Part shown: positions 1 through 64,000 of the stretch, in pieces
How the letters are laid out: each line of letters starts with the position of its first letter
How positions within the stretch are numbered: position 1 is the stretch's first letter
Source: Anaerolineales bacterium
GTDB lineage: Bacteria > Chloroflexota > Anaerolineae > Anaerolineales > UBA6663
DNA: 64,000 bases
Direction: 5' to 3'
Assembly: GCA_020850595.1 (NCBI GenBank)
Contig: JADZEK010000013.1
Span: forward strand, 1-64,000
Notes under the pieces: generated by a model
Told to the model about the DNA's origin: nothing
What the model saw: the letters and a program-made list of their open reading frames with translations, nothing else
Database searches by the model: none
Position numbers and translations under genes: made by a program

Positions 1-127
1 CTCGTTGGATCAAAGCGCGGTTATACTTAGCCCAGTTGCGGACGCGGTAAGTCGGTTTTCTTTTGGCCACACCTCAAGATTACCCGATTTCCCCGGCCGC
101 AACTTTCCATTTGTGTAACAAAGCCAT
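1..127. other. Unassigned sequence before truncated gene
   Basis: No gene is recognised here. The stretch is visibly richer in A/T than the coding sequence that follows and has a stop codon at 116-118 in the frame of the next reading frame. The similarity of the next gene to its family begins abruptly at 128, so this may be the edge of an inserted or rearranged segment. No transposase remnant or inverted repeat could be identified. Confidence 0.3.
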
Positions 128-550
128 GTGGAGTTGAAACAAGATCGCGCGCCCGGTCGGCCGCTGGCCCCGGCGGTAGTCAAGCTCATCCACGACCACG
201 GCCTGGCGCGGCGCGTGATCGTGTCGTCGTTCCAGTTCAGCAACCTCCGGCAGGTGCGGGCGCTCGACCCCGCGCTGCCCATCGGGCTGCTCTACACCGT
301 GGCGGCGGGGGGCGCTCAACTGGTCCGCTGGCTCACCGCCGCCCTGCGCCCCGAAGCTCATCACCCCGGCTGCTATACCCTGCGGCCGGAAGACATCGCC
401 TGGTTCCACGCCCACGCCTTCCGCGTGAATACCTGGACCGTCAACGACGCGGCCGACCTGCGCCGTCTGGCCGCCGCCGGCGTGGACGCCCTCATCACCA
501 ACCACCCGGCGCTGGCTGTGGCCGAGCGCGCCGCCCTCTCCGCCGCCTGA
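128..550 (+). pseudogene. Glycerophosphodiester phosphodiesterase, C-terminal fragment
   Basis: The 140 residues match the C-terminal half of the GDPD family, which hydrolyses glycerophosphodiesters to glycerol-3-phosphate and an alcohol. The ELK strand that carries a metal-binding Glu is at the very start, followed by VIVSSF, the NTWTVND strand, and the characteristic ending GVDALITNHP. Missing is roughly the first 100 residues, which in the family hold the His-Arg-Gly motif, the Glu-x-Asp metal ligands and the general-acid His. The only start available is a GTG at 128 inside the ELK strand, with no ribosome binding site, and an in-frame stop lies at 116-118. It is therefore almost certainly a non-functional remnant created by a deletion or insertion at about position 125. 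An assembly join at this point would look the same. Confidence 0.8.
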
Positions 551-577
551 CCGCCTGGCCTCTCCTTCGCCGAAAAC

Positions 578-1852
578 CTAGTTGGCCGGCTGCCACGCCG
601 CCGATAGTTGCGCGCCGGCGGCGGCCAGAAGTTGCTGCACCGCCGCGTCGAGCTGCGGGTCGCGCCCGGCCGTATGATCGTCCTCCGTCAGCGGCACGGT
701 CACATCCGGCGTAATGCCCTGCTCATGAATACTGCGGCCGTCCGGCGTGTACCAGCGGGCGATGGTCACGCGCACCGCGCCGTTGTCGCCGCGCAGTTGG
801 TGCCAGTTCTGCACCGAACCCTTGCCAAACGAAGTCTCGCCTACCAGCGTGCCGCGCGCCTGGTCCTGAATGGCTCCCGCCACAATCTCCGCCGCCGAAG
901 CTGAGCCTTGGTTAATCAGCACCACCAGCGGAATAGCAGTCGCCAAGCCGCTGCCCTGAGCGTCATACTCGATCTGGCGGCCGTCGCCGAACTGTTCCTT
1001 CATCACCAGCGTGCCGCGCGGCAGAAATTGGCTGGACACCTCAATCGCCGTATCCAGTAAACCGCCGGGGTTGCCGCGCAGGTCCAGCACCAATCCCGCC
1101 GGGTCCGCGTCCAGCAGAGACCGCAGTGTGTCCTTCAGTTCCTGCGCCGTGTGTTCGCCAAAGTCATTGATCTTCACGTAGGCGATGTTGCCCTCCAGCA
1201 GCTTGCCTTCCACCGAGGCCACCGTGATCCGCGCCCGTACCACGTCGAAGCTCAAAGCCTCGCTCGCGCCCGCGTCGCCGGCCCGCTGAATGTCCAGGCG
1301 GACGGTGCTGCCCGCCGGGCCGCGCACCAGGCGCACCGCTTCCAACTCCGTCAGCCCGGTCACGTCAGTGCCGTCTACCGCCACAATCATGTCGCCGGGC
1401 AGCAGGCCCGCCGCTTCGGCCGGCGAGCCGGGGAAGGGCGAAACGATGCGCAGGCCGACGCCTTCCACGCCTTCGACGTACGCCCCAATGCCCTCGAACT
1501 GCCCGCTCTGGTCGGCGCTGATGAGCATGTATTCGTCCGGCGGGATGTAGCTGGTGTGCTGATCGCCCAGCGCGTTCAGCATCCCCGCGATAGCGCCCTG
1601 CATCAGCTTCACATCATCCAGCGGCTGGTCCACGTACTCGTCGTGCGCGAAGTTCCAGGCCTCCCAAAAGGGCGCAAAGAGCGCGCGCAGTTCGGCGGGC
1701 GTGCCGCCGCTCGCGCCGTCGCTCGCCGGCCCGTCGAGTCCGCTGGCCGGGTTGGCCGTGTAGTGCCCGACGATAAAGCCGCCCACGAAGATGACCATGC
1801 CCGTCAGGGCCACCAGCATCAGCGTCAGCGACGTGCGCACAAAGCCATTCAT
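578..1852 (-). CDS. S41 family carboxy-terminal processing protease
   Basis: This is a CtpA/Prc-type serine protease of 424 residues that would cut proteins near their C-termini outside the cytoplasm. An N-terminal hydrophobic anchor (about residues 7-30) is followed by a short linker, a PDZ domain (about 110-200, with GIGAYVE and GLLPGDMIVAVDG) and the peptidase S41 core. The catalytic Ser lies in NQGSASAAEI and the Lys in SFGKGSVQ, so the Ser/Lys dyad is intact. The ATG at 1852 is preferred over the GTG at 1870 because GGGAG lies eight bases upstream of it. Length and domain order are normal for the family. No partner gene adjoins it; the blue-copper lipoprotein gene lies upstream on the same strand. 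Confidence 0.93.
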   Translation of the reverse strand: MNGFVRTSLTLMLVALTGMVIFVGGFIVGHYTANPASGLDGPASDGASGGTPAELRALFAPFWEAWNFAHDEYVDQPLDDVKLMQGAIAGMLNALGDQHTSYIPPDEYMLISADQSGQFEGIGAYVEGVEGVGLRIVSPFPGSPAEAAGLLPGDMIVAVDGTDVTGLTELEAVRLVRGPAGSTVRLDIQRAGDAGASEALSFDVVRARITVASVEGKLLEGNIAYVKINDFGEHTAQELKDTLRSLLDADPAGLVLDLRGNPGGLLDTAIEVSSQFLPRGTLVMKEQFGDGRQIEYDAQGSGLATAIPLVVLINQGSASAAEIVAGAIQDQARGTLVGETSFGKGSVQNWHQLRGDNGAVRVTIARWYTPDGRSIHEQGITPDVTVPLTEDDHTAGRDPQLDAAVQQLLAAAGAQLSAAWQPAN

Positions 1853-1940
1853 ACCCGCACTCCCGTTCACAAGTCCACGCTCGGCAATGGGGCTATCTTA
1901 AGCCCGATTGGTAAGTGGCGCATGAGAGGCCTTAACGCGC

Positions 1941-1966
1941 GACGCCGGGCTGGCCGGCCCGGCGTC
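1941..1966 (-). terminator. Ten-base-pair hairpin after the blue-copper gene
   Basis: GACGCCGGGC (1941-1950) and GCCCGGCGTC (1957-1966) form a perfect 10-bp stem with a 6-base loop, 30 bases past the stop codon of the minus-strand cupredoxin gene. There is no run of T after it on the minus strand, so it may be a processing or Rho-assisted end rather than a classical intrinsic terminator. Confidence 0.45.
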
Positions 1967-1995
1967 GTGAGCGATATAGAGGTTGGGTCGGGCTG

Positions 1996-2373
1996 CTAGT
2001 TGACCGTCAGCGTGCCGATCATGCCGGCTTCCTTGTGGCCCGGCACATCGCAGTAGAATGTGTAGGTGCCGGGGGTGGTCGGCGTAAAAGTGTGCGCCTC
2101 CGACTTGGCGCCGCCCGCCACTGGGCCGACGTGCAGATTGAAGTCGTCAATGACGAAGTTGTGCTCAAGCACCCCCTTGTTGTCGAGGATGATGGTGACC
2201 GGCTCGCCCGCCTTGACCGTCAGCGCGGCCGGGTCATACTTGAAGGTATCCATTGCGCCCACGGTAAAGTCGGCCCCGGCCGGCGTGGCGGCTGCCCCGC
2301 CGCTGCACCCGCTAATGGTCAGGGCCACGCCCAGCGCCACAATGGTCAGGCCAAAAGACAGCTTGCTTTTCAC
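1996..2373 (-). CDS. Plastocyanin/azurin-like blue copper lipoprotein
   Basis: A small secreted type-1 copper electron carrier of 125 residues. The N-terminus has a short basic segment, a hydrophobic stretch and the lipobox ISGC, so it should be cleaved by signal peptidase II and lipid-anchored outside. The cupredoxin domain shows the first copper His in VLEHNF and the C-terminal ligand loop CDVPGHKEAGM with Cys, His and Met in place. The start is a GTG at 2373 with AAGGAG eight to nine bases upstream; an ATG-like start further upstream would add an N-terminal extension unlike the family. It has its own AT-rich promoter region and sits just past the terminator of the enolase operon. Likely role is electron transfer to a terminal oxidase or reductase. 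Confidence 0.9.
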   Translation of the reverse strand: MKSKLSFGLTIVALGVALTISGCSGGAAATPAGADFTVGAMDTFKYDPAALTVKAGEPVTIILDNKGVLEHNFVIDDFNLHVGPVAGGAKSEAHTFTPTTPGTYTFYCDVPGHKEAGMIGTLTVN

Positions 2374-2403
2374 GTTCAACTCTCCTTCTTTGCATACAAA
2401 GCG

Positions 2404-2434
2404 TATATACAAAATCCAAATGAGAATAATAGCA
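2404..2434 (-). promoter_or_regulatory. Promoter candidate for the blue-copper lipoprotein gene
   Basis: In an otherwise GC-rich window this segment is AT-rich. On the minus strand it carries an extended -10 like element TGCTATTAT (2426-2434) and a second TATATA box (2404-2409), both between the terminator at 2469-2511 and the GTG start at 2373. No good -35 was seen for either. Confidence 0.4.
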
Positions 2435-2468
2435 CAATCCGGCCGGTTTGCCGTCGCCAGCCCAACAC

Positions 2469-2511
2469 AAAAAAAGCGGCGGAACGCTCCACGCAATGAG
2501 CGTTCCGCCGC
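2469..2511 (-). terminator. Intrinsic terminator of the enolase operon
   Basis: A perfect 14-bp stem (2476-2489 with 2498-2511, 8-base loop) is followed on the minus strand by seven T residues (2475-2469). It lies 47 bases after the enolase stop codon and separates that operon from the blue-copper gene. It is one of the two textbook intrinsic terminators in the window. Confidence 0.92.
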
Positions 2512-2557
2512 CGCGCAGGTGCGGGTGTGGCAAGCCCCCGCTCGACCGACAGACCCC

Positions 2558-5352
<2,795 letters not shown>

Positions 5353-5412
5353 TGCTGGTGGTGGTGCGCGGCCATGTTCAGAAACAAGAAGTCCGTTGCA
5401 GGCGTGTGCTGC

Positions 5413-5475
5413 GCATAGCCACGGCGGCAGAGCGTGTGCCCGCGCCGGGCACGAGGAGCCACGGCGAGGCTATGC
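5413..5475. repeat. Nested inverted repeat between the two DUF4129 genes
   Basis: The 216-base gap between the two DUF4129 genes (5353-5568) holds no gene. Inside it, GCATAGCC (5413-5420) pairs with GGCTATGC (5468-5475), and within that pair GTGCCCG (5436-5442) pairs with CGGGCAC (5446-5452). The short word AGCCACGGCG occurs just inside both outer arms as a direct repeat. The element could fold as a branched RNA or a DNA cruciform. There is no T run to make it a classical terminator. Confidence 0.5.
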
Positions 5476-5568
5476 GAATTTGGCGGGTCGGAGCGCGTAA
5501 GCCTCAGCATCGCGTGACGAGAATCGGGGCGGCTGGCCGGTATTCGCGCAAGTCAGCGCAGGCGCGCC

Positions 5569-6984
5569 CTACTGCCGGCCCACCACTCGGGCGGCGGCGA
5601 CGGTTTGCACGCGGCTTAGCGCGCTCTGCGCGGCGTGCGCCTCCGCCAGCGACGGGGCCTCATCTGCGTAACGCGCCAGAACGTAAGTGTGCGTGAGGGC
5701 GTCAATGGCGTCAGTCGCCTGGGGCAGCGCCTCGGCCAACGCGGAGGCGTAGGCCGCGGGTGTTTGGCCGGCAGTTCGGCGCGGCAGGCTGGAAGCGGGC
5801 GCCCACTCCAACAGCGTTTGGTAGGTGCGGCGCACCATCAGGCGTGGGTCATCCCGTGGGCCGGCGAGGGCCAGGTAGCCGGAGGCGGCGGCCGGCCCAG
5901 CGCGCGGCCGGAACAGTAGCGCCCGCAGTTGGGCCAGCAGCAAGTCACGGGTCGCGATGCTGTCGCGCTCTTCATCCAGGTTCCTGCGCCCGCCGCGGTT
6001 GAAGCGCTGCAGCGCAAACCAAAACACCAGCCCGATCACCATGACCACCACCAGCAGCGACAGCCCTTGCCGCGCCACGTTCAGCATCGGGTGTTGCTCG
6101 AGGAACGACAGCGTTTGCTGCCCCGTCTCCTCCAGCGTGGGCAGTGGCGAGAACACAAACGCGCTGTCGAGCCGGCCGGTCAGCGCCCGGATGACGGGCG
6201 TGATCAGCCAGGCCGTGAAGAAGACCATCGTGCCGATGACGGCCACGAAGGCGATGGTGACGGCATTGGCGACGGCGGTGAGAATGCCCGCCACTTGCTC
6301 GAACAGGTCGGGCGAAATCAGCAAGCCGGTGAGCAAGCCGATGGCGAGGATGCCGCCAATGACGACCGCGACCGTGCCGAGCCAGTAGCGGTTGTGGGCG
6401 GGCCAGTGGCCCATCACCTCCGACTGCCACCGGCGCGCATTCTCCACGCTGACCAGGGCCAACGCGCTCAGGCCCGTGGCGAAAAAGACCAGGACGGTGA
6501 CCAGCCCCTCCTCGGCGGTGATAAGCGGGCGGACTTGGTTGACGGCGTAAATCAACGCCAGGGCGGCCGTGCCCCGGTAGAAGTCGCGCTCGAGCTGCTC
6601 CTGCGGCACGCTGGAGCGGCCCAGCACGATGCCCTGCCACCACATATAGGCGCAGGCCGCCACGCCCAGAAACACCGGCGAGATATAGTCGCCCCAATCC
6701 ACCAGCCGCCGCCAAAACTCGCTGGGCGAGTCGAAGCCGTAGGTGAGCCACGCTAGACTCAGCACGGCCCCGATGCCGCCTCCGGCGACGACCAGGCGCC
6801 GCCAGCGCCCCTCCACCTGCGCCGGCGCCCAGCGCGTGAGCCACATGGCCGCCAGCAGCAGCAAGCCCAACGCCCAGGGAGCCAGCGGCGGCGCGCTGTA
6901 CGCGGGCGGCACAGCGCGCACCGACCACACGACGCACAGCGACACCCAGGCGCTGGTCAGCACCGCCGCGGCCGGCGGCAGCAT
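5569..6984 (-). CDS. Membrane protein with C-terminal DUF4129 domain (copy 2)
   Basis: A 471-residue membrane protein with about four helices at the N-terminus, a further hydrophobic middle section, and a C-terminal DUF4129 domain (about residues 370-470; YLALAGPRDDPRLMVRRTYQ, AGQTPAAYASAL, YVLARYADEAPS). The C-terminal domain is close to that of the neighbouring copy, while the N-terminal halves have diverged. The start is placed at the ATG at 6984, preceded by GAGG and eight bases after the DUF58 stop, because the longer in-frame extension is arginine/proline-rich and lies inside the DUF58 gene. Translational coupling to DUF58 is likely. Role unknown, presumed part of a MoxR-DUF58-DUF4129 envelope module. 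Confidence 0.83.
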   Translation of the reverse strand: MLPPAAAVLTSAWVSLCVVWSVRAVPPAYSAPPLAPWALGLLLLAAMWLTRWAPAQVEGRWRRLVVAGGGIGAVLSLAWLTYGFDSPSEFWRRLVDWGDYISPVFLGVAACAYMWWQGIVLGRSSVPQEQLERDFYRGTAALALIYAVNQVRPLITAEEGLVTVLVFFATGLSALALVSVENARRWQSEVMGHWPAHNRYWLGTVAVVIGGILAIGLLTGLLISPDLFEQVAGILTAVANAVTIAFVAVIGTMVFFTAWLITPVIRALTGRLDSAFVFSPLPTLEETGQQTLSFLEQHPMLNVARQGLSLLVVVMVIGLVFWFALQRFNRGGRRNLDEERDSIATRDLLLAQLRALLFRPRAGPAAASGYLALAGPRDDPRLMVRRTYQTLLEWAPASSLPRRTAGQTPAAYASALAEALPQATDAIDALTHTYVLARYADEAPSLAEAHAAQSALSRVQTVAAARVVGRQ

Positions 6985-6991
6985 GAGGTCC

Positions 6992-8215
6992 TCAACCCAA
7001 TTCCAGCGCTTCAAGCTCGGTCCAGTCTTGGGTGACGACATACACGGGGATGGCAGCGGGCAAGCTGGTCGCCGGCACACGGCCGGGCGCGGCGATGAGC
7101 ACCAGCGTCGCCGGGTGGCCGGCGTCGTGCAGAGCCAGCAGCGCCGATTGAATGGCCTCAGTGGCGAGCGCCGACACGGCCACCACACTCGCGCCGAACG
7201 GCAGCGTGGTCGCCTCCAGGCGCAAGAGCTGATCGAACGGCATGAGCGTGAAGTGGGTCAGCTGCGCCAGGGTTTCCAGGATGCGCGTCAGTTGGGTCGC
7301 ATGGCGGGTGGCCGGCAGCCGCACGCGGTGGCTGGCGTCGCGCGCGCTGTTGTTGGTGAACAGGCCGACCGGCTGGCAGCGGTCGAGCGCGGCGTTAGCG
7401 AGCGAGGCGGCCGCCATCAGCACCGTCTCAAAGTGAGCGCCAAGTACGCCCTCGTAGGCGTGCTCCAGCGTCTGGCCGTTCACGCACACGATCAGGTGCT
7501 GGCTGGCCCCCGGTTCGAACACCTTGGTCTGCAAGCGGCCCTGGTGGGCGGTGCTCTTCCAGTGGATATGACGGATGCTGTCGCCGGGGCTGTAGTCGCG
7601 CACGCCGGCCAGGCGCAGCGGGTCTTCGACAATCCGGCGGGTGGCCGCCTCCTCGCCGGCCGGGCGCGCCAGCCGCAGCCGCAGTTCCTCCACGGTCACC
7701 AGGCGCGGGTAGACCAGCAGCGTGTGCGTCTCGGTCTGCTCGCGCAAACGCGTTTGAAACCCAAAAATGTCGCCCGAGGCCAGCCGGGCCGGCCCGAACT
7801 CGTAGGCGCCGCGCCGCTGGGCGGTCAGCCGATAGCGCCGGCGCACGCGCTCATACCAGCGCAGGCTGAGCAAGTTAGTGAGCGTGCGGCGGTGATCTTT
7901 GCTGGCGCTGGAAAGCTCCGTGCGCTCGACCGCAAAGTCTTCGGGGAACTCGTCCTCGACCTTCAGCCAGGCCAGCGGCAGAGGCTTGGCGTTGACAATC
8001 TCCACCCACAGCTGCACCTGCTCCCCGCAAAACAGCCGGTCGGCCTCGAACTGGCGGCGGTAGCTCACGCCCGCCAGGCAATAGCGCCCCCACAGCGCGG
8101 AAGCCGCCGCGACCAGCAGCAACAGCACATCCAACAGAAGCAGCAGCGGGCTGCGCAGCAGGAGGCTGACGATCAACAGGGCGCCGATCAGCAGCCGGCT
8201 GAGGCGGCTTGTCAT
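6992..8215 (-). CDS. DUF58 domain-containing protein
   Basis: The protein has 407 residues, two N-terminal membrane segments (about residues 7-45), a beta-rich middle region and the DUF58 core, with the diagnostic GDSIRHIHWKSTAHQGRLQTKVFEP split across about 216-240, followed by a von Willebrand factor A-like fold. DUF58 proteins are nearly always partners of MoxR AAA ATPases, which are thought to remodel or activate them. Here the moxR stop lies a single base upstream of this start, and a DUF4129 gene follows eight bases after the stop, the standard arrangement. The substrate is not known. Confidence 0.9.
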   Translation of the reverse strand: MTSRLSRLLIGALLIVSLLLRSPLLLLLDVLLLLVAAASALWGRYCLAGVSYRRQFEADRLFCGEQVQLWVEIVNAKPLPLAWLKVEDEFPEDFAVERTELSSASKDHRRTLTNLLSLRWYERVRRRYRLTAQRRGAYEFGPARLASGDIFGFQTRLREQTETHTLLVYPRLVTVEELRLRLARPAGEEAATRRIVEDPLRLAGVRDYSPGDSIRHIHWKSTAHQGRLQTKVFEPGASQHLIVCVNGQTLEHAYEGVLGAHFETVLMAAASLANAALDRCQPVGLFTNNSARDASHRVRLPATRHATQLTRILETLAQLTHFTLMPFDQLLRLEATTLPFGASVVAVSALATEAIQSALLALHDAGHPATLVLIAAPGRVPATSLPAAIPVYVVTQDWTELEALELG

Positions 8216-8216
8216 G

Positions 8217-9179
8217 TCAGGCCGACCAGCTCTCCTCGACCGGCACCGGCACGCGGCTGACCACTTCCTTGAGAATGTCAGCCACGGCCTTGCCGCGCAG
8301 CCGCGACTGGCCGGACGGCATCAGCCGGTGCGCCAGCACGGGCGTGAGCAGGGTCTGTATGTCGTCGGGGTTGACAAAGTTGCGCCCGCGGATGGCGGCC
8401 AGCGCCTGGGCGCAGCGGTACAGGGCGAGTGCGCCGCGCGGGCTGGCCCCCAGGGCCACGGCGGCGTTTTCGCGGGTGGCGCGCACCAGGGCGAGGACAT
8501 AAGTCTCCAGCACGTCGCTGACGTGGACGCTGCGGATGACGGCGTTCAGCGCCACGATCTGTTCGCCCGAGGCCGCCGGCTCTAGCTCGGCCAGCGGATC
8601 GGCCGTGCGGAAGCGCCGCAGGATAGCGCGCTCGTCCTCGCTGTCGGGGTAGCCCAATGATAGGCGCAGCAAGAAGCGATCAAGCTGCGCTTCGGGCAGC
8701 GGAAACGTGCCCTCCAGTTCGATCGGGTTCTGCGTGGCGATGACCAGGAACGGCCGCGGGAGCGGGCGGCTGACGCCGTCCACCGTCACCTGGCGCTCCT
8801 CCATCGCTTCGAGCAGCGCCGACTGCGTGCGCGGTCCGGCGCGATTGATCTCATCCGCCAGTACGATTTGGGCCATGATCGGCCCCGGCCGGAACTCAAA
8901 GTCGCCGGACTTCTGGTTGAAGACGTTGACGCCGGTGATGTCGGAAGGCAGCAGGTCGGGCGTAAATTGCAGGCGCTGGAAGGAGCAGCCCAGCGAGCGG
9001 GCCAGCGCCTTGGCCAGCGTCGTTTTCCCCAGGCCGGGCACATCTTCGAGCAGCACGTGGCCGTGGCTGAGCAGCGCCACCACCAGCAGCTCGATGGCCG
9101 ACTCCTTCCCGACCATGACGCGCCCAATGTTATCTTGGAGGGCGCGCGCGCTAACCTGGACAGACTGCACGTTCAGCAT
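8217..9179 (-). CDS. MoxR family AAA+ ATPase
   Basis: A 320-residue AAA+ ATPase of the MoxR/RavA clade, thought to act as a chaperone for VWA-type partners. Walker A is GLGKTTLAK (about residue 50), Walker B with adjoining motif is VLADEINRAGPRTQSALLEAMEE (split here at the Ala: VLADEINRA, GPRTQSALLEAMEE), sensor 1 is FLVIATQNP, and the arginine-containing ASPRGALAL region is present. It heads the minus-strand set moxR, DUF58, DUF4129, DUF4129, enolase. The length is normal and all nucleotide-binding motifs look intact. Confidence 0.95.
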   Translation of the reverse strand: MLNVQSVQVSARALQDNIGRVMVGKESAIELLVVALLSHGHVLLEDVPGLGKTTLAKALARSLGCSFQRLQFTPDLLPSDITGVNVFNQKSGDFEFRPGPIMAQIVLADEINRAGPRTQSALLEAMEERQVTVDGVSRPLPRPFLVIATQNPIELEGTFPLPEAQLDRFLLRLSLGYPDSEDERAILRRFRTADPLAELEPAASGEQIVALNAVIRSVHVSDVLETYVLALVRATRENAAVALGASPRGALALYRCAQALAAIRGRNFVNPDDIQTLLTPVLAHRLMPSGQSRLRGKAVADILKEVVSRVPVPVEESWSA

Positions 9180-9217
9180 TCAGACTCCCGGTGCGCCGCG
9201 CCGTCTGCCGCGGCGCG

Positions 9218-10030
9218 CTAACGAAGATCGTGCAGACTGCCGGTGCTGCGCGTGGGCTGACCGGGTTCTGGGCGTGTCGTGGGGCTGGGGGCCTTGCGCA
9301 CCTTGGTCATGTCGGCCTTGGCCGTGATGGCGCGCGCCAGGTTCACCTGGTCGAAGATTGCGCCGGTGACATCCGCTCCCGATAGGTCGGCTCCGTCGAG
9401 CCGGGCGGCCGTGAAGTCCGTATTCACCAGGCGCGCGCCCGACAGGTCCGCGCCGGTCAGATCGGCCTCCTGCAGTTGCGCCCCGCTCAGGTTGGCGCGA
9501 TTGAGGTCCACGCGGGCCATCTGGGCGCTGCGGGCGCGCACCCGGCTCAGGTTGGCCTCGAAAAAGTTGGACAAAGCCAGGTTGGCGCCAAATAGGTTTG
9601 CGCCGGAGAGGTCGGCCTTGCTGAAATCGGCGCGGCTGGCGTTGGCGTTGTTCAGATTGGCGGCGGTTAGCGCGGCGACGCTGAAGCTGGCGCGCGTCAA
9701 GTTCGCTTCGGTGAGGTCCGCTTCGCTCAGGTCAGCCTTGCCCAGGTCGGCGCGGGTCAGATCGGCGCGGACCATGCTGGCCGCGATCAGGATGGCGCGG
9801 CTGCACAGCGCCTCGAAGAAGTTGGCGCCCGATAGGTTAGCCCGGGTCAGGTTGGTTTTGATCAAGGTCGCGCGGCTCAGGTCGGTGCGAGCCAGGTTCG
9901 CCCAGCTTAGGTCGGCCCCGCTCAGGTCGGCCAGCCACAAGTTGGCGTCGCTGAGGTCAATCTTAACTAACCATAACGGGCGCGGCCGGTTCAAAAGATC
10001 GTAAATCTGGTAGGCGGTCAGCTGGGTCAT
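9218..10030 (-). CDS. Pentapeptide repeat protein
   Basis: A 270-residue protein made almost entirely of A(D/N)Lxx repeats (ADLSG, ANLAR, TDLSR and so on) from about residue 25 to 240, which should fold as a long right-handed quadrilateral beta-helix. The N-terminal 20 residues (TAYQIYDLLNRPRPL) and a Thr/Pro/Arg-rich tail flank it. Some members mimic DNA and protect gyrase, but no feature here proves that role. The ATG at 10030 overlaps the stop of the M20 hydrolase gene (ATGA), so the two are translationally coupled, and this start gives a sensible N-terminus. There is no signal peptide, so a cytoplasmic location is expected. Confidence 0.9.
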   Translation of the reverse strand: MTQLTAYQIYDLLNRPRPLWLVKIDLSDANLWLADLSGADLSWANLARTDLSRATLIKTNLTRANLSGANFFEALCSRAILIAASMVRADLTRADLGKADLSEADLTEANLTRASFSVAALTAANLNNANASRADFSKADLSGANLFGANLALSNFFEANLSRVRARSAQMARVDLNRANLSGAQLQEADLTGADLSGARLVNTDFTAARLDGADLSGADVTGAIFDQVNLARAITAKADMTKVRKAPSPTTRPEPGQPTRSTGSLHDLR

Positions 10031-11256
10031 GCGTGCTGCCTCCCCGTCGCCAGGGCCGCCGGCAGCAAGGCATACCACTCCGTGGCGCGCACCAGGTCGT
10101 CGAGCGGAACCTGGTCGCGCAGGCTGTGGGCCGTCGTTTCCACCCCGGCGGCGAAGATAAGGGTCGGGATGTGCGCCTTGCCCATCCAGTAGATGGCGTT
10201 GGTGGAGAAATTGAGCTTGCCGGTCTTGGCGGGGTGCCGCCAGAGCGTTTCGCTGGCGGCCAGGCCGGCCTGCACCAGCCGGTGGTCCTCCGGCAACGCC
10301 CAGGCCGGGAAGTACTTTTCCACTGGGTAGACGAAACCTGTGTAGCTGGGCGTGGCGTATTGCATGATCTCTACGCGCACGGCGTGTTGTTCGTCGTGTG
10401 GGATCAGGGCCTCCACCTGCGCCAATGCCTCTTCCTTCGTCTCTCCAAACGTCAGCCGGCGGTCAATAAAGACGGTGGCCTCGTCGGGGACGGCGTTGAG
10501 CGATGGTGAGCGGCTCTGGATGATGCTGGCCGTAATGCGGCCCTGGCCCAGGAACGGGTCAATGTGCAGTTGGTCGTTCAGGTCGCGCACGCCCTGCAAG
10601 ACGGGGATGAGCTTGTAGATGGCGTTTTCGCCGAGTTGGTTGGAAGCCGCGTGCGCCGAGCGCCCCTTGGCCACGACCTTCAGTTCCACGCGGCCCTTGT
10701 GCCCCCGGTAGACGTTCATTTCCGTTGGCTCGCCGACCACCACGAAGTCCGGCTTGATCTTCTCGACCTCGACCAACACCTGGCAGCACAGGCCGTCACA
10801 GTCCTCTTCCATGTTGCCGAAATAATAGAGCGTGTAGCCATCGAGCAGGCCCAGGTCGCGGGCCAGCGCCATGCCATAGATCATGCCCGGGGTTGACTGC
10901 TTCTCGTCGCCTGCCCCGCGCGCGAACAGGATGCCGTTCTCCACCTTGCCGATAAACGGGTCCCACTCCCAGTCGTTGCGGTCGCCTACGTCCACGGTGT
11001 CCAGGTGCGAGTCGTACAGCAGCTTGGTCGGGCCCGAACCAATGCGGCCAATCACGTTGCCCATCTGATCAAAGCGGGCCTCCGCGAAGCCCAGGCGCTC
11101 CATTTCCTCGATCACGCGCCGGCCGACGGCCCCGATGTCGCCCATGATGCTGGGGATGGCGACTAGGTCGCGCATGAACTGCACGATGGCGGGCCGCTGA
11201 GCGGCCACGCGCGCCTGGATTTCGGCGGCCAGTTCGGGGGTGGAGGCGGCTGGCAT
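10027..11256 (-). CDS. M20 family metallohydrolase, YgeY-like
   Basis: A zinc-dependent amidohydrolase or peptidase of 409 residues. Metal-binding motifs are YDSHLDTV (His, then Asp), the bridging Asp in GAGDEK, the Glu pair in NMEEDCDG, GEPT, and the C-terminal His in ETTAHS. The overall sequence, including the shared GRSAHAA dimerisation segment, resembles the YgeY group, often linked to selenium-related or purine-catabolic clusters in other bacteria. No selenium or purine gene is visible nearby, so the substrate remains open. The ATG at 11256 has AGAGG five bases upstream; a GTG at 11262 is possible. It sits between fabI (eight bases upstream) and the pentapeptide gene. Confidence 0.88.
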   Translation of the reverse strand: MPAASTPELAAEIQARVAAQRPAIVQFMRDLVAIPSIMGDIGAVGRRVIEEMERLGFAEARFDQMGNVIGRIGSGPTKLLYDSHLDTVDVGDRNDWEWDPFIGKVENGILFARGAGDEKQSTPGMIYGMALARDLGLLDGYTLYYFGNMEEDCDGLCCQVLVEVEKIKPDFVVVGEPTEMNVYRGHKGRVELKVVAKGRSAHAASNQLGENAIYKLIPVLQGVRDLNDQLHIDPFLGQGRITASIIQSRSPSLNAVPDEATVFIDRRLTFGETKEEALAQVEALIPHDEQHAVRVEIMQYATPSYTGFVYPVEKYFPAWALPEDHRLVQAGLAASETLWRHPAKTGKLNFSTNAIYWMGKAHIPTLIFAAGVETTAHSLRDQVPLDDLVRATEWYALLPAALATGRQHA

Positions 11257-11264
11257 GGGCACCT

Positions 11265-12056
11265 CTATTCTGATTCCGCCGTGGGCACGCCAATCACGTT
11301 ATAGCCCGCGTCAACGTAATGCACCTCGCCCGTGACGCCGTTGGCCAGGGGCGAGCACAGGTAGAGCGCCGAGTTGCCCACGTCCTCAATGCTGACGTGC
11401 CGGCGCAGCGGGGCCATGTCCTTGAACCCGGTATACATTGCCTTAAAGCCGGCCACGCCCGCGGCCGAGAGCGTGCGAATCGGCCCGGCGGAGATGGCGT
11501 TGACGCGGATGTGCTTCTCGTGCGCGCCGAGGTCCACCGCCAGGTAGCGCACGCTGGCCTCCAGCGCGGCCTTGGCCACGCCCATCACGTTGTAGTGCGT
11601 CACGGCCCGCACGGCGCCCAGGTAGCTCAGCGTCAGCATGGCCCCATCTGGGCGCATCTGCGGCAGGGCGGCGCGCGCCAACGCGGTAAAAGAGTACACG
11701 CTGATGTCCATGGCCGTGTGGAAACCCGCGCGCGAGGTGTTCAGGTACGCGCCCGACAACTCCTCTCGGCCCGCAAAGGCCACAGCATGGATCAGAATAT
11801 CAATCGCGCCCAGCGCGGCCTGCGCCTTCTCCATCACGGCGGCGATGTCTTCGTCTTTGCTCACATCGCACGGCTCGACAAAGGTCGCGTTAACCGAGGC
11901 CGCCAGCGGCTTGACGCGCTTGGCCAGGGCTTCGCCCGCGTAGCTGAAGCCCAGGTTGGCGCCTTCGCGCGCAAACGCCTGGGCGATGCCCCAGGCGATG
12001 CTGTGGTCGTTCGCGACGCCGAAGATCAGGGCCGTTTTGCCGGTCAGAAGTCCCAT
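11265..12056 (-). CDS. fabI: Enoyl-[acyl-carrier-protein] reductase
   Basis: Catalyses the last reduction of each fatty-acid elongation round using NAD(P)H. The 263 residues form a short-chain dehydrogenase of the FabI type: cofactor loop GVANDHSIAWGIA, the FabI-specific SYLGAVRAV followed by YNVMGVAKAALE with the catalytic Tyr and Lys six residues apart, and AGPIRTLSA near the substrate-binding loop. The start is the ATG at 12056, giving the usual MGLLTGKTALI beginning; the in-frame upstream extension has no family similarity. No other fatty-acid genes adjoin it. Confidence 0.96.
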   Translation of the reverse strand: MGLLTGKTALIFGVANDHSIAWGIAQAFAREGANLGFSYAGEALAKRVKPLAASVNATFVEPCDVSKDEDIAAVMEKAQAALGAIDILIHAVAFAGREELSGAYLNTSRAGFHTAMDISVYSFTALARAALPQMRPDGAMLTLSYLGAVRAVTHYNVMGVAKAALEASVRYLAVDLGAHEKHIRVNAISAGPIRTLSAAGVAGFKAMYTGFKDMAPLRRHVSIEDVGNSALYLCSPLANGVTGEVHYVDAGYNVIGVPTAESE

Positions 12057-12078
12057 GCTTGCCTCCGCGAATGCGGCC

Positions 12079-12702
12079 TCACCCGGATGGTGAAGCCAAG
12101 ATGTGAGTGACAAACCCCGCCGTTGCCCGGAAGTTCCACGGCTCGCTGAGCCACGGCTCGGGCACGCTGCGCCCTAAGCCAACCCGCGGCCCAACGCGGA
12201 CCTGCGCGGCCGGAACCGCCGCCGCGCGCTCGATGAACAGCGGTGTCTCGGGGGCGCATAGGTCTTGCCCGTTTAGCGCCCGGTCTATGCCCAGGGCCTG
12301 GGCCAGCTTGGCGGGGCCGTCGGTCAGGTGGGCCAGTTCGGCCGCGCCGGCCCGCCCACGCCGCTGCCGCACCACTGCCTCGCCCTCGGTGACGATCAGT
12401 CCCCGAATGAGCACCGCCGCGGGCCTGTCCTTCGGCTCGGTGATAACGTTGAGCATCCAGTGTAGGCCGTAATTGAAGTACACATAGGCCACCCCGGGCG
12501 GGCCATACATGACGGCGGTGCGCGGCGTGCGCCCCGCGCGCGCGTGACACGCCAGGTCGCTGGGGCCGGTGTAGGCCTCCGTTTCGGTGATGATGCCCGC
12601 CAGCCGCCGGCCGTCCACCAGGCGCACCAGCCGCTGCCCCAGTAGTTCGCGCGCGACCGTGACCGTGGGGCGCGCAAAGAAACGGCGAGGCAGGCGCGAC
12701 AT
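12079..12702 (-). CDS. 3-methyladenine DNA glycosylase (AAG/MPG type)
   Basis: A base-excision repair enzyme that removes alkylated purines. The 207 residues match the AAG family: FFARPTVTVARELLGQ at the N-terminus, the active-site segment ITETEAYTGPSDLACHA with the catalytic Glu, RTAVMYGPPGVAYVYFNYGLH, and DGPAKLAQALGI. The ATG at 12702 is chosen because it gives the expected short N-terminus; a longer reading adds a non-conserved stretch. It ends 22 bases before the fabI start and may be co-transcribed with it. Confidence 0.94.
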   Translation of the reverse strand: MSRLPRRFFARPTVTVARELLGQRLVRLVDGRRLAGIITETEAYTGPSDLACHARAGRTPRTAVMYGPPGVAYVYFNYGLHWMLNVITEPKDRPAAVLIRGLIVTEGEAVVRQRRGRAGAAELAHLTDGPAKLAQALGIDRALNGQDLCAPETPLFIERAAAVPAAQVRVGPRVGLGRSVPEPWLSEPWNFRATAGFVTHILASPSG

Positions 12703-12801
12703 GTGGCCATTGTAAGCGAGGCGGGGCGGCGGCGCAAAGCCGGAGGCCTGTGCTTGGGGCCGGGCCATCAACCGCCGCCAGGGTCGTGCCGTCGCGGGCC
12801 G

Positions 12802-13614
12802 TCAGGGCGCCGGCGGGCGAGTGCTGCGTTGGCGCACGGCTTCGTAGACCAGCAGGGCGGCGGCGGCGGAGACGTTGAGGGAGTTGACCTGACCGACCAT
12901 CGGAATGCGGACAGCCAGGTCGGCCTGGCCCAGCCAGGCGGCCGTCAAGCCGGTGTCTTCCGCGCCAACGGCGATAGCGACCGGGCCGCTCAGGTCTGCC
13001 GCAGTGTAATCGCGCGCGGCGGCGGGTGTGGCGGCGACGATGGCGATGCCGTGGGCGCGCAGCCAGGTCAGAGTGTCAGCCGTGGAGGCCGCGACCACCG
13101 GGACGGTGAACAGCGTACCCCGGCTAGAGCGGACGACATTAGGGTTGTGGGCGTCGGTGGCGGGGTCGCAGACGATGACGGCGGTTACGCCCGCAGCATC
13201 CGCCGTCCGCAGCAGCGCGCCGAGATTGCCGGGCTTTTCGACCGCCTCAACCGCCAGCAGCAGGGGCCGGTCACCCAGCCTTAGGCCGTCCAGGGTGTGG
13301 CCAACAACGGGCGCCACGGCCAGCCAGCCATCCGGGTTGTCGCGGTAAGCCATTTTCTCGAAGACCGGCGGCGCAACTTCCACGATTTCGGCCCCGAGCG
13401 CCGCCACGCGGGTCAGCAGCTCAGCATCGGCTGCGCGCGTGAAAGCCGGACAGTGAAACAGCGTCAGCGGGCGCACCCCGCCGGCCAGGGCCAGGCGCAG
13501 TTCGTCGTGCCCCTCCACCAGCATCTGCCCCTCGCGGTCGCGATGGCGCCGGTCGCGCAGGCGCACGACGGCCTTGACCCGCGGGTTCTGGAGGCTGGTG
13601 ATTGGCCCGGTCAT
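12802..13614 (-). CDS. SpoU/TrmH family RNA 2'-O-methyltransferase
   Basis: A 270-residue RNA methyltransferase using S-adenosylmethionine. An N-terminal substrate-binding domain (SLQNPRVKAVVRLRDRRHR) is followed by the knotted SPOUT fold with the motifs VEKPGNLGALLRTADAAG, NPNVVRSSRGTLFTVPV, GAEDTGL and PMVGQVNSLNVSAAAALLVYE. These are the three conserved SpoU motifs. Whether it acts on rRNA or tRNA cannot be decided from sequence. The ATG at 13614 gives a family-like N-terminus. It stands alone, with about 100 bases on each side. Confidence 0.93.
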   Translation of the reverse strand: MTGPITSLQNPRVKAVVRLRDRRHRDREGQMLVEGHDELRLALAGGVRPLTLFHCPAFTRAADAELLTRVAALGAEIVEVAPPVFEKMAYRDNPDGWLAVAPVVGHTLDGLRLGDRPLLLAVEAVEKPGNLGALLRTADAAGVTAVIVCDPATDAHNPNVVRSSRGTLFTVPVVAASTADTLTWLRAHGIAIVAATPAAARDYTAADLSGPVAIAVGAEDTGLTAAWLGQADLAVRIPMVGQVNSLNVSAAAALLVYEAVRQRSTRPPAP

Positions 13615-13713
13615 GGCCGCATTATGCCACAGCGCGGCGGCTGCTTCGGGAGGCGCGCTCGCCAACTGTCAACCCGCGCGCCGGAAGCGTTCGGTCGCTG
13701 GCTGTTCTCGGCC

Positions 13714-15648
13714 CTAGCGCGTTTGGCCGGTGGCGAAAGCTTCGGCCATCCCATCGAAGACGGCCTGCCAATAAGCGCGGGCGGTGACCCACTTGTCGGC
13801 GGCGAAGCGCGCGGCCCAGTCGAGCAGTTCCGGCTCGCGCAGGCCGTCGCGCACCCACTTGGCGTGGAACTCGGCGATGATGTCCACCACGCGCTCGCTC
13901 TCCCACGGCGCCGAAGCGGCCGATTGGTGATCATGAATTGCTTTGGCCAGCCGGAAATTATCGCCCCAGTAGTCCACGTTCGGCAGATCAAAGTGCGTCA
14001 CGATGATGTCGTCAATGATGTCTTCTACCCATTTGCGGTGGAAGCGGCACGCCCCGCTGTTCTCGGAGTAAAGCTCGAACACGAAACGCTCCACGTTTTT
14101 GCGGCCCAGCGCGGCAGGCGGCAGGTATTTATTCTCGTAATACGAGAAGTACTTGCCCATGATCGGCATGGGCGAGAACATGCCCGGCGTCCAGTATTGA
14201 TTGGGCACCATGCAGCCCTCCGCTCCGTGGGCGGTGAAGACAGCCCGCTGCAAGCTCTGAATGCCGTAGCGCGCGTCGAGGGCTTTGGCGGCGGCGCGCA
14301 GCCCGCGGCGGAAGACCGCGCCCTCCGGGCTGAAGACGATCATCCGTAGCACCGCCTGGGCGTACTCCGCGTTGTGGGCCGAGTCGGCCACGCGGTCGAA
14401 CTGATCGGGGCGTGAGGCAAACGTGAAGCGCGGCCCCGCGGCGGGCAGCCCGAAATCGGCCGCGGGCAGCAGACCGTCGGCCGCTAGTTCCATGATCCAG
14501 GCGACCGTGCCTCCGGCCTGGATGGCGTCCAGGCCCAGCGTGTCGGCGTACTTATTCAGGCGCTCCGCGGCGCGCTGATCGAACACGCCGCAGTTGGGGC
14601 CGAGGGCGGCGTACGGCTCGTAGTCCTTCTTGTGCTCGCCGGAATACTTCTTGCAGGCCACGGCGCACGGCTCGCCGCAGTGGTCGAAGTTGCGCGGGAC
14701 GATGATTTCTTCGTTGAACTGCTTAAGGTAGTGGCCCGCGATGAGGTGGTCGTGCTGCTCCAGCCGCTCAGCGTCTGCGTGCCTGACGGACTGATAGTTG
14801 AAGCTGAACAGCCGGTCATCGGCCTGATGCATGTTGACCCCAAATGTGCCGCCGGTGTTAAACTCTGGCACGTAGCGGTACTTCTGGCTCAGGGCCAGGT
14901 CGGCGGCAATGGCGCGCTGGCCGAAGCGCTGCAGGAAATACTCGTCCAGCTCCCGCGCGGCCTTAAGCCCCGGGTCTTGCCAATCGCCGCCGAACACAAT
15001 TGCCGCCACGCCGTGGTGCTGAAGCAGCCGCGACCCCAGCCCGCCGCGGCCCGCCCAGTCATCTATCACGCTCAGGTCGCCGCGCTTCACCTGGTTAGAG
15101 CCAATCGCGCCTTCCTTGGTGTGGCGCGCCGCCGGGCCGGTCGCCAGGATGCGGAACCAATCCCCGTCGTACTCACCGCGGTAGCGGTCGAAACAATACC
15201 GTTGCAGGCCGTAAAAGCCCTCCCACGTCCGGCCGCCCTGCGCGGCGTAGCCCTGCCAATACGTTTCCGGCTCCATCGCGTCGAGGCGCACGCTGTACTC
15301 GCCGTCTTTCAGCCGAATCAGCAGCACCGAGTCCACCTCGGCCCGGCCGCGCAGCCAGACGTAGTTGGCGCCGACGCGGTTGAACACGTACATCGCGCCG
15401 CCCAGCGCCGAAACGTAGAAGCCCTCCCACTGGTCAGAGTAAGCGCCAAAGATCATCCGGCGTGTGCCGGGCAGGGGCGAACCCGCCAGCAGCCCGCCGC
15501 CGAACGTCAATGAGTGCGGGTCCTTCTGGTAGCGGTCCCAGGCATATTGGACCGGGCCGATCAGCTTCTGGTCCGTTGGGCAAGCCAGGCCCCAGCGGCC
15601 CGTGCTCAGATCAACGTTGAGTTCGTACAAAACGGAACGATGCGTCAT
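13714..15648 (-). CDS. Tungsten aldehyde ferredoxin oxidoreductase, GAPOR-like
   Basis: A 644-residue member of the AOR family, which oxidises aldehydes with a tungsto-bispterin cofactor and a 4Fe-4S cluster, passing electrons to ferredoxin. Cluster ligands are visible as CGEPCAVAC (about residues 328-336) and a distal Cys in SGACRFHR. Cofactor-binding segments include GGAMYVFNRVGANYV, DWAGRGGLGS and FNTGGTFGVN. From memory, the segments KYRYxPxxNTGGTFG, CGEPCxVxCKK, YWxxGxFxPxPIxGxY and CRFHRxW match Pyrococcus glyceraldehyde-3-phosphate ferredoxin oxidoreductase better than general AORs. If so, it would turn glyceraldehyde-3-phosphate directly into 3-phosphoglycerate. It is a single-gene unit; no pterin-synthesis or tungstate-transport gene is in the window. 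Confidence 0.88.
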   Translation of the reverse strand: MTHRSVLYELNVDLSTGRWGLACPTDQKLIGPVQYAWDRYQKDPHSLTFGGGLLAGSPLPGTRRMIFGAYSDQWEGFYVSALGGAMYVFNRVGANYVWLRGRAEVDSVLLIRLKDGEYSVRLDAMEPETYWQGYAAQGGRTWEGFYGLQRYCFDRYRGEYDGDWFRILATGPAARHTKEGAIGSNQVKRGDLSVIDDWAGRGGLGSRLLQHHGVAAIVFGGDWQDPGLKAARELDEYFLQRFGQRAIAADLALSQKYRYVPEFNTGGTFGVNMHQADDRLFSFNYQSVRHADAERLEQHDHLIAGHYLKQFNEEIIVPRNFDHCGEPCAVACKKYSGEHKKDYEPYAALGPNCGVFDQRAAERLNKYADTLGLDAIQAGGTVAWIMELAADGLLPAADFGLPAAGPRFTFASRPDQFDRVADSAHNAEYAQAVLRMIVFSPEGAVFRRGLRAAAKALDARYGIQSLQRAVFTAHGAEGCMVPNQYWTPGMFSPMPIMGKYFSYYENKYLPPAALGRKNVERFVFELYSENSGACRFHRKWVEDIIDDIIVTHFDLPNVDYWGDNFRLAKAIHDHQSAASAPWESERVVDIIAEFHAKWVRDGLREPELLDWAARFAADKWVTARAYWQAVFDGMAEAFATGQTR

Positions 15649-15830
15649 GGCCGGCCATTATGCCACAGCCCCCGCCGCGCTGAACAACGCCGCCGAACGG
15701 CGCGCATCCGGGACGAATGTCACGTTCGCCGCGGGCGGCTTTCCACTACAATGACGTTGACAGGCGCGCCCGGCCGTCCGCCGGCGCGGCGCCTTCACCT
15801 TCGGCAAGCGCACACCCCAAGGAGGTCGTC

Positions 15831-16250
15831 ATGACTGACCAAGGTGGCAAGCAGCTTACCGTTGCTACCCCGCTTGACCGCGTGTGGGCCGCCCTGACTG
15901 GCCCGGCCGCTCCTGGGGCCTGGGTGGGCGGCGCCGGCGGCGTGGCCTTCGACCGGCGCGTCGGCGGCGCGTACCAGGTCTTCGGCGGCGCGCCGGCCGG
16001 CGTCCTACGGTCGCTGCGCTACCCAGCCGAGTTGGAATATGCCTGGCGGCCGGACGAGTGGGAGCCGGAGCGGCCCGACTCGGTCGTGCGCTGGGCCTGC
16101 GCGCCTGACGGCGACCGCCCGACGGTGTGCCCGGCCCAGCTCGGCTATCCGAACGAGGCCGAGCGCGACCGCTACGCCGACGACTGGGACCGCTACTGGC
16201 TGGAACCGCTGCAGGTTTGGCTAGAGGCCGAAGTAGTCGAAGAGGCGTAG
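15831..16250 (+). CDS. SRPBCC/AHSA1-like domain protein
   Basis: A 139-residue cytoplasmic protein. The beginning (LTVATPLDRVWAALTGPAAPGAWV) and the segment FDRRVGGAYQVFGG follow the pattern of the START-like SRPBCC superfamily, which binds hydrophobic ligands or, in the AHSA1 group, assists chaperones. The later part is less typical and ends in an acidic helix. The ATG at 15831 has a strong AAGGAGG six to seven bases upstream. A TACAAT box at 15747-15752 may be its promoter. The ligand is unknown, and it stands alone between two minus-strand genes. Confidence 0.7.
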   Translation: MTDQGGKQLTVATPLDRVWAALTGPAAPGAWVGGAGGVAFDRRVGGAYQVFGGAPAGVLRSLRYPAELEYAWRPDEWEPERPDSVVRWACAPDGDRPTVCPAQLGYPNEAERDRYADDWDRYWLEPLQVWLEAEVVEEA

Positions 16251-16316
16251 GCGCGGCGGGGGCGCGAACTCAGGCGCATAAGTTTGGGGCCATCAGCCCG
16301 GCGCTCACGGCGGCGT

Positions 16317-16856
16317 TCATGCGGTCGGCGTAGGCCGGTGGGCGGCCCACTCGTCTTCGAGCATGCTCATGGTGATCACACTCCGCCATGCGTCGCCGAC
16401 GCGGCGGGCGTCGCGCCGGCGGCCTTCGGTCACAAAGCCCACACGCTCATAGCAGGCCAGGGCCGCCGTGTTGAAATCGAAGACGTTGAGGTCAATGCGG
16501 TGCAGCCCCAGCTGGTCAAAGCCTACCGCCAGCGCGGCCGTGACCATCCGCCGGCCGATGCCCCGGCCGCGGGCCTCGGGCGCCACCAACACTCGCGCCA
16601 GGGTGGCCGAACGCTGCCGGCGGTCTACCTGGCTGAGTTCGATGTGGCCCACCGGTCGGTCGTCCAGCCGGGCCGTATAAATATAGCGCGTGGGAGGGTC
16701 GCCGCTGGCCAGCAGGCGATAGCGGTCGAGTTGAGCGGCATCGAGCGGATAGGTGAAGATAGGGCCGGCCCACTGCATCAGGAACTCGGGCGACTCAGCC
16801 CAGCCGATCAGGCGCGCATAGTCGGCGCGCTCAAATGGGTGCAGCGTCAGGGGCAT
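16317..16856 (-). CDS. GNAT family N-acetyltransferase
   Basis: A 179-residue acetyltransferase of the RimJ/RimL-like branch. Acetyl-CoA binding is shown by the segment RVLVAPEARGRGIGRRMVTAAL (VAPEARGRGIGRRM is the Q/RxxGxG/A loop), and by LNVFDFNTAALACYERVGF near the C-terminus, typical of this fold. The ATG at 16856 lies two bases after the transhydrogenase stop, so the genes are probably coupled; a TTG at 16862 overlapping that stop is the alternative. The acceptor could be a protein N-terminus or a small amine. Confidence 0.85.
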   Translation of the reverse strand: MPLTLHPFERADYARLIGWAESPEFLMQWAGPIFTYPLDAAQLDRYRLLASGDPPTRYIYTARLDDRPVGHIELSQVDRRQRSATLARVLVAPEARGRGIGRRMVTAALAVGFDQLGLHRIDLNVFDFNTAALACYERVGFVTEGRRRDARRVGDAWRSVITMSMLEDEWAAHRPTPTA

Positions 16857-16858
16857 GC

Positions 16859-18265
16859 TCAACCGCCCAGGCGGTTGATGCCGTCAAAGGCCGCCACCTT
16901 GTAGCACTCGGCCAGGGTGGGGTAGTTGAAGACCGTCTGCACGAAATAGTCCACCTTGCCGCCGAACGACAATACCGCCTGGCCGATGTGCACAAGCTCG
17001 CTCGCCCCCTCGCCGATGATGTGAACGCCCAACAGGTCGCGCTTATGCATGTGAAAGATCAGCTTCAGCAGGCCGGAGCTGTCGCCGATGATCTGGCCGC
17101 GGGCGATCTCCTTGTAGTTGGCCTTGCCCACCTCGTAGGGCACCTCCATCTCCGTCAGCTCCTCTTCCGAGTAGCCGACCATCGAGATTTCGGGGATAGT
17201 GTAGATGCCATACGGGAACAGGCCCGGCACGCTGCGCGTCTCCACACCGAAGGCGTGACAGGCCGCCAGCCGCCCTTGTTCCATGGAAGTCGAGGCCAGG
17301 CTGGGGAAGCCGATCACATCACCCACCGCGTAGATGTGCGGCACATTGGTCTGGTAGTCGTCGTTCACGTTCAGCCGTCCCCGCGCGTCGCAGGCGATCC
17401 CCGCGGCAGCCAGGTTCAGGCGGTCGGTGGCGCCGGTGCGGCCGATGCTGTGCAGCGCCTTCTCAGTGATGAAACTCTTGCCGCTGTCCAGGTGAATGCG
17501 CACCTGCGGGCCGTGCTCGGTGTCTATCGCCTCCATGCCGCTCACCGTTTCGGCCAGGCGCAGCGTGACCCGATTCTGCCGCAGGTGGTAGGCCAGCGCG
17601 TCCACAATCTCGGCATCCACGAAGGGCAGCAGCCGCGGGCGCGTATCCACCAGCGTCACCCGCACGCCCAGCGCGGCGAACAGGCTGGCATACTCGCAGC
17701 CAATGACGCCCGCGCCGACGATGGTCAGTGACCGCGGCAGTTGGTCGAGGTGCAAGATGTCGTCGCTGATAAAGATGCGCCGGCCGTCGAAGGGGATATG
17801 CGCGTCCTGCGTGGCGTAAGTGCCGACGGCGATGATGATGTTGGCGGCCGTGACATCGCGGTAGCCGTGGTCGTCCAGGCTGCTCAGCCGCACCGTATGG
17901 GCGTCCACGAAGGCCCCCGTGGCCGCCAGCATCTCCACCCGGTTCCGGGACAATTGGTGGCGCGTAATGTCAATTTCATGGCGGATAACCTGATCGGTGC
18001 GGAAGAGCAGGTCTTGCAGGGTGATGTTCTGCTTAACCGTGTAGGCTGCTCCGTAAAAGCCGCGCTCCCGGTAGCCGGAGAGGTGCAGCACCGCCTCGCG
18101 CAGAGTCTTGCTGGGGATCGTGCCGGTGTTGATGCACACGCCGCCCACGACGGCGCGCCGCTCGACCAGCCCCACGCGCTTGTCGAGTTTGGCCGCCTGG
18201 ATCGCCGCGCGCTGACCGGCCGGGCCGGAACCAATCACCAGCAAATCGTAATCGTAGTCGGGCAC
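16859..18265 (-). CDS. sthA: Soluble NAD(P)+ transhydrogenase
   Basis: An FAD flavoprotein of 468 residues that moves reducing equivalents between NADPH and NAD+. It has the FAD loop VIGSGPAGQRAAI, the NAD(P) loop IVGAGVIGCEYASLFAALGV, and the C-terminal dimer domain with HIIGEGASELVHIGQ. The redox motif reads GGVCINTGTIPSKT: the second Cys of the disulfide found in lipoamide dehydrogenases is Thr, as in known SthA proteins, which supports this assignment. The start is a GTG at 18265 with a perfect AGGAGG five bases upstream. A GNAT gene follows directly. The region upstream (18266-18422) separates it from the divergent GH99-like gene. Confidence 0.93.
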   Translation of the reverse strand: MPDYDYDLLVIGSGPAGQRAAIQAAKLDKRVGLVERRAVVGGVCINTGTIPSKTLREAVLHLSGYRERGFYGAAYTVKQNITLQDLLFRTDQVIRHEIDITRHQLSRNRVEMLAATGAFVDAHTVRLSSLDDHGYRDVTAANIIIAVGTYATQDAHIPFDGRRIFISDDILHLDQLPRSLTIVGAGVIGCEYASLFAALGVRVTLVDTRPRLLPFVDAEIVDALAYHLRQNRVTLRLAETVSGMEAIDTEHGPQVRIHLDSGKSFITEKALHSIGRTGATDRLNLAAAGIACDARGRLNVNDDYQTNVPHIYAVGDVIGFPSLASTSMEQGRLAACHAFGVETRSVPGLFPYGIYTIPEISMVGYSEEELTEMEVPYEVGKANYKEIARGQIIGDSSGLLKLIFHMHKRDLLGVHIIGEGASELVHIGQAVLSFGGKVDYFVQTVFNYPTLAECYKVAAFDGINRLGG

Positions 18266-18422
18266 AGGGCCTCCTGACAGCGCCGCGATTGTAGTCCGGC
18301 TTGCGGGGGGCGGCAAGCCGCGCCTCCCCCTGGGCCGCCGCCGCGCCGGTGGAATGTGGGAAAATGACGTCTTGGCTGAGCCTGGCGGCTGGCGCTGGGC
18401 GACGTGCGAGGTGTGGCTGAAC

Positions 18423-19547
18423 ATGCCTGACGGGGTGTTGTCCGCGCCGCCCGAGCGGCAAGCGCGGCTGCTGGCGCTGTACTTGCCGCAGTTCCATCCG
18501 ATCCCAGAAAACGATCAATGGTGGGGCCAGGGCTATACCGAGTGGGTGGCTGTCCAGCGTGCCCGGCCGTTGTTTCGCGGCCACGCGCAGCCCAACGCGC
18601 CCGGCGAGTTGGGCTACTATGACCTGCGCTCGCCCGCGACGCGTCAGGCGCAGGCCGATCTGGCCCAGCGCTATGGCATTGAAGGCTTCCTGTATTGGCA
18701 TTATTGGTTCGCCGGGCGGCGTGTCCTGGAGCAGCCGTTCGACGCCGTTCTGCGTTCGGGCGAGCCGAAGTTCCCCTTTGCCCTGGCCTGGGCCAATCAC
18801 ACCTGGAACAGCGTGTTCTGGTTCGGGGTGCGCGGCATGCGTCTGCTGGAACAGACCTACCCCGGCCTCGACGACCACCGGGCGCACTTTGCCGTCCTGC
18901 TCCAGGCCTTCCGCGACGAACGCTACCTCACCGTAGATGGCAAACCCCTGTTCTACATCTACGACCCCTTCAAGCTCCCCGACATGCCGCGTGTGACCGA
19001 TCTGTGGCGCGAGTTGGCGCACGCGGCCGGCCTGAAAGGGCTGTTCATCGTTGGCCGCGGGATTGACCCGGCCCGCGTGGTCGCCTTTGGCTGCGACGCG
19101 GCCAACTACGACTTCGTGCACCGTATCCGCGAACTCAAGCCCAAGCTGCCGCTGCTCGGCCGGTGGGCCTACCGCCATCGCGTGCGCAGCCTCCTGCGCC
19201 GGCCGATCCTGTACGACTACGCCGAGGTTATGCCCTACCTGCTCAAGCCGGGGCGCGCGCTAGACCATGAGTATCCGAGCGCCGTGCCCAATTGGGACAG
19301 CACGCCGCGCGCCAAGTATTCGGGCATGGTCTACCTGAACGCGACGCCTGAGCTTTATCAAGAGCACCTGCGGCAGTCAGCCGCCACGGTGGCCCATCGC
19401 CCGCTGGAGCACCGCCTGGTCTTCGTGAAAAGTTGGAATGAATGGGGCGAAGGCAATTACCTGGAGCCTGACCAGCGGCACGGCCGCGCCTACTTGGAGG
19501 CGACCCGGGCCGTCGTCTACGGTCCGTCCATCAGCCCGCTGCCCTAG
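18423..19547 (+). CDS. Glycoside hydrolase family 99-like (WbsX-type) protein
   Basis: A 374-residue protein with a GH99-like TIM barrel. Recognisable segments are LLALYLPQFHPIPENDQWWGQGYTEW (the family's opening LPQFHPIPEND), GIEGFLYWHYWFAGRRVLEQP, FALAWANHTW, and KSWNEWGEGNYLEPD near the C-terminus. Such proteins are often found in polysaccharide biosynthesis loci and act on mannose-containing glycans or have unknown glycosidic activity. There is no signal peptide, so a cytoplasmic location is expected. The ATG at 18423 is used; an in-frame ATG at 18354 would add 23 poorly conserved residues. It stands alone, without glycosyltransferase neighbours. Confidence 0.85.
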   Translation: MPDGVLSAPPERQARLLALYLPQFHPIPENDQWWGQGYTEWVAVQRARPLFRGHAQPNAPGELGYYDLRSPATRQAQADLAQRYGIEGFLYWHYWFAGRRVLEQPFDAVLRSGEPKFPFALAWANHTWNSVFWFGVRGMRLLEQTYPGLDDHRAHFAVLLQAFRDERYLTVDGKPLFYIYDPFKLPDMPRVTDLWRELAHAAGLKGLFIVGRGIDPARVVAFGCDAANYDFVHRIRELKPKLPLLGRWAYRHRVRSLLRRPILYDYAEVMPYLLKPGRALDHEYPSAVPNWDSTPRAKYSGMVYLNATPELYQEHLRQSAATVAHRPLEHRLVFVKSWNEWGEGNYLEPDQRHGRAYLEATRAVVYGPSISPLP

Positions 19548-19550
19548 TTT

Positions 19551-19559
19551 TGGTACAAT
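19551..19559 (+). promoter_or_regulatory. Extended -10 promoter of tRNA-Leu
   Basis: TGGTACAAT is an extended -10 element (TGn plus TACAAT) ending seven bases before the mature tRNA 5' end. No recognisable -35 was seen, consistent with an extended -10 promoter. Confidence 0.6.
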
Positions 19560-19566
19560 GGTCGGC

Positions 19567-19649
19567 GGGCCGGTGGCGGAATGGCAGACGCCGGGGACTT
19601 AAAATCCCCTGCTCGCAAGAGCGTGAGGGTTCGACCCCCTCCCGGCCTA
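19567..19649 (+). tRNA. tRNA-Leu (UAA anticodon)
   Basis: The 83-base gene folds as a class II tRNA. The acceptor GGGCCGG pairs with CCGGCCT (one G-U), the D-arm has GGCAGACGC, the anticodon stem GGGGA/TCCCC encloses CTTAAAA with anticodon TAA, the long variable arm is TGCTCGCAAGAGCGT, and the T-arm GAGGG-TTCGACC-CCCTC is intact. The discriminator is A and the 3' CCA is not encoded. It reads UUA and probably UUG leucine codons. Confidence 0.96.
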
Positions 19650-19678
19650 CCTGGAAAAGCCGAGGGCAGTATCCATAG

Positions 19679-19702
19679 CCGCCTGGTCAATAGACCGGGC
19701 GG
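19679..19702 (+). terminator. Hairpin downstream of tRNA-Leu
   Basis: CCGCCTGGTC and GACCGGGCGG form a 10-bp stem (one G-U) around an AATA loop, 30 bases after the tRNA. It is followed by TACCCATTTCTATT, only moderately T-rich, so it is probably a weak terminator or a processing signal. Confidence 0.5.
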
Positions 19703-19844
19703 TACCCATTTCTATTGCGGGAGGGTCGCGACCGCGCCGACCTTGCGATAGACCCCACCGATCCTAGCGGTGCCCGCCCGACACCAACTTGTCGTGCTGA
19801 AGACCCGGCGGGCCTGCGGACCGTGCGGCCTCGGAATCCAAGTG

Positions 19845-20437
19845 CTATTGGGGATTGCGCGTGTCTCCCGCCATCGGCGGCACCAGGTTGTCCACTATGA
19901 GACGATGTATGTCGTCATCCGTCAGCCGTTCACCGACTTTGATCCATATCAGCGGAAGCCCAATCTCTTGACAGACTTGTCGCTTGAAATCGTCACTGCT
20001 GCGTCTGTCAAACCGAGTGTGGGTTGCGTCATTCAATTCCACCGCCAGCAACGGCTCAAGCGACTTGCGCTAGCACAACACAAAATCAAAGTGTTTGCAC
20101 ATGATCTGGTTGTTGTGATACTTGCGATCCGCGGGCAGATTTTGTAGCCGCATGACATCGCCCAAGCGAACCATGGGAAACACTTGGTAATCGCTCCCGG
20201 TCACCTTCTGTAATGTCTCAAAGAGAACCGCCTCGGTATTCGTAAGGAGGCTGCGTCGTTTAGCATATCTTGGTCTTTCAGCAGTCTGAAGGTCGAATGT
20301 CGGTTCAGCGACTACCTGTTCGCCATCGGGCGGAATCGTGTCCTCTGGTGCTTCCGACAGCGACTTGCCTTCGAGCCAGGCCCCAATCGCACAATCATGG
20401 AGCTGATCCAACGCCAAAAACGATTGAATATGCTCAT
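19845..20437 (-). pseudogene. DUF2726 protein, broken by frameshift and stop
   Basis: The encoded DUF2726 domain (a nuclease-like fold of unknown role) is recognisable from TEAVLFETLQKVTGSDYQVFPMVRLGDVM, HFDFVLC, LLAVELNDATHTR, DDFKRQVCQEIGLPLIWI (each listed as a separate segment). It is interrupted by an in-frame TAG at 20067-20069, between FDFVLC and RKSLEPLLAVEL. The likely true start, ATG at 20437 with GGAGGG upstream, reads MSIFNRFWRW in one frame, while the rest of the protein continues in another, so a second lesion (a frameshift within the first 15 codons) is probable. The stretch is AT-richer than its surroundings and lies just downstream of tRNA-Leu, as expected of a decayed acquired gene. 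The sequence 19703-19844 beside it holds no gene. Confidence 0.72.
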
Positions 20438-20529
20438 GATTCCCTCCGTGTGCAGAGGCTGACGATCGAGACCCGGCGTATCCCAGTGGTAGCCGCCGTC
20501 CGGCGAGCGAGTGGCCGGGCCGACGGAGG

Positions 20530-21795
20530 CTAGGTGCGGGCGGTGTAGTCGCCGCGCACCACCCACTTGTAGGTCGTCAACTCGGGCAAGCCCATCGGGC
20601 CGCGCGCGTGCAGGCGCTGAGTGCTCACCGCCACCTCCGCGCCCAGGCCCAACTGCGCGCCGTCAGTGAAGCGCGTGCTGGCGTTCACGTACACCGCCGC
20701 TGAGTCCACCTCGGCCACAAAACGCTCGGCGTGCTCTGGCGTCTCGGTCAAGATGCCGTCCGAATGGGCCGTGGTGTGCGCCGCGATATGGGCGATGGCC
20801 TCGTCCAGGCCGTCCACCACCTTCAGGCCCAAAATCAGCGCCATCCACTCCGTGTCGAAGTCCTCCGGCCCGGCGGGCTGCACGCTCGGGCCGGCCGCCG
20901 CGCCCAGCGCCGCCAGCGCGCGCGGTTCGGCCCGGAACGTGACCCCCTGCGCCCCCAGGTCAGACACAACCCGCCTCAGGAACTGCGCGGCGACTGCCTG
21001 ATGGACGAGCACGGTGTCGAGCGCGTTGCACACCGACGGCCGCTGCACCTTAGCGTTGCGGATCACCGGCAGGGCGCGGGCCAGGTCGGCGCTCGCATCC
21101 ACATACAGGTGGCAGATGCCCATGCCGCCGGTGATGACCGGGATCGTGGCGTTCTCCCGGCAGAAGGTGTGCAGCGCCGCTCCCCCGCGCGGAATGATCA
21201 TGTCAACGTAGTGGTGCAGGCGCAGCAGTTCGGTCACGTAGCGGCGATCGGCGTCGTCAATGAACTGCACCGCCGCGCCCGGCAGCCCCGCCGCCTGGAG
21301 CGCCGCCTGCACCAACGCCACCAGCGCCCGGTTAGAAGCCAGCGTCTCCTTGCCGCCGCGCAGAACGGCGGCATTGCCCGTGCGGATCGCCAGCCCGGCC
21401 ACATCAATCGTCACATTGGGGCGCGATTCGTAGATGACGCCCAGCACGCCGATCGGCACGCGCTGGCGCTGAACGCGCAGGCCGTTGGGCAGCGTGCGGG
21501 CGTCGAACACCTCGCCCACCGGGTCGGGCAGGCCGACGATGGCGCGCAGGTCCGCCGCCATGCCGGTCAGGCGCGCCGGCGTTAGCGTCAGCCGGTCAAT
21601 CAGCGCTTCCGTCAGGCCGTTGGCGTGGGCGGCGGCCACGTCGGCGGCATTGGCGGCCAGCACAGCGGCCTGCTCGCTGAGTAGCGCGGCCGCCAGAGTC
21701 TCCAGCGCGGCGCAGCGGTCGGCGTTATCAGCGCGGGCCAGCCCGCGGGCGGCGGCGCGGGCGGCTTGCCCCATGGCGGTCAGATCAGTCGTCAT
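20530..21795 (-). CDS. proA: Glutamate-5-semialdehyde dehydrogenase (gamma-glutamyl phosphate reductase)
   Basis: Second enzyme of proline synthesis; reduces gamma-glutamyl phosphate to glutamate-5-semialdehyde with NADPH. The 421 residues are of usual length. Signatures include [32 protein letters not shown] (ESRPNVT and RGGKE), the catalytic Cys in [16 protein letters not shown], the histidine-rich [13 protein letters not shown], and the ending [14 protein letters not shown]. Its ATG overlaps the proB stop (ATGA at 21792-21795), so the two enzymes of this labile intermediate are translationally coupled. Confidence 0.97.
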
Positions 21796-22943
21796 GCTGC
21801 CTCGTGTGAGCCTTCCCGGCCGCCCTCGCGCCGCACGAGCTGATTGCGGTGAATCACCTCGTCGCCGTACGAGAAGCCCAGGACGCTCGCGATCGCTGTC
21901 GAGCGCTGCCCCTTCAAGCGGCTCACGTCAGCGGCGTCATAATTCACCAGCCCGCGGGCCAACTCATGCCCGGCCGCATCCAGCACCGCCACCGGGTCGC
22001 CGCGCTCAAACGGGCCGGTGACGGCTGTGATGCCCACCGGCAGCAAGCTGCGCCCCCCGCGCAGTGCCTCCGCCGCGCCCGCGTCCACCACCACGTGCGC
22101 GTGGCCGTCCCAGCCCGCCCAGATGAAGCGCTGGCGGCTGTCGAGCGCGGTGGTCAGGGCGCTGAAGCGCGTGCCGATGGCCTCACCCGCACAGGCGCGC
22201 GTGATGACGTTCGGCTCGCGGCCGTGGGCAATGATGGTCGTCGCGCCGCCCCGCCGCGCCAGGTCCGCTGCCTGCAGCTTGGTGACCATCCCGCCGACGC
22301 CCAACCCCGTATCCGACATGCCCGCGGCGGCCCACAGCGCCGGCGGGATCTCAGGTTCGTTCACCTCGCCGACGAGTTGCGCCGCGGCGTCTTTGCGCGG
22401 GTCGCCCGTAAACAGCCCCGGCTGATCGGTCAGCAGCAGCAGCAGGTCGGCGTCTACCAGCCCGGCGACCATGGCCGAAAGGTTGTCGTTGTCGCCCACG
22501 CGAATCTCCTCGGTGGCGGTGGTGTCGTTTTCGTTAACGATCGGCACCACGCCCTGCTCCAGGATGGCCGTCATCGTCATGCGGGCGTTCAGGTAGCTGC
22601 GGCGGCGCGAAAAGTCGCCGCGCGTCAGCAGCACCTGAGCCACGGTCTGGCCGTACAGGCCGAAGAGCTGTTCGTAGAGCGCCATCAGGCGCGGCTGGCC
22701 GACGGCGGCCAGCATCTGCCGGGGCACGATGGTCGGGCCGGGCATGGCCGGCAGCTGCATACGCTCGCGCCCGGCCGCGATGGCGCCCGACGAACACAGC
22801 ACCACCTGTGCGCCCGCGCTAATCAGCTGCGCCATCTGGCGCACCAGTTCCACGATGACGGCCGGCGCCAGCCGGGGCGTGCCGGCCGTGAGGGTGCTGG
22901 TGCCGAGCTTGACGACGACGCGCTGATAATGGCGAGCTTGCAT
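21792..22943 (-). CDS. proB: Glutamate 5-kinase
   Basis: First enzyme of proline synthesis, phosphorylating glutamate with ATP. The 383 residues comprise an amino-acid kinase domain ([67 protein letters not shown]) and a C-terminal PUA domain (from about residue 280, [23 protein letters not shown]). This two-domain form is the feedback-sensitive enterobacterial type. Transcription probably starts from a TATAAT box at 23006-23011, and the leader contains a hairpin at 22961-22980. Confidence 0.97.
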
Positions 22944-22960
22944 GGGTCTCGATAAGCACG

Positions 22961-22980
22961 CCGCCCGGTGAGCCGGGCGG
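22961..22980 (-). promoter_or_regulatory. Hairpin in the proB leader
   Basis: CCGCCCGG and CCGGGCGG form an 8-bp GC stem with a 4-base loop in the untranslated leader, about 18 bases before the proB start codon. No T run follows. It could modulate translation or RNA stability; no known riboswitch was recognised. Confidence 0.35.
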
Positions 22981-23005
22981 GCGGGTAGGGCGACTGGCAG
23001 CCTGC

Positions 23006-23011
23006 ATTATA
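23006..23011 (-). promoter_or_regulatory. -10 box of the proBA operon
   Basis: A perfect TATAAT on the minus strand lies 63 bases upstream of the proB ATG and 32 bases past the stop of the small upstream gene. No good -35 at the expected distance was seen. It suggests proBA is transcribed separately from the clpS-hutH group. Confidence 0.5.
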
Positions 23012-23042
23012 CCGGCTGCAGCCGGCCCCGTTGAGAGCGGGC

Positions 23043-23288
23043 CTACGGCGGCGGCGCGCTCGCCGGGCGCTTGAAGAAGAAAAAGGTGCCTGTTTCGCCC
23101 GCGACCGTCACCATCTCCCAGCCTTCCGCGCCCAGCCGGTCCATCAGGCGAAAGGCGGCCTGCCAATCGTTATCGCCCTTGATTGCCTTGTCGCGCTTTA
23201 TGCGCTGAGGTGGGCCGCCCAGCGGGCAGCGGTACACCCAGCCGCGCCCGCCAGCGCCAACCGAACAATACTCCCACTGTTGCGGCAT
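23043..23288 (-). CDS. Small DUF4177-like protein
   Basis: An 81-residue soluble protein. The pattern WEYCSVGA near the start, LMDRLGAEGWEMVTVAG, and a final FFFFKRP strand is typical of DUF4177-like small proteins with a beta-alpha-beta fold, whose function is unknown. It starts 11 bases after the clpS stop and so is probably co-transcribed with it. Nothing suggests secretion. Confidence 0.7.
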   Translation of the reverse strand: MPQQWEYCSVGAGGRGWVYRCPLGGPPQRIKRDKAIKGDNDWQAAFRLMDRLGAEGWEMVTVAGETGTFFFFKRPASAPPP

Positions 23289-23299
23289 GGTGGTGGCTC

Positions 23300-23644
23300 C
23301 TAAGTCTCCGGCTCGATGGAGAAGGTCAGCGGGTAACCGGCTCCGCGCGCGTGGCTGTGCGCCAACCCGACCCGGTACTTGGCTTCCTCGAAGGGCAGGG
23401 TCATGACATAGGCCGCGCCGGTGTAATGGGCCCGCAGCATGACGGCGCTGGCCAGGCCGTTCGACAGGTGGAACACGACGCGCAGCACGACCAGCACGAA
23501 ATCCATCGGCGTCACGTCGTCGTTGTGGATGAAGATCCTATACGGCGGCTCAAACTCCGTCTCGGCCACCGGCAGTTCATCCAGGCGAACGCCGCGCTCA
23601 ACTTCAATTTCGGGCGGGGCCGGGGCGGCAGGCGCTTCGGACAT
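23300..23644 (-). CDS. clpS: ClpS-like adaptor protein
   Basis: ClpS delivers proteins with N-terminal destabilising residues to the ClpAP or ClpCP protease. The 114 residues show a disordered N-terminal extension (about 38 residues, Pro/Glu-rich), then YRIFIHNDDVTPMDFVLVVL with the conserved Asn-Asp-Asp pocket, VFHLSNGLASAVMLRAHYTG with the pocket His, and the C-terminal EEAKYRVGLAHSHARGAGYPLTFSIE. The ATG at 23644 is used because the residues before it are not conserved. No clpA or clpC is in the window. It lies 33 bases after hutH. Confidence 0.88.
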   Translation of the reverse strand: MSEAPAAPAPPEIEVERGVRLDELPVAETEFEPPYRIFIHNDDVTPMDFVLVVLRVVFHLSNGLASAVMLRAHYTGAAYVMTLPFEEAKYRVGLAHSHARGAGYPLTFSIEPET

Positions 23645-23677
23645 GAAGGAAAGAGTAACCACGAAGGGCGGGCGGCG

Positions 23678-25228
23678 TCAAGCCTCCCCCTCCAGCCACT
23701 CCTGCCGCTCCACCAGCGCCGCCAAAGCTTCCAGCGCGGGGCCGTAAAGCTGGTCGTGCTCCACGTGTGGGGCGACGGCGCGGATGGCGGCCAGCGCCTG
23801 CCGCGTGCCCGCGCCCAGCCGCGCGCCCGGGCTGGCCGCCAGGCGCAGGTCCACCGCTTGCGCCGCGCTAAACAGCTCAATCGCCACGATGTGCCGCACG
23901 TTCTCGACGACCTGGCGCAGGTGGCGGCCCGCGTTCGCGGCGTTGGCGTTGTGGTCTTCCTGGTTGGCGGAGGTCGGCAGCGAGCCGAGCGAATCGGGCG
24001 TGGCCAGCGTGCGGTTCTCCAGCGCCAGCGCCGCGGCCGTGTAGTGCGCCATCATCAAGCCAGAGTTCAGGCCGGCCTCCGCCGCGTGGCTCACCAACAT
24101 CGGCGGCAGCCCGTCGTTCAGCTTCTCGTCAATCAGCCGCGCCACGCGCCGCTCCGCGATCGCCCCCACCTCCGCCAGCGCGATGGCGGCATAGTCCAGC
24201 GCCAGGCCGACCGCCTCGCCGTGAAAGTTGCCGCCCGAGACCGCCTGGCCGTCGAACAATAGCGGATTGTCAGTGGCGGCGTTGATCTCGCGCGTCAGCA
24301 CCTGCGCCACGTGGTCGAGCGTGTCGCGCGCCGGGCCTAACACCTGCGGGGCGCAGCGCAGCGAGTAGGCGTCCTGCACCCGCCCGGCCGCGTCCATCAG
24401 CGTGCTGCCCGCCAGCAGGCGGCGCACCTCGGCCGCCACGGCCTGCTGGCCCGGATGCCCCCGCGCCGCGTGCAGCCGCTCGTCGAAGGCGGCCGACGCG
24501 CCCCTCAGCGCTTCCAGGCACAGCGCCAGCCCCACCGTCGAGGCCGCCAGCGCGCGCCGCCCGGCGACAACGGCCAGCACCCCCAGCGCCGCGCTGAACG
24601 TCGCCCCGTTATTAAGGGCCAACGCCTCCTTCGGCCCCAACACCAGCCGCGGGATACCCGCCGCCCCCATGCCCGCCGCGCCGCTCAGGATTTGGCCCTG
24701 GTACCACACCTGCCCGCTGTCGGCCTCGTCTCCCGGCGCGGCCGGATCGGCCGAGAGCACCAACGCCAGGTGCGACAGCGGCGCCAGGTCGCCCGACGAG
24801 CCGAGCGAGCCTTGCGACGGGATGACCGGCGTGACACCCGCATTCAGCAGCGCCAGCAGCGTCTCGACCAGCTCTGGCCGCGCCCCGCTGTGCCCCAGCG
24901 CCAGCGTGTTGGCGCGAATGAGCATGGCCGCGCGCACCACCTCCGGCGCGAACGGCTCGCCCACGCCCACCGCATGGCTGAGAATCAGGTTGCGTTGCAA
25001 GCGCTCGGTGTCGGCGCGCGAGATGTGCCGATCGGCGAAGACGCCAAAGCCCGTGTTTAGCCCATACACCGGCTCCCCGCGCGCCACCAGCGCCTCGACC
25101 CAGGCATGACTCTCCGCCATGCGGGCGCGGGCCTCGGGCGCCAGCGCCACGCTTGCCGCCGGGTCGTGGGCGACGCGGACGACGGCGGCGAGCGTGAGCG
25201 TGTGGCCGTCCAGGAGCAGGCTGGGCAT
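23678..25228 (-). CDS. hutH: Histidine ammonia-lyase family enzyme (Ser-Ser-Gly MIO motif)
   Basis: An aromatic amino-acid ammonia-lyase of 516 residues, most like histidase, which turns histidine into urocanate. Landmarks are YGLNTGFG, the cofactor motif GSLGSSGDLAPLSH (about residue 140), QDAYSLRCAPQV, ATDNPLLF, SGGNFHGEAVGLALD, and SANQEDHNANA. The self-forming MIO cofactor usually comes from Ala-Ser-Gly; here it is Ser-Ser-Gly. The ATG at 25228 is chosen: a TACACT box directly abuts the earlier ATG at 25234, so the transcript may begin at or near the second ATG. No other hut genes are seen, and a clpS gene follows, so the substrate is not certain. Confidence 0.88.
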   Translation of the reverse strand: MPSLLLDGHTLTLAAVVRVAHDPAASVALAPEARARMAESHAWVEALVARGEPVYGLNTGFGVFADRHISRADTERLQRNLILSHAVGVGEPFAPEVVRAAMLIRANTLALGHSGARPELVETLLALLNAGVTPVIPSQGSLGSSGDLAPLSHLALVLSADPAAPGDEADSGQVWYQGQILSGAAGMGAAGIPRLVLGPKEALALNNGATFSAALGVLAVVAGRRALAASTVGLALCLEALRGASAAFDERLHAARGHPGQQAVAAEVRRLLAGSTLMDAAGRVQDAYSLRCAPQVLGPARDTLDHVAQVLTREINAATDNPLLFDGQAVSGGNFHGEAVGLALDYAAIALAEVGAIAERRVARLIDEKLNDGLPPMLVSHAAEAGLNSGLMMAHYTAAALALENRTLATPDSLGSLPTSANQEDHNANAANAGRHLRQVVENVRHIVAIELFSAAQAVDLRLAASPGARLGAGTRQALAAIRAVAPHVEHDQLYGPALEALAALVERQEWLEGEA

Positions 25229-25370
25229 GCGCATAGTGTAGCGCAGAGAAAAGAGAAAGAGAAAACGGCGCGCCGGCAGGCCGGGCGGGGTGCGCCGCCG
25301 CAAGTTTGACGCTGGTTGGCTTTGGCCTACACTATGGCGCACTTTCTCCAGCAGAACGGAGCGCCGGGCC

Positions 25371-26864
25371 ATGACCAATCTATCGTCGGCGGACGAACGC
25401 GGGCTGCACGGGCTGAGCCTGGACACCCAAGTGCGACAAGCGTTCTTCGCCATGCCGCCCGACGTGCTCACCGCGCTCGACCAGCGCATGACCGCCGGCG
25501 CCTTTGCCCGCAACCTTGTCTACCTGCGCGACGGCCAGACCGAGGCCATTCGCATCCTCCTGCGCCCCACCGCCGTCCTGCCCGACCAACTGGCCTACCT
25601 GCACTACGCCTCGCTCACCCTCATCAACGCCCTCAAGCGCCTGCCCGACATGTACATTCAAGACTTCGCCGTGCGCGGCGTCGTGCCGCTGACGCCCCCG
25701 GAGGAGAAGTGGCTGTGGGACTGCTGGGGGCCGAGCCAGCGCGAAGCCAACCCGGTCTTCGGCCGGTTGGATGCCGTCATTGACTTCACCAGCCCCATGT
25801 GGAAAGATTCGCTGCATTATATGGAGCCTAACCTTTCCGGCGTCGGCGGCATCTACATCATCCCGGCCGCCGAGCAGTTGCTCGCCGAAGTCGTCATGCC
25901 CGTCGTCCACGAGTTCGCCCCGCGCCTCGACCTGGAGCCGGGACAAGACCTGCGCCAGATGTTCATGCAAGAACTCGACGACCATTTGGAGGCCATTGGG
26001 CGGCGCGGGCGCACCCTCTGCTTCATCGAGCCGAAGTACTCCGCCGACGGGCCGGACGAGCAGGCCGTGCTGGCGGCCTACTTCCGCGACCGCTATGGCC
26101 TGAGCGTGCTGCACGCCGACCCCAGCGAGTTGGAGCTGCGCGCCGGCGAGGTCTGCTACCAGGGCCAAGTGATAGACATCGGCTACCGCGACTATGAGGT
26201 GCGCGACCTCATCTACCTGGAAGCCGAAGAAGGCCTCGACCTCCAGCCGCTGCGCGCGCTCTTCAAGACCAACCGCATCGTGTCCTCCGCCGCCGGCGAA
26301 TTCGACCACAAAAGCTGCTGGGAAATCCTGACCGACCCCCAGTTCACGAACAAGTACTTCACCGCCGATGAGCGCGCCGTGTTTCGCCGCCACGTCCTCT
26401 GGACCCGCGTGCTCAGCGACCGGCGCACCACGCTCCCCAGCGGCGACATCGGTGATCTGCTGGCCTTTGCCCGGCACGAACAAGAAACCCTGGTGATTAA
26501 GCCCAACCGTTCCTATGGCGGCGACGGTATCCTCATCGGCCCGTCCACGCCCGCGGCCGAATGGGAGGCGGCGCTGCAAACCGCCGCCGCCGCCGGCCCC
26601 GAGGACGACCACTGGGTCGTGCAGCAGCTCGCCCGTATTCCTGTCAGCGAGTTCCCGGTGATTGACCCCGCCGGCGGCGTCTGCATCGAGCCGTTCTACA
26701 CCGTCATGGGGCTGGCCCCGACCAAGTACGGCCTGGGTATCCTCGGCCGGGCCTCCCAGAAACAGGTGGTCAACGTGGCCCAGCGCGGCGGGCTGTGCAG
26801 CGTGCTCATCGGCAAGCCCGGCGCGCGGCTCGTCGGGCCGGGCGAGCCGGCCAAACTCGCGTAA
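25371..26864 (+). CDS. ATP-grasp-like protein of unknown function
   Basis: A 497-residue soluble protein. The C-terminal half has features of an ATP-grasp ligase: LFKTNRIVSSAAGEFDHKS, the nucleotide-binding loop LVIKPNRSYGGDGILIGP, WVVQQLARIP, and a metal-binding style end CIEPFYTVMGLAPTKYG. The N-terminal half (about 1-250) includes EPNLSGVGGIYIIP, which looks like the permuted arrangement seen in glutathionylspermidine-synthase-like proteins. Such enzymes join a carboxylate to an amine through an acyl phosphate. It precedes a TldE-like gene (50-base gap) and an M42 peptidase gene on the same strand, suggesting a peptide-related role. The ATG at 25371 was chosen over an in-frame start at 25290. 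The substrate is unknown. Confidence 0.65.
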   Translation: MTNLSSADERGLHGLSLDTQVRQAFFAMPPDVLTALDQRMTAGAFARNLVYLRDGQTEAIRILLRPTAVLPDQLAYLHYASLTLINALKRLPDMYIQDFAVRGVVPLTPPEEKWLWDCWGPSQREANPVFGRLDAVIDFTSPMWKDSLHYMEPNLSGVGGIYIIPAAEQLLAEVVMPVVHEFAPRLDLEPGQDLRQMFMQELDDHLEAIGRRGRTLCFIEPKYSADGPDEQAVLAAYFRDRYGLSVLHADPSELELRAGEVCYQGQVIDIGYRDYEVRDLIYLEAEEGLDLQPLRALFKTNRIVSSAAGEFDHKSCWEILTDPQFTNKYFTADERAVFRRHVLWTRVLSDRRTTLPSGDIGDLLAFARHEQETLVIKPNRSYGGDGILIGPSTPAAEWEAALQTAAAAGPEDDHWVVQQLARIPVSEFPVIDPAGGVCIEPFYTVMGLAPTKYGLGILGRASQKQVVNVAQRGGLCSVLIGKPGARLVGPGEPAKLA

Positions 26865-26913
26865 GGTAGAATGTTCGCGCAGCCGTCGTGCCCACGCCGG
26901 ATGCTCGTGCGCC

Positions 26914-28338
26914 ATGCCAACCCTCAATCCACCGTCACTGCATCTCCATCGCGGCCTGCTCGGAGAGGCGCCGGCGCAGCGCCTGCTCCAAGCTGTGCTC
27001 CAGGTCGCCGCCCGCCGCTCGCCCGGGGCCGAGGTCGAAGCCGGCCTCACCACCAGCGCCGAGGCGCTCACGCGCTTCGCGCACTCGGCCATACACCAAA
27101 ACGTCGCGGAGTATGACGCCGAGCTCGATGTGCGTGTGGCCGTGGGCGGCCGGGCGGGCTGGTGCGTGGGCAGCGCCTCCACCAATGACCTCTCCCCCCT
27201 CGGGCTGGAGCGCGTGGTAGACCTGGCGGCGGCTGAGGCGCGGCACGGCCCGGCGCGCGCCGACTGGCCGGGCTTGCCCGCGCCCGCCCAGCGGCCCGCC
27301 GCTTCGCCCGCCCCCCTCGCCTTCGACACCGCCGCTGCCGCCGCCGCGCCGGGTTGGCGCGCGGGGCTGGTGGGCGAGTTGTGCGCTCAGGCGCGCGGCG
27401 CCGGGCTGCTGGCCTCGGGCGCGCTGGCTACCGCCGCCGGTGAGACGGCCCTGCTCAACAGCCACGGCCTGTGGGCGTATGCGCCCGCCACCAGCGTAGA
27501 CCTGACCTTCGTGCTCGAGTCCTCCGCGGAAGGCGCCTCGGCCTACGCGCATACGGCCGGCTGGCGGCTAGATCAGCTTGACGCCGCTGCCCTGACCGCC
27601 GACGCCATTCGGCGTGCCCAGGCGGGCCGCCAACCGCGTCGCGTGCGCGCCCGCGAATACCCGGTGGTGTTGGCCCCCTACGCCGTCGTGCCGCTGCTCG
27701 ATGCGCTGGCCGAAGCAGGCATGGGCGCCCTGGCCGTCCAAGAAGCGCGCAGTTGGATGAACGGCCGCCTGGGTCGCCCCAGCCTCGCCCCGGCGCTCAC
27801 CATCACCGACGACGCCTTTGACCCGCAGGGCCGCCCGCAGGCCTTCGATTGCGAAGGCGTGCCCAAGCAGCGCGTCCCCATCGTCGTCAACGGCATGCCG
27901 ACCTCGCCCGTCTACGATCGGGCCACCGCCGCGCGCGAGGCAGGCCGCACCTCTACGGGCCACGCCCAGCCCTACGACGCCGAAGACTGGGACGGCCCGC
28001 TGCCCGAGAACCTCTCGCTGGCCGCGGGCGAAGCCGACGAGGCCGACCTCCTGGCCGCCGTGGGGCGCGGGCTGTACATCACCCGCGTCTGGTACGTGAA
28101 CATGGTCAGCCCGCACGATTGCGCCGTGACCGGCACCACCCGCGACGGCGTCTGGTGGATTGAAGGCGGCGAGCTGGCTTACCCCGTGAACAACCTGCGC
28201 TTCGACCAGAGCCTGGTGGAGGCGTTGGCCCGTGTGCGCGGTGTGGGGCGCCAGCGCCGCACCGTGGCCGGCTATTTCGGAGGCGTGGCCCGCGTGCCCG
28301 CGCTCGCCCTGGAAAGCTTTCGCTTCATCGAACCCTAG
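26914..28338 (+). CDS. TldE/PmbA-like modulator protein
   Basis: A 474-residue homologue of the TldE (PmbA) half of the TldD/TldE protease. The N-terminal domain (AEALTRFAHSAIHQNVAEYD) and the C-terminal domain (VVLAPYAVVPLLD, FDCEGVPKQRVPIVVNGM, YITRVWYVNMVSPHD, TGTTRDGVWWIEGGE, PVNNLRFDQSLVEAL) are complete. TldE itself lacks the zinc-binding HExxxH of TldD and normally works as a heterodimer with it, for instance in cleaving leader peptides of modified peptides. No HExxxH is seen here and no tldD gene is adjacent. The ATG at 26914 gives a natural N-terminus; a TAGAAT box at 26867-26872 may provide a local promoter. Confidence 0.88.
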   Translation: MPTLNPPSLHLHRGLLGEAPAQRLLQAVLQVAARRSPGAEVEAGLTTSAEALTRFAHSAIHQNVAEYDAELDVRVAVGGRAGWCVGSASTNDLSPLGLERVVDLAAAEARHGPARADWPGLPAPAQRPAASPAPLAFDTAAAAAAPGWRAGLVGELCAQARGAGLLASGALATAAGETALLNSHGLWAYAPATSVDLTFVLESSAEGASAYAHTAGWRLDQLDAAALTADAIRRAQAGRQPRRVRAREYPVVLAPYAVVPLLDALAEAGMGALAVQEARSWMNGRLGRPSLAPALTITDDAFDPQGRPQAFDCEGVPKQRVPIVVNGMPTSPVYDRATAAREAGRTSTGHAQPYDAEDWDGPLPENLSLAAGEADEADLLAAVGRGLYITRVWYVNMVSPHDCAVTGTTRDGVWWIEGGELAYPVNNLRFDQSLVEALARVRGVGRQRRTVAGYFGGVARVPALALESFRFIEP

Positions 28339-28352
28339 GAGGCTCCCCGCTG

Positions 28353-29408
28353 ATGATGACCGCGCTCCCGATTGACGCCGACCGCCTGCAGAGCTTTTTG
28401 GTGGGCCTGCTCAACACGCCCAGCCCCACCGGCCATACCGACGCCGCCCTGGCTTATGTGGAACGCGCGCTGGCCGACCTGCCCGTCACCGTCCGGCGCA
28501 CGCGCAAGGGCGCGCTCGTGGCCGAGTGGCCCGGCCGGGCTGCCACTGCGCCGCGCGCGCTGACGGCCCACGTGGACACCCTCGGCGCGCTGGTCAAGGA
28601 AATCAAGGCCAACGGCCGGTTGCGGCTGACCAAGCTGGGCGGTTACGCCTGGAACACAGTAGAGGGTGAGGGCTGCACCGTCTTCACCGCCGCCGGACGC
28701 GCGGTGCGCGGCGCGCTGCTCATCAACAAGACCTCCAGCCATGTCCACGGGCCGGAGACGGCCGACGCCAAGCGCAGCGACGAAAACATGGAAGTGCGCC
28801 TCGACGAGCGCGCCTCCAACCGCGCCGCGACGCAGGCCTTGGGCATTCAGGTGGGCGACCACGTGGCCTTCGACCCGCGCGTCGAGACCGGGCCGGCCGG
28901 CTTCATCCGCTCGCGACACCTGGACGACAAAGCCGGCGTGGCGGCCGTCTTTGGCGCGGCCTGGGCGCTGTTAGCGACCGGCCAGTTACCCGCCCAGCGC
29001 ACCACCCTCCACTTCAGCCACTACGAGGAAGTCGGCCACGGCGCGGCGGCCGGCTTTCCGCCCGACCTGGCCGAGTTGGTGGCCGTAGACATGGCCGCCA
29101 TCGGCGCGGGCCAGGAGTCCGACGAATTCAACACCACCATCTGCGTCAAAGACAGCGGCGGCCCCTACGACCTCGCCCTGCGCCGCCGCCTGGTCGCGCT
29201 GGCCGAAGCCGCCGGCATCCCCTACAAGCTCGATATCTACCCCTACTACGGCTCGGATGGCGAAGCCTATTGGCGCGCGGGCGGCGATGTGCGCGTGGCC
29301 CTCGTCGGCCCCGGCGTAGAGGCTTCGCATAACTACGAGCGCACGCACCGCGAGGCGCTCGTGCACACCGCCGAACTGCTCGCCGAATACCTCCGGCAGG
29401 ACGCATGA
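28353..29408 (+). CDS. M42 family metallopeptidase
   Basis: A 351-residue dizinc aminopeptidase or hydrolase. Metal ligands and catalytic residues can be placed in TAHVDTLG, RHLDDKAG (bridging Asp), HYEEVGHG (catalytic Glu pair), AVDMAAIG, and the last His in EASHNYERTH. It resembles the M42 hydrolase group that in other bacteria accompanies N-acetylglutaminylglutamine amide synthesis genes, but the rest of that pathway is not present. AGGAGG precedes the start. Its stop overlaps the STAS start (ATGA). With the ATP-grasp and TldE-like genes it may form a peptide-processing group. Confidence 0.87.
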   Translation: MMTALPIDADRLQSFLVGLLNTPSPTGHTDAALAYVERALADLPVTVRRTRKGALVAEWPGRAATAPRALTAHVDTLGALVKEIKANGRLRLTKLGGYAWNTVEGEGCTVFTAAGRAVRGALLINKTSSHVHGPETADAKRSDENMEVRLDERASNRAATQALGIQVGDHVAFDPRVETGPAGFIRSRHLDDKAGVAAVFGAAWALLATGQLPAQRTTLHFSHYEEVGHGAAAGFPPDLAELVAVDMAAIGAGQESDEFNTTICVKDSGGPYDLALRRRLVALAEAAGIPYKLDIYPYYGSDGEAYWRAGGDVRVALVGPGVEASHNYERTHREALVHTAELLAEYLRQDA

Positions 29409-29755
29409 CACTGCGCATCTTCCCCCATACCCCCGATGTCTGGACGATCGCCCCCGACGGCCGGCTCGACCTGGCCGCCTCCCGCGCCATTGAGGACGCC
29501 TTGGGCGACCTGTGCGACGCCGGCCACGCCCGCGTGGTGATTGACATGACCAACGTCGTCTACGTGGCCTCCGCTGGGCTGCGGGCGCTGCTGGTCGGGC
29601 TGCGGCGCGCCCGCCAGTCAGCCGGCGATGTGCGCCTGGCGGCCCTCAACGACCGCGTCCGCGAAGTCTTCGAGATGTCCGGCTTCGATCAAGTCTTCAG
29701 CATCTACCCTGACACCGCGGCGGCGAGCGCCAGCTTCGCGGCCGGCCCAGGATAA
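29405..29755 (+). CDS. STAS domain anti-sigma factor antagonist
   Basis: A 116-residue SpoIIAA/RsbV-like protein. The STAS fold is clear: GRLDLAASRAIEDAL, VVIDMTNVVYVASAGLRALLVGL with the phosphorylatable Ser in VASAGLR (about residue 57), and FEMSGFDQVFSIYPD at the end. In partner-switching systems such proteins are phosphorylated by an anti-sigma kinase and dephosphorylated by a PP2C phosphatase. The gene for a very large PP2C phosphatase starts nine bases downstream, so the phosphatase half is here; no kinase gene (HATPase fold) was found in the window. It overlaps the M42 gene by four bases. Confidence 0.92.
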   Translation: MTLRIFPHTPDVWTIAPDGRLDLAASRAIEDALGDLCDAGHARVVIDMTNVVYVASAGLRALLVGLRRARQSAGDVRLAALNDRVREVFEMSGFDQVFSIYPDTAAASASFAAGPG

Positions 29756-29764
29756 TCTCGCGGC

Positions 29765-32700
29765 GTGCAACCGGCAGTCTATTGGCTGATCCTCTTCCTC
29801 GCGCTGGCCGGGCTGGCGGCGCTCCTCCTTCGCCGCTGGCAGTCGCGCCGTGCGCTGGTGCGGCGGCTGGGCGAACTGAGCGCGCTGGCCGAGATTGGGC
29901 GGGCGCTTTCCAGCGCGCCGCTCGACCTGCCGCGTCTGGCGGAAGCCGTGCGCGTACAGGCCGCGCAGATCGTCCCGGCCGAAAGCTTTCAACTCGGCCT
30001 GTTTGAGGACGATCGCTACCGCCTGCTACTGTGGATCGTCAACGGCGAGCGCCGGCCGCCGGCCCAGTTCCGTCTCACCTCCGCCGGCCTGGGCATCTTG
30101 GGCTGGGTGCGCGACAACCGGCAAAGCCTGCTGGTGCGCGATTTCGAGCGCGAGGCGCACACCCTGCCTGCCCAGCCCAGTTACTCCGCGCCGCAGCCGC
30201 CGCGCTCAGCCGTGTTCGTGCCCCTCCTGGCGGGCGGGCATGCGCTGGGCGCCTTGGCGCTGCAATGTCCGCAGCCCAACGCCTTCACCGAAGCACATGT
30301 GCGCCTGCTGAACATCGTGGCCAACCACGCCGCCGCCGCCGTAGAACACGCCCGGTTGTACGAGCAGAGCCAGCGCCGGGCCACCCAACTAGAACTGGTG
30401 GCCAGTGTGGCCCAGCGCGTCAATGTCCTCCAGCCCCTGCCGCAGCTCACCCGGCAAGTCGTTGAACTGGTGGCCGAGGCCTTCACCGGCCTGGTCGTGA
30501 GCTTCTACGAAGCCGAAGGTGAAACCCTGCGGTTGCGGGCCACCGCCCCTAGCGGCGCCCGCCTGCCGGCCCCCTCCGGGGCCGCGCCGCCCACGCCGCC
30601 CGTCTTGCCGGGGGTGGTCGCGCTGGGCGAAGGTCTGGTCGGCCGGGCCGCCCAGACTTGCCAGGCCCTCAGCCACAATGAACTGCCCGAGCTTGTGGAA
30701 GCCCCCGGCGTGGGGTTGCGGCCCGGCCGGGCCGAGCTGGCCGTGCCGGTGGAAATTGACGCGCGTGTGCTCGGCGTGCTGCACGCCTACCACGACGGCG
30801 GCGCGCTGATTGACGACAGCGCGCCGGCCGTCTTCCAGTCGCTGGCGGCGCAGATGGCGCTCGCCATCCTCGAAGCCCAGGTCTACGCCGCCGAGCAGCG
30901 CCGCGCCGACCAGTTCGCTGCCCTCGCGCAGGCCTCGCGCACCGTCACCTCGTCGCTCGAGCTGGATGACATGCTCGACGAAGTGCTCGACGTGGTGGAT
31001 GACCGCTTCGGCTACAAGGCGGCGCGCATCTTTCTGCTCCACGATGACCGGCTGGTCTTTCAAGCCGGCATTGGCGTGGGCACGGTCGGGCACACCATTG
31101 AGGGGCTGGCCTACGACCTGGACGGCCCCGGCCTGATTGCCCTGGCGGGCCGCACCCGGCAGCTGCTGCGCGTGGACGACGTCAGCGCGCACCCCGCCTA
31201 CCTGCCCGGCCCCGGCCTGGCGGCCACCTCCTCCGAATTGGCCGCCCCGTTAGTCATGGGCGCGCGCTTGCTGGGCGTCTTCGACGTGCAGAGCGACCGC
31301 CTGGGCGCGTTTAGCGAGGAAGACGCGCGCACCGTGCAAGCCCTGGCCGACACGCTGGCCGTGGCCGTGCGCAACGCCCGCCTGTTTGAGTTCGAGCGTC
31401 GCCGCCGCCACCTGGCCGAGATCATGCGCGAAGTCTCAGCCGCCCTGACCGCCACCCTGCAGCTCGACAGCGTGCTGGAGCTGATCCTCGACGGCCTGGC
31501 GCTGGTCGTGCCCTACGACGCGGCCAGCATCCTGCTGGCCAATGACGCCGGCCAGATGGTGCTGCGCGCCACTCGCGGCGCGCCCGGGGCCGAAGAAGCC
31601 CTCGGCCGGCCGCTGGCCGTCCGCACCTTCCAGCCCGGCGAAACTGTGCCGGCCGCGCTGCCATTCCACGAAGTGGACTTGGACCACGCCTACCACCACC
31701 TCCTGGCGCTGCCCGAGCCGCACGCCTGCCTGGGCGCTCCCCTGGCGCCCGGCGGCGCGCACGCCGGCTACCTGGTGGTGGATTGCGCCGGCCAAAAGCG
31801 CTTTCAGCCCGGCGAAGTGGACTTGGTCGCCGCGTTCGCCTCGCAGGCGGCCGTCGCCATTGAAAACGCCCGCCTGTACACTGCCCAACGCGAGCAAGCC
31901 TGGATCAGCACCGCCCTGCTGCAAGTGGCCGACGCCACCGCCCGCACCACCGAGCTAGATGACGTGCTGGCGACGGTGTCGCGCCTGACGCCGCTCCTGG
32001 TCGGCGTAGACCGCTGTGCCATTCTCATGGCCGCCGGCGAACGTTGGCGCCTGGCCGCCTACGCCGCCGGCGACGACGCCGCCAATGCTGCCGAGACCCT
32101 GGCGGGCGTGCGCACCCGCTTCCCAGATGGGCTAGCGGCTGACGGCTGGGCGCGCTTCGACGACCTGCTCGCCCGGCGCGAACCAGTCGTGCTTGAGCCG
32201 GAAGACGACCTCCCCCTCGGCCTGCGCGAGCTGTTCATCGGTGTGGTGATCTTGCTGCCGCTCTTGGCCAAGGGCCGCGTGGAAGGCGTCATGGTTGTCG
32301 GGCAGGTGCCCGGCGAAACGCCCTTCACCGCCCACCGCGTGCGGCTGTTGGGCGGCATTGCCAACCAGGCCGCGCTGGCCATTGAGAGCGCCCTGCTGTT
32401 GGCGGCCCAGCAGGAAGAAGCCTGGGTGACCACCGCGCTGCTGCAAGTCGCCGAGTCGGTCGCCGGCCAGCCGTTAGAGCAGGGGTTGGAAACCGCCAGC
32501 CGCCTGACGCCGATCTTGGTCGGCATTGACAAGCTCGCCGTCTATCAGTACGACGCCCCCGCCGGGGCCTTTCGCTTACGGCAGGTGGCCGGGCTGGAAC
32601 GCCCGGCCGACAGCGCTGCCGCGGCGCTCAACATCAGCCTGGGCGACCTGGGACTGCTGGCCGATGACCCCCTCTTCGCCAGTGAAGTGCCCTGGCGTCT

Positions 32701-33649
32701 GCGCGTGCCGCCGCAGTTGCTGGCCTGGTTTGGCGCGCCAGACTGTTTTGTCTGGCCGCTGCGCGCCAACGGCGAGGTGCTCGGCGCGCTGGTGGTCGAG
32801 GCCAATGAACTGATGGGCCGCCGCCTGACGATCATGAACGGCATCGCCTACCAGCTCGCCATGGCCATGGAAAACGCCCGCCTGGCGCGCGAAGTGGCCC
32901 AGCAGGAACGGCTGGAACGCGAGTTGGAGGTCGGCCGCGACATCCAGGCCAGTTTCCTGCCGCAGACCTACCCCCAGGCCGACGGCTGGCAAATCACGGC
33001 CTTCTGGCATTCCGCCCGGCAGGTCGGCGGCGATTTCTACGACTTCATCGCCCTCGCCCCCGGCGAGAACGGGCCGCGCTGGGGCATCGTCATCGCCGAC
33101 GTGGCCGACAAAGGCGTGCCCGCCGCCCTGTTCATGGCCCTCAGCCGCACGCTGCTGCGCACCGTCGCCATCAACCGCATCTGGCCCGCCGAGACCCTCG
33201 GCCGCGTCAACGAACTGATCCTCTCCGACTCGCGCTCAGAGCAATTTGTCACCGTCTTCTACGGCGTTTGGGAACCGGGCACGGGCCGCCTCACCTATGC
33301 CGTGGGCGGGCACAACCCGCCCGTATGGGCGCGGGCCGATGGGCTCGTGCAGGCCCTGCCCGGCCGCGGCATTGCGCTGGGCGTGCTCGACGGCGCGCGC
33401 TACACCGCGCAGCAGGTGGTGCTCGCGCCCGGCGAGGCCTTGTTGCTCTACACCGACGGCCTGACCGACGCCGTAAACCACCTCAATGAAGAGTTCGGCG
33501 TCGAGCGCGTGTTCGCCGTCATGCGCGCCGCGCCCGCGGCCTCCGCCGAGGTCATCCTGGGCACGCTGGCCGCCGCCGTGCAGGGGCACGTGGGCGCGCG
33601 CGAGCCGTTCGACGACATGACGATGGTCGTCCTCAAACGCGCCCATTGA
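29765..33649 (+). CDS. Six-GAF SpoIIE/PP2C family serine phosphatase
   Basis: A 1294-residue regulator. One N-terminal membrane helix (about residues 5-22) is followed by six consecutive GAF domains (about 40-200, 205-380, 385-540, 555-705, 715-870 and 880-1035), each ending in an IENARLY-like helix, a coiled coil (about 1035-1065), and a SpoIIE-type PP2C domain (about 1075-1290). Phosphatase motifs are VGGDFYDF, IADVADKGVPAALFM, YAVGGHNPPVW, LLYTDGLTDAVN and DDMTMVV, so the metal-binding Asp residues are intact. The probable substrate is the STAS protein encoded just upstream. The GAF array suggests integration of several small-molecule or redox inputs. Start is a GTG at 29765. Confidence 0.93.
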   Translation: MQPAVYWLILFLALAGLAALLLRRWQSRRALVRRLGELSALAEIGRALSSAPLDLPRLAEAVRVQAAQIVPAESFQLGLFEDDRYRLLLWIVNGERRPPAQFRLTSAGLGILGWVRDNRQSLLVRDFEREAHTLPAQPSYSAPQPPRSAVFVPLLAGGHALGALALQCPQPNAFTEAHVRLLNIVANHAAAAVEHARLYEQSQRRATQLELVASVAQRVNVLQPLPQLTRQVVELVAEAFTGLVVSFYEAEGETLRLRATAPSGARLPAPSGAAPPTPPVLPGVVALGEGLVGRAAQTCQALSHNELPELVEAPGVGLRPGRAELAVPVEIDARVLGVLHAYHDGGALIDDSAPAVFQSLAAQMALAILEAQVYAAEQRRADQFAALAQASRTVTSSLELDDMLDEVLDVVDDRFGYKAARIFLLHDDRLVFQAGIGVGTVGHTIEGLAYDLDGPGLIALAGRTRQLLRVDDVSAHPAYLPGPGLAATSSELAAPLVMGARLLGVFDVQSDRLGAFSEEDARTVQALADTLAVAVRNARLFEFERRRRHLAEIMREVSAALTATLQLDSVLELILDGLALVVPYDAASILLANDAGQMVLRATRGAPGAEEALGRPLAVRTFQPGETVPAALPFHEVDLDHAYHHLLALPEPHACLGAPLAPGGAHAGYLVVDCAGQKRFQPGEVDLVAAFASQAAVAIENARLYTAQREQAWISTALLQVADATARTTELDDVLATVSRLTPLLVGVDRCAILMAAGERWRLAAYAAGDDAANAAETLAGVRTRFPDGLAADGWARFDDLLARREPVVLEPEDDLPLGLRELFIGVVILLPLLAKGRVEGVMVVGQVPGETPFTAHRVRLLGGIANQAALAIESALLLAAQQEEAWVTTALLQVAESVAGQPLEQGLETASRLTPILVGIDKLAVYQYDAPAGAFRLRQVAGLERPADSAAAALNISLGDLGLLADDPLFASEVPWRLRVPPQLLAWFGAPDCFVWPLRANGEVLGALVVEANELMGRRLTIMNGIAYQLAMAMENARLAREVAQQERLERELEVGRDIQASFLPQTYPQADGWQITAFWHSARQVGGDFYDFIALAPGENGPRWGIVIADVADKGVPAALFMALSRTLLRTVAINRIWPAETLGRVNELILSDSRSEQFVTVFYGVWEPGTGRLTYAVGGHNPPVWARADGLVQALPGRGIALGVLDGARYTAQQVVLAPGEALLLYTDGLTDAVNHLNEEFGVERVFAVMRAAPAASAEVILGTLAAAVQGHVGAREPFDDMTMVVLKRAH

Positions 33650-33796
33650 TGCGCCGCCCGGGCCCGCTGCCGCTCGCGCCGCTCGGATGTGGAGCCGATT
33701 GGACTATTGGGGGAGTGGCCGCGTCGGGCGGGCGATGGTAGGATGGCCGTGCGCCGCCCCCGCCGCCTTGGCCGGGCGCGTCGCAGCGGAGGCGCA

Positions 33797-35032
33797 ATGC
33801 GCAAACCGAAACCCTCGGTGTGGGTCTGGCTTGGGTTGGCGTTGCTGCTGGGCCTGGCGGGCGCGTTTGGCCTGCTGCGCGCGGCCGAGGCCGGCGGCAA
33901 CAGCCTGGGCGCCGACTGGGTCGAGTACGCCACCGGCCTCGATCAGCCGGTGGACATCGCCTTCACGGGCATCGCCACCGACACGCGCCTGTTCGTCGTC
34001 GAGCGCGCCGGCGTCATCCGCATCGTGCTCACCAACGGCACGGTGTTGCCCACGGCGTTCCTCGACATCAGTACCATCGTGAACTCCGAAGCCTACACCG
34101 AAATGGGCCTCCTGGGCCTGGCCTTCGACCCAGACTACGCCACGAATGGCCGCTTCTACCTGCAGTACTCCGACTTCGCCAACGACGGCGGCCCGTCCAA
34201 TAACGGCAACATTGTGCTGGCGCGCTACCAGGTCAGCGCCGACCCCAACGTGGCGCTGACCACCGGCGTCAAGCTGCTGACCATCTCGCACCCGTCGAAC
34301 GAGAACCACAATGGCGGCGACCTGAGCTTCGGGCCGGATGGCTTCCTCTACATGGCCCCCGGCGACGGCGCGGTCAGCGCCAATGCCCAATCGCTGACCA
34401 ACTTGCTCGGCAAGGTGCTGCGCCTCAACGTCAGTGACGTGGCGACCTACACCGTCCCGGTCGGCAATCCCTTCACCCAAACCGTCGGCGCGCAGCCCGA
34501 AATCTGGGCCTACGGCTTGCGCAATCCCTGGCGCTTCAGCTTCGACCAGGCTACCGGCGACCTGTATGTGGCCGATGTGGGCCAGCAGGACTGGGAAGAG
34601 GTGAACCGCGTGTCGTCCGCTAGTGACGGCGGCGAGAACTATGGCTGGCGCTGCTACGAGGGCACGCACACCTACAACACCACGGGCTGCCCGCCCGCCA
34701 ACACGCTCACCATGCCCATCTTCGAGTACCCGCACGACCCGCACGTTTCCGTCACCGGCGGCTTCGTCTATCGCGGGGCGGCGCACCCGTCGCTGGTCGG
34801 CTACTACTTCCTGGCTGACTTTGGCAGCAGCTACTTTTGGGCCATCAACACCGGCAGCAACGCCGCCGTGCCGCTCGGCCCAATGTTGGCCGAGAATGCC
34901 AACCCCAGCACATTCGGTCAAGACCCGGCCGGCGAAATCTACGTGGGCGACTTCAACTTTGGCGTGATCTACAAGCTCACTGGCCCGCCGCCCCTGCCGC
35001 CGGTCGCCTATCTGCCGCTGGCGCTGCGCTAG
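33797..35032 (+). CDS. Secreted PQQ-dependent sugar dehydrogenase-like protein
   Basis: A 411-residue exported protein of the glucose/sorbosone dehydrogenase family. A signal peptide covers about residues 1-32. The six-bladed propeller shows LDQPVDIAFTG, RLFVVERAGVIRIV, MGLLGLAFDPDYATNGRFYLQYSD, HNGGDLSFGPDGFLYMAPGDG (His and Asp region), QPEIWAYGLRNPWRFSFD and YVADVGQQDWEEVN. Members oxidise sugars with PQQ and calcium. The C-terminus ends PVAYLPLALR, a tail shared with two other secreted proteins in this window. GGAGG precedes the ATG at 33797, and TGGTAGGAT at 33736-33744 may be the promoter. No PQQ synthesis genes are present. Confidence 0.88.
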   Translation: MRKPKPSVWVWLGLALLLGLAGAFGLLRAAEAGGNSLGADWVEYATGLDQPVDIAFTGIATDTRLFVVERAGVIRIVLTNGTVLPTAFLDISTIVNSEAYTEMGLLGLAFDPDYATNGRFYLQYSDFANDGGPSNNGNIVLARYQVSADPNVALTTGVKLLTISHPSNENHNGGDLSFGPDGFLYMAPGDGAVSANAQSLTNLLGKVLRLNVSDVATYTVPVGNPFTQTVGAQPEIWAYGLRNPWRFSFDQATGDLYVADVGQQDWEEVNRVSSASDGGENYGWRCYEGTHTYNTTGCPPANTLTMPIFEYPHDPHVSVTGGFVYRGAAHPSLVGYYFLADFGSSYFWAINTGSNAAVPLGPMLAENANPSTFGQDPAGEIYVGDFNFGVIYKLTGPPPLPPVAYLPLALR

Positions 35033-35081
35033 CGGGCGGGGGGGCGCTGCCGTGGCCGGGCCGCTTAACCCGGTGGCGCGG

Positions 35082-37196
35082 CTACGGCCGGATCATAAGC
35101 GGCAGCCAGATGCCGTTGGGGGCAATCGGAAACACCACCGCTTCCGCCGTGTCCGACCCGAGGGGGTTGCTCACCGTCAGGCGGACCGTCAGCGGACCAT
35201 GCCGCCAGTAGTTGTGTTGTGGTGACGGCCATGTGCTGGTAATGCCGTCGCCAAACTCCCACACATAAGCCATCGGGCTAGTGCCCGTGCTGGCCGTGGT
35301 GAACGTGAACGCGTGGCTGGCCGGCGTGGTCGTCTGCGTCGTGAATGCCGCCTGAGGCGGTTGCCCCACGAACACCGTGTGCGCCACCGACCCGACCCGC
35401 CAGGCGTCGCTCACGGTCAGCGTGACCGTGTACAAGCCGTCAGAGGCATACACGTATTCTGGGGTGAGGCCCGCGCCCACCCCCACACCGTCGCCAAAAT
35501 CCCAGGTGTAAGATATCGGCCCCGCGCCGGTCAACGGCGCGCTGCTAAAGAGTATCGGGTTCCCCGAGAGCACCGGGCTGTTGCTCGCAAAGGCAGGCGC
35601 CAGCGTCGGAACGAAAAGCGGCCCCGTCCGGCAGGGGTAAGTCTCCGGGTTCGCGCCACCCGCCACCGTCCAGCAGTACGGCGCGCTGGCCGTCGCCTCC
35701 GTTTGGGGCTGTGGCACGTACCACACCACCACATCCTGAGCCGCCAGCGCCTCGCCGGTGATGTAAGCGTCCGGCCCTTGCTGGGAGTCGTCCTGGCAGC
35801 AGGTGCCAATCGAGCCTAGGTCGGTGTCTCCCTCGCTGCTATGGTGCGCTACAGCATACAAGTAGGCGTTGTCGCCTCGGCCGCCATCCTCAAATTGGCC
35901 CTGGCCCGGAACGATGTAATACGCCGGCCCGGCCTCGTCGCTTACCCGCCACCTGGCGCCCGCGCTATCATACGGCTCCAATTGCGAACGAGCGCTCTCG
36001 GTTTCCAGCGGCTGCCAGGTCCAGCCGTCCCATTCCTGCACGCTGTCGCCGCCTGCGCCCGCGATGCCAAAGTCCAGGCGCAGCAGCGGGCGGTAGGTGC
36101 TGTCGGTGCTGCATCCCTTGCCGTATGCCGCCGCGACGGCCCGGAAGCTGCCGTCAGCGAAGAACTGATAGTGCTGGCCGTAGCGATAGTTGCAGTACGC
36201 CCCCCAGTTGCCCATCCGGAAATCTTGAACCACTTCGAACCCGGGCGCCCCCGCCGTGGAGGTAACCGGCAGCACGGCCGTGCCGCCGTACGGGTAGATG
36301 GTATAGCCCCCGCCGCCGCCTCCGCACCCGGTGGAGTCGTTGAAGCCCGTCAGGCCGTAGTCCACATGCCACTCGGCTAGCTTGGCGCTGGTTAGCACCG
36401 CCACCCCGTAATGACTGACGTTCGCCACCGCAAACCCATCGGAAGCCGTCGTCAGATATTCCACATGCCAGCCATATTGCTCCACCGTGCCGCCGGCGGG
36501 GCACACGCCGGCGGCCTCGGCCTCAACTGCGGCCGCCGCCCCCAGCTCGCTGTCGTTGTTGGGCGTGCTGGTGCGCACCACGCCCGCCAGCGTCTCGGTC
36601 GTCATATCCACCACCGCCCAGATCAGGCTGTTGGCGGCGGGCAGCGTCATCGCCACGCACAGGTGGGCCGGCTCGCACCGCCCGCCGCTCATGGGCGTCA
36701 GCGCGGCGCGGTCGGGCACATACCCGGCCTCGGCGATCAGCTCCGGGCTGTTGCGGGCAATCTCGGCTGCGCGGTCGGCCACCCGCTGGTTAAACCCTGG
36801 CTGCACCCCCGGCTGTACCAGCACGGCGCGGACCTGTTCGGTGTCTAGGTCTACCAGGCCCAGCACGGCCGTGTTGGTGTCAAAGAGGTAAATCTCCACC
36901 TGGCGGCAGTCGGCCGCCGCGCAGGCCGCCGCCTCGGCCGGGAACTGCCCGCCCATCGCGCGCACGCCAAACACCTCGGCCCGGTGACCGGCCAGCGCGG
37001 CCATCACCCGCGGGTCGGCCAGCGCCAGGTCTTGAGCGCGCTGCTGCTCCGGCGTGTTCGCGCCCGCCAGCGGGCTGGCCGCCTGCTTGCCGCGCGCTAC
37101 TGGCGTCGGCGCGAGCAACAGCCAGAGCGTCAGCGGAGCCAGCAGCAGCAGCCCCGCTGCGAGCCGGCGGCGAGCGGCGCGAGCGGCGGGAGGCAT
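35082..37196 (-). CDS. Secreted copper amine oxidase-like protein with two PKD domains
   Basis: A 704-residue exported protein. After a signal peptide (about 1-36), residues 50-540 resemble copper amine oxidases by segment order: an N2-like domain, then GFAVANVSHYGVAVLTSAKLAEWHVDYG, CNYRYGQHYQFFADGSF at about 333 (compare NYDY and QDGT of the family), LLRLDFGIAG, DVVVWYV, and FVPTLAPAF with ASNSPVL. At the position of the copper-binding HxH the sequence is YRP, and the acidic residue after the cofactor Tyr is Arg, so it is probably catalytically dead. Two PKD domains (about 540-620 and 620-695; WDFGDG, WEFGDG) follow, and the protein ends GIWLPLMIRP. The family assignment rests on remembered motifs and needs a profile search. 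Confidence 0.65.
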   Translation of the reverse strand: MPPAARAARRRLAAGLLLLAPLTLWLLLAPTPVARGKQAASPLAGANTPEQQRAQDLALADPRVMAALAGHRAEVFGVRAMGGQFPAEAAACAAADCRQVEIYLFDTNTAVLGLVDLDTEQVRAVLVQPGVQPGFNQRVADRAAEIARNSPELIAEAGYVPDRAALTPMSGGRCEPAHLCVAMTLPAANSLIWAVVDMTTETLAGVVRTSTPNNDSELGAAAAVEAEAAGVCPAGGTVEQYGWHVEYLTTASDGFAVANVSHYGVAVLTSAKLAEWHVDYGLTGFNDSTGCGGGGGGYTIYPYGGTAVLPVTSTAGAPGFEVVQDFRMGNWGAYCNYRYGQHYQFFADGSFRAVAAAYGKGCSTDSTYRPLLRLDFGIAGAGGDSVQEWDGWTWQPLETESARSQLEPYDSAGARWRVSDEAGPAYYIVPGQGQFEDGGRGDNAYLYAVAHHSSEGDTDLGSIGTCCQDDSQQGPDAYITGEALAAQDVVVWYVPQPQTEATASAPYCWTVAGGANPETYPCRTGPLFVPTLAPAFASNSPVLSGNPILFSSAPLTGAGPISYTWDFGDGVGVGAGLTPEYVYASDGLYTVTLTVSDAWRVGSVAHTVFVGQPPQAAFTTQTTTPASHAFTFTTASTGTSPMAYVWEFGDGITSTWPSPQHNYWRHGPLTVRLTVSNPLGSDTAEAVVFPIAPNGIWLPLMIRP

Positions 37197-37993
37197 TATT
37201 CCACTTTGGTCAGCCGGCTGATGATTTCGTAGAAGACGAAGAAATTCGGCACCTGCGGCACCGACACCGCCGCCCAGTTGAACCAGCCCTTGCCCTCTTT
37301 CTTGATCGAGATGTTGCCTTTCTCGATCTTGACGCTGGGGATCTGCGACCAGGGCAGTTCTTTCTTGCCAGAATAGAGATTGGCCTTATCAAGCGCCAGC
37401 GGCCCGAAGTTCAGCCTTTGGCCGTTCTGCAGCGCCTGCCAGTAGCGTGGGAGGAGCGCCCCCACCACGCCCTGTTGAATGGCGCGGCCCAGCTCCTCCA
37501 CGTTCTTGCCCAGGCTGTCGTTAAAGACCAGCTTCTCTCCCGCGTTAGTCTGCACCGTGTAGACGTGCGTCGTGCCGGTGTACACGCCGTTCGTGTAGTG
37601 CTTGGTCACCGCCTGCCACACCGCGGCCACGTCGGCCCAGGCCGCTTGCTGAATCCCCTTGCGCGTGTTCAGCGCCACGCCCTGCTCATACAGCGCGGCG
37701 GCCAGCGTCCAGCTGCGCCAGGCCGAAAATAGGATGCCCGCCCCCAGGAGAAAAGCGATAACGGCCATCACCAGCCAGGGGATCACCGCCTCGGCGACCT
37801 TTACCATGCCGCGCTCCTGGTAAGTGACATAGCCCATGAAGACGCCGAAGAGCGTCAGCGCCGGTCCGCCTGCCACCAAGCCCAACCCGACGATCACGCT
37901 CACCCAGCGCCCTCGTCCGCGCGGCACGTATTCAGCCTTGAGTTGGCCGAGACCAATGACGGATTGAAACGGTGAAGACGTGGATGTTTGCAT
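37196..37993 (-). CDS. DUF6585-like membrane protein
   Basis: A 265-residue protein with two transmembrane helices (about residues 32-58 and 74-97) followed by a long soluble domain with YEQGVALNTRKGIQQAAWADVAAVWQAV, a PH-like beta pattern, and NLYSGKKELPWSQIPSVKIEKGNISI. This order (membrane hairpin plus repeated PH-like domains) fits DUF6585, whose function is unknown. The ATG at 37993 gives a clean N-terminus. Its stop codon shares one base with the start of the amine-oxidase-like gene (TAATG), so the two are translationally coupled and may act together at the cell surface. Confidence 0.72.
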   Translation of the reverse strand: MQTSTSSPFQSVIGLGQLKAEYVPRGRGRWVSVIVGLGLVAGGPALTLFGVFMGYVTYQERGMVKVAEAVIPWLVMAVIAFLLGAGILFSAWRSWTLAAALYEQGVALNTRKGIQQAAWADVAAVWQAVTKHYTNGVYTGTTHVYTVQTNAGEKLVFNDSLGKNVEELGRAIQQGVVGALLPRYWQALQNGQRLNFGPLALDKANLYSGKKELPWSQIPSVKIEKGNISIKKEGKGWFNWAAVSVPQVPNFFVFYEIISRLTKVE

Positions 37994-38084
37994 GGCTCGC
38001 TCAGCGACAAGGTTGGTTGGGCCAATCGGGCGGCGCTGCCTACTTATACTATGTCCCGTCCGCGCCCGCAATCCGTCCCTGCGC

Positions 38085-41000
38085 CTACCCGCGGCGCCAC
38101 CGCTCCGGCAGAATGCCGCGCAGCAGCGCCAGCTCGCCCGGCCCGAAGGGCCGTAGCGCGGCCAACGCCCCCGCGTAGACGACCAGCCCGGCCAACAGCG
38201 CCAGCCCCGGCTGCACCGGCCACACCAGCAGCGTTACGGCCCCCATTCCCGCCGCCGCCAGCCACAGCCGCCCCAACACGCTCAGCCACGCCACCGGCCC
38301 AGCGCTGCGCCGGAAGTAGCGGTAGAACAATAGCCCCTCGATAACCTCCGAGGCGATGGTCACCGCGGCGGCGGCGGCGAAGCCATAGCGGGGCAGCAGC
38401 GCCAGGTTGAACGCCACGTTGAAGACCAGTGACACCGCGAAGGCCCGCGTCAGAGCGCGCTGCTGGCCGAGCGCGATGAGCACATAGTTCGTGATGCTGT
38501 TCACCCACCCGAACGGGATAGACCACACCAGGATCGCCAACGCCAGCGCCCCTTGCGGCAAATACTCCGCCCCGCCCAGCAGCCCCACCAGCGGCGTCGC
38601 CAGCGCTGCGGTGACCACCGCCACCGGCAGCGCTACCATGACCAGCAGCTTCACGGCCAGCAGATAGCTGCGCCGCAGCGCCCCCGGATCGTTGGCGGCC
38701 TGGCGCGATAACACCGGGAACAACGCGAATGTGAACAAAGACGGAATAGTGTTGAAAGCGTCAATGTACTTGTAGCCGGTGCTGTACCAGCCCACCTCCG
38801 TTGGCCCGCGCACCGGCTCCAGCAGGGTCACATCCACCTTAAAAAACAAGGTCGCCAGCAGGTTGTTGAGCATCAGCGGGAAGCTCTCGCGCAGGGCGTG
38901 GCGTTGAAAACCCGCGTCGAGCTGCGCCGGGCGGCGCGCCTCCGCGAGCAGCCGCCACGCCAGCGTGCCCAGGATGCTCAGCGTCAGCACGTTCACCGCC
39001 ACGCTCACGCCCGCCAGCCCCACAAAGCCCAGGCCTGCCACCAGCGCCACCGTGCCCAGGCTCACGCGCGCCAGCGTCGCCACCGTCGCCACGGCCGCCG
39101 GGTACTCGGCCCGCTCGAAGGCGCGGAACAGCCCGGCCAGCCCGGTGGCGAGCGTCGCCGGGGCTTGCGCCAGCACCAGCAGCGCAATGGCCCACAGCGT
39201 GTCGTTCGTCAGCCGGTCGGGGTGAAGCGCGCCCAGGCCGAACGGCAGCGCGAACGAAGGCAGCCTTTGCCGCGCCAGCAGGAACAGCCCCAGCGCCGGG
39301 ATCGCCGCCAGCCCCAGCAGCAAGCGCAGCACTGTCGTGTTGAGCAAATACCGACTGGCGTGAGCGCGGTCGCGGGCCACGTCGCGCATCAGCAGCGTGT
39401 CGAGGCCGTAGTTGGTCACAATCTCGAACCAGCCGAACACGACGACCGCGAAGTAATACTTGCCCGCGTCCTCCGGTTCGAGCACACGCAGCATGAACGC
39501 GGCGAACACCAGGTCAATCAGCCGGTTGCCCAGGTTGAGCGCGATCGGCGCGAGCGAGTTCTTCGCCACGCGCCGCGCCGTCGAGTCCACCGCCGCCTCG
39601 CGGTAGAAATAGCGCCAGGTAAACACCCCTAGCATGAAGACCAGCGTGACCAAGGCGATGAACGACGTCACCCCGCCCAATTTCACCGAGTCCGGGCTGT
39701 ATTTGAAGCGCACCGTCCAGTCGCCGGGCGGCAGTTGCACTCCGCGGAAGTTGCCGTTGACCAGCGTAATGCTTAGCGGGCGCTCGGCTTCCTCGCCCGC
39801 GCCGGTCGGGCGGACATACGCCTTCCAGCCGGGAAAGTACGAATCAGCCAGCACCAGCCATGCCGCCTCGTCCACCGCCGCCGTGACGAGTACCTCGTTG
39901 GGCGCGTAGACGATATCCTCCACCGGCGCGGGCCACGCCGGGGCGGGGGGCACGGGGCCAGCCTCGGCCCCCGGCTGCTCCAGGATGACGTAAGCGCGTG
40001 GGTCAATGCCCTGCATGGCCGCGCCGAAGTCGGGCACGGTTAGCGTCTGCGCCGCGGGCAGCGTGTAGGCCCGCGCCAGCGCGTGCTCATTGCGGTAAAT
40101 GCGCACCTCGCCGTCGTACACCAGCGTGTACTGCGGGTCGTCAATCACGTCCTGCGTCAAGACATACCGCACGTTCAGCATATCGAGCAGCGGCGAGTGC
40201 AGCGCTCCCGGCTCGCTCAGCGGCGCGATGCGGTTAAAATCCAGCTCATACTGGTTCTGGATCAGCTGCATGTAGCGCTTATATTGCTGCGTGAAAATCG
40301 AGTCGTAGCCGCGCACGTCGTACAGGTCGAAATACCACCCGGCGTTGGCGTTAAACGGCTTGGGCTGCGTCTCCCCCGCCGGCGCGGGCGGGTCATACGT
40401 GGTGTAGCGCCACAGGCCCGGGTCGGCCTCCCTAAGGAAGCTGACCGACGGCGGTGTGTAGGTCAGGATGTCCGGGTTAGCGGCCGGGTTGAAACCCCAC
40501 CCGGCGGCGGCCAGGTCCACCACCAGCAGCGCCACGGCCGCGTAGGCCCACACTGGCTGCCCGCGCCACTTCCGCGCCCACCGGCTCAGGCGTACCACCA
40601 GCCCCGTGCCCATCGCCAGTCCGGCGAACTGCGCCAGCCAGCGCGCCTCGTAGGAGAAGAACATGCGGCCGTCCGCGAAGGCTCGGCTTGCCAGGGCCAG
40701 GTCCTGCACCAGCCGCTTGGTCAGCGCGTCCAATCCCAGCGCGTCGTAGCCCAGCCGCGCCACGGCCAGCGCCGCCAGCGTGGCCGCGCCGCCCCACACC
40801 AGCAGGCCCGCCAGTCCCATTGCCGGCGTCGGATCGGCCCACAGCCACAGGGGCCGCAGCCAGGCCGGCCCGCGCCCCGGCGAGCGTCGCTCGGCCTCGA
40901 CCCACAGCCTTTCTAGTCCAAACGCCGTCAGCACCGCCACGCACAGTGATAGCGGCCACACCCACCGGAATGGCGAGTGCAGTTGGTTGATCCCCGGCAG

Positions 41001-42359
41001 CCAAAAGATCAGCGCGTACAGCCGCGTCGGGAAGATAAAGCCCAGCGCCAGCAGCGCCAGCAGCGTGAAGAACGCCACCGTGCCCAGCCCCGTGCTGCTC
41101 CCCTCCCCAGCGCCAGACTCTCCCGGCCTCCGAGTCCCCGGAGCCACGCGCCTCCCCCTCCAACTGCCCACGACCTCCTTCAGCCCGCCCCACACCGCCA
41201 CCGCGCTCAGCACCAGCGGCAGCAGCCCTACGTACGCCCCGCCCTCCACGAAGTTCTTGATACCCCAATCAATCGTGTCGGTGCGCTGGCCCAGCGCGTT
41301 CTGGGTCACGGCCACCCATCCGCCGCTGAATAGGTCGAAATAGCCGTGGTGCGCCGGGTTGCCGAAGAAGTTGGGCACCAGGAAGTGAACCACCCGCCGC
41401 CAGGGGAACGACCAGCCGACGATCTGATCGAACGTCGCCGAGCCGCTGCGGAAGTTGTGCTGCACCAGTTCGATCAACGGGATGAACTGGATAGCGCCCA
41501 ACGCCAGGCCCACGCCCACCATCGCCAGCAGCGCCGCCCCCCGTGTCATCAGCCGCTGCGCGCCTGCGCCGCGCTCCCCCTCCCGCCCGCGCAGCAGCGG
41601 CAGCGTCAGCCCGCCCAGCCGCCACCCTGCGTACAGCCCCGCGATCAGCAGCGTGTAGTAAAGAATCTCGACATGCCCGGCCAGCACCTGCATGCCCAGC
41701 GCCCCCGCGCCGAGCGCCAGCCACGGCACGGTGGCCGGCCGCCCGCCCAGCGCCCGCTGCTGGCGCACAATCAGGTCTACTGCCAGCAGCACCAGCGGCA
41801 GCCAGGCCGCCGCCGCCGTGATCATCGGGAAGACGACGCTGACCACCATGAACAGGCTCAACTCATACACGATCGCGCCCACCAGCGCAGCCCAGCGCCG
41901 CCGCCCCAGCGCCCGGATAAAAAGGTAGGCGAATAGCCCAGCCAGGAAGAACTGCGACACCGTGAACACGCCGTAGGCGCGCGGCAGCGGGATGAGGTAA
42001 TAAATGACCGAGAACGGGTATAGCGCCGAGTGCTGGCCGCCGGCCAGGAACGGCAGCCCGGCGAACTGGTAGGGGTTCCACAGCGGCAGTTCGCCGGCCT
42101 GGAGCGACTCGAGGATGAATTTCTTCCAGGGGTAGTTTTCGAGCACCAGGTCGTCCAGCAGCTTGTTGTGCGGGACGATGGGCGCGGCCGCGCCGAACTC
42201 GGCGGCGGCGCTGCGCCACGGCTCGATCGCCAGCAGGTTGTCGGCCGGGAGCAGGGTGCGCCCGCCCAGCGTGACCGGCGCGAACAACGTCAGCGGCAAC
42301 AGCAGCAGCCCTAGCGCCACGAGCAAGTCGGGCGCCAGGCGGCGGACCAGCGGGCGCAT
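38085..42359 (-). CDS. Fusion of YfhO-type membrane glycosyltransferase and polysaccharide flippase
   Basis: A 1424-residue protein joining two families. About residues 1-925 match YfhO-like GT-C enzymes, multi-helix proteins that use a lipid-phosphate sugar to decorate surface polymers: LFAPVTLGGRTLLPADNLL, PLWNPYQFAGLPFLAGGQHSALYP and a large extracytoplasmic domain (about 640-890). From about 935 (KNSLAPIALNLGNRLIDLVFAAFMLR) a complete Wzx/MATE-type flippase of 12 to 14 helices follows, with EPEDAGKYYFAVVVFG and VDVTLLEPVRGPTEVGWYS. No stop or frame change separates the halves. The ATG at 42359 lies five bases after the polyprenyl-phosphate sugar synthase gene, which probably makes the lipid donor used here. 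Confidence 0.85.
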   Translation of the reverse strand: MRPLVRRLAPDLLVALGLLLLPLTLFAPVTLGGRTLLPADNLLAIEPWRSAAAEFGAAAPIVPHNKLLDDLVLENYPWKKFILESLQAGELPLWNPYQFAGLPFLAGGQHSALYPFSVIYYLIPLPRAYGVFTVSQFFLAGLFAYLFIRALGRRRWAALVGAIVYELSLFMVVSVVFPMITAAAAWLPLVLLAVDLIVRQQRALGGRPATVPWLALGAGALGMQVLAGHVEILYYTLLIAGLYAGWRLGGLTLPLLRGREGERGAGAQRLMTRGAALLAMVGVGLALGAIQFIPLIELVQHNFRSGSATFDQIVGWSFPWRRVVHFLVPNFFGNPAHHGYFDLFSGGWVAVTQNALGQRTDTIDWGIKNFVEGGAYVGLLPLVLSAVAVWGGLKEVVGSWRGRRVAPGTRRPGESGAGEGSSTGLGTVAFFTLLALLALGFIFPTRLYALIFWLPGINQLHSPFRWVWPLSLCVAVLTAFGLERLWVEAERRSPGRGPAWLRPLWLWADPTPAMGLAGLLVWGGAATLAALAVARLGYDALGLDALTKRLVQDLALASRAFADGRMFFSYEARWLAQFAGLAMGTGLVVRLSRWARKWRGQPVWAYAAVALLVVDLAAAGWGFNPAANPDILTYTPPSVSFLREADPGLWRYTTYDPPAPAGETQPKPFNANAGWYFDLYDVRGYDSIFTQQYKRYMQLIQNQYELDFNRIAPLSEPGALHSPLLDMLNVRYVLTQDVIDDPQYTLVYDGEVRIYRNEHALARAYTLPAAQTLTVPDFGAAMQGIDPRAYVILEQPGAEAGPVPPAPAWPAPVEDIVYAPNEVLVTAAVDEAAWLVLADSYFPGWKAYVRPTGAGEEAERPLSITLVNGNFRGVQLPPGDWTVRFKYSPDSVKLGGVTSFIALVTLVFMLGVFTWRYFYREAAVDSTARRVAKNSLAPIALNLGNRLIDLVFAAFMLRVLEPEDAGKYYFAVVVFGWFEIVTNYGLDTLLMRDVARDRAHASRYLLNTTVLRLLLGLAAIPALGLFLLARQRLPSFALPFGLGALHPDRLTNDTLWAIALLVLAQAPATLATGLAGLFRAFERAEYPAAVATVATLARVSLGTVALVAGLGFVGLAGVSVAVNVLTLSILGTLAWRLLAEARRPAQLDAGFQRHALRESFPLMLNNLLATLFFKVDVTLLEPVRGPTEVGWYSTGYKYIDAFNTIPSLFTFALFPVLSRQAANDPGALRRSYLLAVKLLVMVALPVAVVTAALATPLVGLLGGAEYLPQGALALAILVWSIPFGWVNSITNYVLIALGQQRALTRAFAVSLVFNVAFNLALLPRYGFAAAAAVTIASEVIEGLLFYRYFRRSAGPVAWLSVLGRLWLAAAGMGAVTLLVWPVQPGLALLAGLVVYAGALAALRPFGPGELALLRGILPERWRRG

Positions 42360-42364
42360 GGCGC

Positions 42365-43120
42365 TCAGGCCGTCACCGGCTGCGCGGCGCGGCGCTGCGC
42401 GGGCGTCAGCCGGCCGTGGCGCACGGCCACCTCCCACACCCGCCAGGCCGCCTCCAGCTTCACCGGAATGGTCATCTTCGACCGCCCGATGCGCCGGTCT
42501 TCAAAGTAAATCGGCTGCTCCAACACGCGGTATCCCAGGCGCTGGGCCACATAGGCCATCTCCACCTGGAAGACGTAGCCGTTGGAGTGGATGCGGTCCA
42601 GGCCGATGCCCTCCAGCGTGGCCCGCCGCCAGACCTTAAAGCCCGCTGTAGCGTCTTCGGCGCGGATGCCGAGGATGGCGCGCGCATAGCGGTTCGCCCA
42701 CAGCGAGAGCGCCACGCGGCCCTTCTCCCAGCGCTCGTCCAACTTGCCGTCGGCCACGTAGCGCGACCCGACGACCACATCGTACTCCGCCAGCTTTTCG
42801 ATGAAAGGCGGCAGGTAGCTGGGCGAGTGCGAGAAATCACAGTCCATTTGCACGACCACGTCGGCGCCCTCGGCCAGCGCCCGCCGAAACCCGGCCACGT
42901 AAGCCGTGCCTAGCCCGCCCTTGCCCGTGCGGTGAATCACGCCTAACCGGTCGGGGTAAGCGCCGGCCAGCCGGTCGGCCACAGCCCCCGTTCCGTCGGG
43001 CGAGGCATCATCCACCACCAATACGCGCAGGCCCGGCAGCGGCAAGGCCCACAGCGCCTCAGCCATGTCCGCCAGGTTGTCGGCTTCGTTAAACGTGGGT
43101 AAGACGACGATGATTTCCAC
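42365..43120 (-). CDS. Polyprenol-phosphate mannose/glucose synthase (DPM1-like GT2)
   Basis: A 251-residue family 2 glycosyltransferase that would transfer mannose or glucose from a nucleotide sugar to polyprenyl phosphate on the inner face of the membrane. It has [34 protein letters not shown], the metal-binding [15 protein letters not shown], and the [19 protein letters not shown] ending of dolichol-phosphate-mannose-synthase-like enzymes. There are no C-terminal helices, as in the soluble DPM1 type. The start is a GTG at 43120; a TTG at 43141 is possible. It lies just upstream of the YfhO-flippase fusion, and the pair makes sense as donor synthesis plus transfer. Confidence 0.93.
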
Positions 43121-43217
43121 CAGGCTCGCTGTCAGCAGCAAAAAACGCGGGGGAGGAGGCCCCCCGGCCCGGCGGTCAGGCGCTGCCCCGCGCCGCGCTG
43201 GGGGTGTCGGCGGGCGC

Positions 43218-43850
43218 CTAGGCGACCGGCTGCTTTTGTACGATCAGCACGCAGGCCTCGTCTCCGCAGCCCACGCACTTAGACTCTTGTACGCGAAATT
43301 CGTGCCCGCCCGACAGCCAGCGCAGGCCCTCGGCCAGCAGCCCCGCCCCGGCATGGCACATGGGCTTGTCGCTCTTGCGGCCCCAGCACACCGGGCAGGG
43401 CTTCATGGTGTAGTAGAACTCGGTCGGCGTCTCGCTTACCGTGCTCTTCTGGTCGCTCACCTGGCTGAAGATCTTCGCCATGGCCGGAATGCCGATTTTC
43501 AGCTTCGTGCCCAGCGGCAGCACCTTGAAGGCCAAGTCGCCCGCGCCCGCCAGCGCCCCAAAGTGGCGCAGGCCCTGCGCGAACGAAGCCCGGCCCGCCC
43601 GCAGCGCCAGGCCGCGCCCGCCGCGCGCCCCGTACATCTCCTCCAGTGCGCCGTTTAGGGCCGAGTAATCTGCGAAGTCAAACTCGCGATTCAGGTTGTT
43701 CGGGGGGTAGTTGTCCAGCAGGTGCGGCAGCCCCGCCAGGTTCAGAATGGCGTTCAGGCCGTTCTTGCCCATCACCTCTTCCATGGCCTGCAAGTAGATG
43801 CGGGCGATGTTATTCGGGTAGAACAGGCCGCTCTTCGCGATGGGCTCCAC
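43218..43850 (-). CDS. V4R domain protein
   Basis: A 210-residue soluble protein. The region from about 85 to 205 follows the V4R (4-vinyl reductase) small-molecule-binding domain, ending with [30 protein letters not shown] and [16 protein letters not shown]; the Cys and His residues there could bind metal. The N-terminal part ([43 protein letters not shown]) is helical. V4R proteins often act as sensory domains for hydrocarbons or heme-like ligands. It follows the Roadblock gene by 23 bases, so they are probably one operon with a signalling role. Confidence 0.83.
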
Positions 43851-43873
43851 GTTCGCTCCTGCGCCCCAGCGCC

Positions 43874-44245
43874 CTAAACCAGTTTCGCCAGGTCGTCTAC
43901 AGCGCGGCGCATGTCCAGCAGCACCAGGCCCATCTTGGCGCCCTCGCGGGCCAGCACCGTCAGCACCGCCTCGCTGCCCAGGCTTTGCAGAATCACAAAG
44001 CCCTTTTCCCCTTTGATCTGCACCTCGCTCAAGCCGCCGCGCCCCAGTTCCGAAGCGATGCGCTCGCCTAGCGACAGCATGGCCGCCGACATGGCCGAAA
44101 CGCGGTCCTCCTCCACCTCGCGCGGCAGGGCCGTGGCGATGGGCAGCCCGTCCACGCTGACGATGGCCGACGCTTCGATATCCGGGCTGCTCACCTGCAT
44201 GTCGCGCAGGCGGTCCACCATGAGTTCGGTGCGAGTTTTGGCCAA
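43874..44245 (-). CDS. Roadblock/LC7 domain protein
   Basis: A 123-residue protein covered by one Roadblock/LC7 domain: VDRLRDMQVSSPDIEASAIVSVDGLPIATAL, SAMSAAMLSLGERIASELGRGGLSEVQIKG, FVILQSLGSEAVLTVLAREGAKMGLVLLDMRR. These proteins form dimers that regulate small Ras-like GTPases (MglB with MglA) or serve as signalling scaffolds. No MglA-like GTPase gene is in the window. An upstream GGGAGAG gives a good ribosome binding site. It probably heads a two-gene operon with the V4R protein. Confidence 0.92.
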   Translation of the reverse strand: MAKTRTELMVDRLRDMQVSSPDIEASAIVSVDGLPIATALPREVEEDRVSAMSAAMLSLGERIASELGRGGLSEVQIKGEKGFVILQSLGSEAVLTVLAREGAKMGLVLLDMRRAVDDLAKLV

Positions 44246-44449
44246 GGTAGCTCTCCCTGTGCGCCGGGCGCGGTACTGCTCATTTGGGGGCGGAACGCGG
44301 CCAATTTAGCACAGGCATATGGGGCTGTCAAGCACAGCCCATCCGGCCCAGCCGCCCAGGTTTGACTCTAACGAACCCCAAACTATCCTCGCGTAGCCTG
44401 TCGGCTGGCTGACATCTCCTCGCTCCGGTGCGCTCTCCCGCCCCAGGGC

Positions 44450-44458
44450 TGGTATAAT
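44450..44458 (+). promoter_or_regulatory. Extended -10 promoter of the DedA gene
   Basis: TGGTATAAT is a perfect extended -10 element, 31 bases upstream of the DedA start codon. No -35 of note lies at the right distance. The same form recurs before tRNA-Leu, tRNA-Asp and lspA. Confidence 0.65.
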
Positions 44459-44489
44459 CGCGCCACGCTACGCCCTGAGAGGTATTCTG

Positions 44490-45134
44490 ATGGAGTTTTT
44501 GGACCCCCGGCACCTGATCGAGACCTTTGGCTACATCGGCCTGTTTGTGATTGTCTTCGCCGAGTCGGGCCTATTCTTCGGCTTCTTCCTGCCCGGCGAC
44601 AGCCTGCTGCTCACAGCCGGGCTGTTCGCCTCCAACGGCGTGCTCGATGAGCGTCTCTTGCTGCCCATTGTCTTCGTCGCCGCCGTGCTGGGCGACAACG
44701 TGGGCTATTGGTTCGGCCGCAAGACCGGGCCGCCGCTCTTCAAACGTGAGAAGTCGCTGCTCTTTCGCCCCAAAAACCTGGAGGCCGCCCGCAACTTCTA
44801 CGAGAAGCACGGCGGCAAGACCATCATCCTGGCCCGCTTCATGCCCTTCATTCGCACCTTCGCCCCCATCGTGGCGGGTGCGGTAGACATGAACTACCGC
44901 AGTTTCATGCTCTACAACCTCGCTGGCGCGTTCCTGTGGGGCATCGGCGTCACCATGGCCGGCTTTCTGCTGGGCCGCATGTTCGCCCCCGAAGTCCTCG
45001 ACCGCTACTTCCTGATCATCGTCGTGGTGGTGGTGCTCCTCTCCGTGCTGCCCACGGCCCTGCACCTCTGGAAGGAAAACGGCCCCAGCCTCCTGGCCCG
45101 CCTGCGCGGCCGGCCCGCCCCCGCCGACGACTAA
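44490..45134 (+). CDS. DedA family membrane protein
   Basis: A 214-residue integral membrane protein of the DedA/VTT (SNARE-associated) family, now linked to recycling of undecaprenyl phosphate or other lipids across the membrane. Landmarks are ESGLFFGFFLPGDSLLLTAGLFA near the N-terminus, GDNVGYWFGRKTGPPLF, and the functional FYEKHGGKTIILARFMPFIRTFAPIVAGAVDMNYRSFMLYN with the conserved Arg residues. Helices at the C-terminus complete the usual topology. It is a single plus-strand gene between minus-strand operons. Confidence 0.94.
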   Translation: MEFLDPRHLIETFGYIGLFVIVFAESGLFFGFFLPGDSLLLTAGLFASNGVLDERLLLPIVFVAAVLGDNVGYWFGRKTGPPLFKREKSLLFRPKNLEAARNFYEKHGGKTIILARFMPFIRTFAPIVAGAVDMNYRSFMLYNLAGAFLWGIGVTMAGFLLGRMFAPEVLDRYFLIIVVVVVLLSVLPTALHLWKENGPSLLARLRGRPAPADD

Positions 45135-45216
45135 GCCTCCCCCTCCGTCGCTCTATTAACAGCCGGGCTGGCAGATCGCCGGCCCGGTTTGCCCCAACGC
45201 GCAGTCTGCTCGTCGG

Positions 45217-45861
45217 CTATTGTTCGTCAATCACCACGCTGTTAATCACATCCCCCTTTTCCAGCGGGTTGGCGTTGGGGTCGCGCAGCGTCAGCTTCTC
45301 CACCACTTCCATGCCCGCTACCACTTGCCCAAAGATCGTGTAGCCGCCGTCCAGCCCCGGCTGCGGCCCGTAGGAGATGAAGAACTGGCTGCCGTTCCGG
45401 TCCGCGCCGCTGTTCGCCATGGCGACCACGCCCGCCTTGTCGAACTTCAGCCCGGCGCTGGTCTCGTTCGGGATGAAGTAGCCCGGCCCGCCGCCGCCCG
45501 TGCCGGTCGGGTCGCCTGCCTGGGCCACAAACCCCGACAACACTCGGTGAAAGGTGACGCCATCGTAATAACCCTGGCGGGCCAGGAAGACGAAATTGTT
45601 GACCGTGATCGGCGCGGCCTGCGCCAGCAACTGCATGACGATGTCGCCCTTGTCGAGCTTGAGCGTGGCAACATACTGCCTGCTGGTGTCAATCAGCATG
45701 ACCGGCGGCTCGTCCCATTGCAGCGCGCCCGGCGCCTTGGCCTTCGGCATGAAGATGTTGATCAGCAGCAGCAGGGCGGCGATGACCAGCGCGCCGCCGA
45801 TGACGTAAACGACCAGGTTCTGAGTGCCGCGCGCGGCGCGGGCTGCCCTTCGTTTGCTCAT
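45217..45861 (-). CDS. Cyclophilin-type peptidyl-prolyl isomerase, membrane-anchored
   Basis: A 214-residue protein with a single N-terminal membrane helix (about residues 16-38; NLVVYVIGGALVIAALLLLINIF) and an extracytoplasmic cyclophilin domain (about 60-214). The domain has MQLLAQAAPITVNNFVFLARQGYYDGVTFHRVLSGFVAQAGDPTGTG and GADRNGSQFFISYGPQPGLDGGYTIFGQV with the catalytic FHR and the QFF pocket. It would speed folding of exported proteins. Its ATG overlaps the stop of the fused DsbA-cyclophilin gene (ATGA), so it is a coupled partner and its cyclophilin domain is probably a duplicate. Confidence 0.93.
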   Translation of the reverse strand: MSKRRAARAARGTQNLVVYVIGGALVIAALLLLINIFMPKAKAPGALQWDEPPVMLIDTSRQYVATLKLDKGDIVMQLLAQAAPITVNNFVFLARQGYYDGVTFHRVLSGFVAQAGDPTGTGGGGPGYFIPNETSAGLKFDKAGVVAMANSGADRNGSQFFISYGPQPGLDGGYTIFGQVVAGMEVVEKLTLRDPNANPLEKGDVINSVVIDEQ

Positions 45862-47144
45862 TGTTCCTCGATGGTGACGCGGGTAATGACATCGCCGGGG
45901 GGCGCGTCGGCCTCGGCGTTGGGGTCGCGCGGCGTCAGCGCCTCCACCACCTCCAGCCCTGCGATGACCTTGCCAAACAACGGATAGCGCCCATTGTATT
46001 CGGGCAGCGCCGTCAGACTAATGAAGAACTGGCTGCCGTTGGTGTCCGGCCCGGTGTTGCTCATGCCCACCCAGCCGGCCGCGTCGTAGCGCAGTTCCGG
46101 TACGAACTCATCGGGGATCACATAGCCGGGGCCGCCGTAGCCCGTGCCGCTCGGGTCGCCGGTTTGCGCCGCGAAGCCCGTAATCACACGGTGAAACGTC
46201 ACGCCGTCGTACCAGCCCGCCCGCGCCAGGAAGACGAAGTTGTTGACCGTCAGCGGCGTCTGCTCCGCGAATAGCTGGATGACGATCTCGCCCTTGGCCG
46301 TGTGCAGCGTCGCGGTGTAGGTCTTAAACGGGTCAATCACGTCCGGCGGCGGGGCCGTGTATTGCCGCGCCTTAAGCCTCTCCAGCCGGATGAGCGTGGA
46401 CAGGCCGAAGTGGCTCGTCAGCCCTTCATCGGGGAACAGCCCGCCGTTCCACAATAGAAAGGGCGCGCCTGGCAGCGGGATGTCGCGGGCCGTCTCATAC
46501 GCGGCCTGCACCCGGGCAGCGGTGGCCGGGTCGTCCAGGTCGGCCTCGAATTGCCCCGCGTCCAACTCCAACTCGGCGGCGTAGCTCACCAGCGCCGCCC
46601 GAAAGCCTTCCACCGTCAGCGTGCTCCACTCGGTCTGGCGTTCAAACAACTGGTCGTGCATCTCCCAAAATGCGCCCTGTGCGCCCGCGGCCTCGGCCGC
46701 GGCGGCGGCCAGCCGGGCCTTGGGGTGCTGCGGCAGCGGGTAGTGCCGGAACACCAACCGCAGGTCGGCCGGGAACTCCGCCCGCAGTTGGCGCAGCAGC
46801 CCTGCCACGGCCGCGCAATACTCACACTCGAAATCGCTGTACTCGATGACCGTCACCGCCGCGTCAGCCGGGCCGACCTGCCAGTCGGCGTCCGACACCG
46901 GCGCGAACAGCGATGGTTGCGCCGTGCCCTCCGGCGTGGCGAACAGGCGGTCCAGCGTTGGGGTGACGGGCGGCTTGGTCGGGTAAGCGGTCGGAATGGG
47001 GTTGGAGAGCGTGGGCGGGGCCGCGGTGGGCGGAGTCACGGGCGGCAGCGTGGCGGTGGGCGTGGCGGCCGGGCCGCAGGCTGCCAGCGCCGCGCACACC
47101 CACACCCACACCGCGAATCCCTGCCGCCACAGCGCCCGTCGCAT
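45858..47144 (-). CDS. Lipoprotein fusing DsbA-like thioredoxin and cyclophilin domains
   Basis: A 428-residue exported folding factor. The signal peptide ends in the lipobox LAAC with Cys at 23. A Pro/Thr-rich linker (about 24-75) leads to a DsbA/DsbG-like domain (about 80-240) with CEYC as the redox pair in EYSDFECEYCAAVAG, then a cyclophilin domain (about 255-428; NNFVFLARAGWYDGVTFHRVITGF, DTNGSQFFISL). Both active sites look intact, so it may catalyse disulfide exchange and proline isomerisation together. An extended -10 TGGTAGAAT (47152-47160) ends eight bases before the ATG at 47144, suggesting a leaderless message; the ATG at 47153 overlaps that box and is unlikely. Confidence 0.88.
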   Translation of the reverse strand: MRRALWRQGFAVWVWVCAALAACGPAATPTATLPPVTPPTAAPPTLSNPIPTAYPTKPPVTPTLDRLFATPEGTAQPSLFAPVSDADWQVGPADAAVTVIEYSDFECEYCAAVAGLLRQLRAEFPADLRLVFRHYPLPQHPKARLAAAAAEAAGAQGAFWEMHDQLFERQTEWSTLTVEGFRAALVSYAAELELDAGQFEADLDDPATAARVQAAYETARDIPLPGAPFLLWNGGLFPDEGLTSHFGLSTLIRLERLKARQYTAPPPDVIDPFKTYTATLHTAKGEIVIQLFAEQTPLTVNNFVFLARAGWYDGVTFHRVITGFAAQTGDPSGTGYGGPGYVIPDEFVPELRYDAAGWVGMSNTGPDTNGSQFFISLTALPEYNGRYPLFGKVIAGLEVVEALTPRDPNAEADAPPGDVITRVTIEEQ

Positions 47145-47195
47145 GGGCGGCATTCTACCATGCTGGTCCGGCGTGTTTGCCCAGCGCGGCCCCCG

Positions 47196-47591
47196 TTAGC
47201 CGCCGGTCTGCGCCAGGAACGCCGTCACCCGCGCCAGCACCGCCTCGATGCCCAGTGGGTCGGTGTCCACGTACAAATCGGCGTGCGCCCGTGCGTGGGC
47301 CAGACGGCGGTGCTGCTCTTCCAGGTCGGCCGGCTGCCAGTTCATCCAGCGCCGTTGCAGCGCCACCGCGTGCGACACATCCAGGTAAACCAACACATCG
47401 GCGTGGCCGATCTGCTGCCACATGCGCGGGGCGAAGGAATGTTCTTGAGCAATCGGCCGAGCGTTGAAACCCTGCGCCTGCAGCCGGCGCGCCAGCGTCG
47501 TCTTACCCGCGCAGCACGGCCCCACGATGCCAATCGTGGGGCCGGCCGGCGGGCGCGCGTCGGGAACTGGGCTGTCAGGCTCAGGCGGCAT
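47196..47591 (-). CDS. Small P-loop kinase-like protein
   Basis: A 131-residue protein with a Walker A motif GPCCAGKTTLA near residue 25, followed by VLVYLDVSHAVALQRRWMNW and a helix-rich C-terminus with ADLYVDTDPLGIEAVLARV. The layout resembles small nucleoside/shikimate/adenylylsulfate-type kinases in which a lid Arg pair (QRRW) follows the Asp of the third strand. The phosphate acceptor is unknown. The ATG at 47591 has GAGGTG nine bases upstream, overlapping the stop of the RCK channel-like gene; a GTG at 47603 is possible. Confidence 0.72.
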   Translation of the reverse strand: MPPEPDSPVPDARPPAGPTIGIVGPCCAGKTTLARRLQAQGFNARPIAQEHSFAPRMWQQIGHADVLVYLDVSHAVALQRRWMNWQPADLEEQHRRLAHARAHADLYVDTDPLGIEAVLARVTAFLAQTGG

Positions 47592-47604
47592 CGGCGTGGT
47601 CACC

Positions 47605-48687
47605 TCAGCGGTTGACGCGGTTGACCTTGTGCAGCGTCCCGGCGTCGGCGAAGACCGTGATCTCGTCGCCGGTCTGCAATTCGATCCCATCCGCCGGGTG
47701 CAGCTCCACCTTGTGCCCCCGGCGCAGCAGCACAATGCTCAGATCGTACACCTGTTCAATATCGCCCACCGCGCGCCCGGCCAGCAGCGAGGTAGCGTTG
47801 ACCGTAAAGTGGCTCATGCTCAGCACCCGCCCATGCACCTGCACCGGCGCGCCCACGTCCAGGTCGGCGGCGGCCGCGGCGAACGCCGGGGCCGCCAGGG
47901 CCGAGGCGCTGTAGGCCGCGGTGATCCCGAACGCCTGGCGCACCTCGCGCGCGAAGTCGTCGTCGAACAGCCGCACAATGGTGCGGATGTCGGGGTTCAC
48001 CGCCCGCGCATGGATGGCAATTTGCAGATTGAGCGTGTCGTCGCTCGTCACGATCACCACCGTGTGCGCCCGGTCCACGCCCGCCTGCCGCAGCACCTCG
48101 TACTTGTTCGCGTCGCCGCGGATCACTGGCACGTCCCAGCCTTGCACCTGCGTCAGCAGGCTGGCCTCCGGGTCTAGCTCAATGGTCACAAACTCCTCGC
48201 CCAGTTCGTGTAGCGCCCGCGCCGTGCGAAAGCCCAGGTGGCCCAGCCCCACAATGACGATGTGATTGTGATAAGTCTGCGCCAGCGCCACTTGCCATGC
48301 CTCCCCGCGCGCCCGCCGGTTGAACAGCAGCACGCCAAAGTCCGCGATGCCCTGGCTCAAAATCGCCAGCCCGAGCAGCGGCATGAAAAAGTAGAACGCC
48401 GTCAGGTACCACGCGCCCGGCAGGTTCTCGCCCGCCTGGAGGAACATCATCAGCAGGACGTGATACCAACCCTCCACCAGGGTGGCCGGGTGCTCGGCCT
48501 GCGCCACGCCGCCGAGCAGATAGTACAGCGCGCCGCCCCCCAGCACGGCCGCGCCAAACGCCACCAGCGACGGGCCGAACTGTCGCAGCAGCACGCGGGT
48601 GTCCCGCAGCCACAAGCGCACGGCTCGCAGCCAGGCCGGGCGCGGCAGTCGCAGCTCGGAGCCACGGCGGCGGCGCAGCACCTTCAC
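47605..48687 (-). CDS. RCK (TrkA) protein with channel-like membrane part lacking the K+ filter
   Basis: A 360-residue protein. Two membrane helices (about residues 38-60 and 92-115) flank a pore-like loop at about 75-90, as in two-helix potassium channels, but the selectivity sequence TVGYGD is replaced by FLQAGENLP. The cytoplasmic part has a TrkA-N Rossmann domain (HIVIVGLGHLGFRTARALHE, VIRGDANKYEVLRQAGVD, VIVTSDDTLNLQIAIHAR) and a TrkA-C domain (about 285-355, LHPADGIELQTGDEITVFAD). It may be an ion channel of different selectivity or a nucleotide sensor. It overlaps the PP2C gene upstream by four bases (ATGA). Confidence 0.87.
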   Translation of the reverse strand: MKVLRRRRGSELRLPRPAWLRAVRLWLRDTRVLLRQFGPSLVAFGAAVLGGGALYYLLGGVAQAEHPATLVEGWYHVLLMMFLQAGENLPGAWYLTAFYFFMPLLGLAILSQGIADFGVLLFNRRARGEAWQVALAQTYHNHIVIVGLGHLGFRTARALHELGEEFVTIELDPEASLLTQVQGWDVPVIRGDANKYEVLRQAGVDRAHTVVIVTSDDTLNLQIAIHARAVNPDIRTIVRLFDDDFAREVRQAFGITAAYSASALAAPAFAAAAADLDVGAPVQVHGRVLSMSHFTVNATSLLAGRAVGDIEQVYDLSIVLLRRGHKVELHPADGIELQTGDEITVFADAGTLHKVNRVNR

Positions 48688-49391
48688 AGCGGCATCCTCA
48701 ACACCAACCGTCGCGCCGGGTACACCGCCGCCGGCGCCGGCCGCACCGCCACCACCAAGATGCTAATGTCGTCGGCCGGGCGCTGCTCGTCGGCCGCCAT
48801 GGCCTGCGCCAGCAGTTCATCGGCCCAGCTCTGCGCGCTCTCCAGCCCGCGCGCCGCCAGCTTCTCGATCTCCGCCCGCGCGTCCAGCGGCGCGCCGCGC
48901 CGAGCGCCCGCCGTGGGCAGCCCGTCAGTGAACACCACCAACGCCATGTTGGGCATCAGCGGCAGTTCCTCGATCAGCGGCTTCGTGTGGCGATAGATCC
49001 CGATCGGGCGGCTGGCGCCCTCCCCGGCCGTCACCGCGTCCGGTGTTACCAGATACGTCGGATTGGGGTTGTTGCGCGAGAGCACCACCGTTTTTGACAC
49101 CATGTCGAACGAGACGATGTTGAGCGTCGCCTGCACCTTGCCGCCGTGCAGCGCGAACAGGTGGTCATGCGCCGCGCGGGCCGTGGCCCCATCGCGCACG
49201 CCCTCCGCTAACAGGCCGATGGCCTTGCGCGCCACCAGGTTCGACACGGCCTTGGCGCCCTTGCCCGAGTGCTGGCCGTCCACCAGCACCAGCGACAGCC
49301 CCCCGGTGGGCCGCTCGATCATTTCCAATGTGTCGCCCGACTCGCGGCTGGCCCACTTCACCACTTTGGAGACAGCGATTTGCAGTTCCAT
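48684..49391 (-). CDS. SpoIIE/PP2C family phosphatase
   Basis: A 235-residue stand-alone serine/threonine phosphatase domain without sensory domains. PP2C motifs are LSLVLVDGQHSGKGAKAVSNLVARKAIG (first metal Asp), LSRNNPNPTYLVT, LVVFTDGLPTAGARRGA and ADDISILVVAV. The ATG at 49391 is chosen because upstream in-frame sequence is inside the preceding methyltransferase gene. It is coupled to the RCK channel-like gene downstream and follows the methyltransferase gene by four bases. The target may be a STAS protein, for example the one at 29.4 kb, but nothing here proves that. Confidence 0.88.
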   Translation of the reverse strand: MELQIAVSKVVKWASRESGDTLEMIERPTGGLSLVLVDGQHSGKGAKAVSNLVARKAIGLLAEGVRDGATARAAHDHLFALHGGKVQATLNIVSFDMVSKTVVLSRNNPNPTYLVTPDAVTAGEGASRPIGIYRHTKPLIEELPLMPNMALVVFTDGLPTAGARRGAPLDARAEIEKLAARGLESAQSWADELLAQAMAADEQRPADDISILVVAVRPAPAAVYPARRLVLRMPL

Positions 49392-49395
49392 GCGA

Positions 49396-50070
49396 TCACG
49401 CGCCCAGTCCGGCGTTTTGCCCGGCCGCGGCCTTTTCAGCGATGATGACGGTGACGATGCTGCGCGCCTGCCGCACCGCCTCGGCCCGCGCGCGAAAGCC
49501 GGCCGCCGCATACCGGCCCACCAGCGGCGTACACCAATCGCTCGCGCTCTGGCCCGTCACCCTGAACAGCCACGCCGCCCACCGGTCGCCCCACGTTCCG
49601 CCCGTAATCTGCGCGGCCGGCACACACACCAACGCGCCGCCCGGCGTCAGTACTCGGTAAAACTCCGCGATGGCGGCCGGGTCGGCCACGTACTCCGTCG
49701 GGAAGGTCGCGGCCAGCGCCTGAAAGCTGCCCGCCGCGAAAGGCAGCGCTTCCACCTGCGCCCTCAGCAGCGGCACGCGCAGACCCGGCCCGCCCAGCGC
49801 GCGGCGCAGCTTGCCGCCCGCGATGCGGCTCATGGCCGGCGAGGCGTCCAGGCCTACCGGGCTGAAACCCAGGCCCACCAGGTCCAGCAGCAGGTCGCCC
49901 GTGCCGTGGGCCACTTCCAGCACCCGCCGCCCGCGCAAGTAGGGCAGGGCGGCGCGCTGCCAGCTTCGCCACTGGCCCATCGAGACGATCCAACTGACCC
50001 AATCATACGTCCAGGCGAACTGATGATACAGCCGGTTCAGCGCCCACCGCACAAAGCGTCGCCAGACCAC
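49396..50070 (-). CDS. Class I SAM-dependent methyltransferase (UbiE-like)
   Basis: A 224-residue methyltransferase. The N-terminal YHQFAWTYDWVSWIVSMGQWRSWQ resembles methyltransferases of the UbiE/COQ5 type, followed by motif I VLEVAHGTGDLLLDLV, VGLDASPAMSRIA, LRAQVEALPFAAGSF, and the post-motif FYRVLTPGGALVCV. The start is a GTG at 50070, eleven bases after the preceding stop; the longer in-frame extension belongs to the neighbouring gene. The substrate (a lipid, quinone or small molecule) is unknown. Confidence 0.86.
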   Translation of the reverse strand: MVWRRFVRWALNRLYHQFAWTYDWVSWIVSMGQWRSWQRAALPYLRGRRVLEVAHGTGDLLLDLVGLGFSPVGLDASPAMSRIAGGKLRRALGGPGLRVPLLRAQVEALPFAAGSFQALAATFPTEYVADPAAIAEFYRVLTPGGALVCVPAAQITGGTWGDRWAAWLFRVTGQSASDWCTPLVGRYAAAGFRARAEAVRQARSIVTVIIAEKAAAGQNAGLGA

Positions 50071-50081
50071 GCCCTGGCCGG

Positions 50082-50573
50082 TCAGCGCGCGAGCGCCCAA
50101 ATTGCCGGCAGCGCCAGGCCGCGCGCCGGCACGGCCGGCCCGCCAATGGCGATCAGCGCCAGCCGCAGGCGGTTGTCGTCGCCCTCCGGGCTGACCTCGT
50201 TTGGGACCGCCGCATACGGAGCCATGGCCGCGGTAGGCGTGAAAGCCGGCTCGTGCCTCACCACGCTGGGGCTTGCCGGTGGTCCGGCCTCCGCCACGTC
50301 GGGCACGCCGCTGTGGTCTGTGTCGAGCCGGTCCCACAGTTGCTCCAGCTTGGCGCGCATCTCCGGCGGCAGTTCGCCCGAACCAGGCACAACCTGCCCG
50401 TTCACCATCCCGACCGAACTGCTCGTCCCCTGCGGCGCCTCGCCCGTAGACCTGACCATCCCTTCGAACATATCCGGCCTGCCGTCCCTATTCTGGTCGC
50501 CCAGCATGCCCATCACCTGTTCGCAGGCGCCGCGCGCGTCTGGCGGCAAATCGTCTGCGCGGTTGTAGCTCAC
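50082..50573 (-). CDS. Small protein with two EF-hand-like DxDxDG-type motifs
   Basis: A 163-residue protein without recognised family. Two calcium-loop-like motifs stand out, DQNRDGRPDMFEGM (about residues 26-39) and DTDHSGVPDV (about 84-93); this D-x-N/D-x-D/S-G-x-P-D form is typical of EF-hand-like or thrombospondin type 3 loops. The rest is Pro/Ala-rich with a hydrophobic C-terminal segment (LRLALIAIGGPAVPARGLALPAIWAL) that may associate with membranes. No signal peptide is seen. The start is a GTG at 50573. It sits between mgtE and the methyltransferase gene. Function unknown. Confidence 0.65.
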   Translation of the reverse strand: MSYNRADDLPPDARGACEQVMGMLGDQNRDGRPDMFEGMVRSTGEAPQGTSSSVGMVNGQVVPGSGELPPEMRAKLEQLWDRLDTDHSGVPDVAEAGPPASPSVVRHEPAFTPTAAMAPYAAVPNEVSPEGDDNRLRLALIAIGGPAVPARGLALPAIWALAR

Positions 50574-50664
50574 CCCGTTGAGATTAACCCCCAGCGCTCC
50601 TTGGCCCCCTCCCGCCGCGATTATACCGCCGCCCGCCTACCCCCCCCCGCCGCACCGCCTCCGC

Positions 50665-52047
50665 CTACAGCAGCGAGCCGCGCAGGACCACCGACGCCAC
50701 CGAAAAATAGATGATCAGGCCTGTCACATCCACCAGCGTCGCCACGAACGGCGCCGAAGACGTGGCCGGGTCCAGCCCCACCCGGCGCAGCAAGATCGGC
50801 AGCATCGAGCCGGTCAGCGTCCCCCACAACACAATGCCCACCAGCGACAGCGCTACAGTCGCGGCAATGAAAGGCCAGTACGGCCCGTATGTGCCGAAGG
50901 CAGATTGCCACAGTGCAATGCGCGCGAAACCAATGCTGCCCAGAATGGCGCCCAGCGTCAGCCCCGACAGCACCTCGCGCCGCATCACGCGCCACCAATC
51001 GCGCAGCCGCACCTCCCCCAACGCCATGGCGCGGATGACCAGCGTGGCGGCTTGCGAGCCGCTGTTGCCGCCGCTGGAAATAATCAGCGGCACGAACAGC
51101 GCCAGCACGACGGCCCGCTTTATCTCCTGCTCAAAAAAGCCCATGGCCGTGGCCGTCAGCATCTCGCTCAGAAACAGCACCACCAGCCAGCCGGCGCGCT
51201 TATGCACCATGCGCCAAAACGAGATCAGCATATACGGCTCGTCCAGCGCCTCCGAACCGCCGATCTTCTGCAGGTCTTCGGTCGCTTCCTCCGAGATTAC
51301 ATCCACGATGTTGTCGTAGTTGATCACGCCCGCCAGCCGTCCGGCGCCGTCCACCACCGGCAGTGCCAGCAAGTCATAGCGCGCCATCACGCGCGCCACT
51401 TCCTCCTGGTCGGTCCCCACTGGCAAGCTGATCACCTCCCGATTCATGATGCTCTCGATCAAGGCCTCCGGCCGCGAAGTGATGATGTCGCGCAGGCCCA
51501 CGATGCCGATCAGCACGCCCTGGCGGTCAACCACGTACAGGTAATACGGCGTGGCCGTGTCACGGTTGAGTCCGCGCAGGAAGTCAATGGCGCTCTGCGT
51601 CGTCATATGTGGCCGCAGCGCGAAGAACTCCGACGTCATCAGGCCGCCGGCCGTGTCGTCGGGGTGGCCCAGCAGCGGGATCACCTCATCGCGCTCTTCC
51701 ATCTGCGCCAGAGCGTCGGCCGCCTGCGCGGGCGGCAGGTCGCCCAGCAGGTCGGCGGCCTCATCCGGCTCCATCTCGTCCAGCACGTCGGCCAGTTGGG
51801 CTGTCGGCAGTTGCGCTGCGGCATCGGCCGCCTCCTCGTCCTCCAGTTCGGTCAGGAGGCCGGCGGCCGTTTCGCTGTCCAGTTGTGGGAGTAGCTCGAC
51901 TTGATCGTCGGCCGGTAGATCGGCGAAGGCTTCGGCCTGGTCAGCGGGGTGTAGCGTGGTCAGGGCGGCGATGGCGTTGGAGACGTTGCCGGTTTCCAGG
52001 GCGGTGCGCACCCGCTCCAGCACGCCGTCAATTTCTTTCTGTTCCAT
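50665..52047 (-). CDS. mgtE: Magnesium transporter MgtE
   Basis: A 460-residue Mg2+ channel/transporter. The cytoplasmic N domain (about residues 1-130, LHPADQAEAFADLPADDQVELL), two CBS domains (about 140-260; TPYYLYVVDRQGVLIGIVGLRDI, DLLALPVVDGAGRLAGVINYDNIVD) and five membrane helices (about 285-458) are in the usual order. The pore motif GGNSGSQAATLVIRAMALGEV is present. N and CBS domains close the channel when Mg2+ is high, so gating is built in. Upstream lies a structured leader with a small reading frame and a hairpin that can sequester the GGAGGTG ribosome binding site used by the ATG at 52047. Confidence 0.96.
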   Translation of the reverse strand: MEQKEIDGVLERVRTALETGNVSNAIAALTTLHPADQAEAFADLPADDQVELLPQLDSETAAGLLTELEDEEAADAAAQLPTAQLADVLDEMEPDEAADLLGDLPPAQAADALAQMEERDEVIPLLGHPDDTAGGLMTSEFFALRPHMTTQSAIDFLRGLNRDTATPYYLYVVDRQGVLIGIVGLRDIITSRPEALIESIMNREVISLPVGTDQEEVARVMARYDLLALPVVDGAGRLAGVINYDNIVDVISEEATEDLQKIGGSEALDEPYMLISFWRMVHKRAGWLVVLFLSEMLTATAMGFFEQEIKRAVVLALFVPLIISSGGNSGSQAATLVIRAMALGEVRLRDWWRVMRREVLSGLTLGAILGSIGFARIALWQSAFGTYGPYWPFIAATVALSLVGIVLWGTLTGSMLPILLRRVGLDPATSSAPFVATLVDVTGLIIYFSVASVVLRGSLL

Positions 52048-52050
52048 CGG

Positions 52051-52110
52051 CACCTCCACAAACAGAACGCGCCCCGCCGCCGGAAAGGCGAGCAGGGCGC
52101 GTCAGGAGGT
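52051..52110 (-). promoter_or_regulatory. Attenuator-like hairpin covering the mgtE ribosome binding site
   Basis: Read on the minus strand, ACCTCC (52110-52105) is complementary to GGAGGT (52057-52052), the mgtE Shine-Dalgarno sequence. Between them ACGCGCCC (52102-52095) pairs with GGGCGCGT (52074-52067), capped by CGCC/GGCG, and is followed by the T-rich TTCTGTTTGT. This can act as an intrinsic terminator or as a translational block. A competing CGCGCC (52124-52119), just after the upstream small reading frame, can pair with GGCGCG of the same 3' arm. It does not resemble the M-box. Confidence 0.65.
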
Positions 52111-52126
52111 ACACGCTTGGCGCGGC

Positions 52127-52201
52127 TCAGTCTCTCGGCGGGCGGAGCAGGCGTTTAGAGTCAGGGTCTAGGTCGGCGTTCACAGTGCTTTCGTTAGGCA
52201 T
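52127..52201 (-). CDS. Candidate leader peptide of mgtE (24 codons)
   Basis: A short reading frame from ATG at 52201 to TGA at 52129-52127 codes 24 residues: it begins MPNESTVNAD, contains the acidic/proline stretch DLDPDS (residues 10-15) and then basic SKRLLRPPRD. Acidic residues mixed with Pro are known in enterobacterial MgtL, where they destabilise the ribosome when Mg2+ is low; the resemblance is in composition and position, not in sequence. The start lies only ten bases from the -10 box, so the transcript would be almost leaderless, with no room for a Shine-Dalgarno sequence. It ends 79 bases before mgtE. Coding status is inferred. Confidence 0.55.
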   Translation of the reverse strand: MPNESTVNADLDPDSKRLLRPPRD

Positions 52202-52210
52202 AGTGGGGAC

Positions 52211-52240
52211 ATTCTACGCCCGTGCCGGGCGGCGTGTCAA
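52211..52240 (-). promoter_or_regulatory. Promoter of the mgtE leader
   Basis: On the minus strand TTGACA (52240-52235) and TAGAAT (52216-52211) are separated by 18 bases. The -35 is a perfect match to the vegetative sigma consensus and the -10 differs by one base. The expected start point is around 52204, three bases before the small reading frame's ATG. Confidence 0.85.
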
Positions 52241-52297
52241 TCACTTTCTTCCGTCGGGCGCGCCTCGGCCCAGCGGCACTCTTAAGTTCCTCAACTC

Positions 52298-52320
52298 CTG
52301 AGCCGGGGCCTCCGGCTCAG
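52298..52320 (-). terminator. Hairpin at the end of the RCK gene
   Basis: CTGAGCCGG and CCGGCTCAG form a 9-bp stem with a 5-base loop, overlapping the stop codon of the upstream RCK gene. There is no T run after it on the minus strand, so it is a weak terminator at best. It separates the K+ genes from the mgtE promoter. Confidence 0.4.
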
Positions 52321-53003
52321 GGTATCGGCGGCCGTCCGTCCGGGCGGCCCAGCAGTTCAGCCAGCCGGTCGCGGCCCGGATCATCCACCAGCGCCAGAAT
52401 CTCGTCGCCCGCTTCCAGCACCGTAGCCCCGCGCGGCAGCAGCACCTCGCCATGCCGCAGAATGCCCGACAGCACCGTGTGTTCCGTCAGCGGCAGGTCT
52501 TTGATCTGCATGCCCACCGCCTTGGCCTCCGGGTGAATCTTCTCCTCCACCAGCGAGTAGCTGCCTCGGCGCAGCTTCAGCAGCGTCATCATGTCGCCCA
52601 GCGACATCTCCTCTTCGATCAGCTTGGCCATCACGTCGGCTTGGTTCAGCGCCACATCCACCCCGAAGTCCGGCGTGAACAACCAGGCGTTGCGCGGGTT
52701 GTTCACCCGTCCAATGATGCGCCGCACTGCATAATGAAAGCGCCCCAGCGAGGCGATGACCAGGTTGTCCTCATCGTTGGCCGTCACAGCGGCCAGCACA
52801 TTCGCCCGTTCGATACCGGCTTCGGCCAGTGTCTGCGGGTCGGTCGGGTCGCCCTCAAACACCGCTTCGGTCGGCAGTTCGCGGTGCAAAATAGACAGCG
52901 TCGTTGCGCGGTTCTCAATCAGCCGCACCTCATGGCCCTGGCCGAGCAGCAGGCTCGCCAGGTGCGAGCCTGTCCGGCCGCCGCCCGCGATAATCACAAA
53001 CAT
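52317..53003 (-). CDS. TrkA/KtrA-type RCK potassium regulator (first)
   Basis: A 228-residue cytoplasmic regulator. A TrkA-N Rossmann domain (IIAGGGRTGSHLASLLLGQGHEVRLIENR, VFEGDPTDPQTLAEAGIERANVLAAVTANDEDNLV) is followed by a TrkA-C domain (about 145-220, SYSLVEEKIHPEAKAVGMQIKDLPL, LLPRGATVLEAGDEILALVDD). Such proteins bind NAD(H) or ATP, and in some cases c-di-AMP, and gate K+ uptake systems. It lies six bases after the second RCK gene and is followed by the mgtE promoter. No TrkH/KtrB channel gene is present; the nearest importer is the KimA-like protein upstream. Confidence 0.93.
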   Translation of the reverse strand: MFVIIAGGGRTGSHLASLLLGQGHEVRLIENRATTLSILHRELPTEAVFEGDPTDPQTLAEAGIERANVLAAVTANDEDNLVIASLGRFHYAVRRIIGRVNNPRNAWLFTPDFGVDVALNQADVMAKLIEEEMSLGDMMTLLKLRRGSYSLVEEKIHPEAKAVGMQIKDLPLTEHTVLSGILRHGEVLLPRGATVLEAGDEILALVDDPGRDRLAELLGRPDGRPPIP

Positions 53004-53009
53004 GGCTGG

Positions 53010-53690
53010 TTAGTCCTTTCCGGGGAGGCGCAGAAGTTGGCGCAGGCTGGCAGCCCCGGCGGCCGTGGCGCTCACATACAAGTAGTCTCGGGTTTGCAGG
53101 GCGGTCTCCAGCGCCGGCAGCAGGGCGCGCCCGCCGCGAGCCAGCGCCACCGGCAGCGCCTCGCCCGTGGGCAGCACGTCGCCCAGGCGGCGGCCGTCCC
53201 ACGGGGCCGGCACGGCGATCTCATACACCTGCACCTCGCCGTTGCCGGCCGCCACCACGCTTTGCAGGCCGGGGTGCAGCAGCAGTTGCTCGATGCGGCG
53301 CGCGCCCCACGACGACGAGGCGATGGTTTGCAGCCCCAGCCGCTCGTAGATCGGGCCGCGCATCGGGTCATAGATGCGCGCCACCACGTGCGCCACCTTG
53401 TAGATATCGCGCGCGATGCGGGCCGTGATGATGTTGGCGCTGTCCGACGATGTGACCGCCGCCAACCCGTGCGCGTTTTCGATGCCGGCCCGCTTCAGGG
53501 CCTCCTGGTCCAGCGCGTCGCCCTGCACCATGCGCCCGCGAAAGCTCGACCCCAGCCGGTCGAAGGCCTTGGGGTTCGAGTCCATCACGGCCACCGGGTA
53601 GCTCTGCGCGGCCACCGACTGCGCCAGTTCCATGCCGACGCGCCCGCAGCCGACGATGATGATCGGATTCTTGCGTGTTTGTGTGCCCAT
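53010..53690 (-). CDS. TrkA-type RCK potassium regulator (second)
   Basis: A 226-residue RCK protein: TrkA-N domain with PIIIVGCGRVGMELAQSVAAQSYPVAVMDSNP, MVQGDALDQEALKRAGIENAHGLAAVTSSDSANII, and a TrkA-C-like domain (about 140-220, VYEIAVPAPWDGRRLGDVLPTG). The last part of the TrkA-C domain ends YLYVSATAAGAASLRQLL. Two ATGs lie close together; the second, at 53690, has AAGGA at the right distance. It is between the KimA-like gene and the first RCK gene with small gaps (20 and 6 bases), so all three are probably one operon. Confidence 0.92.
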   Translation of the reverse strand: MGTQTRKNPIIIVGCGRVGMELAQSVAAQSYPVAVMDSNPKAFDRLGSSFRGRMVQGDALDQEALKRAGIENAHGLAAVTSSDSANIITARIARDIYKVAHVVARIYDPMRGPIYERLGLQTIASSSWGARRIEQLLLHPGLQSVVAAGNGEVQVYEIAVPAPWDGRRLGDVLPTGEALPVALARGGRALLPALETALQTRDYLYVSATAAGAASLRQLLRLPGKD

Positions 53691-53710
53691 GCCCATGTCC
53701 TTGAAGTGGC

Positions 53711-55537
53711 TCAATCTTTCAGCCGGTACGGCACGTCGGTGACGACAAAGCCGCGCCGGAACACCAGCGCCAGTCGCACCAACAACGCCGTTTGGTTGTG
53801 CAATATCTGATGCCACCAGCGCGACGCCAAAAACTGCGGCATCACCACCGTGATGATGTCGTTGCGCTGGCAGGCCTCAATCCGGTCCAGGTAGGCGATT
53901 AGCGGCTCCGAAACCGAGCGATACTCCGATTTCAGCACCTCCAGCCGCATCCCATCACCCCAGCGCTCCCACTTGGCCCGGATGCGCTCCGTCTCGGCGG
54001 GGTCCGTCTCCACGTACACCGCCGTCACATCGTCCGAAAGCGTGCGGGCGTAGTTGAGCGCGTGCAGCACGCCGCGATGGACGCCCGCGATCGGCACAAT
54101 CACCCGGTGATGGTGGATGCGCGGCGGCGCGCCGTAATCCTCCAGCGAGAGTTGCGCGGCCGTGCGCACGTAGTGGCGGTGGATCTGGTAGAACATGCCT
54201 ACGATCAAGGGGATGAGCACCACCACGATCCAGCCGCCGTGCGTGAAGCGCGTCAGCACGATCACGCCCAGCACCACCAGTGTCACCACCGCCCCCAGCC
54301 CGTTGATGAACGCCAACACATGCCAGTGCGGCCCGCGCAGCCGGAACCAGCGCACCACCATGCCCGCCTGCGACAGCGTGAAGCACAAAAATACGCCGAT
54401 GGCATACAGCGGCAGCAGCGCGTGCGTGTCGCCCCGGAAAGCCACCAGCAGCAGCGCCGCCAGCCCGCCCAGCAGCATAATCCCGTTCGAGAACACCAGC
54501 CGGTCGCCCAGGTTGCCCAGCGGCCGCGGCAGGTAGCCGTCGCGGGCGATAAACGAACTCAGTCGCGGGAAGTCCGCGAAGGCGGTGTTAGCCGCCAACA
54601 GCAAAATAAACGCCGTGGCGACCTGCACCACCACATACGGCAGCCCGCGCCCGAAGATCCCCGCCGCCATTTGCGACAGCACCGTCTCGCCCTCGCGCGG
54701 CACAATCTGCAAATGGCTGGCCAGCACCGAGATCCCGATGAACATGGTCCCCAGGATCAAGATCATAGCGATCAGCGTCCGCCCGGCGTTGACCGATTCC
54801 GGCTTGCGAAAGGCCGGCACCCCGTCAGCGATGGCCTCGATGCCCGTCAGCGCCGTGCAGCCCGCCGAGAACGCCCGCAAAACAAAAAACAGCGTAATGG
54901 CCTGATCGGCCCGCAGCGCTTCCTCCGGCAGAGGCAGCGGGTGCAGGGTGCCGGTCACGTAGCGCAACAGCCCAAATGCTAGCATGCTGAAGATGCTGAT
55001 CACGAAGATATACGTCGGCACCGCAAACACGCTGGCCGACTCGCGCACGCCGCGCAGGTTGATGATGGTGATGATCGCCACGGCCGCCACCGCCAGGGGC
55101 ACCCGGTAAGGCAGCAGGAACGGCAGCCACGAAAACAACGCCGCCACGCCCGCCGCGATGCTCACCGCCACCGTCAACAAGTAGTCTATCAGCAGCGCCG
55201 CTCCGGCCACCAGCGAAGGCAGCGTGCCCAGGTTGTCTTTCGAGACGATGTAAGTGCCCCCGCCGTGCGGGTAGCTGCGGATGATCTGGTAGTACGAAGC
55301 CCCCACGATGACCAGCAGCGCGGCGATTGCCACTGCCACTTCCACCGAGATTTCCAGCGCGCCGGCCCCCGCCAGCACCAGCACGAGCAGAATTTCCTCG
55401 GTCGCGTAGGCGTTCGACGAGAGCGCATCCGAAGCAAACACCGCCAGCGCCTTAACTTTCGTCAGACGCTGGTGGTGGGCTTCCGATGTGGCCAGCGGGT
55501 TGCCAATGAGGAGACGTCGTAAGTTGAGCGCGGCCAT
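53711..55537 (-). CDS. kimA: KimA-type high-affinity potassium importer (APC family)
   Basis: A 608-residue transporter with 12 helices and a C-terminal cytoplasmic domain. From memory it aligns along its full length with Bacillus subtilis KimA (607 residues): RLLIGNPLATSEA, LTKVKALAVFASDALSSNAYATEEIL, YPHGGGTYIVSKDNLG, FSAGCTALTGIEAIADGVPAF, NTAFADFPRLSSFIARDGYLPR, and at the end WHQILHNQTALLVRLAL. KimA drives K+ uptake with protons and is inhibited by c-di-AMP in Bacillus. The ATG at 55537 matches the family N-terminus; 15 extra residues are possible from 55582. Two RCK genes follow, which is unusual because KimA itself has no known RCK partner. Confidence 0.9.
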   Translation of the reverse strand: MAALNLRRLLIGNPLATSEAHHQRLTKVKALAVFASDALSSNAYATEEILLVLVLAGAGALEISVEVAVAIAALLVIVGASYYQIIRSYPHGGGTYIVSKDNLGTLPSLVAGAALLIDYLLTVAVSIAAGVAALFSWLPFLLPYRVPLAVAAVAIITIINLRGVRESASVFAVPTYIFVISIFSMLAFGLLRYVTGTLHPLPLPEEALRADQAITLFFVLRAFSAGCTALTGIEAIADGVPAFRKPESVNAGRTLIAMILILGTMFIGISVLASHLQIVPREGETVLSQMAAGIFGRGLPYVVVQVATAFILLLAANTAFADFPRLSSFIARDGYLPRPLGNLGDRLVFSNGIMLLGGLAALLLVAFRGDTHALLPLYAIGVFLCFTLSQAGMVVRWFRLRGPHWHVLAFINGLGAVVTLVVLGVIVLTRFTHGGWIVVVLIPLIVGMFYQIHRHYVRTAAQLSLEDYGAPPRIHHHRVIVPIAGVHRGVLHALNYARTLSDDVTAVYVETDPAETERIRAKWERWGDGMRLEVLKSEYRSVSEPLIAYLDRIEACQRNDIITVVMPQFLASRWWHQILHNQTALLVRLALVFRRGFVVTDVPYRLKD

Positions 55538-55678
55538 GCCGTCCTGATTTCTAATGATGCGAGCGCGGATGCCGACCTGCAAGGGGTGATTGTAGCGTAC
55601 TCAAACCACTCGTCAAGACTCCCCGGCGACATTTTCCTGACAACTGCGCGCGGCGCCGCGCGCTGCGCTTGGCCCGCA

Positions 55679-55687
55679 TGGTACAAT
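55679..55687 (+). promoter_or_regulatory. Extended -10 promoter of lspA-rluD
   Basis: TGGTACAAT (55679-55687) is an extended -10 element, 54 bases before the lspA GTG start. The region between it and the divergent KimA gene shows no riboswitch that I recognise. Confidence 0.6.
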
Positions 55688-55741
55688 GCCCTCGCAACCC
55701 TGCCGCCGCCTGTTCCAGCGGCCCTGGCCTGGAGAGTACCG

Positions 55742-56278
55742 GTGAAAAAGACGCTTAATCAAACGTTGGTTTACCTGCTGGCCGGCCTGTTAGTGTTGGC
55801 CGACCAGTACACCAAGCATGTCGTCCGCACCCACATCCCCCTGAACCAAAGCTGGAACCCCTGGCCCGCGCTCGCGCCCTATGTCCGTATCCTGCACATC
55901 CAGAACACCGGCGCGGCGTTTGGCATGTTCAAGGACGGCAACCTGCTCTTCACCGTCATCGCCATCATCGTCTCACTCGTCATCATCGTCTACACCCAGC
56001 GCCTGGCGCCCGGCCAGTGGCTCATGCGTCTGGCGCTCGGCCTGCAGCTGGGCGGCGCCCTGGGCAACTTGGTAGATCGGCTCACCTTTGGCACCGTCAC
56101 CGACTTCATCAGCGTCGGCAACTTCGCTATCTTCAACGTCGCCGATGCCAGCATCAGCACCGGCGTAGCCTTCCTGGCCCTGCTCATGATCTTTGAGGCG
56201 CGCCAAGACCGCGGTGCGGCCGGCAGTGGCAGCACGCTCCCCGGCGTGGACGCGCCCGAAGTGCCCTCCGGTGGCTGA
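55742..56278 (+). CDS. lspA: Lipoprotein signal peptidase (signal peptidase II)
   Basis: A 178-residue membrane aspartic protease that cleaves lipoprotein signal peptides before the lipid-modified Cys. Four helices are visible, with ADQYTKHVV in helix 1, the conserved ILHIQNTGAAFGMF, and the catalytic Asp pair in GGALGNLVDRL and FNVADASIS. A short Gly/Pro-rich C-terminal tail is not conserved. Start is a GTG at 55742 with GGAGAG upstream. It overlaps the start of the pseudouridine synthase gene by eight bases. It would process the lipoproteins at 2.0 kb and 45.9 kb. Confidence 0.96.
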   Translation: MKKTLNQTLVYLLAGLLVLADQYTKHVVRTHIPLNQSWNPWPALAPYVRILHIQNTGAAFGMFKDGNLLFTVIAIIVSLVIIVYTQRLAPGQWLMRLALGLQLGGALGNLVDRLTFGTVTDFISVGNFAIFNVADASISTGVAFLALLMIFEARQDRGAAGSGSTLPGVDAPEVPSGG

Positions 56279-57197
56279 GCGGCTTGTCACCATTGGCTTG
56301 GCCGAAGCCACCCGGCCCCAGCGCCTGGACCGCCTGATCGCCGCCGAGCTGCCCGAACTTTCGCGCACCCACGTCCAGCGGCTGATCGCGGATGGCTTCG
56401 TCCAGGTAAACCTGGCCGTCATCACCAAGCCCGCCCTGCGCCTCGCCGGCCCGGCCCAGGTGCACGTGCGCATCCCGCCCGCCGCGCCCAGCCGCTATCA
56501 GCCCGAACACATCCCGCTCACTATCGTCTACGAGAACGCCGACCTGTTGGTGATTGACAAGCCCGCCGGCATGGTCGTGCACCCCGCGGCCGGCCACACC
56601 GCCGGCACGCTCGTCAACGCCGTGCTCGCCCACGACCCCGGCCTGGAAGGCGTCGGCGACGAGCAGCGCCCCGGCATTGTCCACCGGCTTGATAAAGACA
56701 CTTCCGGCCTCATCATCGTCGCCAAGACCGACGCCGCCCATCGTGAGCTTCAGCGCCAGTTCAAGGAGCGCTTAGTAGTCAAGACCTATGTGGCCTTGCT
56801 CGACGGCCACCCGCCGACCGACACCGGCCGGATCGAGGCCCCCATCGGCCGCGACCCGCGCAACCGCAAGCTGATGGCGATTGTGCCGGCCCAGCACGGG
56901 CGCGCCGCCGTCACCGAGTACCGCGTCACCGAACTCTATCACCATCACACGCTGGTAGACGCCCACCCGCTCACCGGCCGCACCCATCAGTTACGTCTGC
57001 ACTTTGCCTACCTCCAGTGCCCCATCGCGGGCGATACCGTCTATGGCCGGCGCGCGTCCACCCTGCCGCTCAGCCGCCACTTCTTGCACGCCGCCCGGCT
57101 CAGCTTCACACTGCCCGGCAGCGGCGAGCGCCTGAACCTCGAGGCCCCGCTGCCGCCCGACCTGCGCCGCGCGCTGCAATCGCTGGCCGAGCGCTAA
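56271..57197 (+). CDS. RluD-like pseudouridine synthase
   Basis: A 308-residue RNA pseudouridine synthase. An N-terminal S4 RNA-binding domain (RLDRLIAAELPELSRTHVQRLIADGFVQVN) is followed by the RluA-type catalytic domain with IDKPAGMVVHPAAGHTAGTLVNAVL, the active-site HRLDKDTSGLIIVAK with the catalytic Asp, and GRTHQLRLHFAYLQCPIAGDTVYG. It probably modifies 23S rRNA. The GTG at 56271 is used because it overlaps lspA as is common for this gene pair in many bacteria. Confidence 0.95.
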   Translation: MAERLVTIGLAEATRPQRLDRLIAAELPELSRTHVQRLIADGFVQVNLAVITKPALRLAGPAQVHVRIPPAAPSRYQPEHIPLTIVYENADLLVIDKPAGMVVHPAAGHTAGTLVNAVLAHDPGLEGVGDEQRPGIVHRLDKDTSGLIIVAKTDAAHRELQRQFKERLVVKTYVALLDGHPPTDTGRIEAPIGRDPRNRKLMAIVPAQHGRAAVTEYRVTELYHHHTLVDAHPLTGRTHQLRLHFAYLQCPIAGDTVYGRRASTLPLSRHFLHAARLSFTLPGSGERLNLEAPLPPDLRRALQSLAER

Positions 57198-57239
57198 CGG
57201 CCGGTCTGGGTGCATAATGCAGACGCGAGCGCGCCGCCC

Positions 57240-57599
57240 ATGCCCCTGACCCCGCCGCCCAGTGCCCCGTCCGCCGCTCCGGCCAGTGGCCGCGCCCGAG
57301 CCTGGGCCGCGTCGGCGCTGTGGGCCGGGCTGGCCTGGCTGCTGCTCGCGGCGCTGCCGGTGCCGGGGACGAGCTTGCTGGGCGTGCCGGTGTCGCTCTA
57401 TGCGCTGATCGCGGGCTGGGTCAGCGCGCGCGAGGGGCGCGCCGCGGGCGACCTGGTGGCCGTGCGCCGGGCGCGCTGGGGCATGGCGCTGGGCTGCGCG
57501 GGCTACGTGTGGCTCGGCGCGTTCTTCACGCTTGCCGGCGCGGCCGTCGTCGCCGGGCTGCTGGCGGCCATGCAGGCCGCGGGGAACAAGGGACCATGA
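57240..57599 (+). CDS. Small membrane protein (DUF4190-like)
   Basis: A 119-residue protein with a Pro/Ala-rich N-terminus and three probable membrane helices (about residues 24-42, 45-63 and 80-110). The pattern is like short DUF4190-type proteins but the match is weak, so the family is uncertain. Its stop overlaps the threonine aldolase start (ATGA), indicating coupled translation. Function unknown. The ATG at 57240 is preferred over the in-frame GTG at 57210. Confidence 0.6.
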   Translation: MPLTPPPSAPSAAPASGRARAWAASALWAGLAWLLLAALPVPGTSLLGVPVSLYALIAGWVSAREGRAAGDLVAVRRARWGMALGCAGYVWLGAFFTLAGAAVVAGLLAAMQAAGNKGP

Positions 57600-58651
57600 G
57601 CTTCGAGAACGGATTGATTGATCTGCGCAGTGATACGGTCACCCACCCGACCCCGGCCATGCGCCAGGCCATGGCGACGGCCGACGTCGGTGACGATGTG
57701 TTCAATGATGACCCGACCGTCCACCAGTTGGAGGCGCTCGCCGCGGCCCTTACCGGCCACACCGCGGCTATGTTCGTCGCCTCCGGCACCATGGGCAACC
57801 TGATCGCGCTGCTCACCCACGGCGCCCGCGGCCAGGAAGTCATCGTCGGCAGCCAGTCGCACATTTACCTCAACGAAGGTGGCGGGATGGCGGCGCTGGC
57901 AGGCTTGCAGGCTTATCCCCTGCCTAATCAGCCCGATGGCACGCTGCGGCTCGAAGACATCGAGGCCGCCATTCGCACCGAAGACGTCCACCACCCCCGC
58001 ACCCGCCTGGTGTGCCTGGAGAACACGCAAAACATCTGCGGCGGCGTGCCGCTCAGCGTCACCTACACCCGCCGCGTGGCCGATCTGGCGCACAGCCGCG
58101 GCCTCCAGGTGCACCTGGACGGCGCGCGGCTGTTCAACGCGGCCGTGGCCCAGGGCGTAAGCGCCGCCGATCTGGCCGAGCCGGCCGACACCGTCATGTT
58201 CTGCCTCTCCAAGGGCCTCAGCGCCCCGGTCGGCTCGCTGCTGTGCGGCTCCAAAGACTTCATCGCCGAGGCGCGCCGCAACCGTAAGCTGGTCGGCGGC
58301 GGCCTGCGTCAGGCCGGCGTGCTCGCCGCCGCGGGCCTCATCGCCCTCGACAGCATGATCGAGCGCCTGGAAGACGACCACGCCAACGCGCGCGCGTTGG
58401 CGGCCGGACTGCGGAGCGTGCCTGGCCTCGCCCTGCGGACGCCCAACCCAGCCACCAACATGGTCTACTTCGACCTGACCCCCCCCGCCCGCTTGCAGTC
58501 CGACCAACTGGTGGACCACCTGCGTCGCCGCGGCATCGTGCTCGATGGCGACGGCGGCTCGCATTTCCGGCTTGTGACGCACTATTGGGTCAGCGCCGCC
58601 GACATTGAGAAGACGGTCGCTGCCTTCCGCGACGTGCTCGGCCCGGCCTAG
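57596..58651 (+). CDS. ltaE: Low-specificity L-threonine aldolase
   Basis: A PLP enzyme of 351 residues that splits threonine or allo-threonine into glycine and acetaldehyde. It begins IDLRSDTVTHPTPAMRQAM, has GDDVFNDDPTV, the PLP-stacking segment CLENTQNICGG, HLDGARLFNA with the PLP-ring Asp, and the Schiff-base Lys in FCLSKGLSAPVGS. The second domain is complete. Length is normal. The ATG at 57596 overlaps the small membrane gene's stop. It is the last gene before the tRNA-Asp promoter. Confidence 0.96.
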   Translation: MSFENGLIDLRSDTVTHPTPAMRQAMATADVGDDVFNDDPTVHQLEALAAALTGHTAAMFVASGTMGNLIALLTHGARGQEVIVGSQSHIYLNEGGGMAALAGLQAYPLPNQPDGTLRLEDIEAAIRTEDVHHPRTRLVCLENTQNICGGVPLSVTYTRRVADLAHSRGLQVHLDGARLFNAAVAQGVSAADLAEPADTVMFCLSKGLSAPVGSLLCGSKDFIAEARRNRKLVGGGLRQAGVLAAAGLIALDSMIERLEDDHANARALAAGLRSVPGLALRTPNPATNMVYFDLTPPARLQSDQLVDHLRRRGIVLDGDGGSHFRLVTHYWVSAADIEKTVAAFRDVLGPA

Positions 58652-58789
58652 CCGGAGGCCATCTCTGCCTCCTTGGCCGCGTCGTCCCGGTCGTGGCGGC
58701 CTGGCGCCTGGGCCGGTCGCAACAACGGCGCGCCATCGCGCGCGCGGCCTCCGTTCAACGCTGCGTCTGTGATAAATTGCGCATGGCTA

Positions 58790-58818
58790 TTGACGCGGCC
58801 CAGGCCCTATGGTATAGT
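58790..58818 (+). promoter_or_regulatory. Promoter of tRNA-Asp
   Basis: TTGACG (58790-58795) and TATAGT (58813-58818) are 17 bases apart, and TGG before the -10 makes it an extended type too. The tRNA 5' end lies 12 bases downstream. The remaining intergenic sequence from 58652 to here shows no gene. Confidence 0.85.
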
Positions 58819-58830
58819 CTCGCCGCGTCT

Positions 58831-58904
58831 GGACCCGTGGTGTAGCGGCCGAACATGCGGCCCTGTCAAGGCCGAGATCGCGGGTTCGAATCCCGTCGGG
58901 TCCG
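58831..58904 (+). tRNA. tRNA-Asp (GUC anticodon)
   Basis: The 74-base gene folds well: acceptor GGACCCG/CGGGTCC, D-arm with GTAGCGGCCGAACATGC, anticodon stem CGGCC/GGCCG around CTGTCAA with anticodon GTC, and T-arm GCGGG-TTCGAAT-CCCGT. The discriminator is G, as expected for aspartate. The CCA end is not encoded. It reads GAC and GAU codons. Confidence 0.97.
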
Positions 58905-58962
58905 CTCTGCAAGCTGCACAACGCAATGGTGAGCGCCCCGCGCGCGACTGCCGGAGCGACAG

Positions 58963-59000
58963 ACACCTCCTCCGCCATCAGCGGATGGGGTGTTTTTGTT
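58963..59000 (+). terminator. Intrinsic terminator after tRNA-Asp
   Basis: ACACCTCCTCCGC (58963-58975) pairs with GCGGATGGGGTGT (58981-58993), 13 positions with one mismatch and one G-U, around a CATCA loop, followed by TTTTTGTTTG. It is a clear plus-strand terminator about 58 bases after the tRNA. Confidence 0.9.
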
Positions 59001-59097
59001 TGTGTGTCCGCCCTGGTCATCGCCCCTCATCCCTGCTAGACTCCCTCCTGCCGGCGGCCCACGCCGTGCCCTGCCGCCGTGCTTTCAGGGGAGCCTG

Positions 59098-60807
59098 ATG
59101 CCGACCACCGCCAGCCCATGCCCGCTACCCACCCGCCGCCTGTCCGGCCTGGCCCTGGCCGCTGCCCTCGGCGCTGCCCTCGGCGCTGCCCTCACCCTCG
59201 GCCTATTCGCGGGCTTGCCTGCTGCCTACGCCCGGCCGCTGGCCGACCCCGCGCCCGTCACCAGCACCGCCGACAGCGGCCCCGGCTCACTGCGCGAGGC
59301 CCTCACGCTCGCCGTGGACGGCGACACCATTTCCTTCAGCCTCCCGCCCGACAGCACCATCGTCGTCTCCAGCGACCTGACCGTCAGCGTGGCCCTTACC
59401 ATTGACGGCTCCACCGCGGCCAACCTCACCCTCAGCGGCGGCGGCGCTACCCGCGTCTTCAGCGCCACCGCGCCCCTCCACCTCATCGGCCTCAACGTCA
59501 CCGCCGGCGTGGCTGCCGACATGGGCGGGGGGCTATACTCCACCTGCGCCGTCTCTCTCACCAGCGTCACCTTCTATTCCAACACCGCCGGCGGGCGCGG
59601 CGGCGGCCTGTACACCGCCGGCGTCCTCAGCGCCACCGCCTCCAACTTCCTCACCAACACGGCTATCGGCGGGCGCGGCGGCGGCGTCTATGCCGAAGCC
59701 GGCCTCAGCTTCCTCGGCGGCCTCGTTCAGAACAACCTAAGCAGCGGCGTGTATAGCGCCGGCGGTCTTGGAACCGACGGCATGGCCGTCCTCACCGGCG
59801 CCCACGTCATCAGCAACACCGCCGGCGATGCGGGCGGCGGCCTGCGGGCCGGTGCCGGCGCTCAGCTCACCAACGTAGTCTTCCGTGACAACTCGGCCGG
59901 CGCGCTGGGTGGCGGTGCGTTTGTCAACGGGGCCGCCACGCTCTCCGGCGTCACGCTTGAGCGCAACCAGGCCGGAACCGATGGCGGTGGCTTCTATGCG
60001 CTGGGCAGCGCGGCCGCGGTGTTCGGCGGCGAGGTCATCCGCAACACGGCCGGCGGCTTCGGGGGCGGCTTGTTCGCTGGCACTGGGCTGACCTTGTCCG
60101 GCACACACTTCCTCACCAACAGCGCCGGGGCCGACGGCGGCGGCGCGTTCGTCGTCGGCGGCGGCCTGTTTGCCGAAAGCGGCCTGTTCCGCGGCAACCA
60201 GGCCGCTAACGGCGGCGGCCTGGCGGTCCTCACCGGCGCCTACCTCACCGCCACCCAGTTCTTCAGCAACAGCGCCCTCGGCGATGGCGGCGCCCTGCAA
60301 CTCGCCGGCGGCGATGGCCTGCTCGTTAACCTCCTCCTCGCCCGCAACACAGCTGGCGGCCTGGGGGCGGGCCTCAACCTGGCCGGCGGCGGCGATGTCA
60401 TCGTCCTGCACGTCACTCTCGCCGACAGCGCCAACCCCGGCGCGGCTATCGTCGTGCAGGCCGGCTCCGTCTCCCTCACCAACACGCTTCTCGCAGGCCA
60501 TGCCACCGGCCTGAACCTGCTTGGCGGCGCGGCAGCCGAAGACTACACGCTCTTCTACAGCACCACCGTCACCGCCACCGCCGGCGTCGCCTCCGGCGTC
60601 CACAGCCTCGTCGGCGATCCCCGCTTCATCAACGCCGCCGCCGATGATTATCGCCTGGGGCTCGCCAGCGCGGGCGTCAATGCCGGCCTTGACATCGGCG
60701 TGCTGCTAGATTTTGAAGGCCAGCCGCGCCCCTTCGGCCCCGCCCCCGACATCGGCGCGGACGAGGCGCAGGTCTCCCGGCGCTTCCTGCCGCTACTGGT
60801 GCGCTAG
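59098..60807 (+). CDS. Secreted right-handed beta-helix (polymorphic-outer-membrane-like repeat) protein
   Basis: A 569-residue exported protein. A signal peptide (about 1-46, hydrophobic repeats of AALG) precedes TSTADSGPGSLREAL, a start typical of parallel beta-helix adhesins. Residues about 70-500 are repeats of about 20 to 25 residues with the pattern F-x-x-N-x-A-G-x-x-G-G-G (for example FRDNSAGALGGGAFVNGAA and FLTNSAGADGGGAFVVG), as in pectin-lyase-like and Pmp-type repeats. A closing choice-of-anchor Q-like segment (DIGADEAQ) is followed by RRFLPLLVR, a tail shared with two other secreted proteins here. Likely role: adhesion or polysaccharide binding. AGGGGA lies six bases before the ATG at 59098. 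Confidence 0.88.
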   Translation: MPTTASPCPLPTRRLSGLALAAALGAALGAALTLGLFAGLPAAYARPLADPAPVTSTADSGPGSLREALTLAVDGDTISFSLPPDSTIVVSSDLTVSVALTIDGSTAANLTLSGGGATRVFSATAPLHLIGLNVTAGVAADMGGGLYSTCAVSLTSVTFYSNTAGGRGGGLYTAGVLSATASNFLTNTAIGGRGGGVYAEAGLSFLGGLVQNNLSSGVYSAGGLGTDGMAVLTGAHVISNTAGDAGGGLRAGAGAQLTNVVFRDNSAGALGGGAFVNGAATLSGVTLERNQAGTDGGGFYALGSAAAVFGGEVIRNTAGGFGGGLFAGTGLTLSGTHFLTNSAGADGGGAFVVGGGLFAESGLFRGNQAANGGGLAVLTGAYLTATQFFSNSALGDGGALQLAGGDGLLVNLLLARNTAGGLGAGLNLAGGGDVIVLHVTLADSANPGAAIVVQAGSVSLTNTLLAGHATGLNLLGGAAAEDYTLFYSTTVTATAGVASGVHSLVGDPRFINAAADDYRLGLASAGVNAGLDIGVLLDFEGQPRPFGPAPDIGADEAQVSRRFLPLLVR

Positions 60808-60868
60808 GCGGCTCGGCCGCCTCGGTTACAATCGCCTCCGCGCTGACGCGCCCACCTCAGGACCAGGC

Positions 60869-61678
60869 ATGCCCACCGACCTACGCTCGGCGTTCTACCG
60901 CAGCCCGCTGTATCCCCCTTACTTCCGCGCCGTGCGCGCCCTGCAGCGCGGCCGCCAGTGGCTCATCGAGCGCGCCAGCGGCCGCCCGCCGCTGCCCGCG
61001 CCGCGCCTCATGTCCTTCGTCACCGGCACCACCGACTTCAACTGGTTCCTGCTTTCCGGGCGTCAGGGCGCCCTGAGCATCGAAGCCATCCTCCAGAAGA
61101 ATAAGCTGGCCCTCCCGCGCTTCAGCGCCGTGCTCGACTTCGGCTGCGGCATCGGCCGCGTCATCCGCCACTTCAACCGCCTGCGCGGCCCGCGCCTCTT
61201 CGGCTGCGACTACAACCCCGAGTTGATCGAGTGGTGCCGGCGCAACCTCCGGTTCGCCCAATTCGACCTCAACCCGCTCGACGGCCCCCTCGCTTACGCC
61301 GACGGTCAGTTCGACTTCATTTACGCCCTGTCCGTGTTCACACACCTCACCGGGCCGCAGCAAGATGCCTGGCTGCGTGAGCTGGCTCGCGTGCTGCGCC
61401 CCGGCGGCTGCCTGCTCTTCTCCGTCCATGGCGCCTATTACCTGCGCGACTTGAACCAGGCCCAGCAGGCCGCTTTTCAGGCCGGCGAGCGCCTCGTCTT
61501 CGGCGGCGACCAGGCCGGCACCAACGTCTGCACCACCTACCACTCGCCCGCGGCCGTGCGCCGCCACCTCGCCCCCGGCTGGGACGTGCTAGACTTCGTG
61601 CCCGAGGGCGCCCTGGGCAACCCCCGGCAAGACTACTGGCTCTTCCGCAAGCGCGGCCTGTCCGCCCCGCCTGCGTGA
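60869..61678 (+). CDS. Class I SAM-dependent methyltransferase
   Basis: A 269-residue methyltransferase with motif I VLDFGCGIGRVIRHFN (about residue 90), FGCDYNPELIEWCRRNL, FDFIYALSVFTHLT, and LARVLRPGGCLLFSVHG. The N-terminal 75 residues are helical, and the region after the core includes a TTYHSPAAVRRHL helix. This pattern occurs in methyltransferases of surface-glycan loci, but the substrate is unknown. The ATG at 60869 follows AGGA, and a TACAAT box at 60827-60832 is a possible promoter. Its stop overlaps the dnaE start (GTGA). Confidence 0.87.
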   Translation: MPTDLRSAFYRSPLYPPYFRAVRALQRGRQWLIERASGRPPLPAPRLMSFVTGTTDFNWFLLSGRQGALSIEAILQKNKLALPRFSAVLDFGCGIGRVIRHFNRLRGPRLFGCDYNPELIEWCRRNLRFAQFDLNPLDGPLAYADGQFDFIYALSVFTHLTGPQQDAWLRELARVLRPGGCLLFSVHGAYYLRDLNQAQQAAFQAGERLVFGGDQAGTNVCTTYHSPAAVRRHLAPGWDVLDFVPEGALGNPRQDYWLFRKRGLSAPPA

Positions 61679-64000
61679 AGTCCGCGCCCCGCCTGTCCTG
61701 CCGCGTGCCCCTCGCCTTCACGCACCTCCACACCCACTCCTACTTCTCCCTACTCGAGGCCGTCCCCTCGCCCGCCGAGTTGGCCGCCGCCGCCGCCCGT
61801 GCCGACCAGTCGGCCGTTGCCCTCACCGACACCCACGGCCTCACCGGCGCCATCGAGTTCTACGACGCTTGCGTCGCCCAGGGCGTGCGCCCGCTCCTCG
61901 GCGTGGAACTGGCCGTTTGCCCGCCGCCTGGCGCCTTCGACCCGCGCCCCGGCCGGCTAGTACTGCTGGCCCGCGACCTGGCGGGCTGGGCCGGCCTATG
62001 CCGCCTGAGCAGCCTCGCGCAGACCACCCCCCACCGCGACCCTGCCCAGGGCGTGTCGTTTGCGGCCCTTGCCCGCGAAGCCCCGAGCCTGATCTGCCTC
62101 ACCGGCGGCCACGCCGGGCGCGCGCACCAGTTCGTCGCCGCCGGCGATGCCCCCGCTGCCCGCCGCTGGCTTGGCCTGCTGCGCGAGCTATTCGGCGATG
62201 CCATCTACGCCGAGATTGCGCCCGCCTGGCCGGCCTCCGTCCAATCTGCCGCCGGCCTCGACGAGGCGCTCTCAGTTGCTGCCCGCGCCGCCCGTGTGCC
62301 CGTCGTCGCCACCGCCAACGTCCACATACTCACGCCCGACCAGGCGCCCCTCCAGCGCACTCTCACCGCCATGCGCGTGCTCACCCCGCTCGACCGGCTT
62401 CCGCGCGAGGCCGCTGCGCCGCCCGGCGCGCACTTCGCCTCCGCTCGCGAGATGCTCCTGCGTCACGCCGCCCATCCACAAGCCGTGGGCCGCTCCGCCG
62501 AAGTAGCCGACCGCTGCCGCCTCACGCTGCCCCTCGGCGTGCCCCACTATCCTGAGATCCCGCTGCCGCCCGGCCAGACCGCGCTGGGCGAGCTGCGCCG
62601 CCAGGCCCAGGCTGGGGCCATGCGCCACTATGGCGCGCTGACGCCTGAGATCACGGCCCGCCTCGACCACGAGCTTACCGTCATCGGCGATCGGGGCTAC
62701 GCGCCGCTCTTCCTCATCATGGCCGAAATCCTGGCCCATGCGCGTCAGACTGGTGTGCCCACCTCCTCGCGTGGCTCAGCCGCCTCGTCGCTGGTCGCCC
62801 ACTGCCTCGACATCACCTCCCCCGACCCGCTGCGCCTCAACCTCTACTTCGAGCGCTTCCTCAACCCGGCCCGCGCCACGCCCCCCGACGTGGACACCGA
62901 CCTGTGCTCCGTCCGCCGTGACGGCGTCATCCAGCATGTCTTCGACCACTACGGTACAGAGCGCGTCGCCATGGTCGCCACCATCCAGCGCTTCCGCGAA
63001 CGCTCGGCCTTGCGCGAGGTCGCCAAGGCTCACGCCTTCCCCCCGGAAGAGATCAAGTCCCTGGCCGATGCTCTGCCGCAGCGCTGGTGGGCGCCGGCTC
63101 CGCCAGAGTCGCCCGCGCCCGCCCCCGGCGACGACCCGCTGTTGACCGGCCCCTTTGGCGCGCTGGCCCGCGGCCATCCCGACAACCGCCACCGCGCCGT
63201 TTTTCAGCAGGCCGCTGCCGTGCTCGGCCTGCCGCGCCACCTCAGCGTCCACCCCGGCGGCGTCGTCATCAGCCCCGGCCCGCTCACCGACCTGGTGCCG
63301 CGCCACCTCGCCGGCAAGGGCGTCGAGATCACCCAATTCGACCTCGCCTCGGTCGCCCGCCTGGGCCTCGTCAAGATAGACCTGCTCGGCATCCGCGGCC
63401 TCACCGTCCTCGGCGATGTGGCCCCGCTCGTGCTTGCCGCCGGACAACTCGTCCCGCCCGGCTCCCTGCCCCTCGCCGCCCTGGAAGCCATCCCCGGCGA
63501 TGACCCCGCCACCCGCGAGACCGTGCGCCTCGGCCGCACCATCGGCTGCTTCCAGATCGAAAGCCCGGGTATGCGCGCCACGCTCAAGGAGGTCGGCGCG
63601 CAAAGCGTGGATGACCTGATGGTGGCGCTGGCCCTCTATCGCCCCGGCCCGCTCACCGGCGGCCTCAAAGATGCCTTCGTGCGCCGCCACCTCGGCCAGG
63701 AGCCGACCACCCATCTGCACCCGGCCCTTCAGCCGCTGCTCGACGACACGCACGGCGTCATCCTCTACCAGGAACAAGTCCTCCGCATTGCCCACGACCT
63801 GGCCGGCATGTCCCTCGCCGAAGCCGACTTGCTGCGCCGCGCCATGAGCCACTTCGACCCCGGCAAGCAGATGCAGACGCTCAAGGAGCGCTTCATCGCC
63901 GGCGCGGCCGAGCGCAGCCGTGTGCCCGCCGACGTGGCCGAGCGCGTCTGGGAGCTGATGGCGGCCTTCGCCGGTTATGGCTTCCCCAAGGCCCACGCCG
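61675..64000 (+). CDS. dnaE: DNA polymerase III alpha subunit, partial (runs off window)
   Basis: At least 775 residues of a C-family polymerase, still open at the window end. The PHP domain begins FTHLHTHSYFSLLEA and has LTDTHGLTGAIEFYDAC. Palm motifs are RGSAASSLVAHCLDIT (about 365), PDVDTDL with two catalytic Asp (about 404), and VKIDLLGIRGLT with the third (about 567). Later RTIGCFQIESPGMRATLKE and LLRRAMSHF with FAGYGFPKAHA at the very end are the usual fingers/helical motifs. The PHP form and short inter-domain regions suit the error-prone DnaE2 (ImuC) or short DnaE type better than replicative DnaE1. The start is a GTG at 61675; a GTG at 61705 is the alternative. No imuA/imuB is visible. 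Confidence 0.92.
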   Translation, partial: MKSAPRLSCRVPLAFTHLHTHSYFSLLEAVPSPAELAAAAARADQSAVALTDTHGLTGAIEFYDACVAQGVRPLLGVELAVCPPPGAFDPRPGRLVLLARDLAGWAGLCRLSSLAQTTPHRDPAQGVSFAALAREAPSLICLTGGHAGRAHQFVAAGDAPAARRWLGLLRELFGDAIYAEIAPAWPASVQSAAGLDEALSVAARAARVPVVATANVHILTPDQAPLQRTLTAMRVLTPLDRLPREAAAPPGAHFASAREMLLRHAAHPQAVGRSAEVADRCRLTLPLGVPHYPEIPLPPGQTALGELRRQAQAGAMRHYGALTPEITARLDHELTVIGDRGYAPLFLIMAEILAHARQTGVPTSSRGSAASSLVAHCLDITSPDPLRLNLYFERFLNPARATPPDVDTDLCSVRRDGVIQHVFDHYGTERVAMVATIQRFRERSALREVAKAHAFPPEEIKSLADALPQRWWAPAPPESPAPAPGDDPLLTGPFGALARGHPDNRHRAVFQQAAAVLGLPRHLSVHPGGVVISPGPLTDLVPRHLAGKGVEITQFDLASVARLGLVKIDLLGIRGLTVLGDVAPLVLAAGQLVPPGSLPLAALEAIPGDDPATRETVRLGRTIGCFQIESPGMRATLKEVGAQSVDDLMVALALYRPGPLTGGLKDAFVRRHLGQEPTTHLHPALQPLLDDTHGVILYQEQVLRIAHDLAGMSLAEADLLRRAMSHFDPGKQMQTLKERFIAGAAERSRVPADVAERVWELMAAFAGYGFPKAHA

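Follow-up and report, generated by a model that had tools for sequence, protein, structure and literature searches.

A candidate Mg2+ leader with an acidic/proline reading frame upstream of mgtE in Anaerolineae

Introduction

What controls the Mg2+ channel gene mgtE in the Anaerolineae (Chloroflexota), a class mostly without the M-box? The question was raised by a stretch of 64,000 nucleotides from an Anaerolineales bacterium (assembly GCA_020850595.1, contig JADZEK010000013.1, positions 1 to 64,000), hereafter the window, in which a gap of 270 nt lies 5' of mgtE on the minus strand. A sequence-only reading of this DNA had proposed that the gap holds a Mg2+-sensing leader, composed of a small reading frame and an attenuator that sequesters the mgtE ribosome-binding site, and distinct from the M-box.

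Ribosomes pause or are dislodged where the first 30 residues of a peptide contain acidic residues that are neighbours or one residue apart, an effect that proline promotes (PMC11282234, PMC11552253). In mgtL, whose peptide carries the motif EPDP (PMC11282234), such drop-off at low Mg2+ turns mgtA on, an effect opposed by EttA or bL31 (PMC11282234, PMC11552253). Salmonella mgtQ uses an RNA in which pairings 1:2 and 3:4 compete with 2:3 (PMC8092293), and two reports describe a regulatory use of the Pro codons of mgtP in Salmonella mgtCBR (PMC3641672, PMC8092293). Within the literature searched, outside which most subscription papers lie, mgtL and mgtE were nowhere mentioned jointly, a search on mgtE leader frames led to enterobacterial, mycobacterial and M-box work only, and the acidic/Pro leader frames described were confined to enterobacteria and a small number of further Proteobacteria (mgtA, mgtB, corA).

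Results

The leader in the window

Every element named in the sequence-only reading was recovered on the minus strand between 52500 and 51800. A sigma-70-type promoter with an 18-base spacer (TTGACA from 52240, TAGAAT to 52211) agrees with the consensus at 11 of 12 positions; a scan of 6 kb gave 2 promoter-like sites, against 0.9 in shuffles. The ATG of a 24-codon frame, MPNESTVNADLDPDSKRLLRPPRD* (52127..52201, minus strand; ATG at 52201, stop ending at 52127), stands 9 nt past the -10 box, which puts the probable transcript start 1-3 nt ahead of the frame. Residues 10-15, by translation of the frame and by comparison, form the acidic/Pro cluster DLDPDS (52174-52157), a candidate ribosome-destabilising motif, and two Pro codons (52141-52136) lie five residues past DPDS. 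As in mgtL-type frames, Pro accompanies acidic residues that are neighbours or one residue apart, all of them among the first 30 residues. At codon level, the DPDSx5PP pattern has a single occurrence in the 5.8-Mb genome.

The stop codon is followed by a linker of 24 nt, a GC-rich hairpin, a short T-rich stretch, GGAGGTGCCG, and the mgtE ATG at 52047. Folding verified the proposed pairing around the hairpin: an outer 5' arm (GTACCTCC inside the stretch 52103..52112; p = 0.034 against shuffled linkers) is complementary to the mgtE Shine-Dalgarno sequence, with ACCTCC (52110-52105) pairing with GGAGGT (52057-52052) and enclosing the terminator-like hairpin (about 52067..52102). The Shine-Dalgarno sequence is predicted to be closed (open probability 0.01), which corresponds to the ribosome-binding site held in stem 3:4 of an mgtQ-type leader. 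The minus-strand folding suggested with that reading gave a strong structure, with an energy z-score of -4.07 for 52130-52040, where none of 200 shuffles folded as well, and of -3.13 for the whole leader. The inner stem had been put at 8 bp followed by T-rich sequence; the GC stem and T-rich stretch are there, the length being about 16 pairs with one bulge. This OFF fold is well supported. The hairpin may also act as a transcription terminator, a candidate role given the weak U-tract, as its tail is mediocre in the window (TTCTGTTTG) and poor in a sister genome (GTGAGTTT); a terminator scan of the window did not list it. An Rfam search matched no known leader or riboswitch family at this site, and the M-box covariance model (RF00380) gave zero matches in the window and in the whole genome, in agreement with the earlier view that the M-box is not the controller here.

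The gene downstream (50665..52047, minus strand) encodes a complete MgtE of 460 aa, in which a domain search found MgtE_N, two CBS domains and the MgtE channel domain, and its start is backed by relatives. Directly 5' of it lie two TrkA-like genes and a transporter gene (52317-55582, minus strand), named by eye from their translations, with a perfect hairpin, TGAGCCGG/CCGGCTCA, after the last stop (about 52318-52296). An LLGRPxDFK-like C-terminal sequence also precedes mgtE at four loci of another family, f4 (L103, L111, L116, L156), and the neighbourhood looks conserved because f4 shares it. The assembly holds a second mgtE (L009, G000:C117:29758-31080), which is distant (38% identical), has no such leader, and may be foreign, since the estimated contamination of the assembly is 9.6%.

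Conservation in relatives

The window's family was represented by six genomes, and the sole close relative compared was Anaerolineales SJ338 (L010 = G001), the sister, with an MgtE 82% identical. Its promoter (TTGACA-17-TAGAAT) is again 9 nt from the ATG, though those 9 nt differ, and its frame, MAQESAVDPDLDPDSTHPFHPPGD, has 24 codons with zero indels relative to the window leader (L004) and keeps DLDPDS and the Pro-Pro codons. Fifteen codons have changed between the two, four of them synonymously; inside DLDPDS there were three synonymous and no non-synonymous changes, against one and 11 elsewhere, a placement of synonymous changes with a chance of about 0.009 by hand count. Frames from f4 and a further family, f3, read MSAFADPDSDPLKPGR..., MNTDPDSHLQPAPPGTSP, MNTDPDSYQQTAPPGITHC, MTSDNPDPDSYIHTALLRST and MSTDPDSQIPTALHDNA. 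DPDS is common to families f1, f3 and f4 as GAY CCN GAC TCN, with changes at third codon positions only. The longer pattern DPDS-x5-PP is common to four leaders (the window, the sister, L104 and L111), and L116 and L156 retain DPDS with PP missing. A third genus of the window's family has the frame MNTDSPDLDSSKPPPAP and a fourth the weaker MDAGPSSHKLNLSPLP. The peptide outside the cluster varies freely among relatives, and the near-leaderless start is confined to the window genome and its sister. Judged from these codon changes, selection acts on the peptide and is restricted to the acidic cluster and Pro-Pro; the two conservation checks proposed at the outset, of synonymous against non-synonymous change and of the Asp/Pro cluster, thus came out in favour of the frame. 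In L103 (G034), a close relative, the hairpin is retained and TTCATCGT-type tandem repeats stand in place of the frame.

The fold over the start region recurs as well. The sister has a hairpin ACGCGCC...GGCGCGT, and its GUUCGCCUUU pairs with GGAGGUGAAC over 10 positions. From the stop to mgtE, all eight window-type leaders folded much better than shuffles (z -2.7 to -5.9). In six leaders, L116 and L156 not being among them, the linker paired with the start region above the level of shuffled linkers (p 0.004-0.054), and the start-hiding duplex had a combined p of 3e-6 over seven leaders, which are partly non-independent, or of 4e-4 over four. The partner of the linker is the Shine-Dalgarno sequence in f1 and f3, and the AUG with the first codons (GUUGUUCC/GGAACAAC) in f4. 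That different sequences achieve the same closure is a good argument that selection acts on the closing of the start region, and it bears out the expectation that the ribosome-site-hiding fold would be found in relatives.

Candidate ON folds

The element proposed to open this fold was a second copy of CGCGCC just past the frame stop (52119..52124), competing for the 3' arm of the hairpin. The copy exists, and was rejected as competitor: it offers 5-6 pairs against a 16-pair hairpin and is not conserved. When the frame plus 14 nt past its stop was tested for pairing with the hairpin 3' arm, p was 0.11 in the window and 0.72 in the sister, and the best site in the window lay inside the frame. 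The frame 3' end (codons 16-22, 52136..52155) could pair with the hairpin 3' arm (52081-52067) with a dG of -27.3 (p = 0.107, not significant by itself); the pairing is absent in the sister and not conserved in f1, and giving up the hairpin costs the best window fold only 3.7 kcal/mol. In f4 the corresponding duplex is significant and covaries (CGCGCCCC/GGGGCGCG versus CGCGCUUC/GAGGCGCG), with p values of 0.003-0.06, and Fisher's combination over the leaders gave 0.005. The frame's own 3' end is consequently the better ON candidate of the two, at p = 0.107 in the window. A linker hairpin masking the terminator 5' arm, with the anti-Shine-Dalgarno sequence in its loop, seemed conserved and was discarded at p = 0.25 against shuffles. 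When the leaders were folded at equilibrium, either bare or with a ribosome placed as far as the stop, the Shine-Dalgarno sequence stayed closed in every window-type leader and no switch was seen.

Acidic/Pro frames before mgtE

About 200 mgtE upstream regions were gathered from the order and the class, giving 172 non-redundant regions from Anaerolineae. A frame was counted if it began with ATG, had 10-60 codons, ended at least 30 nt before mgtE, and carried in residues 2-15 at least two acidic residues and at least one Pro, at least four in total; this criterion is the generic acidic/Pro feature of the sequence-only reading, sharpened after an initial look at the leaders, and contains no sequence motif. 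Such frames preceded mgtE in 50 of the 172 regions; dinucleotide shuffles gave 17.0±3.7, and the reverse strand gave eight. Regions from other phyla gave 3 of 51 (3.5 expected) and other genes at the same loci 4 of 99, or about 1 of 96 after removal of three unfiltered mgtE genes. The enrichment is specific to mgtE, and the leader is tied to this gene across a Chloroflexota class, as had been supposed. Judged in the same way, the frame is missing from about 70% of the mgtE genes of Anaerolineae, and most Anaerolineae outside the families listed have no recognisable one. As a second target of acidic/Pro frames corA was set aside, the count there (6 of 68) being at chance level, apart from one genus with the second design described below. 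In family f18 (L187, L199, L205) a recurrent frame, MNxEGLEPKxxxxxAPxR..., lies before mgtE near TTGACAAC and is a possible third variety.

A second leader design

At about 27 loci (L195, L225, L227, L239, L243, L084, L191, L247 and about 19 more), the last 150 nt before mgtE hold an acidic frame of the form (V/M/L)(D/E)D..S..PSS.KG..., which often starts with GTG or TTG, and after it a different RNA. Three helices covary in this RNA: P1 joins the last frame codons to a post-stop segment, P2 joins a CCCCC lying past the stop to GGGGG and opposes sequestration, and P3 pairs GCCTCC(GGG) with the mgtE Shine-Dalgarno sequence and closes it. Two-sided changes occurred in seven of the eight pairs of P1, and the covariation score was reached by none of 500 shuffles and by slid versions to half at most. 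P2 and P3 are mutually exclusive, which gives the layout 1:2 and 3:4 versus 2:3, and P1 and P2 possibly form an H-type pseudoknot around the stop codon. The frames keep DD or ED, often with one Pro only. At the first acidic position Asp occurs 10 times and Glu nine times, with codon positions 1 and 2 invariant and the third free, an alternation that speaks for the peptide; the pre-stop stretch CTGYCAACCGAATA is conserved across different reading frames, which speaks for the RNA.

Rfam contained no family matching this RNA. A covariance model (R1) had matches, mostly before mgtE, in 12 of the 199 genomes of the class and in 2 of the 350 genomes of the phylum. The window leader does not belong to this design, R1 having no match there (the best in the window, at 10 bits and E 1.5, lies elsewhere). 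In the equilibrium folding described above, 6 of the 27 leaders of the second type switched in the expected direction and one in the opposite, and most stayed closed. In one genus (genomes G315 and G378) an element of this design with the frame VDDESASRS... lies about 260 nt 5' of corA (L338, 130-230, plus strand; L339, 343-443, minus strand). A further element of this kind, with the frame MDDNQLEDGRPSTRKEYLTRLCPANRIS, lies about 200 nt 5' of an ABC transporter permease gene (L276, about 1440-1600).

Discussion

This study focused on the function of the leader that precedes mgtE in the window. We consider it fairly probable that it is a Mg2+ leader of the mgtL/mgtQ type, which regulates mgtE through translation of its acidic/Pro frame; by analogy with those systems, dependence on Mg2+ is likely. 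With adequate Mg2+, ribosomes would finish the frame and the OFF fold would form, hiding the mgtE start region. At low Mg2+ they would pause or fall off at DLDPDS and leave the frame 3' end bare, which could then pair with the hairpin 3' arm and open mgtE to transcription and translation. The default state would be OFF, with ON following an abort at DLDPDS. In the second design a post-stop segment would take the corresponding step by pairing with the anti-Shine-Dalgarno arm, so that 2:3 replaces 1:2 and 3:4. Of the separate peptide-plus-attenuator switch proposed by the sequence-only reading, the conserved frame, cluster and hiding fold and their link to mgtE have held up, and the weak CGCGCC competitor has not.

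The leader is akin to mgtL and mgtQ in its working and a member of neither, as gene, phylum and RNA all differ. Like mgtL of mgtA in E. coli and Salmonella, it is a short frame of a Mg2+ importer with spaced acidic residues and Pro in the first 15 residues (EPDP versus DLDPDS), whose translation to the end is expected to leave the gene OFF (PMC11282234, PMC11552253). Unlike mgtL, it precedes mgtE rather than the gene of a P-type ATPase, occurs in Chloroflexota, is near-leaderless, and has a site-hiding fold with a terminator-like hairpin where mgtL has a Rho-dependent terminator. Since the gene downstream is mgtE and not mgtA, the frame is no orthologue of mgtL; the likeness is functional only, and homology of the short frames is not claimed. 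With mgtQ, in the Salmonella mgtC-mgtB intergenic region, it shares an acidic frame beside a fold that hides the ribosome-binding site of a transporter gene, and the layout of the second Anaerolineae design is identical (PMC8092293); mgtQ, however, has eight codons and lies within an operon, whereas the window leader has its own promoter and its 2:3 arm is only a candidate. In enterobacterial corL, too, translation of an upstream frame lowers expression of a Mg2+ channel, that of corA (PMC11552253), but corL is reported to have a single conserved Pro and to act via Rho, and no comparable acidic cluster is described for it in the text consulted. The M-box (ykoK leader, RF00380) of Firmicute mgtE likewise controls mgtE-type genes, but is an RNA aptamer, absent from the window genome and present in only 5 of 120 class genomes.

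Other explanations share much of the evidence. The stability of the OFF fold in all folding conditions tried, where no equilibrium switch was seen, together with a tested anti-terminator hairpin that was not significant, would suit a static damper, in which the fold sets a fixed low level of mgtE translation (perhaps of transcription) and the frame is incidental or merely brings ribosomes near; given that the DPDS peptide is conserved, that acidic/Pro frames are enriched specifically before mgtE, and that two RNA designs have a common kind of frame, we regard this as unlikely. It is rather less likely again that the frame responds to the supply of Pro-tRNA, or to the activity of EF-P on its Pro-Pro codons, instead of to Mg2+. 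The mgtP codons of Salmonella mgtCBR offer a proposed precedent (PMC3641672, PMC8092293), and PP stands near the frame end in f1 and in L104 and L111; L116 and L156, however, have DPDS without PP, the second design keeps DD or ED often with a single Pro, and the regulated gene is a Mg2+ channel.

A sensor of Mg2+ or another ligand made of RNA only, with the frame a by-product of conserved RNA, would account for the retention of the second design's pre-stop stretch in different reading frames and for its possible P1/P2 pseudoknot. We hold it to be improbable, slightly more so than the proline signal: the DPDS codons of window-type leaders differ between families in their third positions, Rfam families were all unmatched, and a P1/P2 pseudoknot stabilised by Mg2+ would open mgtE when Mg2+ is high, the opposite of what an importer calls for. 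A random small frame beside a GC-rich hairpin in a GC-rich genome could be thought of, as about 10% of shuffled upstream regions also yield such frames. Chance is nevertheless very improbable, being contradicted by the sister genome, by conservation there and in two other families, by the significance of the fold, and by the enrichment controls.

The reading we prefer, an mgtL/mgtQ-type leader, makes the acidic/Pro leader provisionally new for mgtE and for Chloroflexota. More tentatively, and with distinctly less confidence, we suggest that different bacterial phyla have independently reused the instability of nascent chains at low Mg2+ as a sensor. In Anaerolineae, acidic/Pro frames would be linked to mgtE by two or more RNA actuators without detectable mutual relation, among them a conserved RNA not described before (P1/P2/P3, perhaps with a pseudoknot) that also occurs before corA in one genus. 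The many leaders of Anaerolineae amount to a natural mutant library for finding the residues that matter. If the proposal is true, ribosome instability at low Mg2+ would be a general bacterial sensor, here serving an unrelated transporter, and it would provide a possible means of mgtE control in a class where the M-box is mostly missing.
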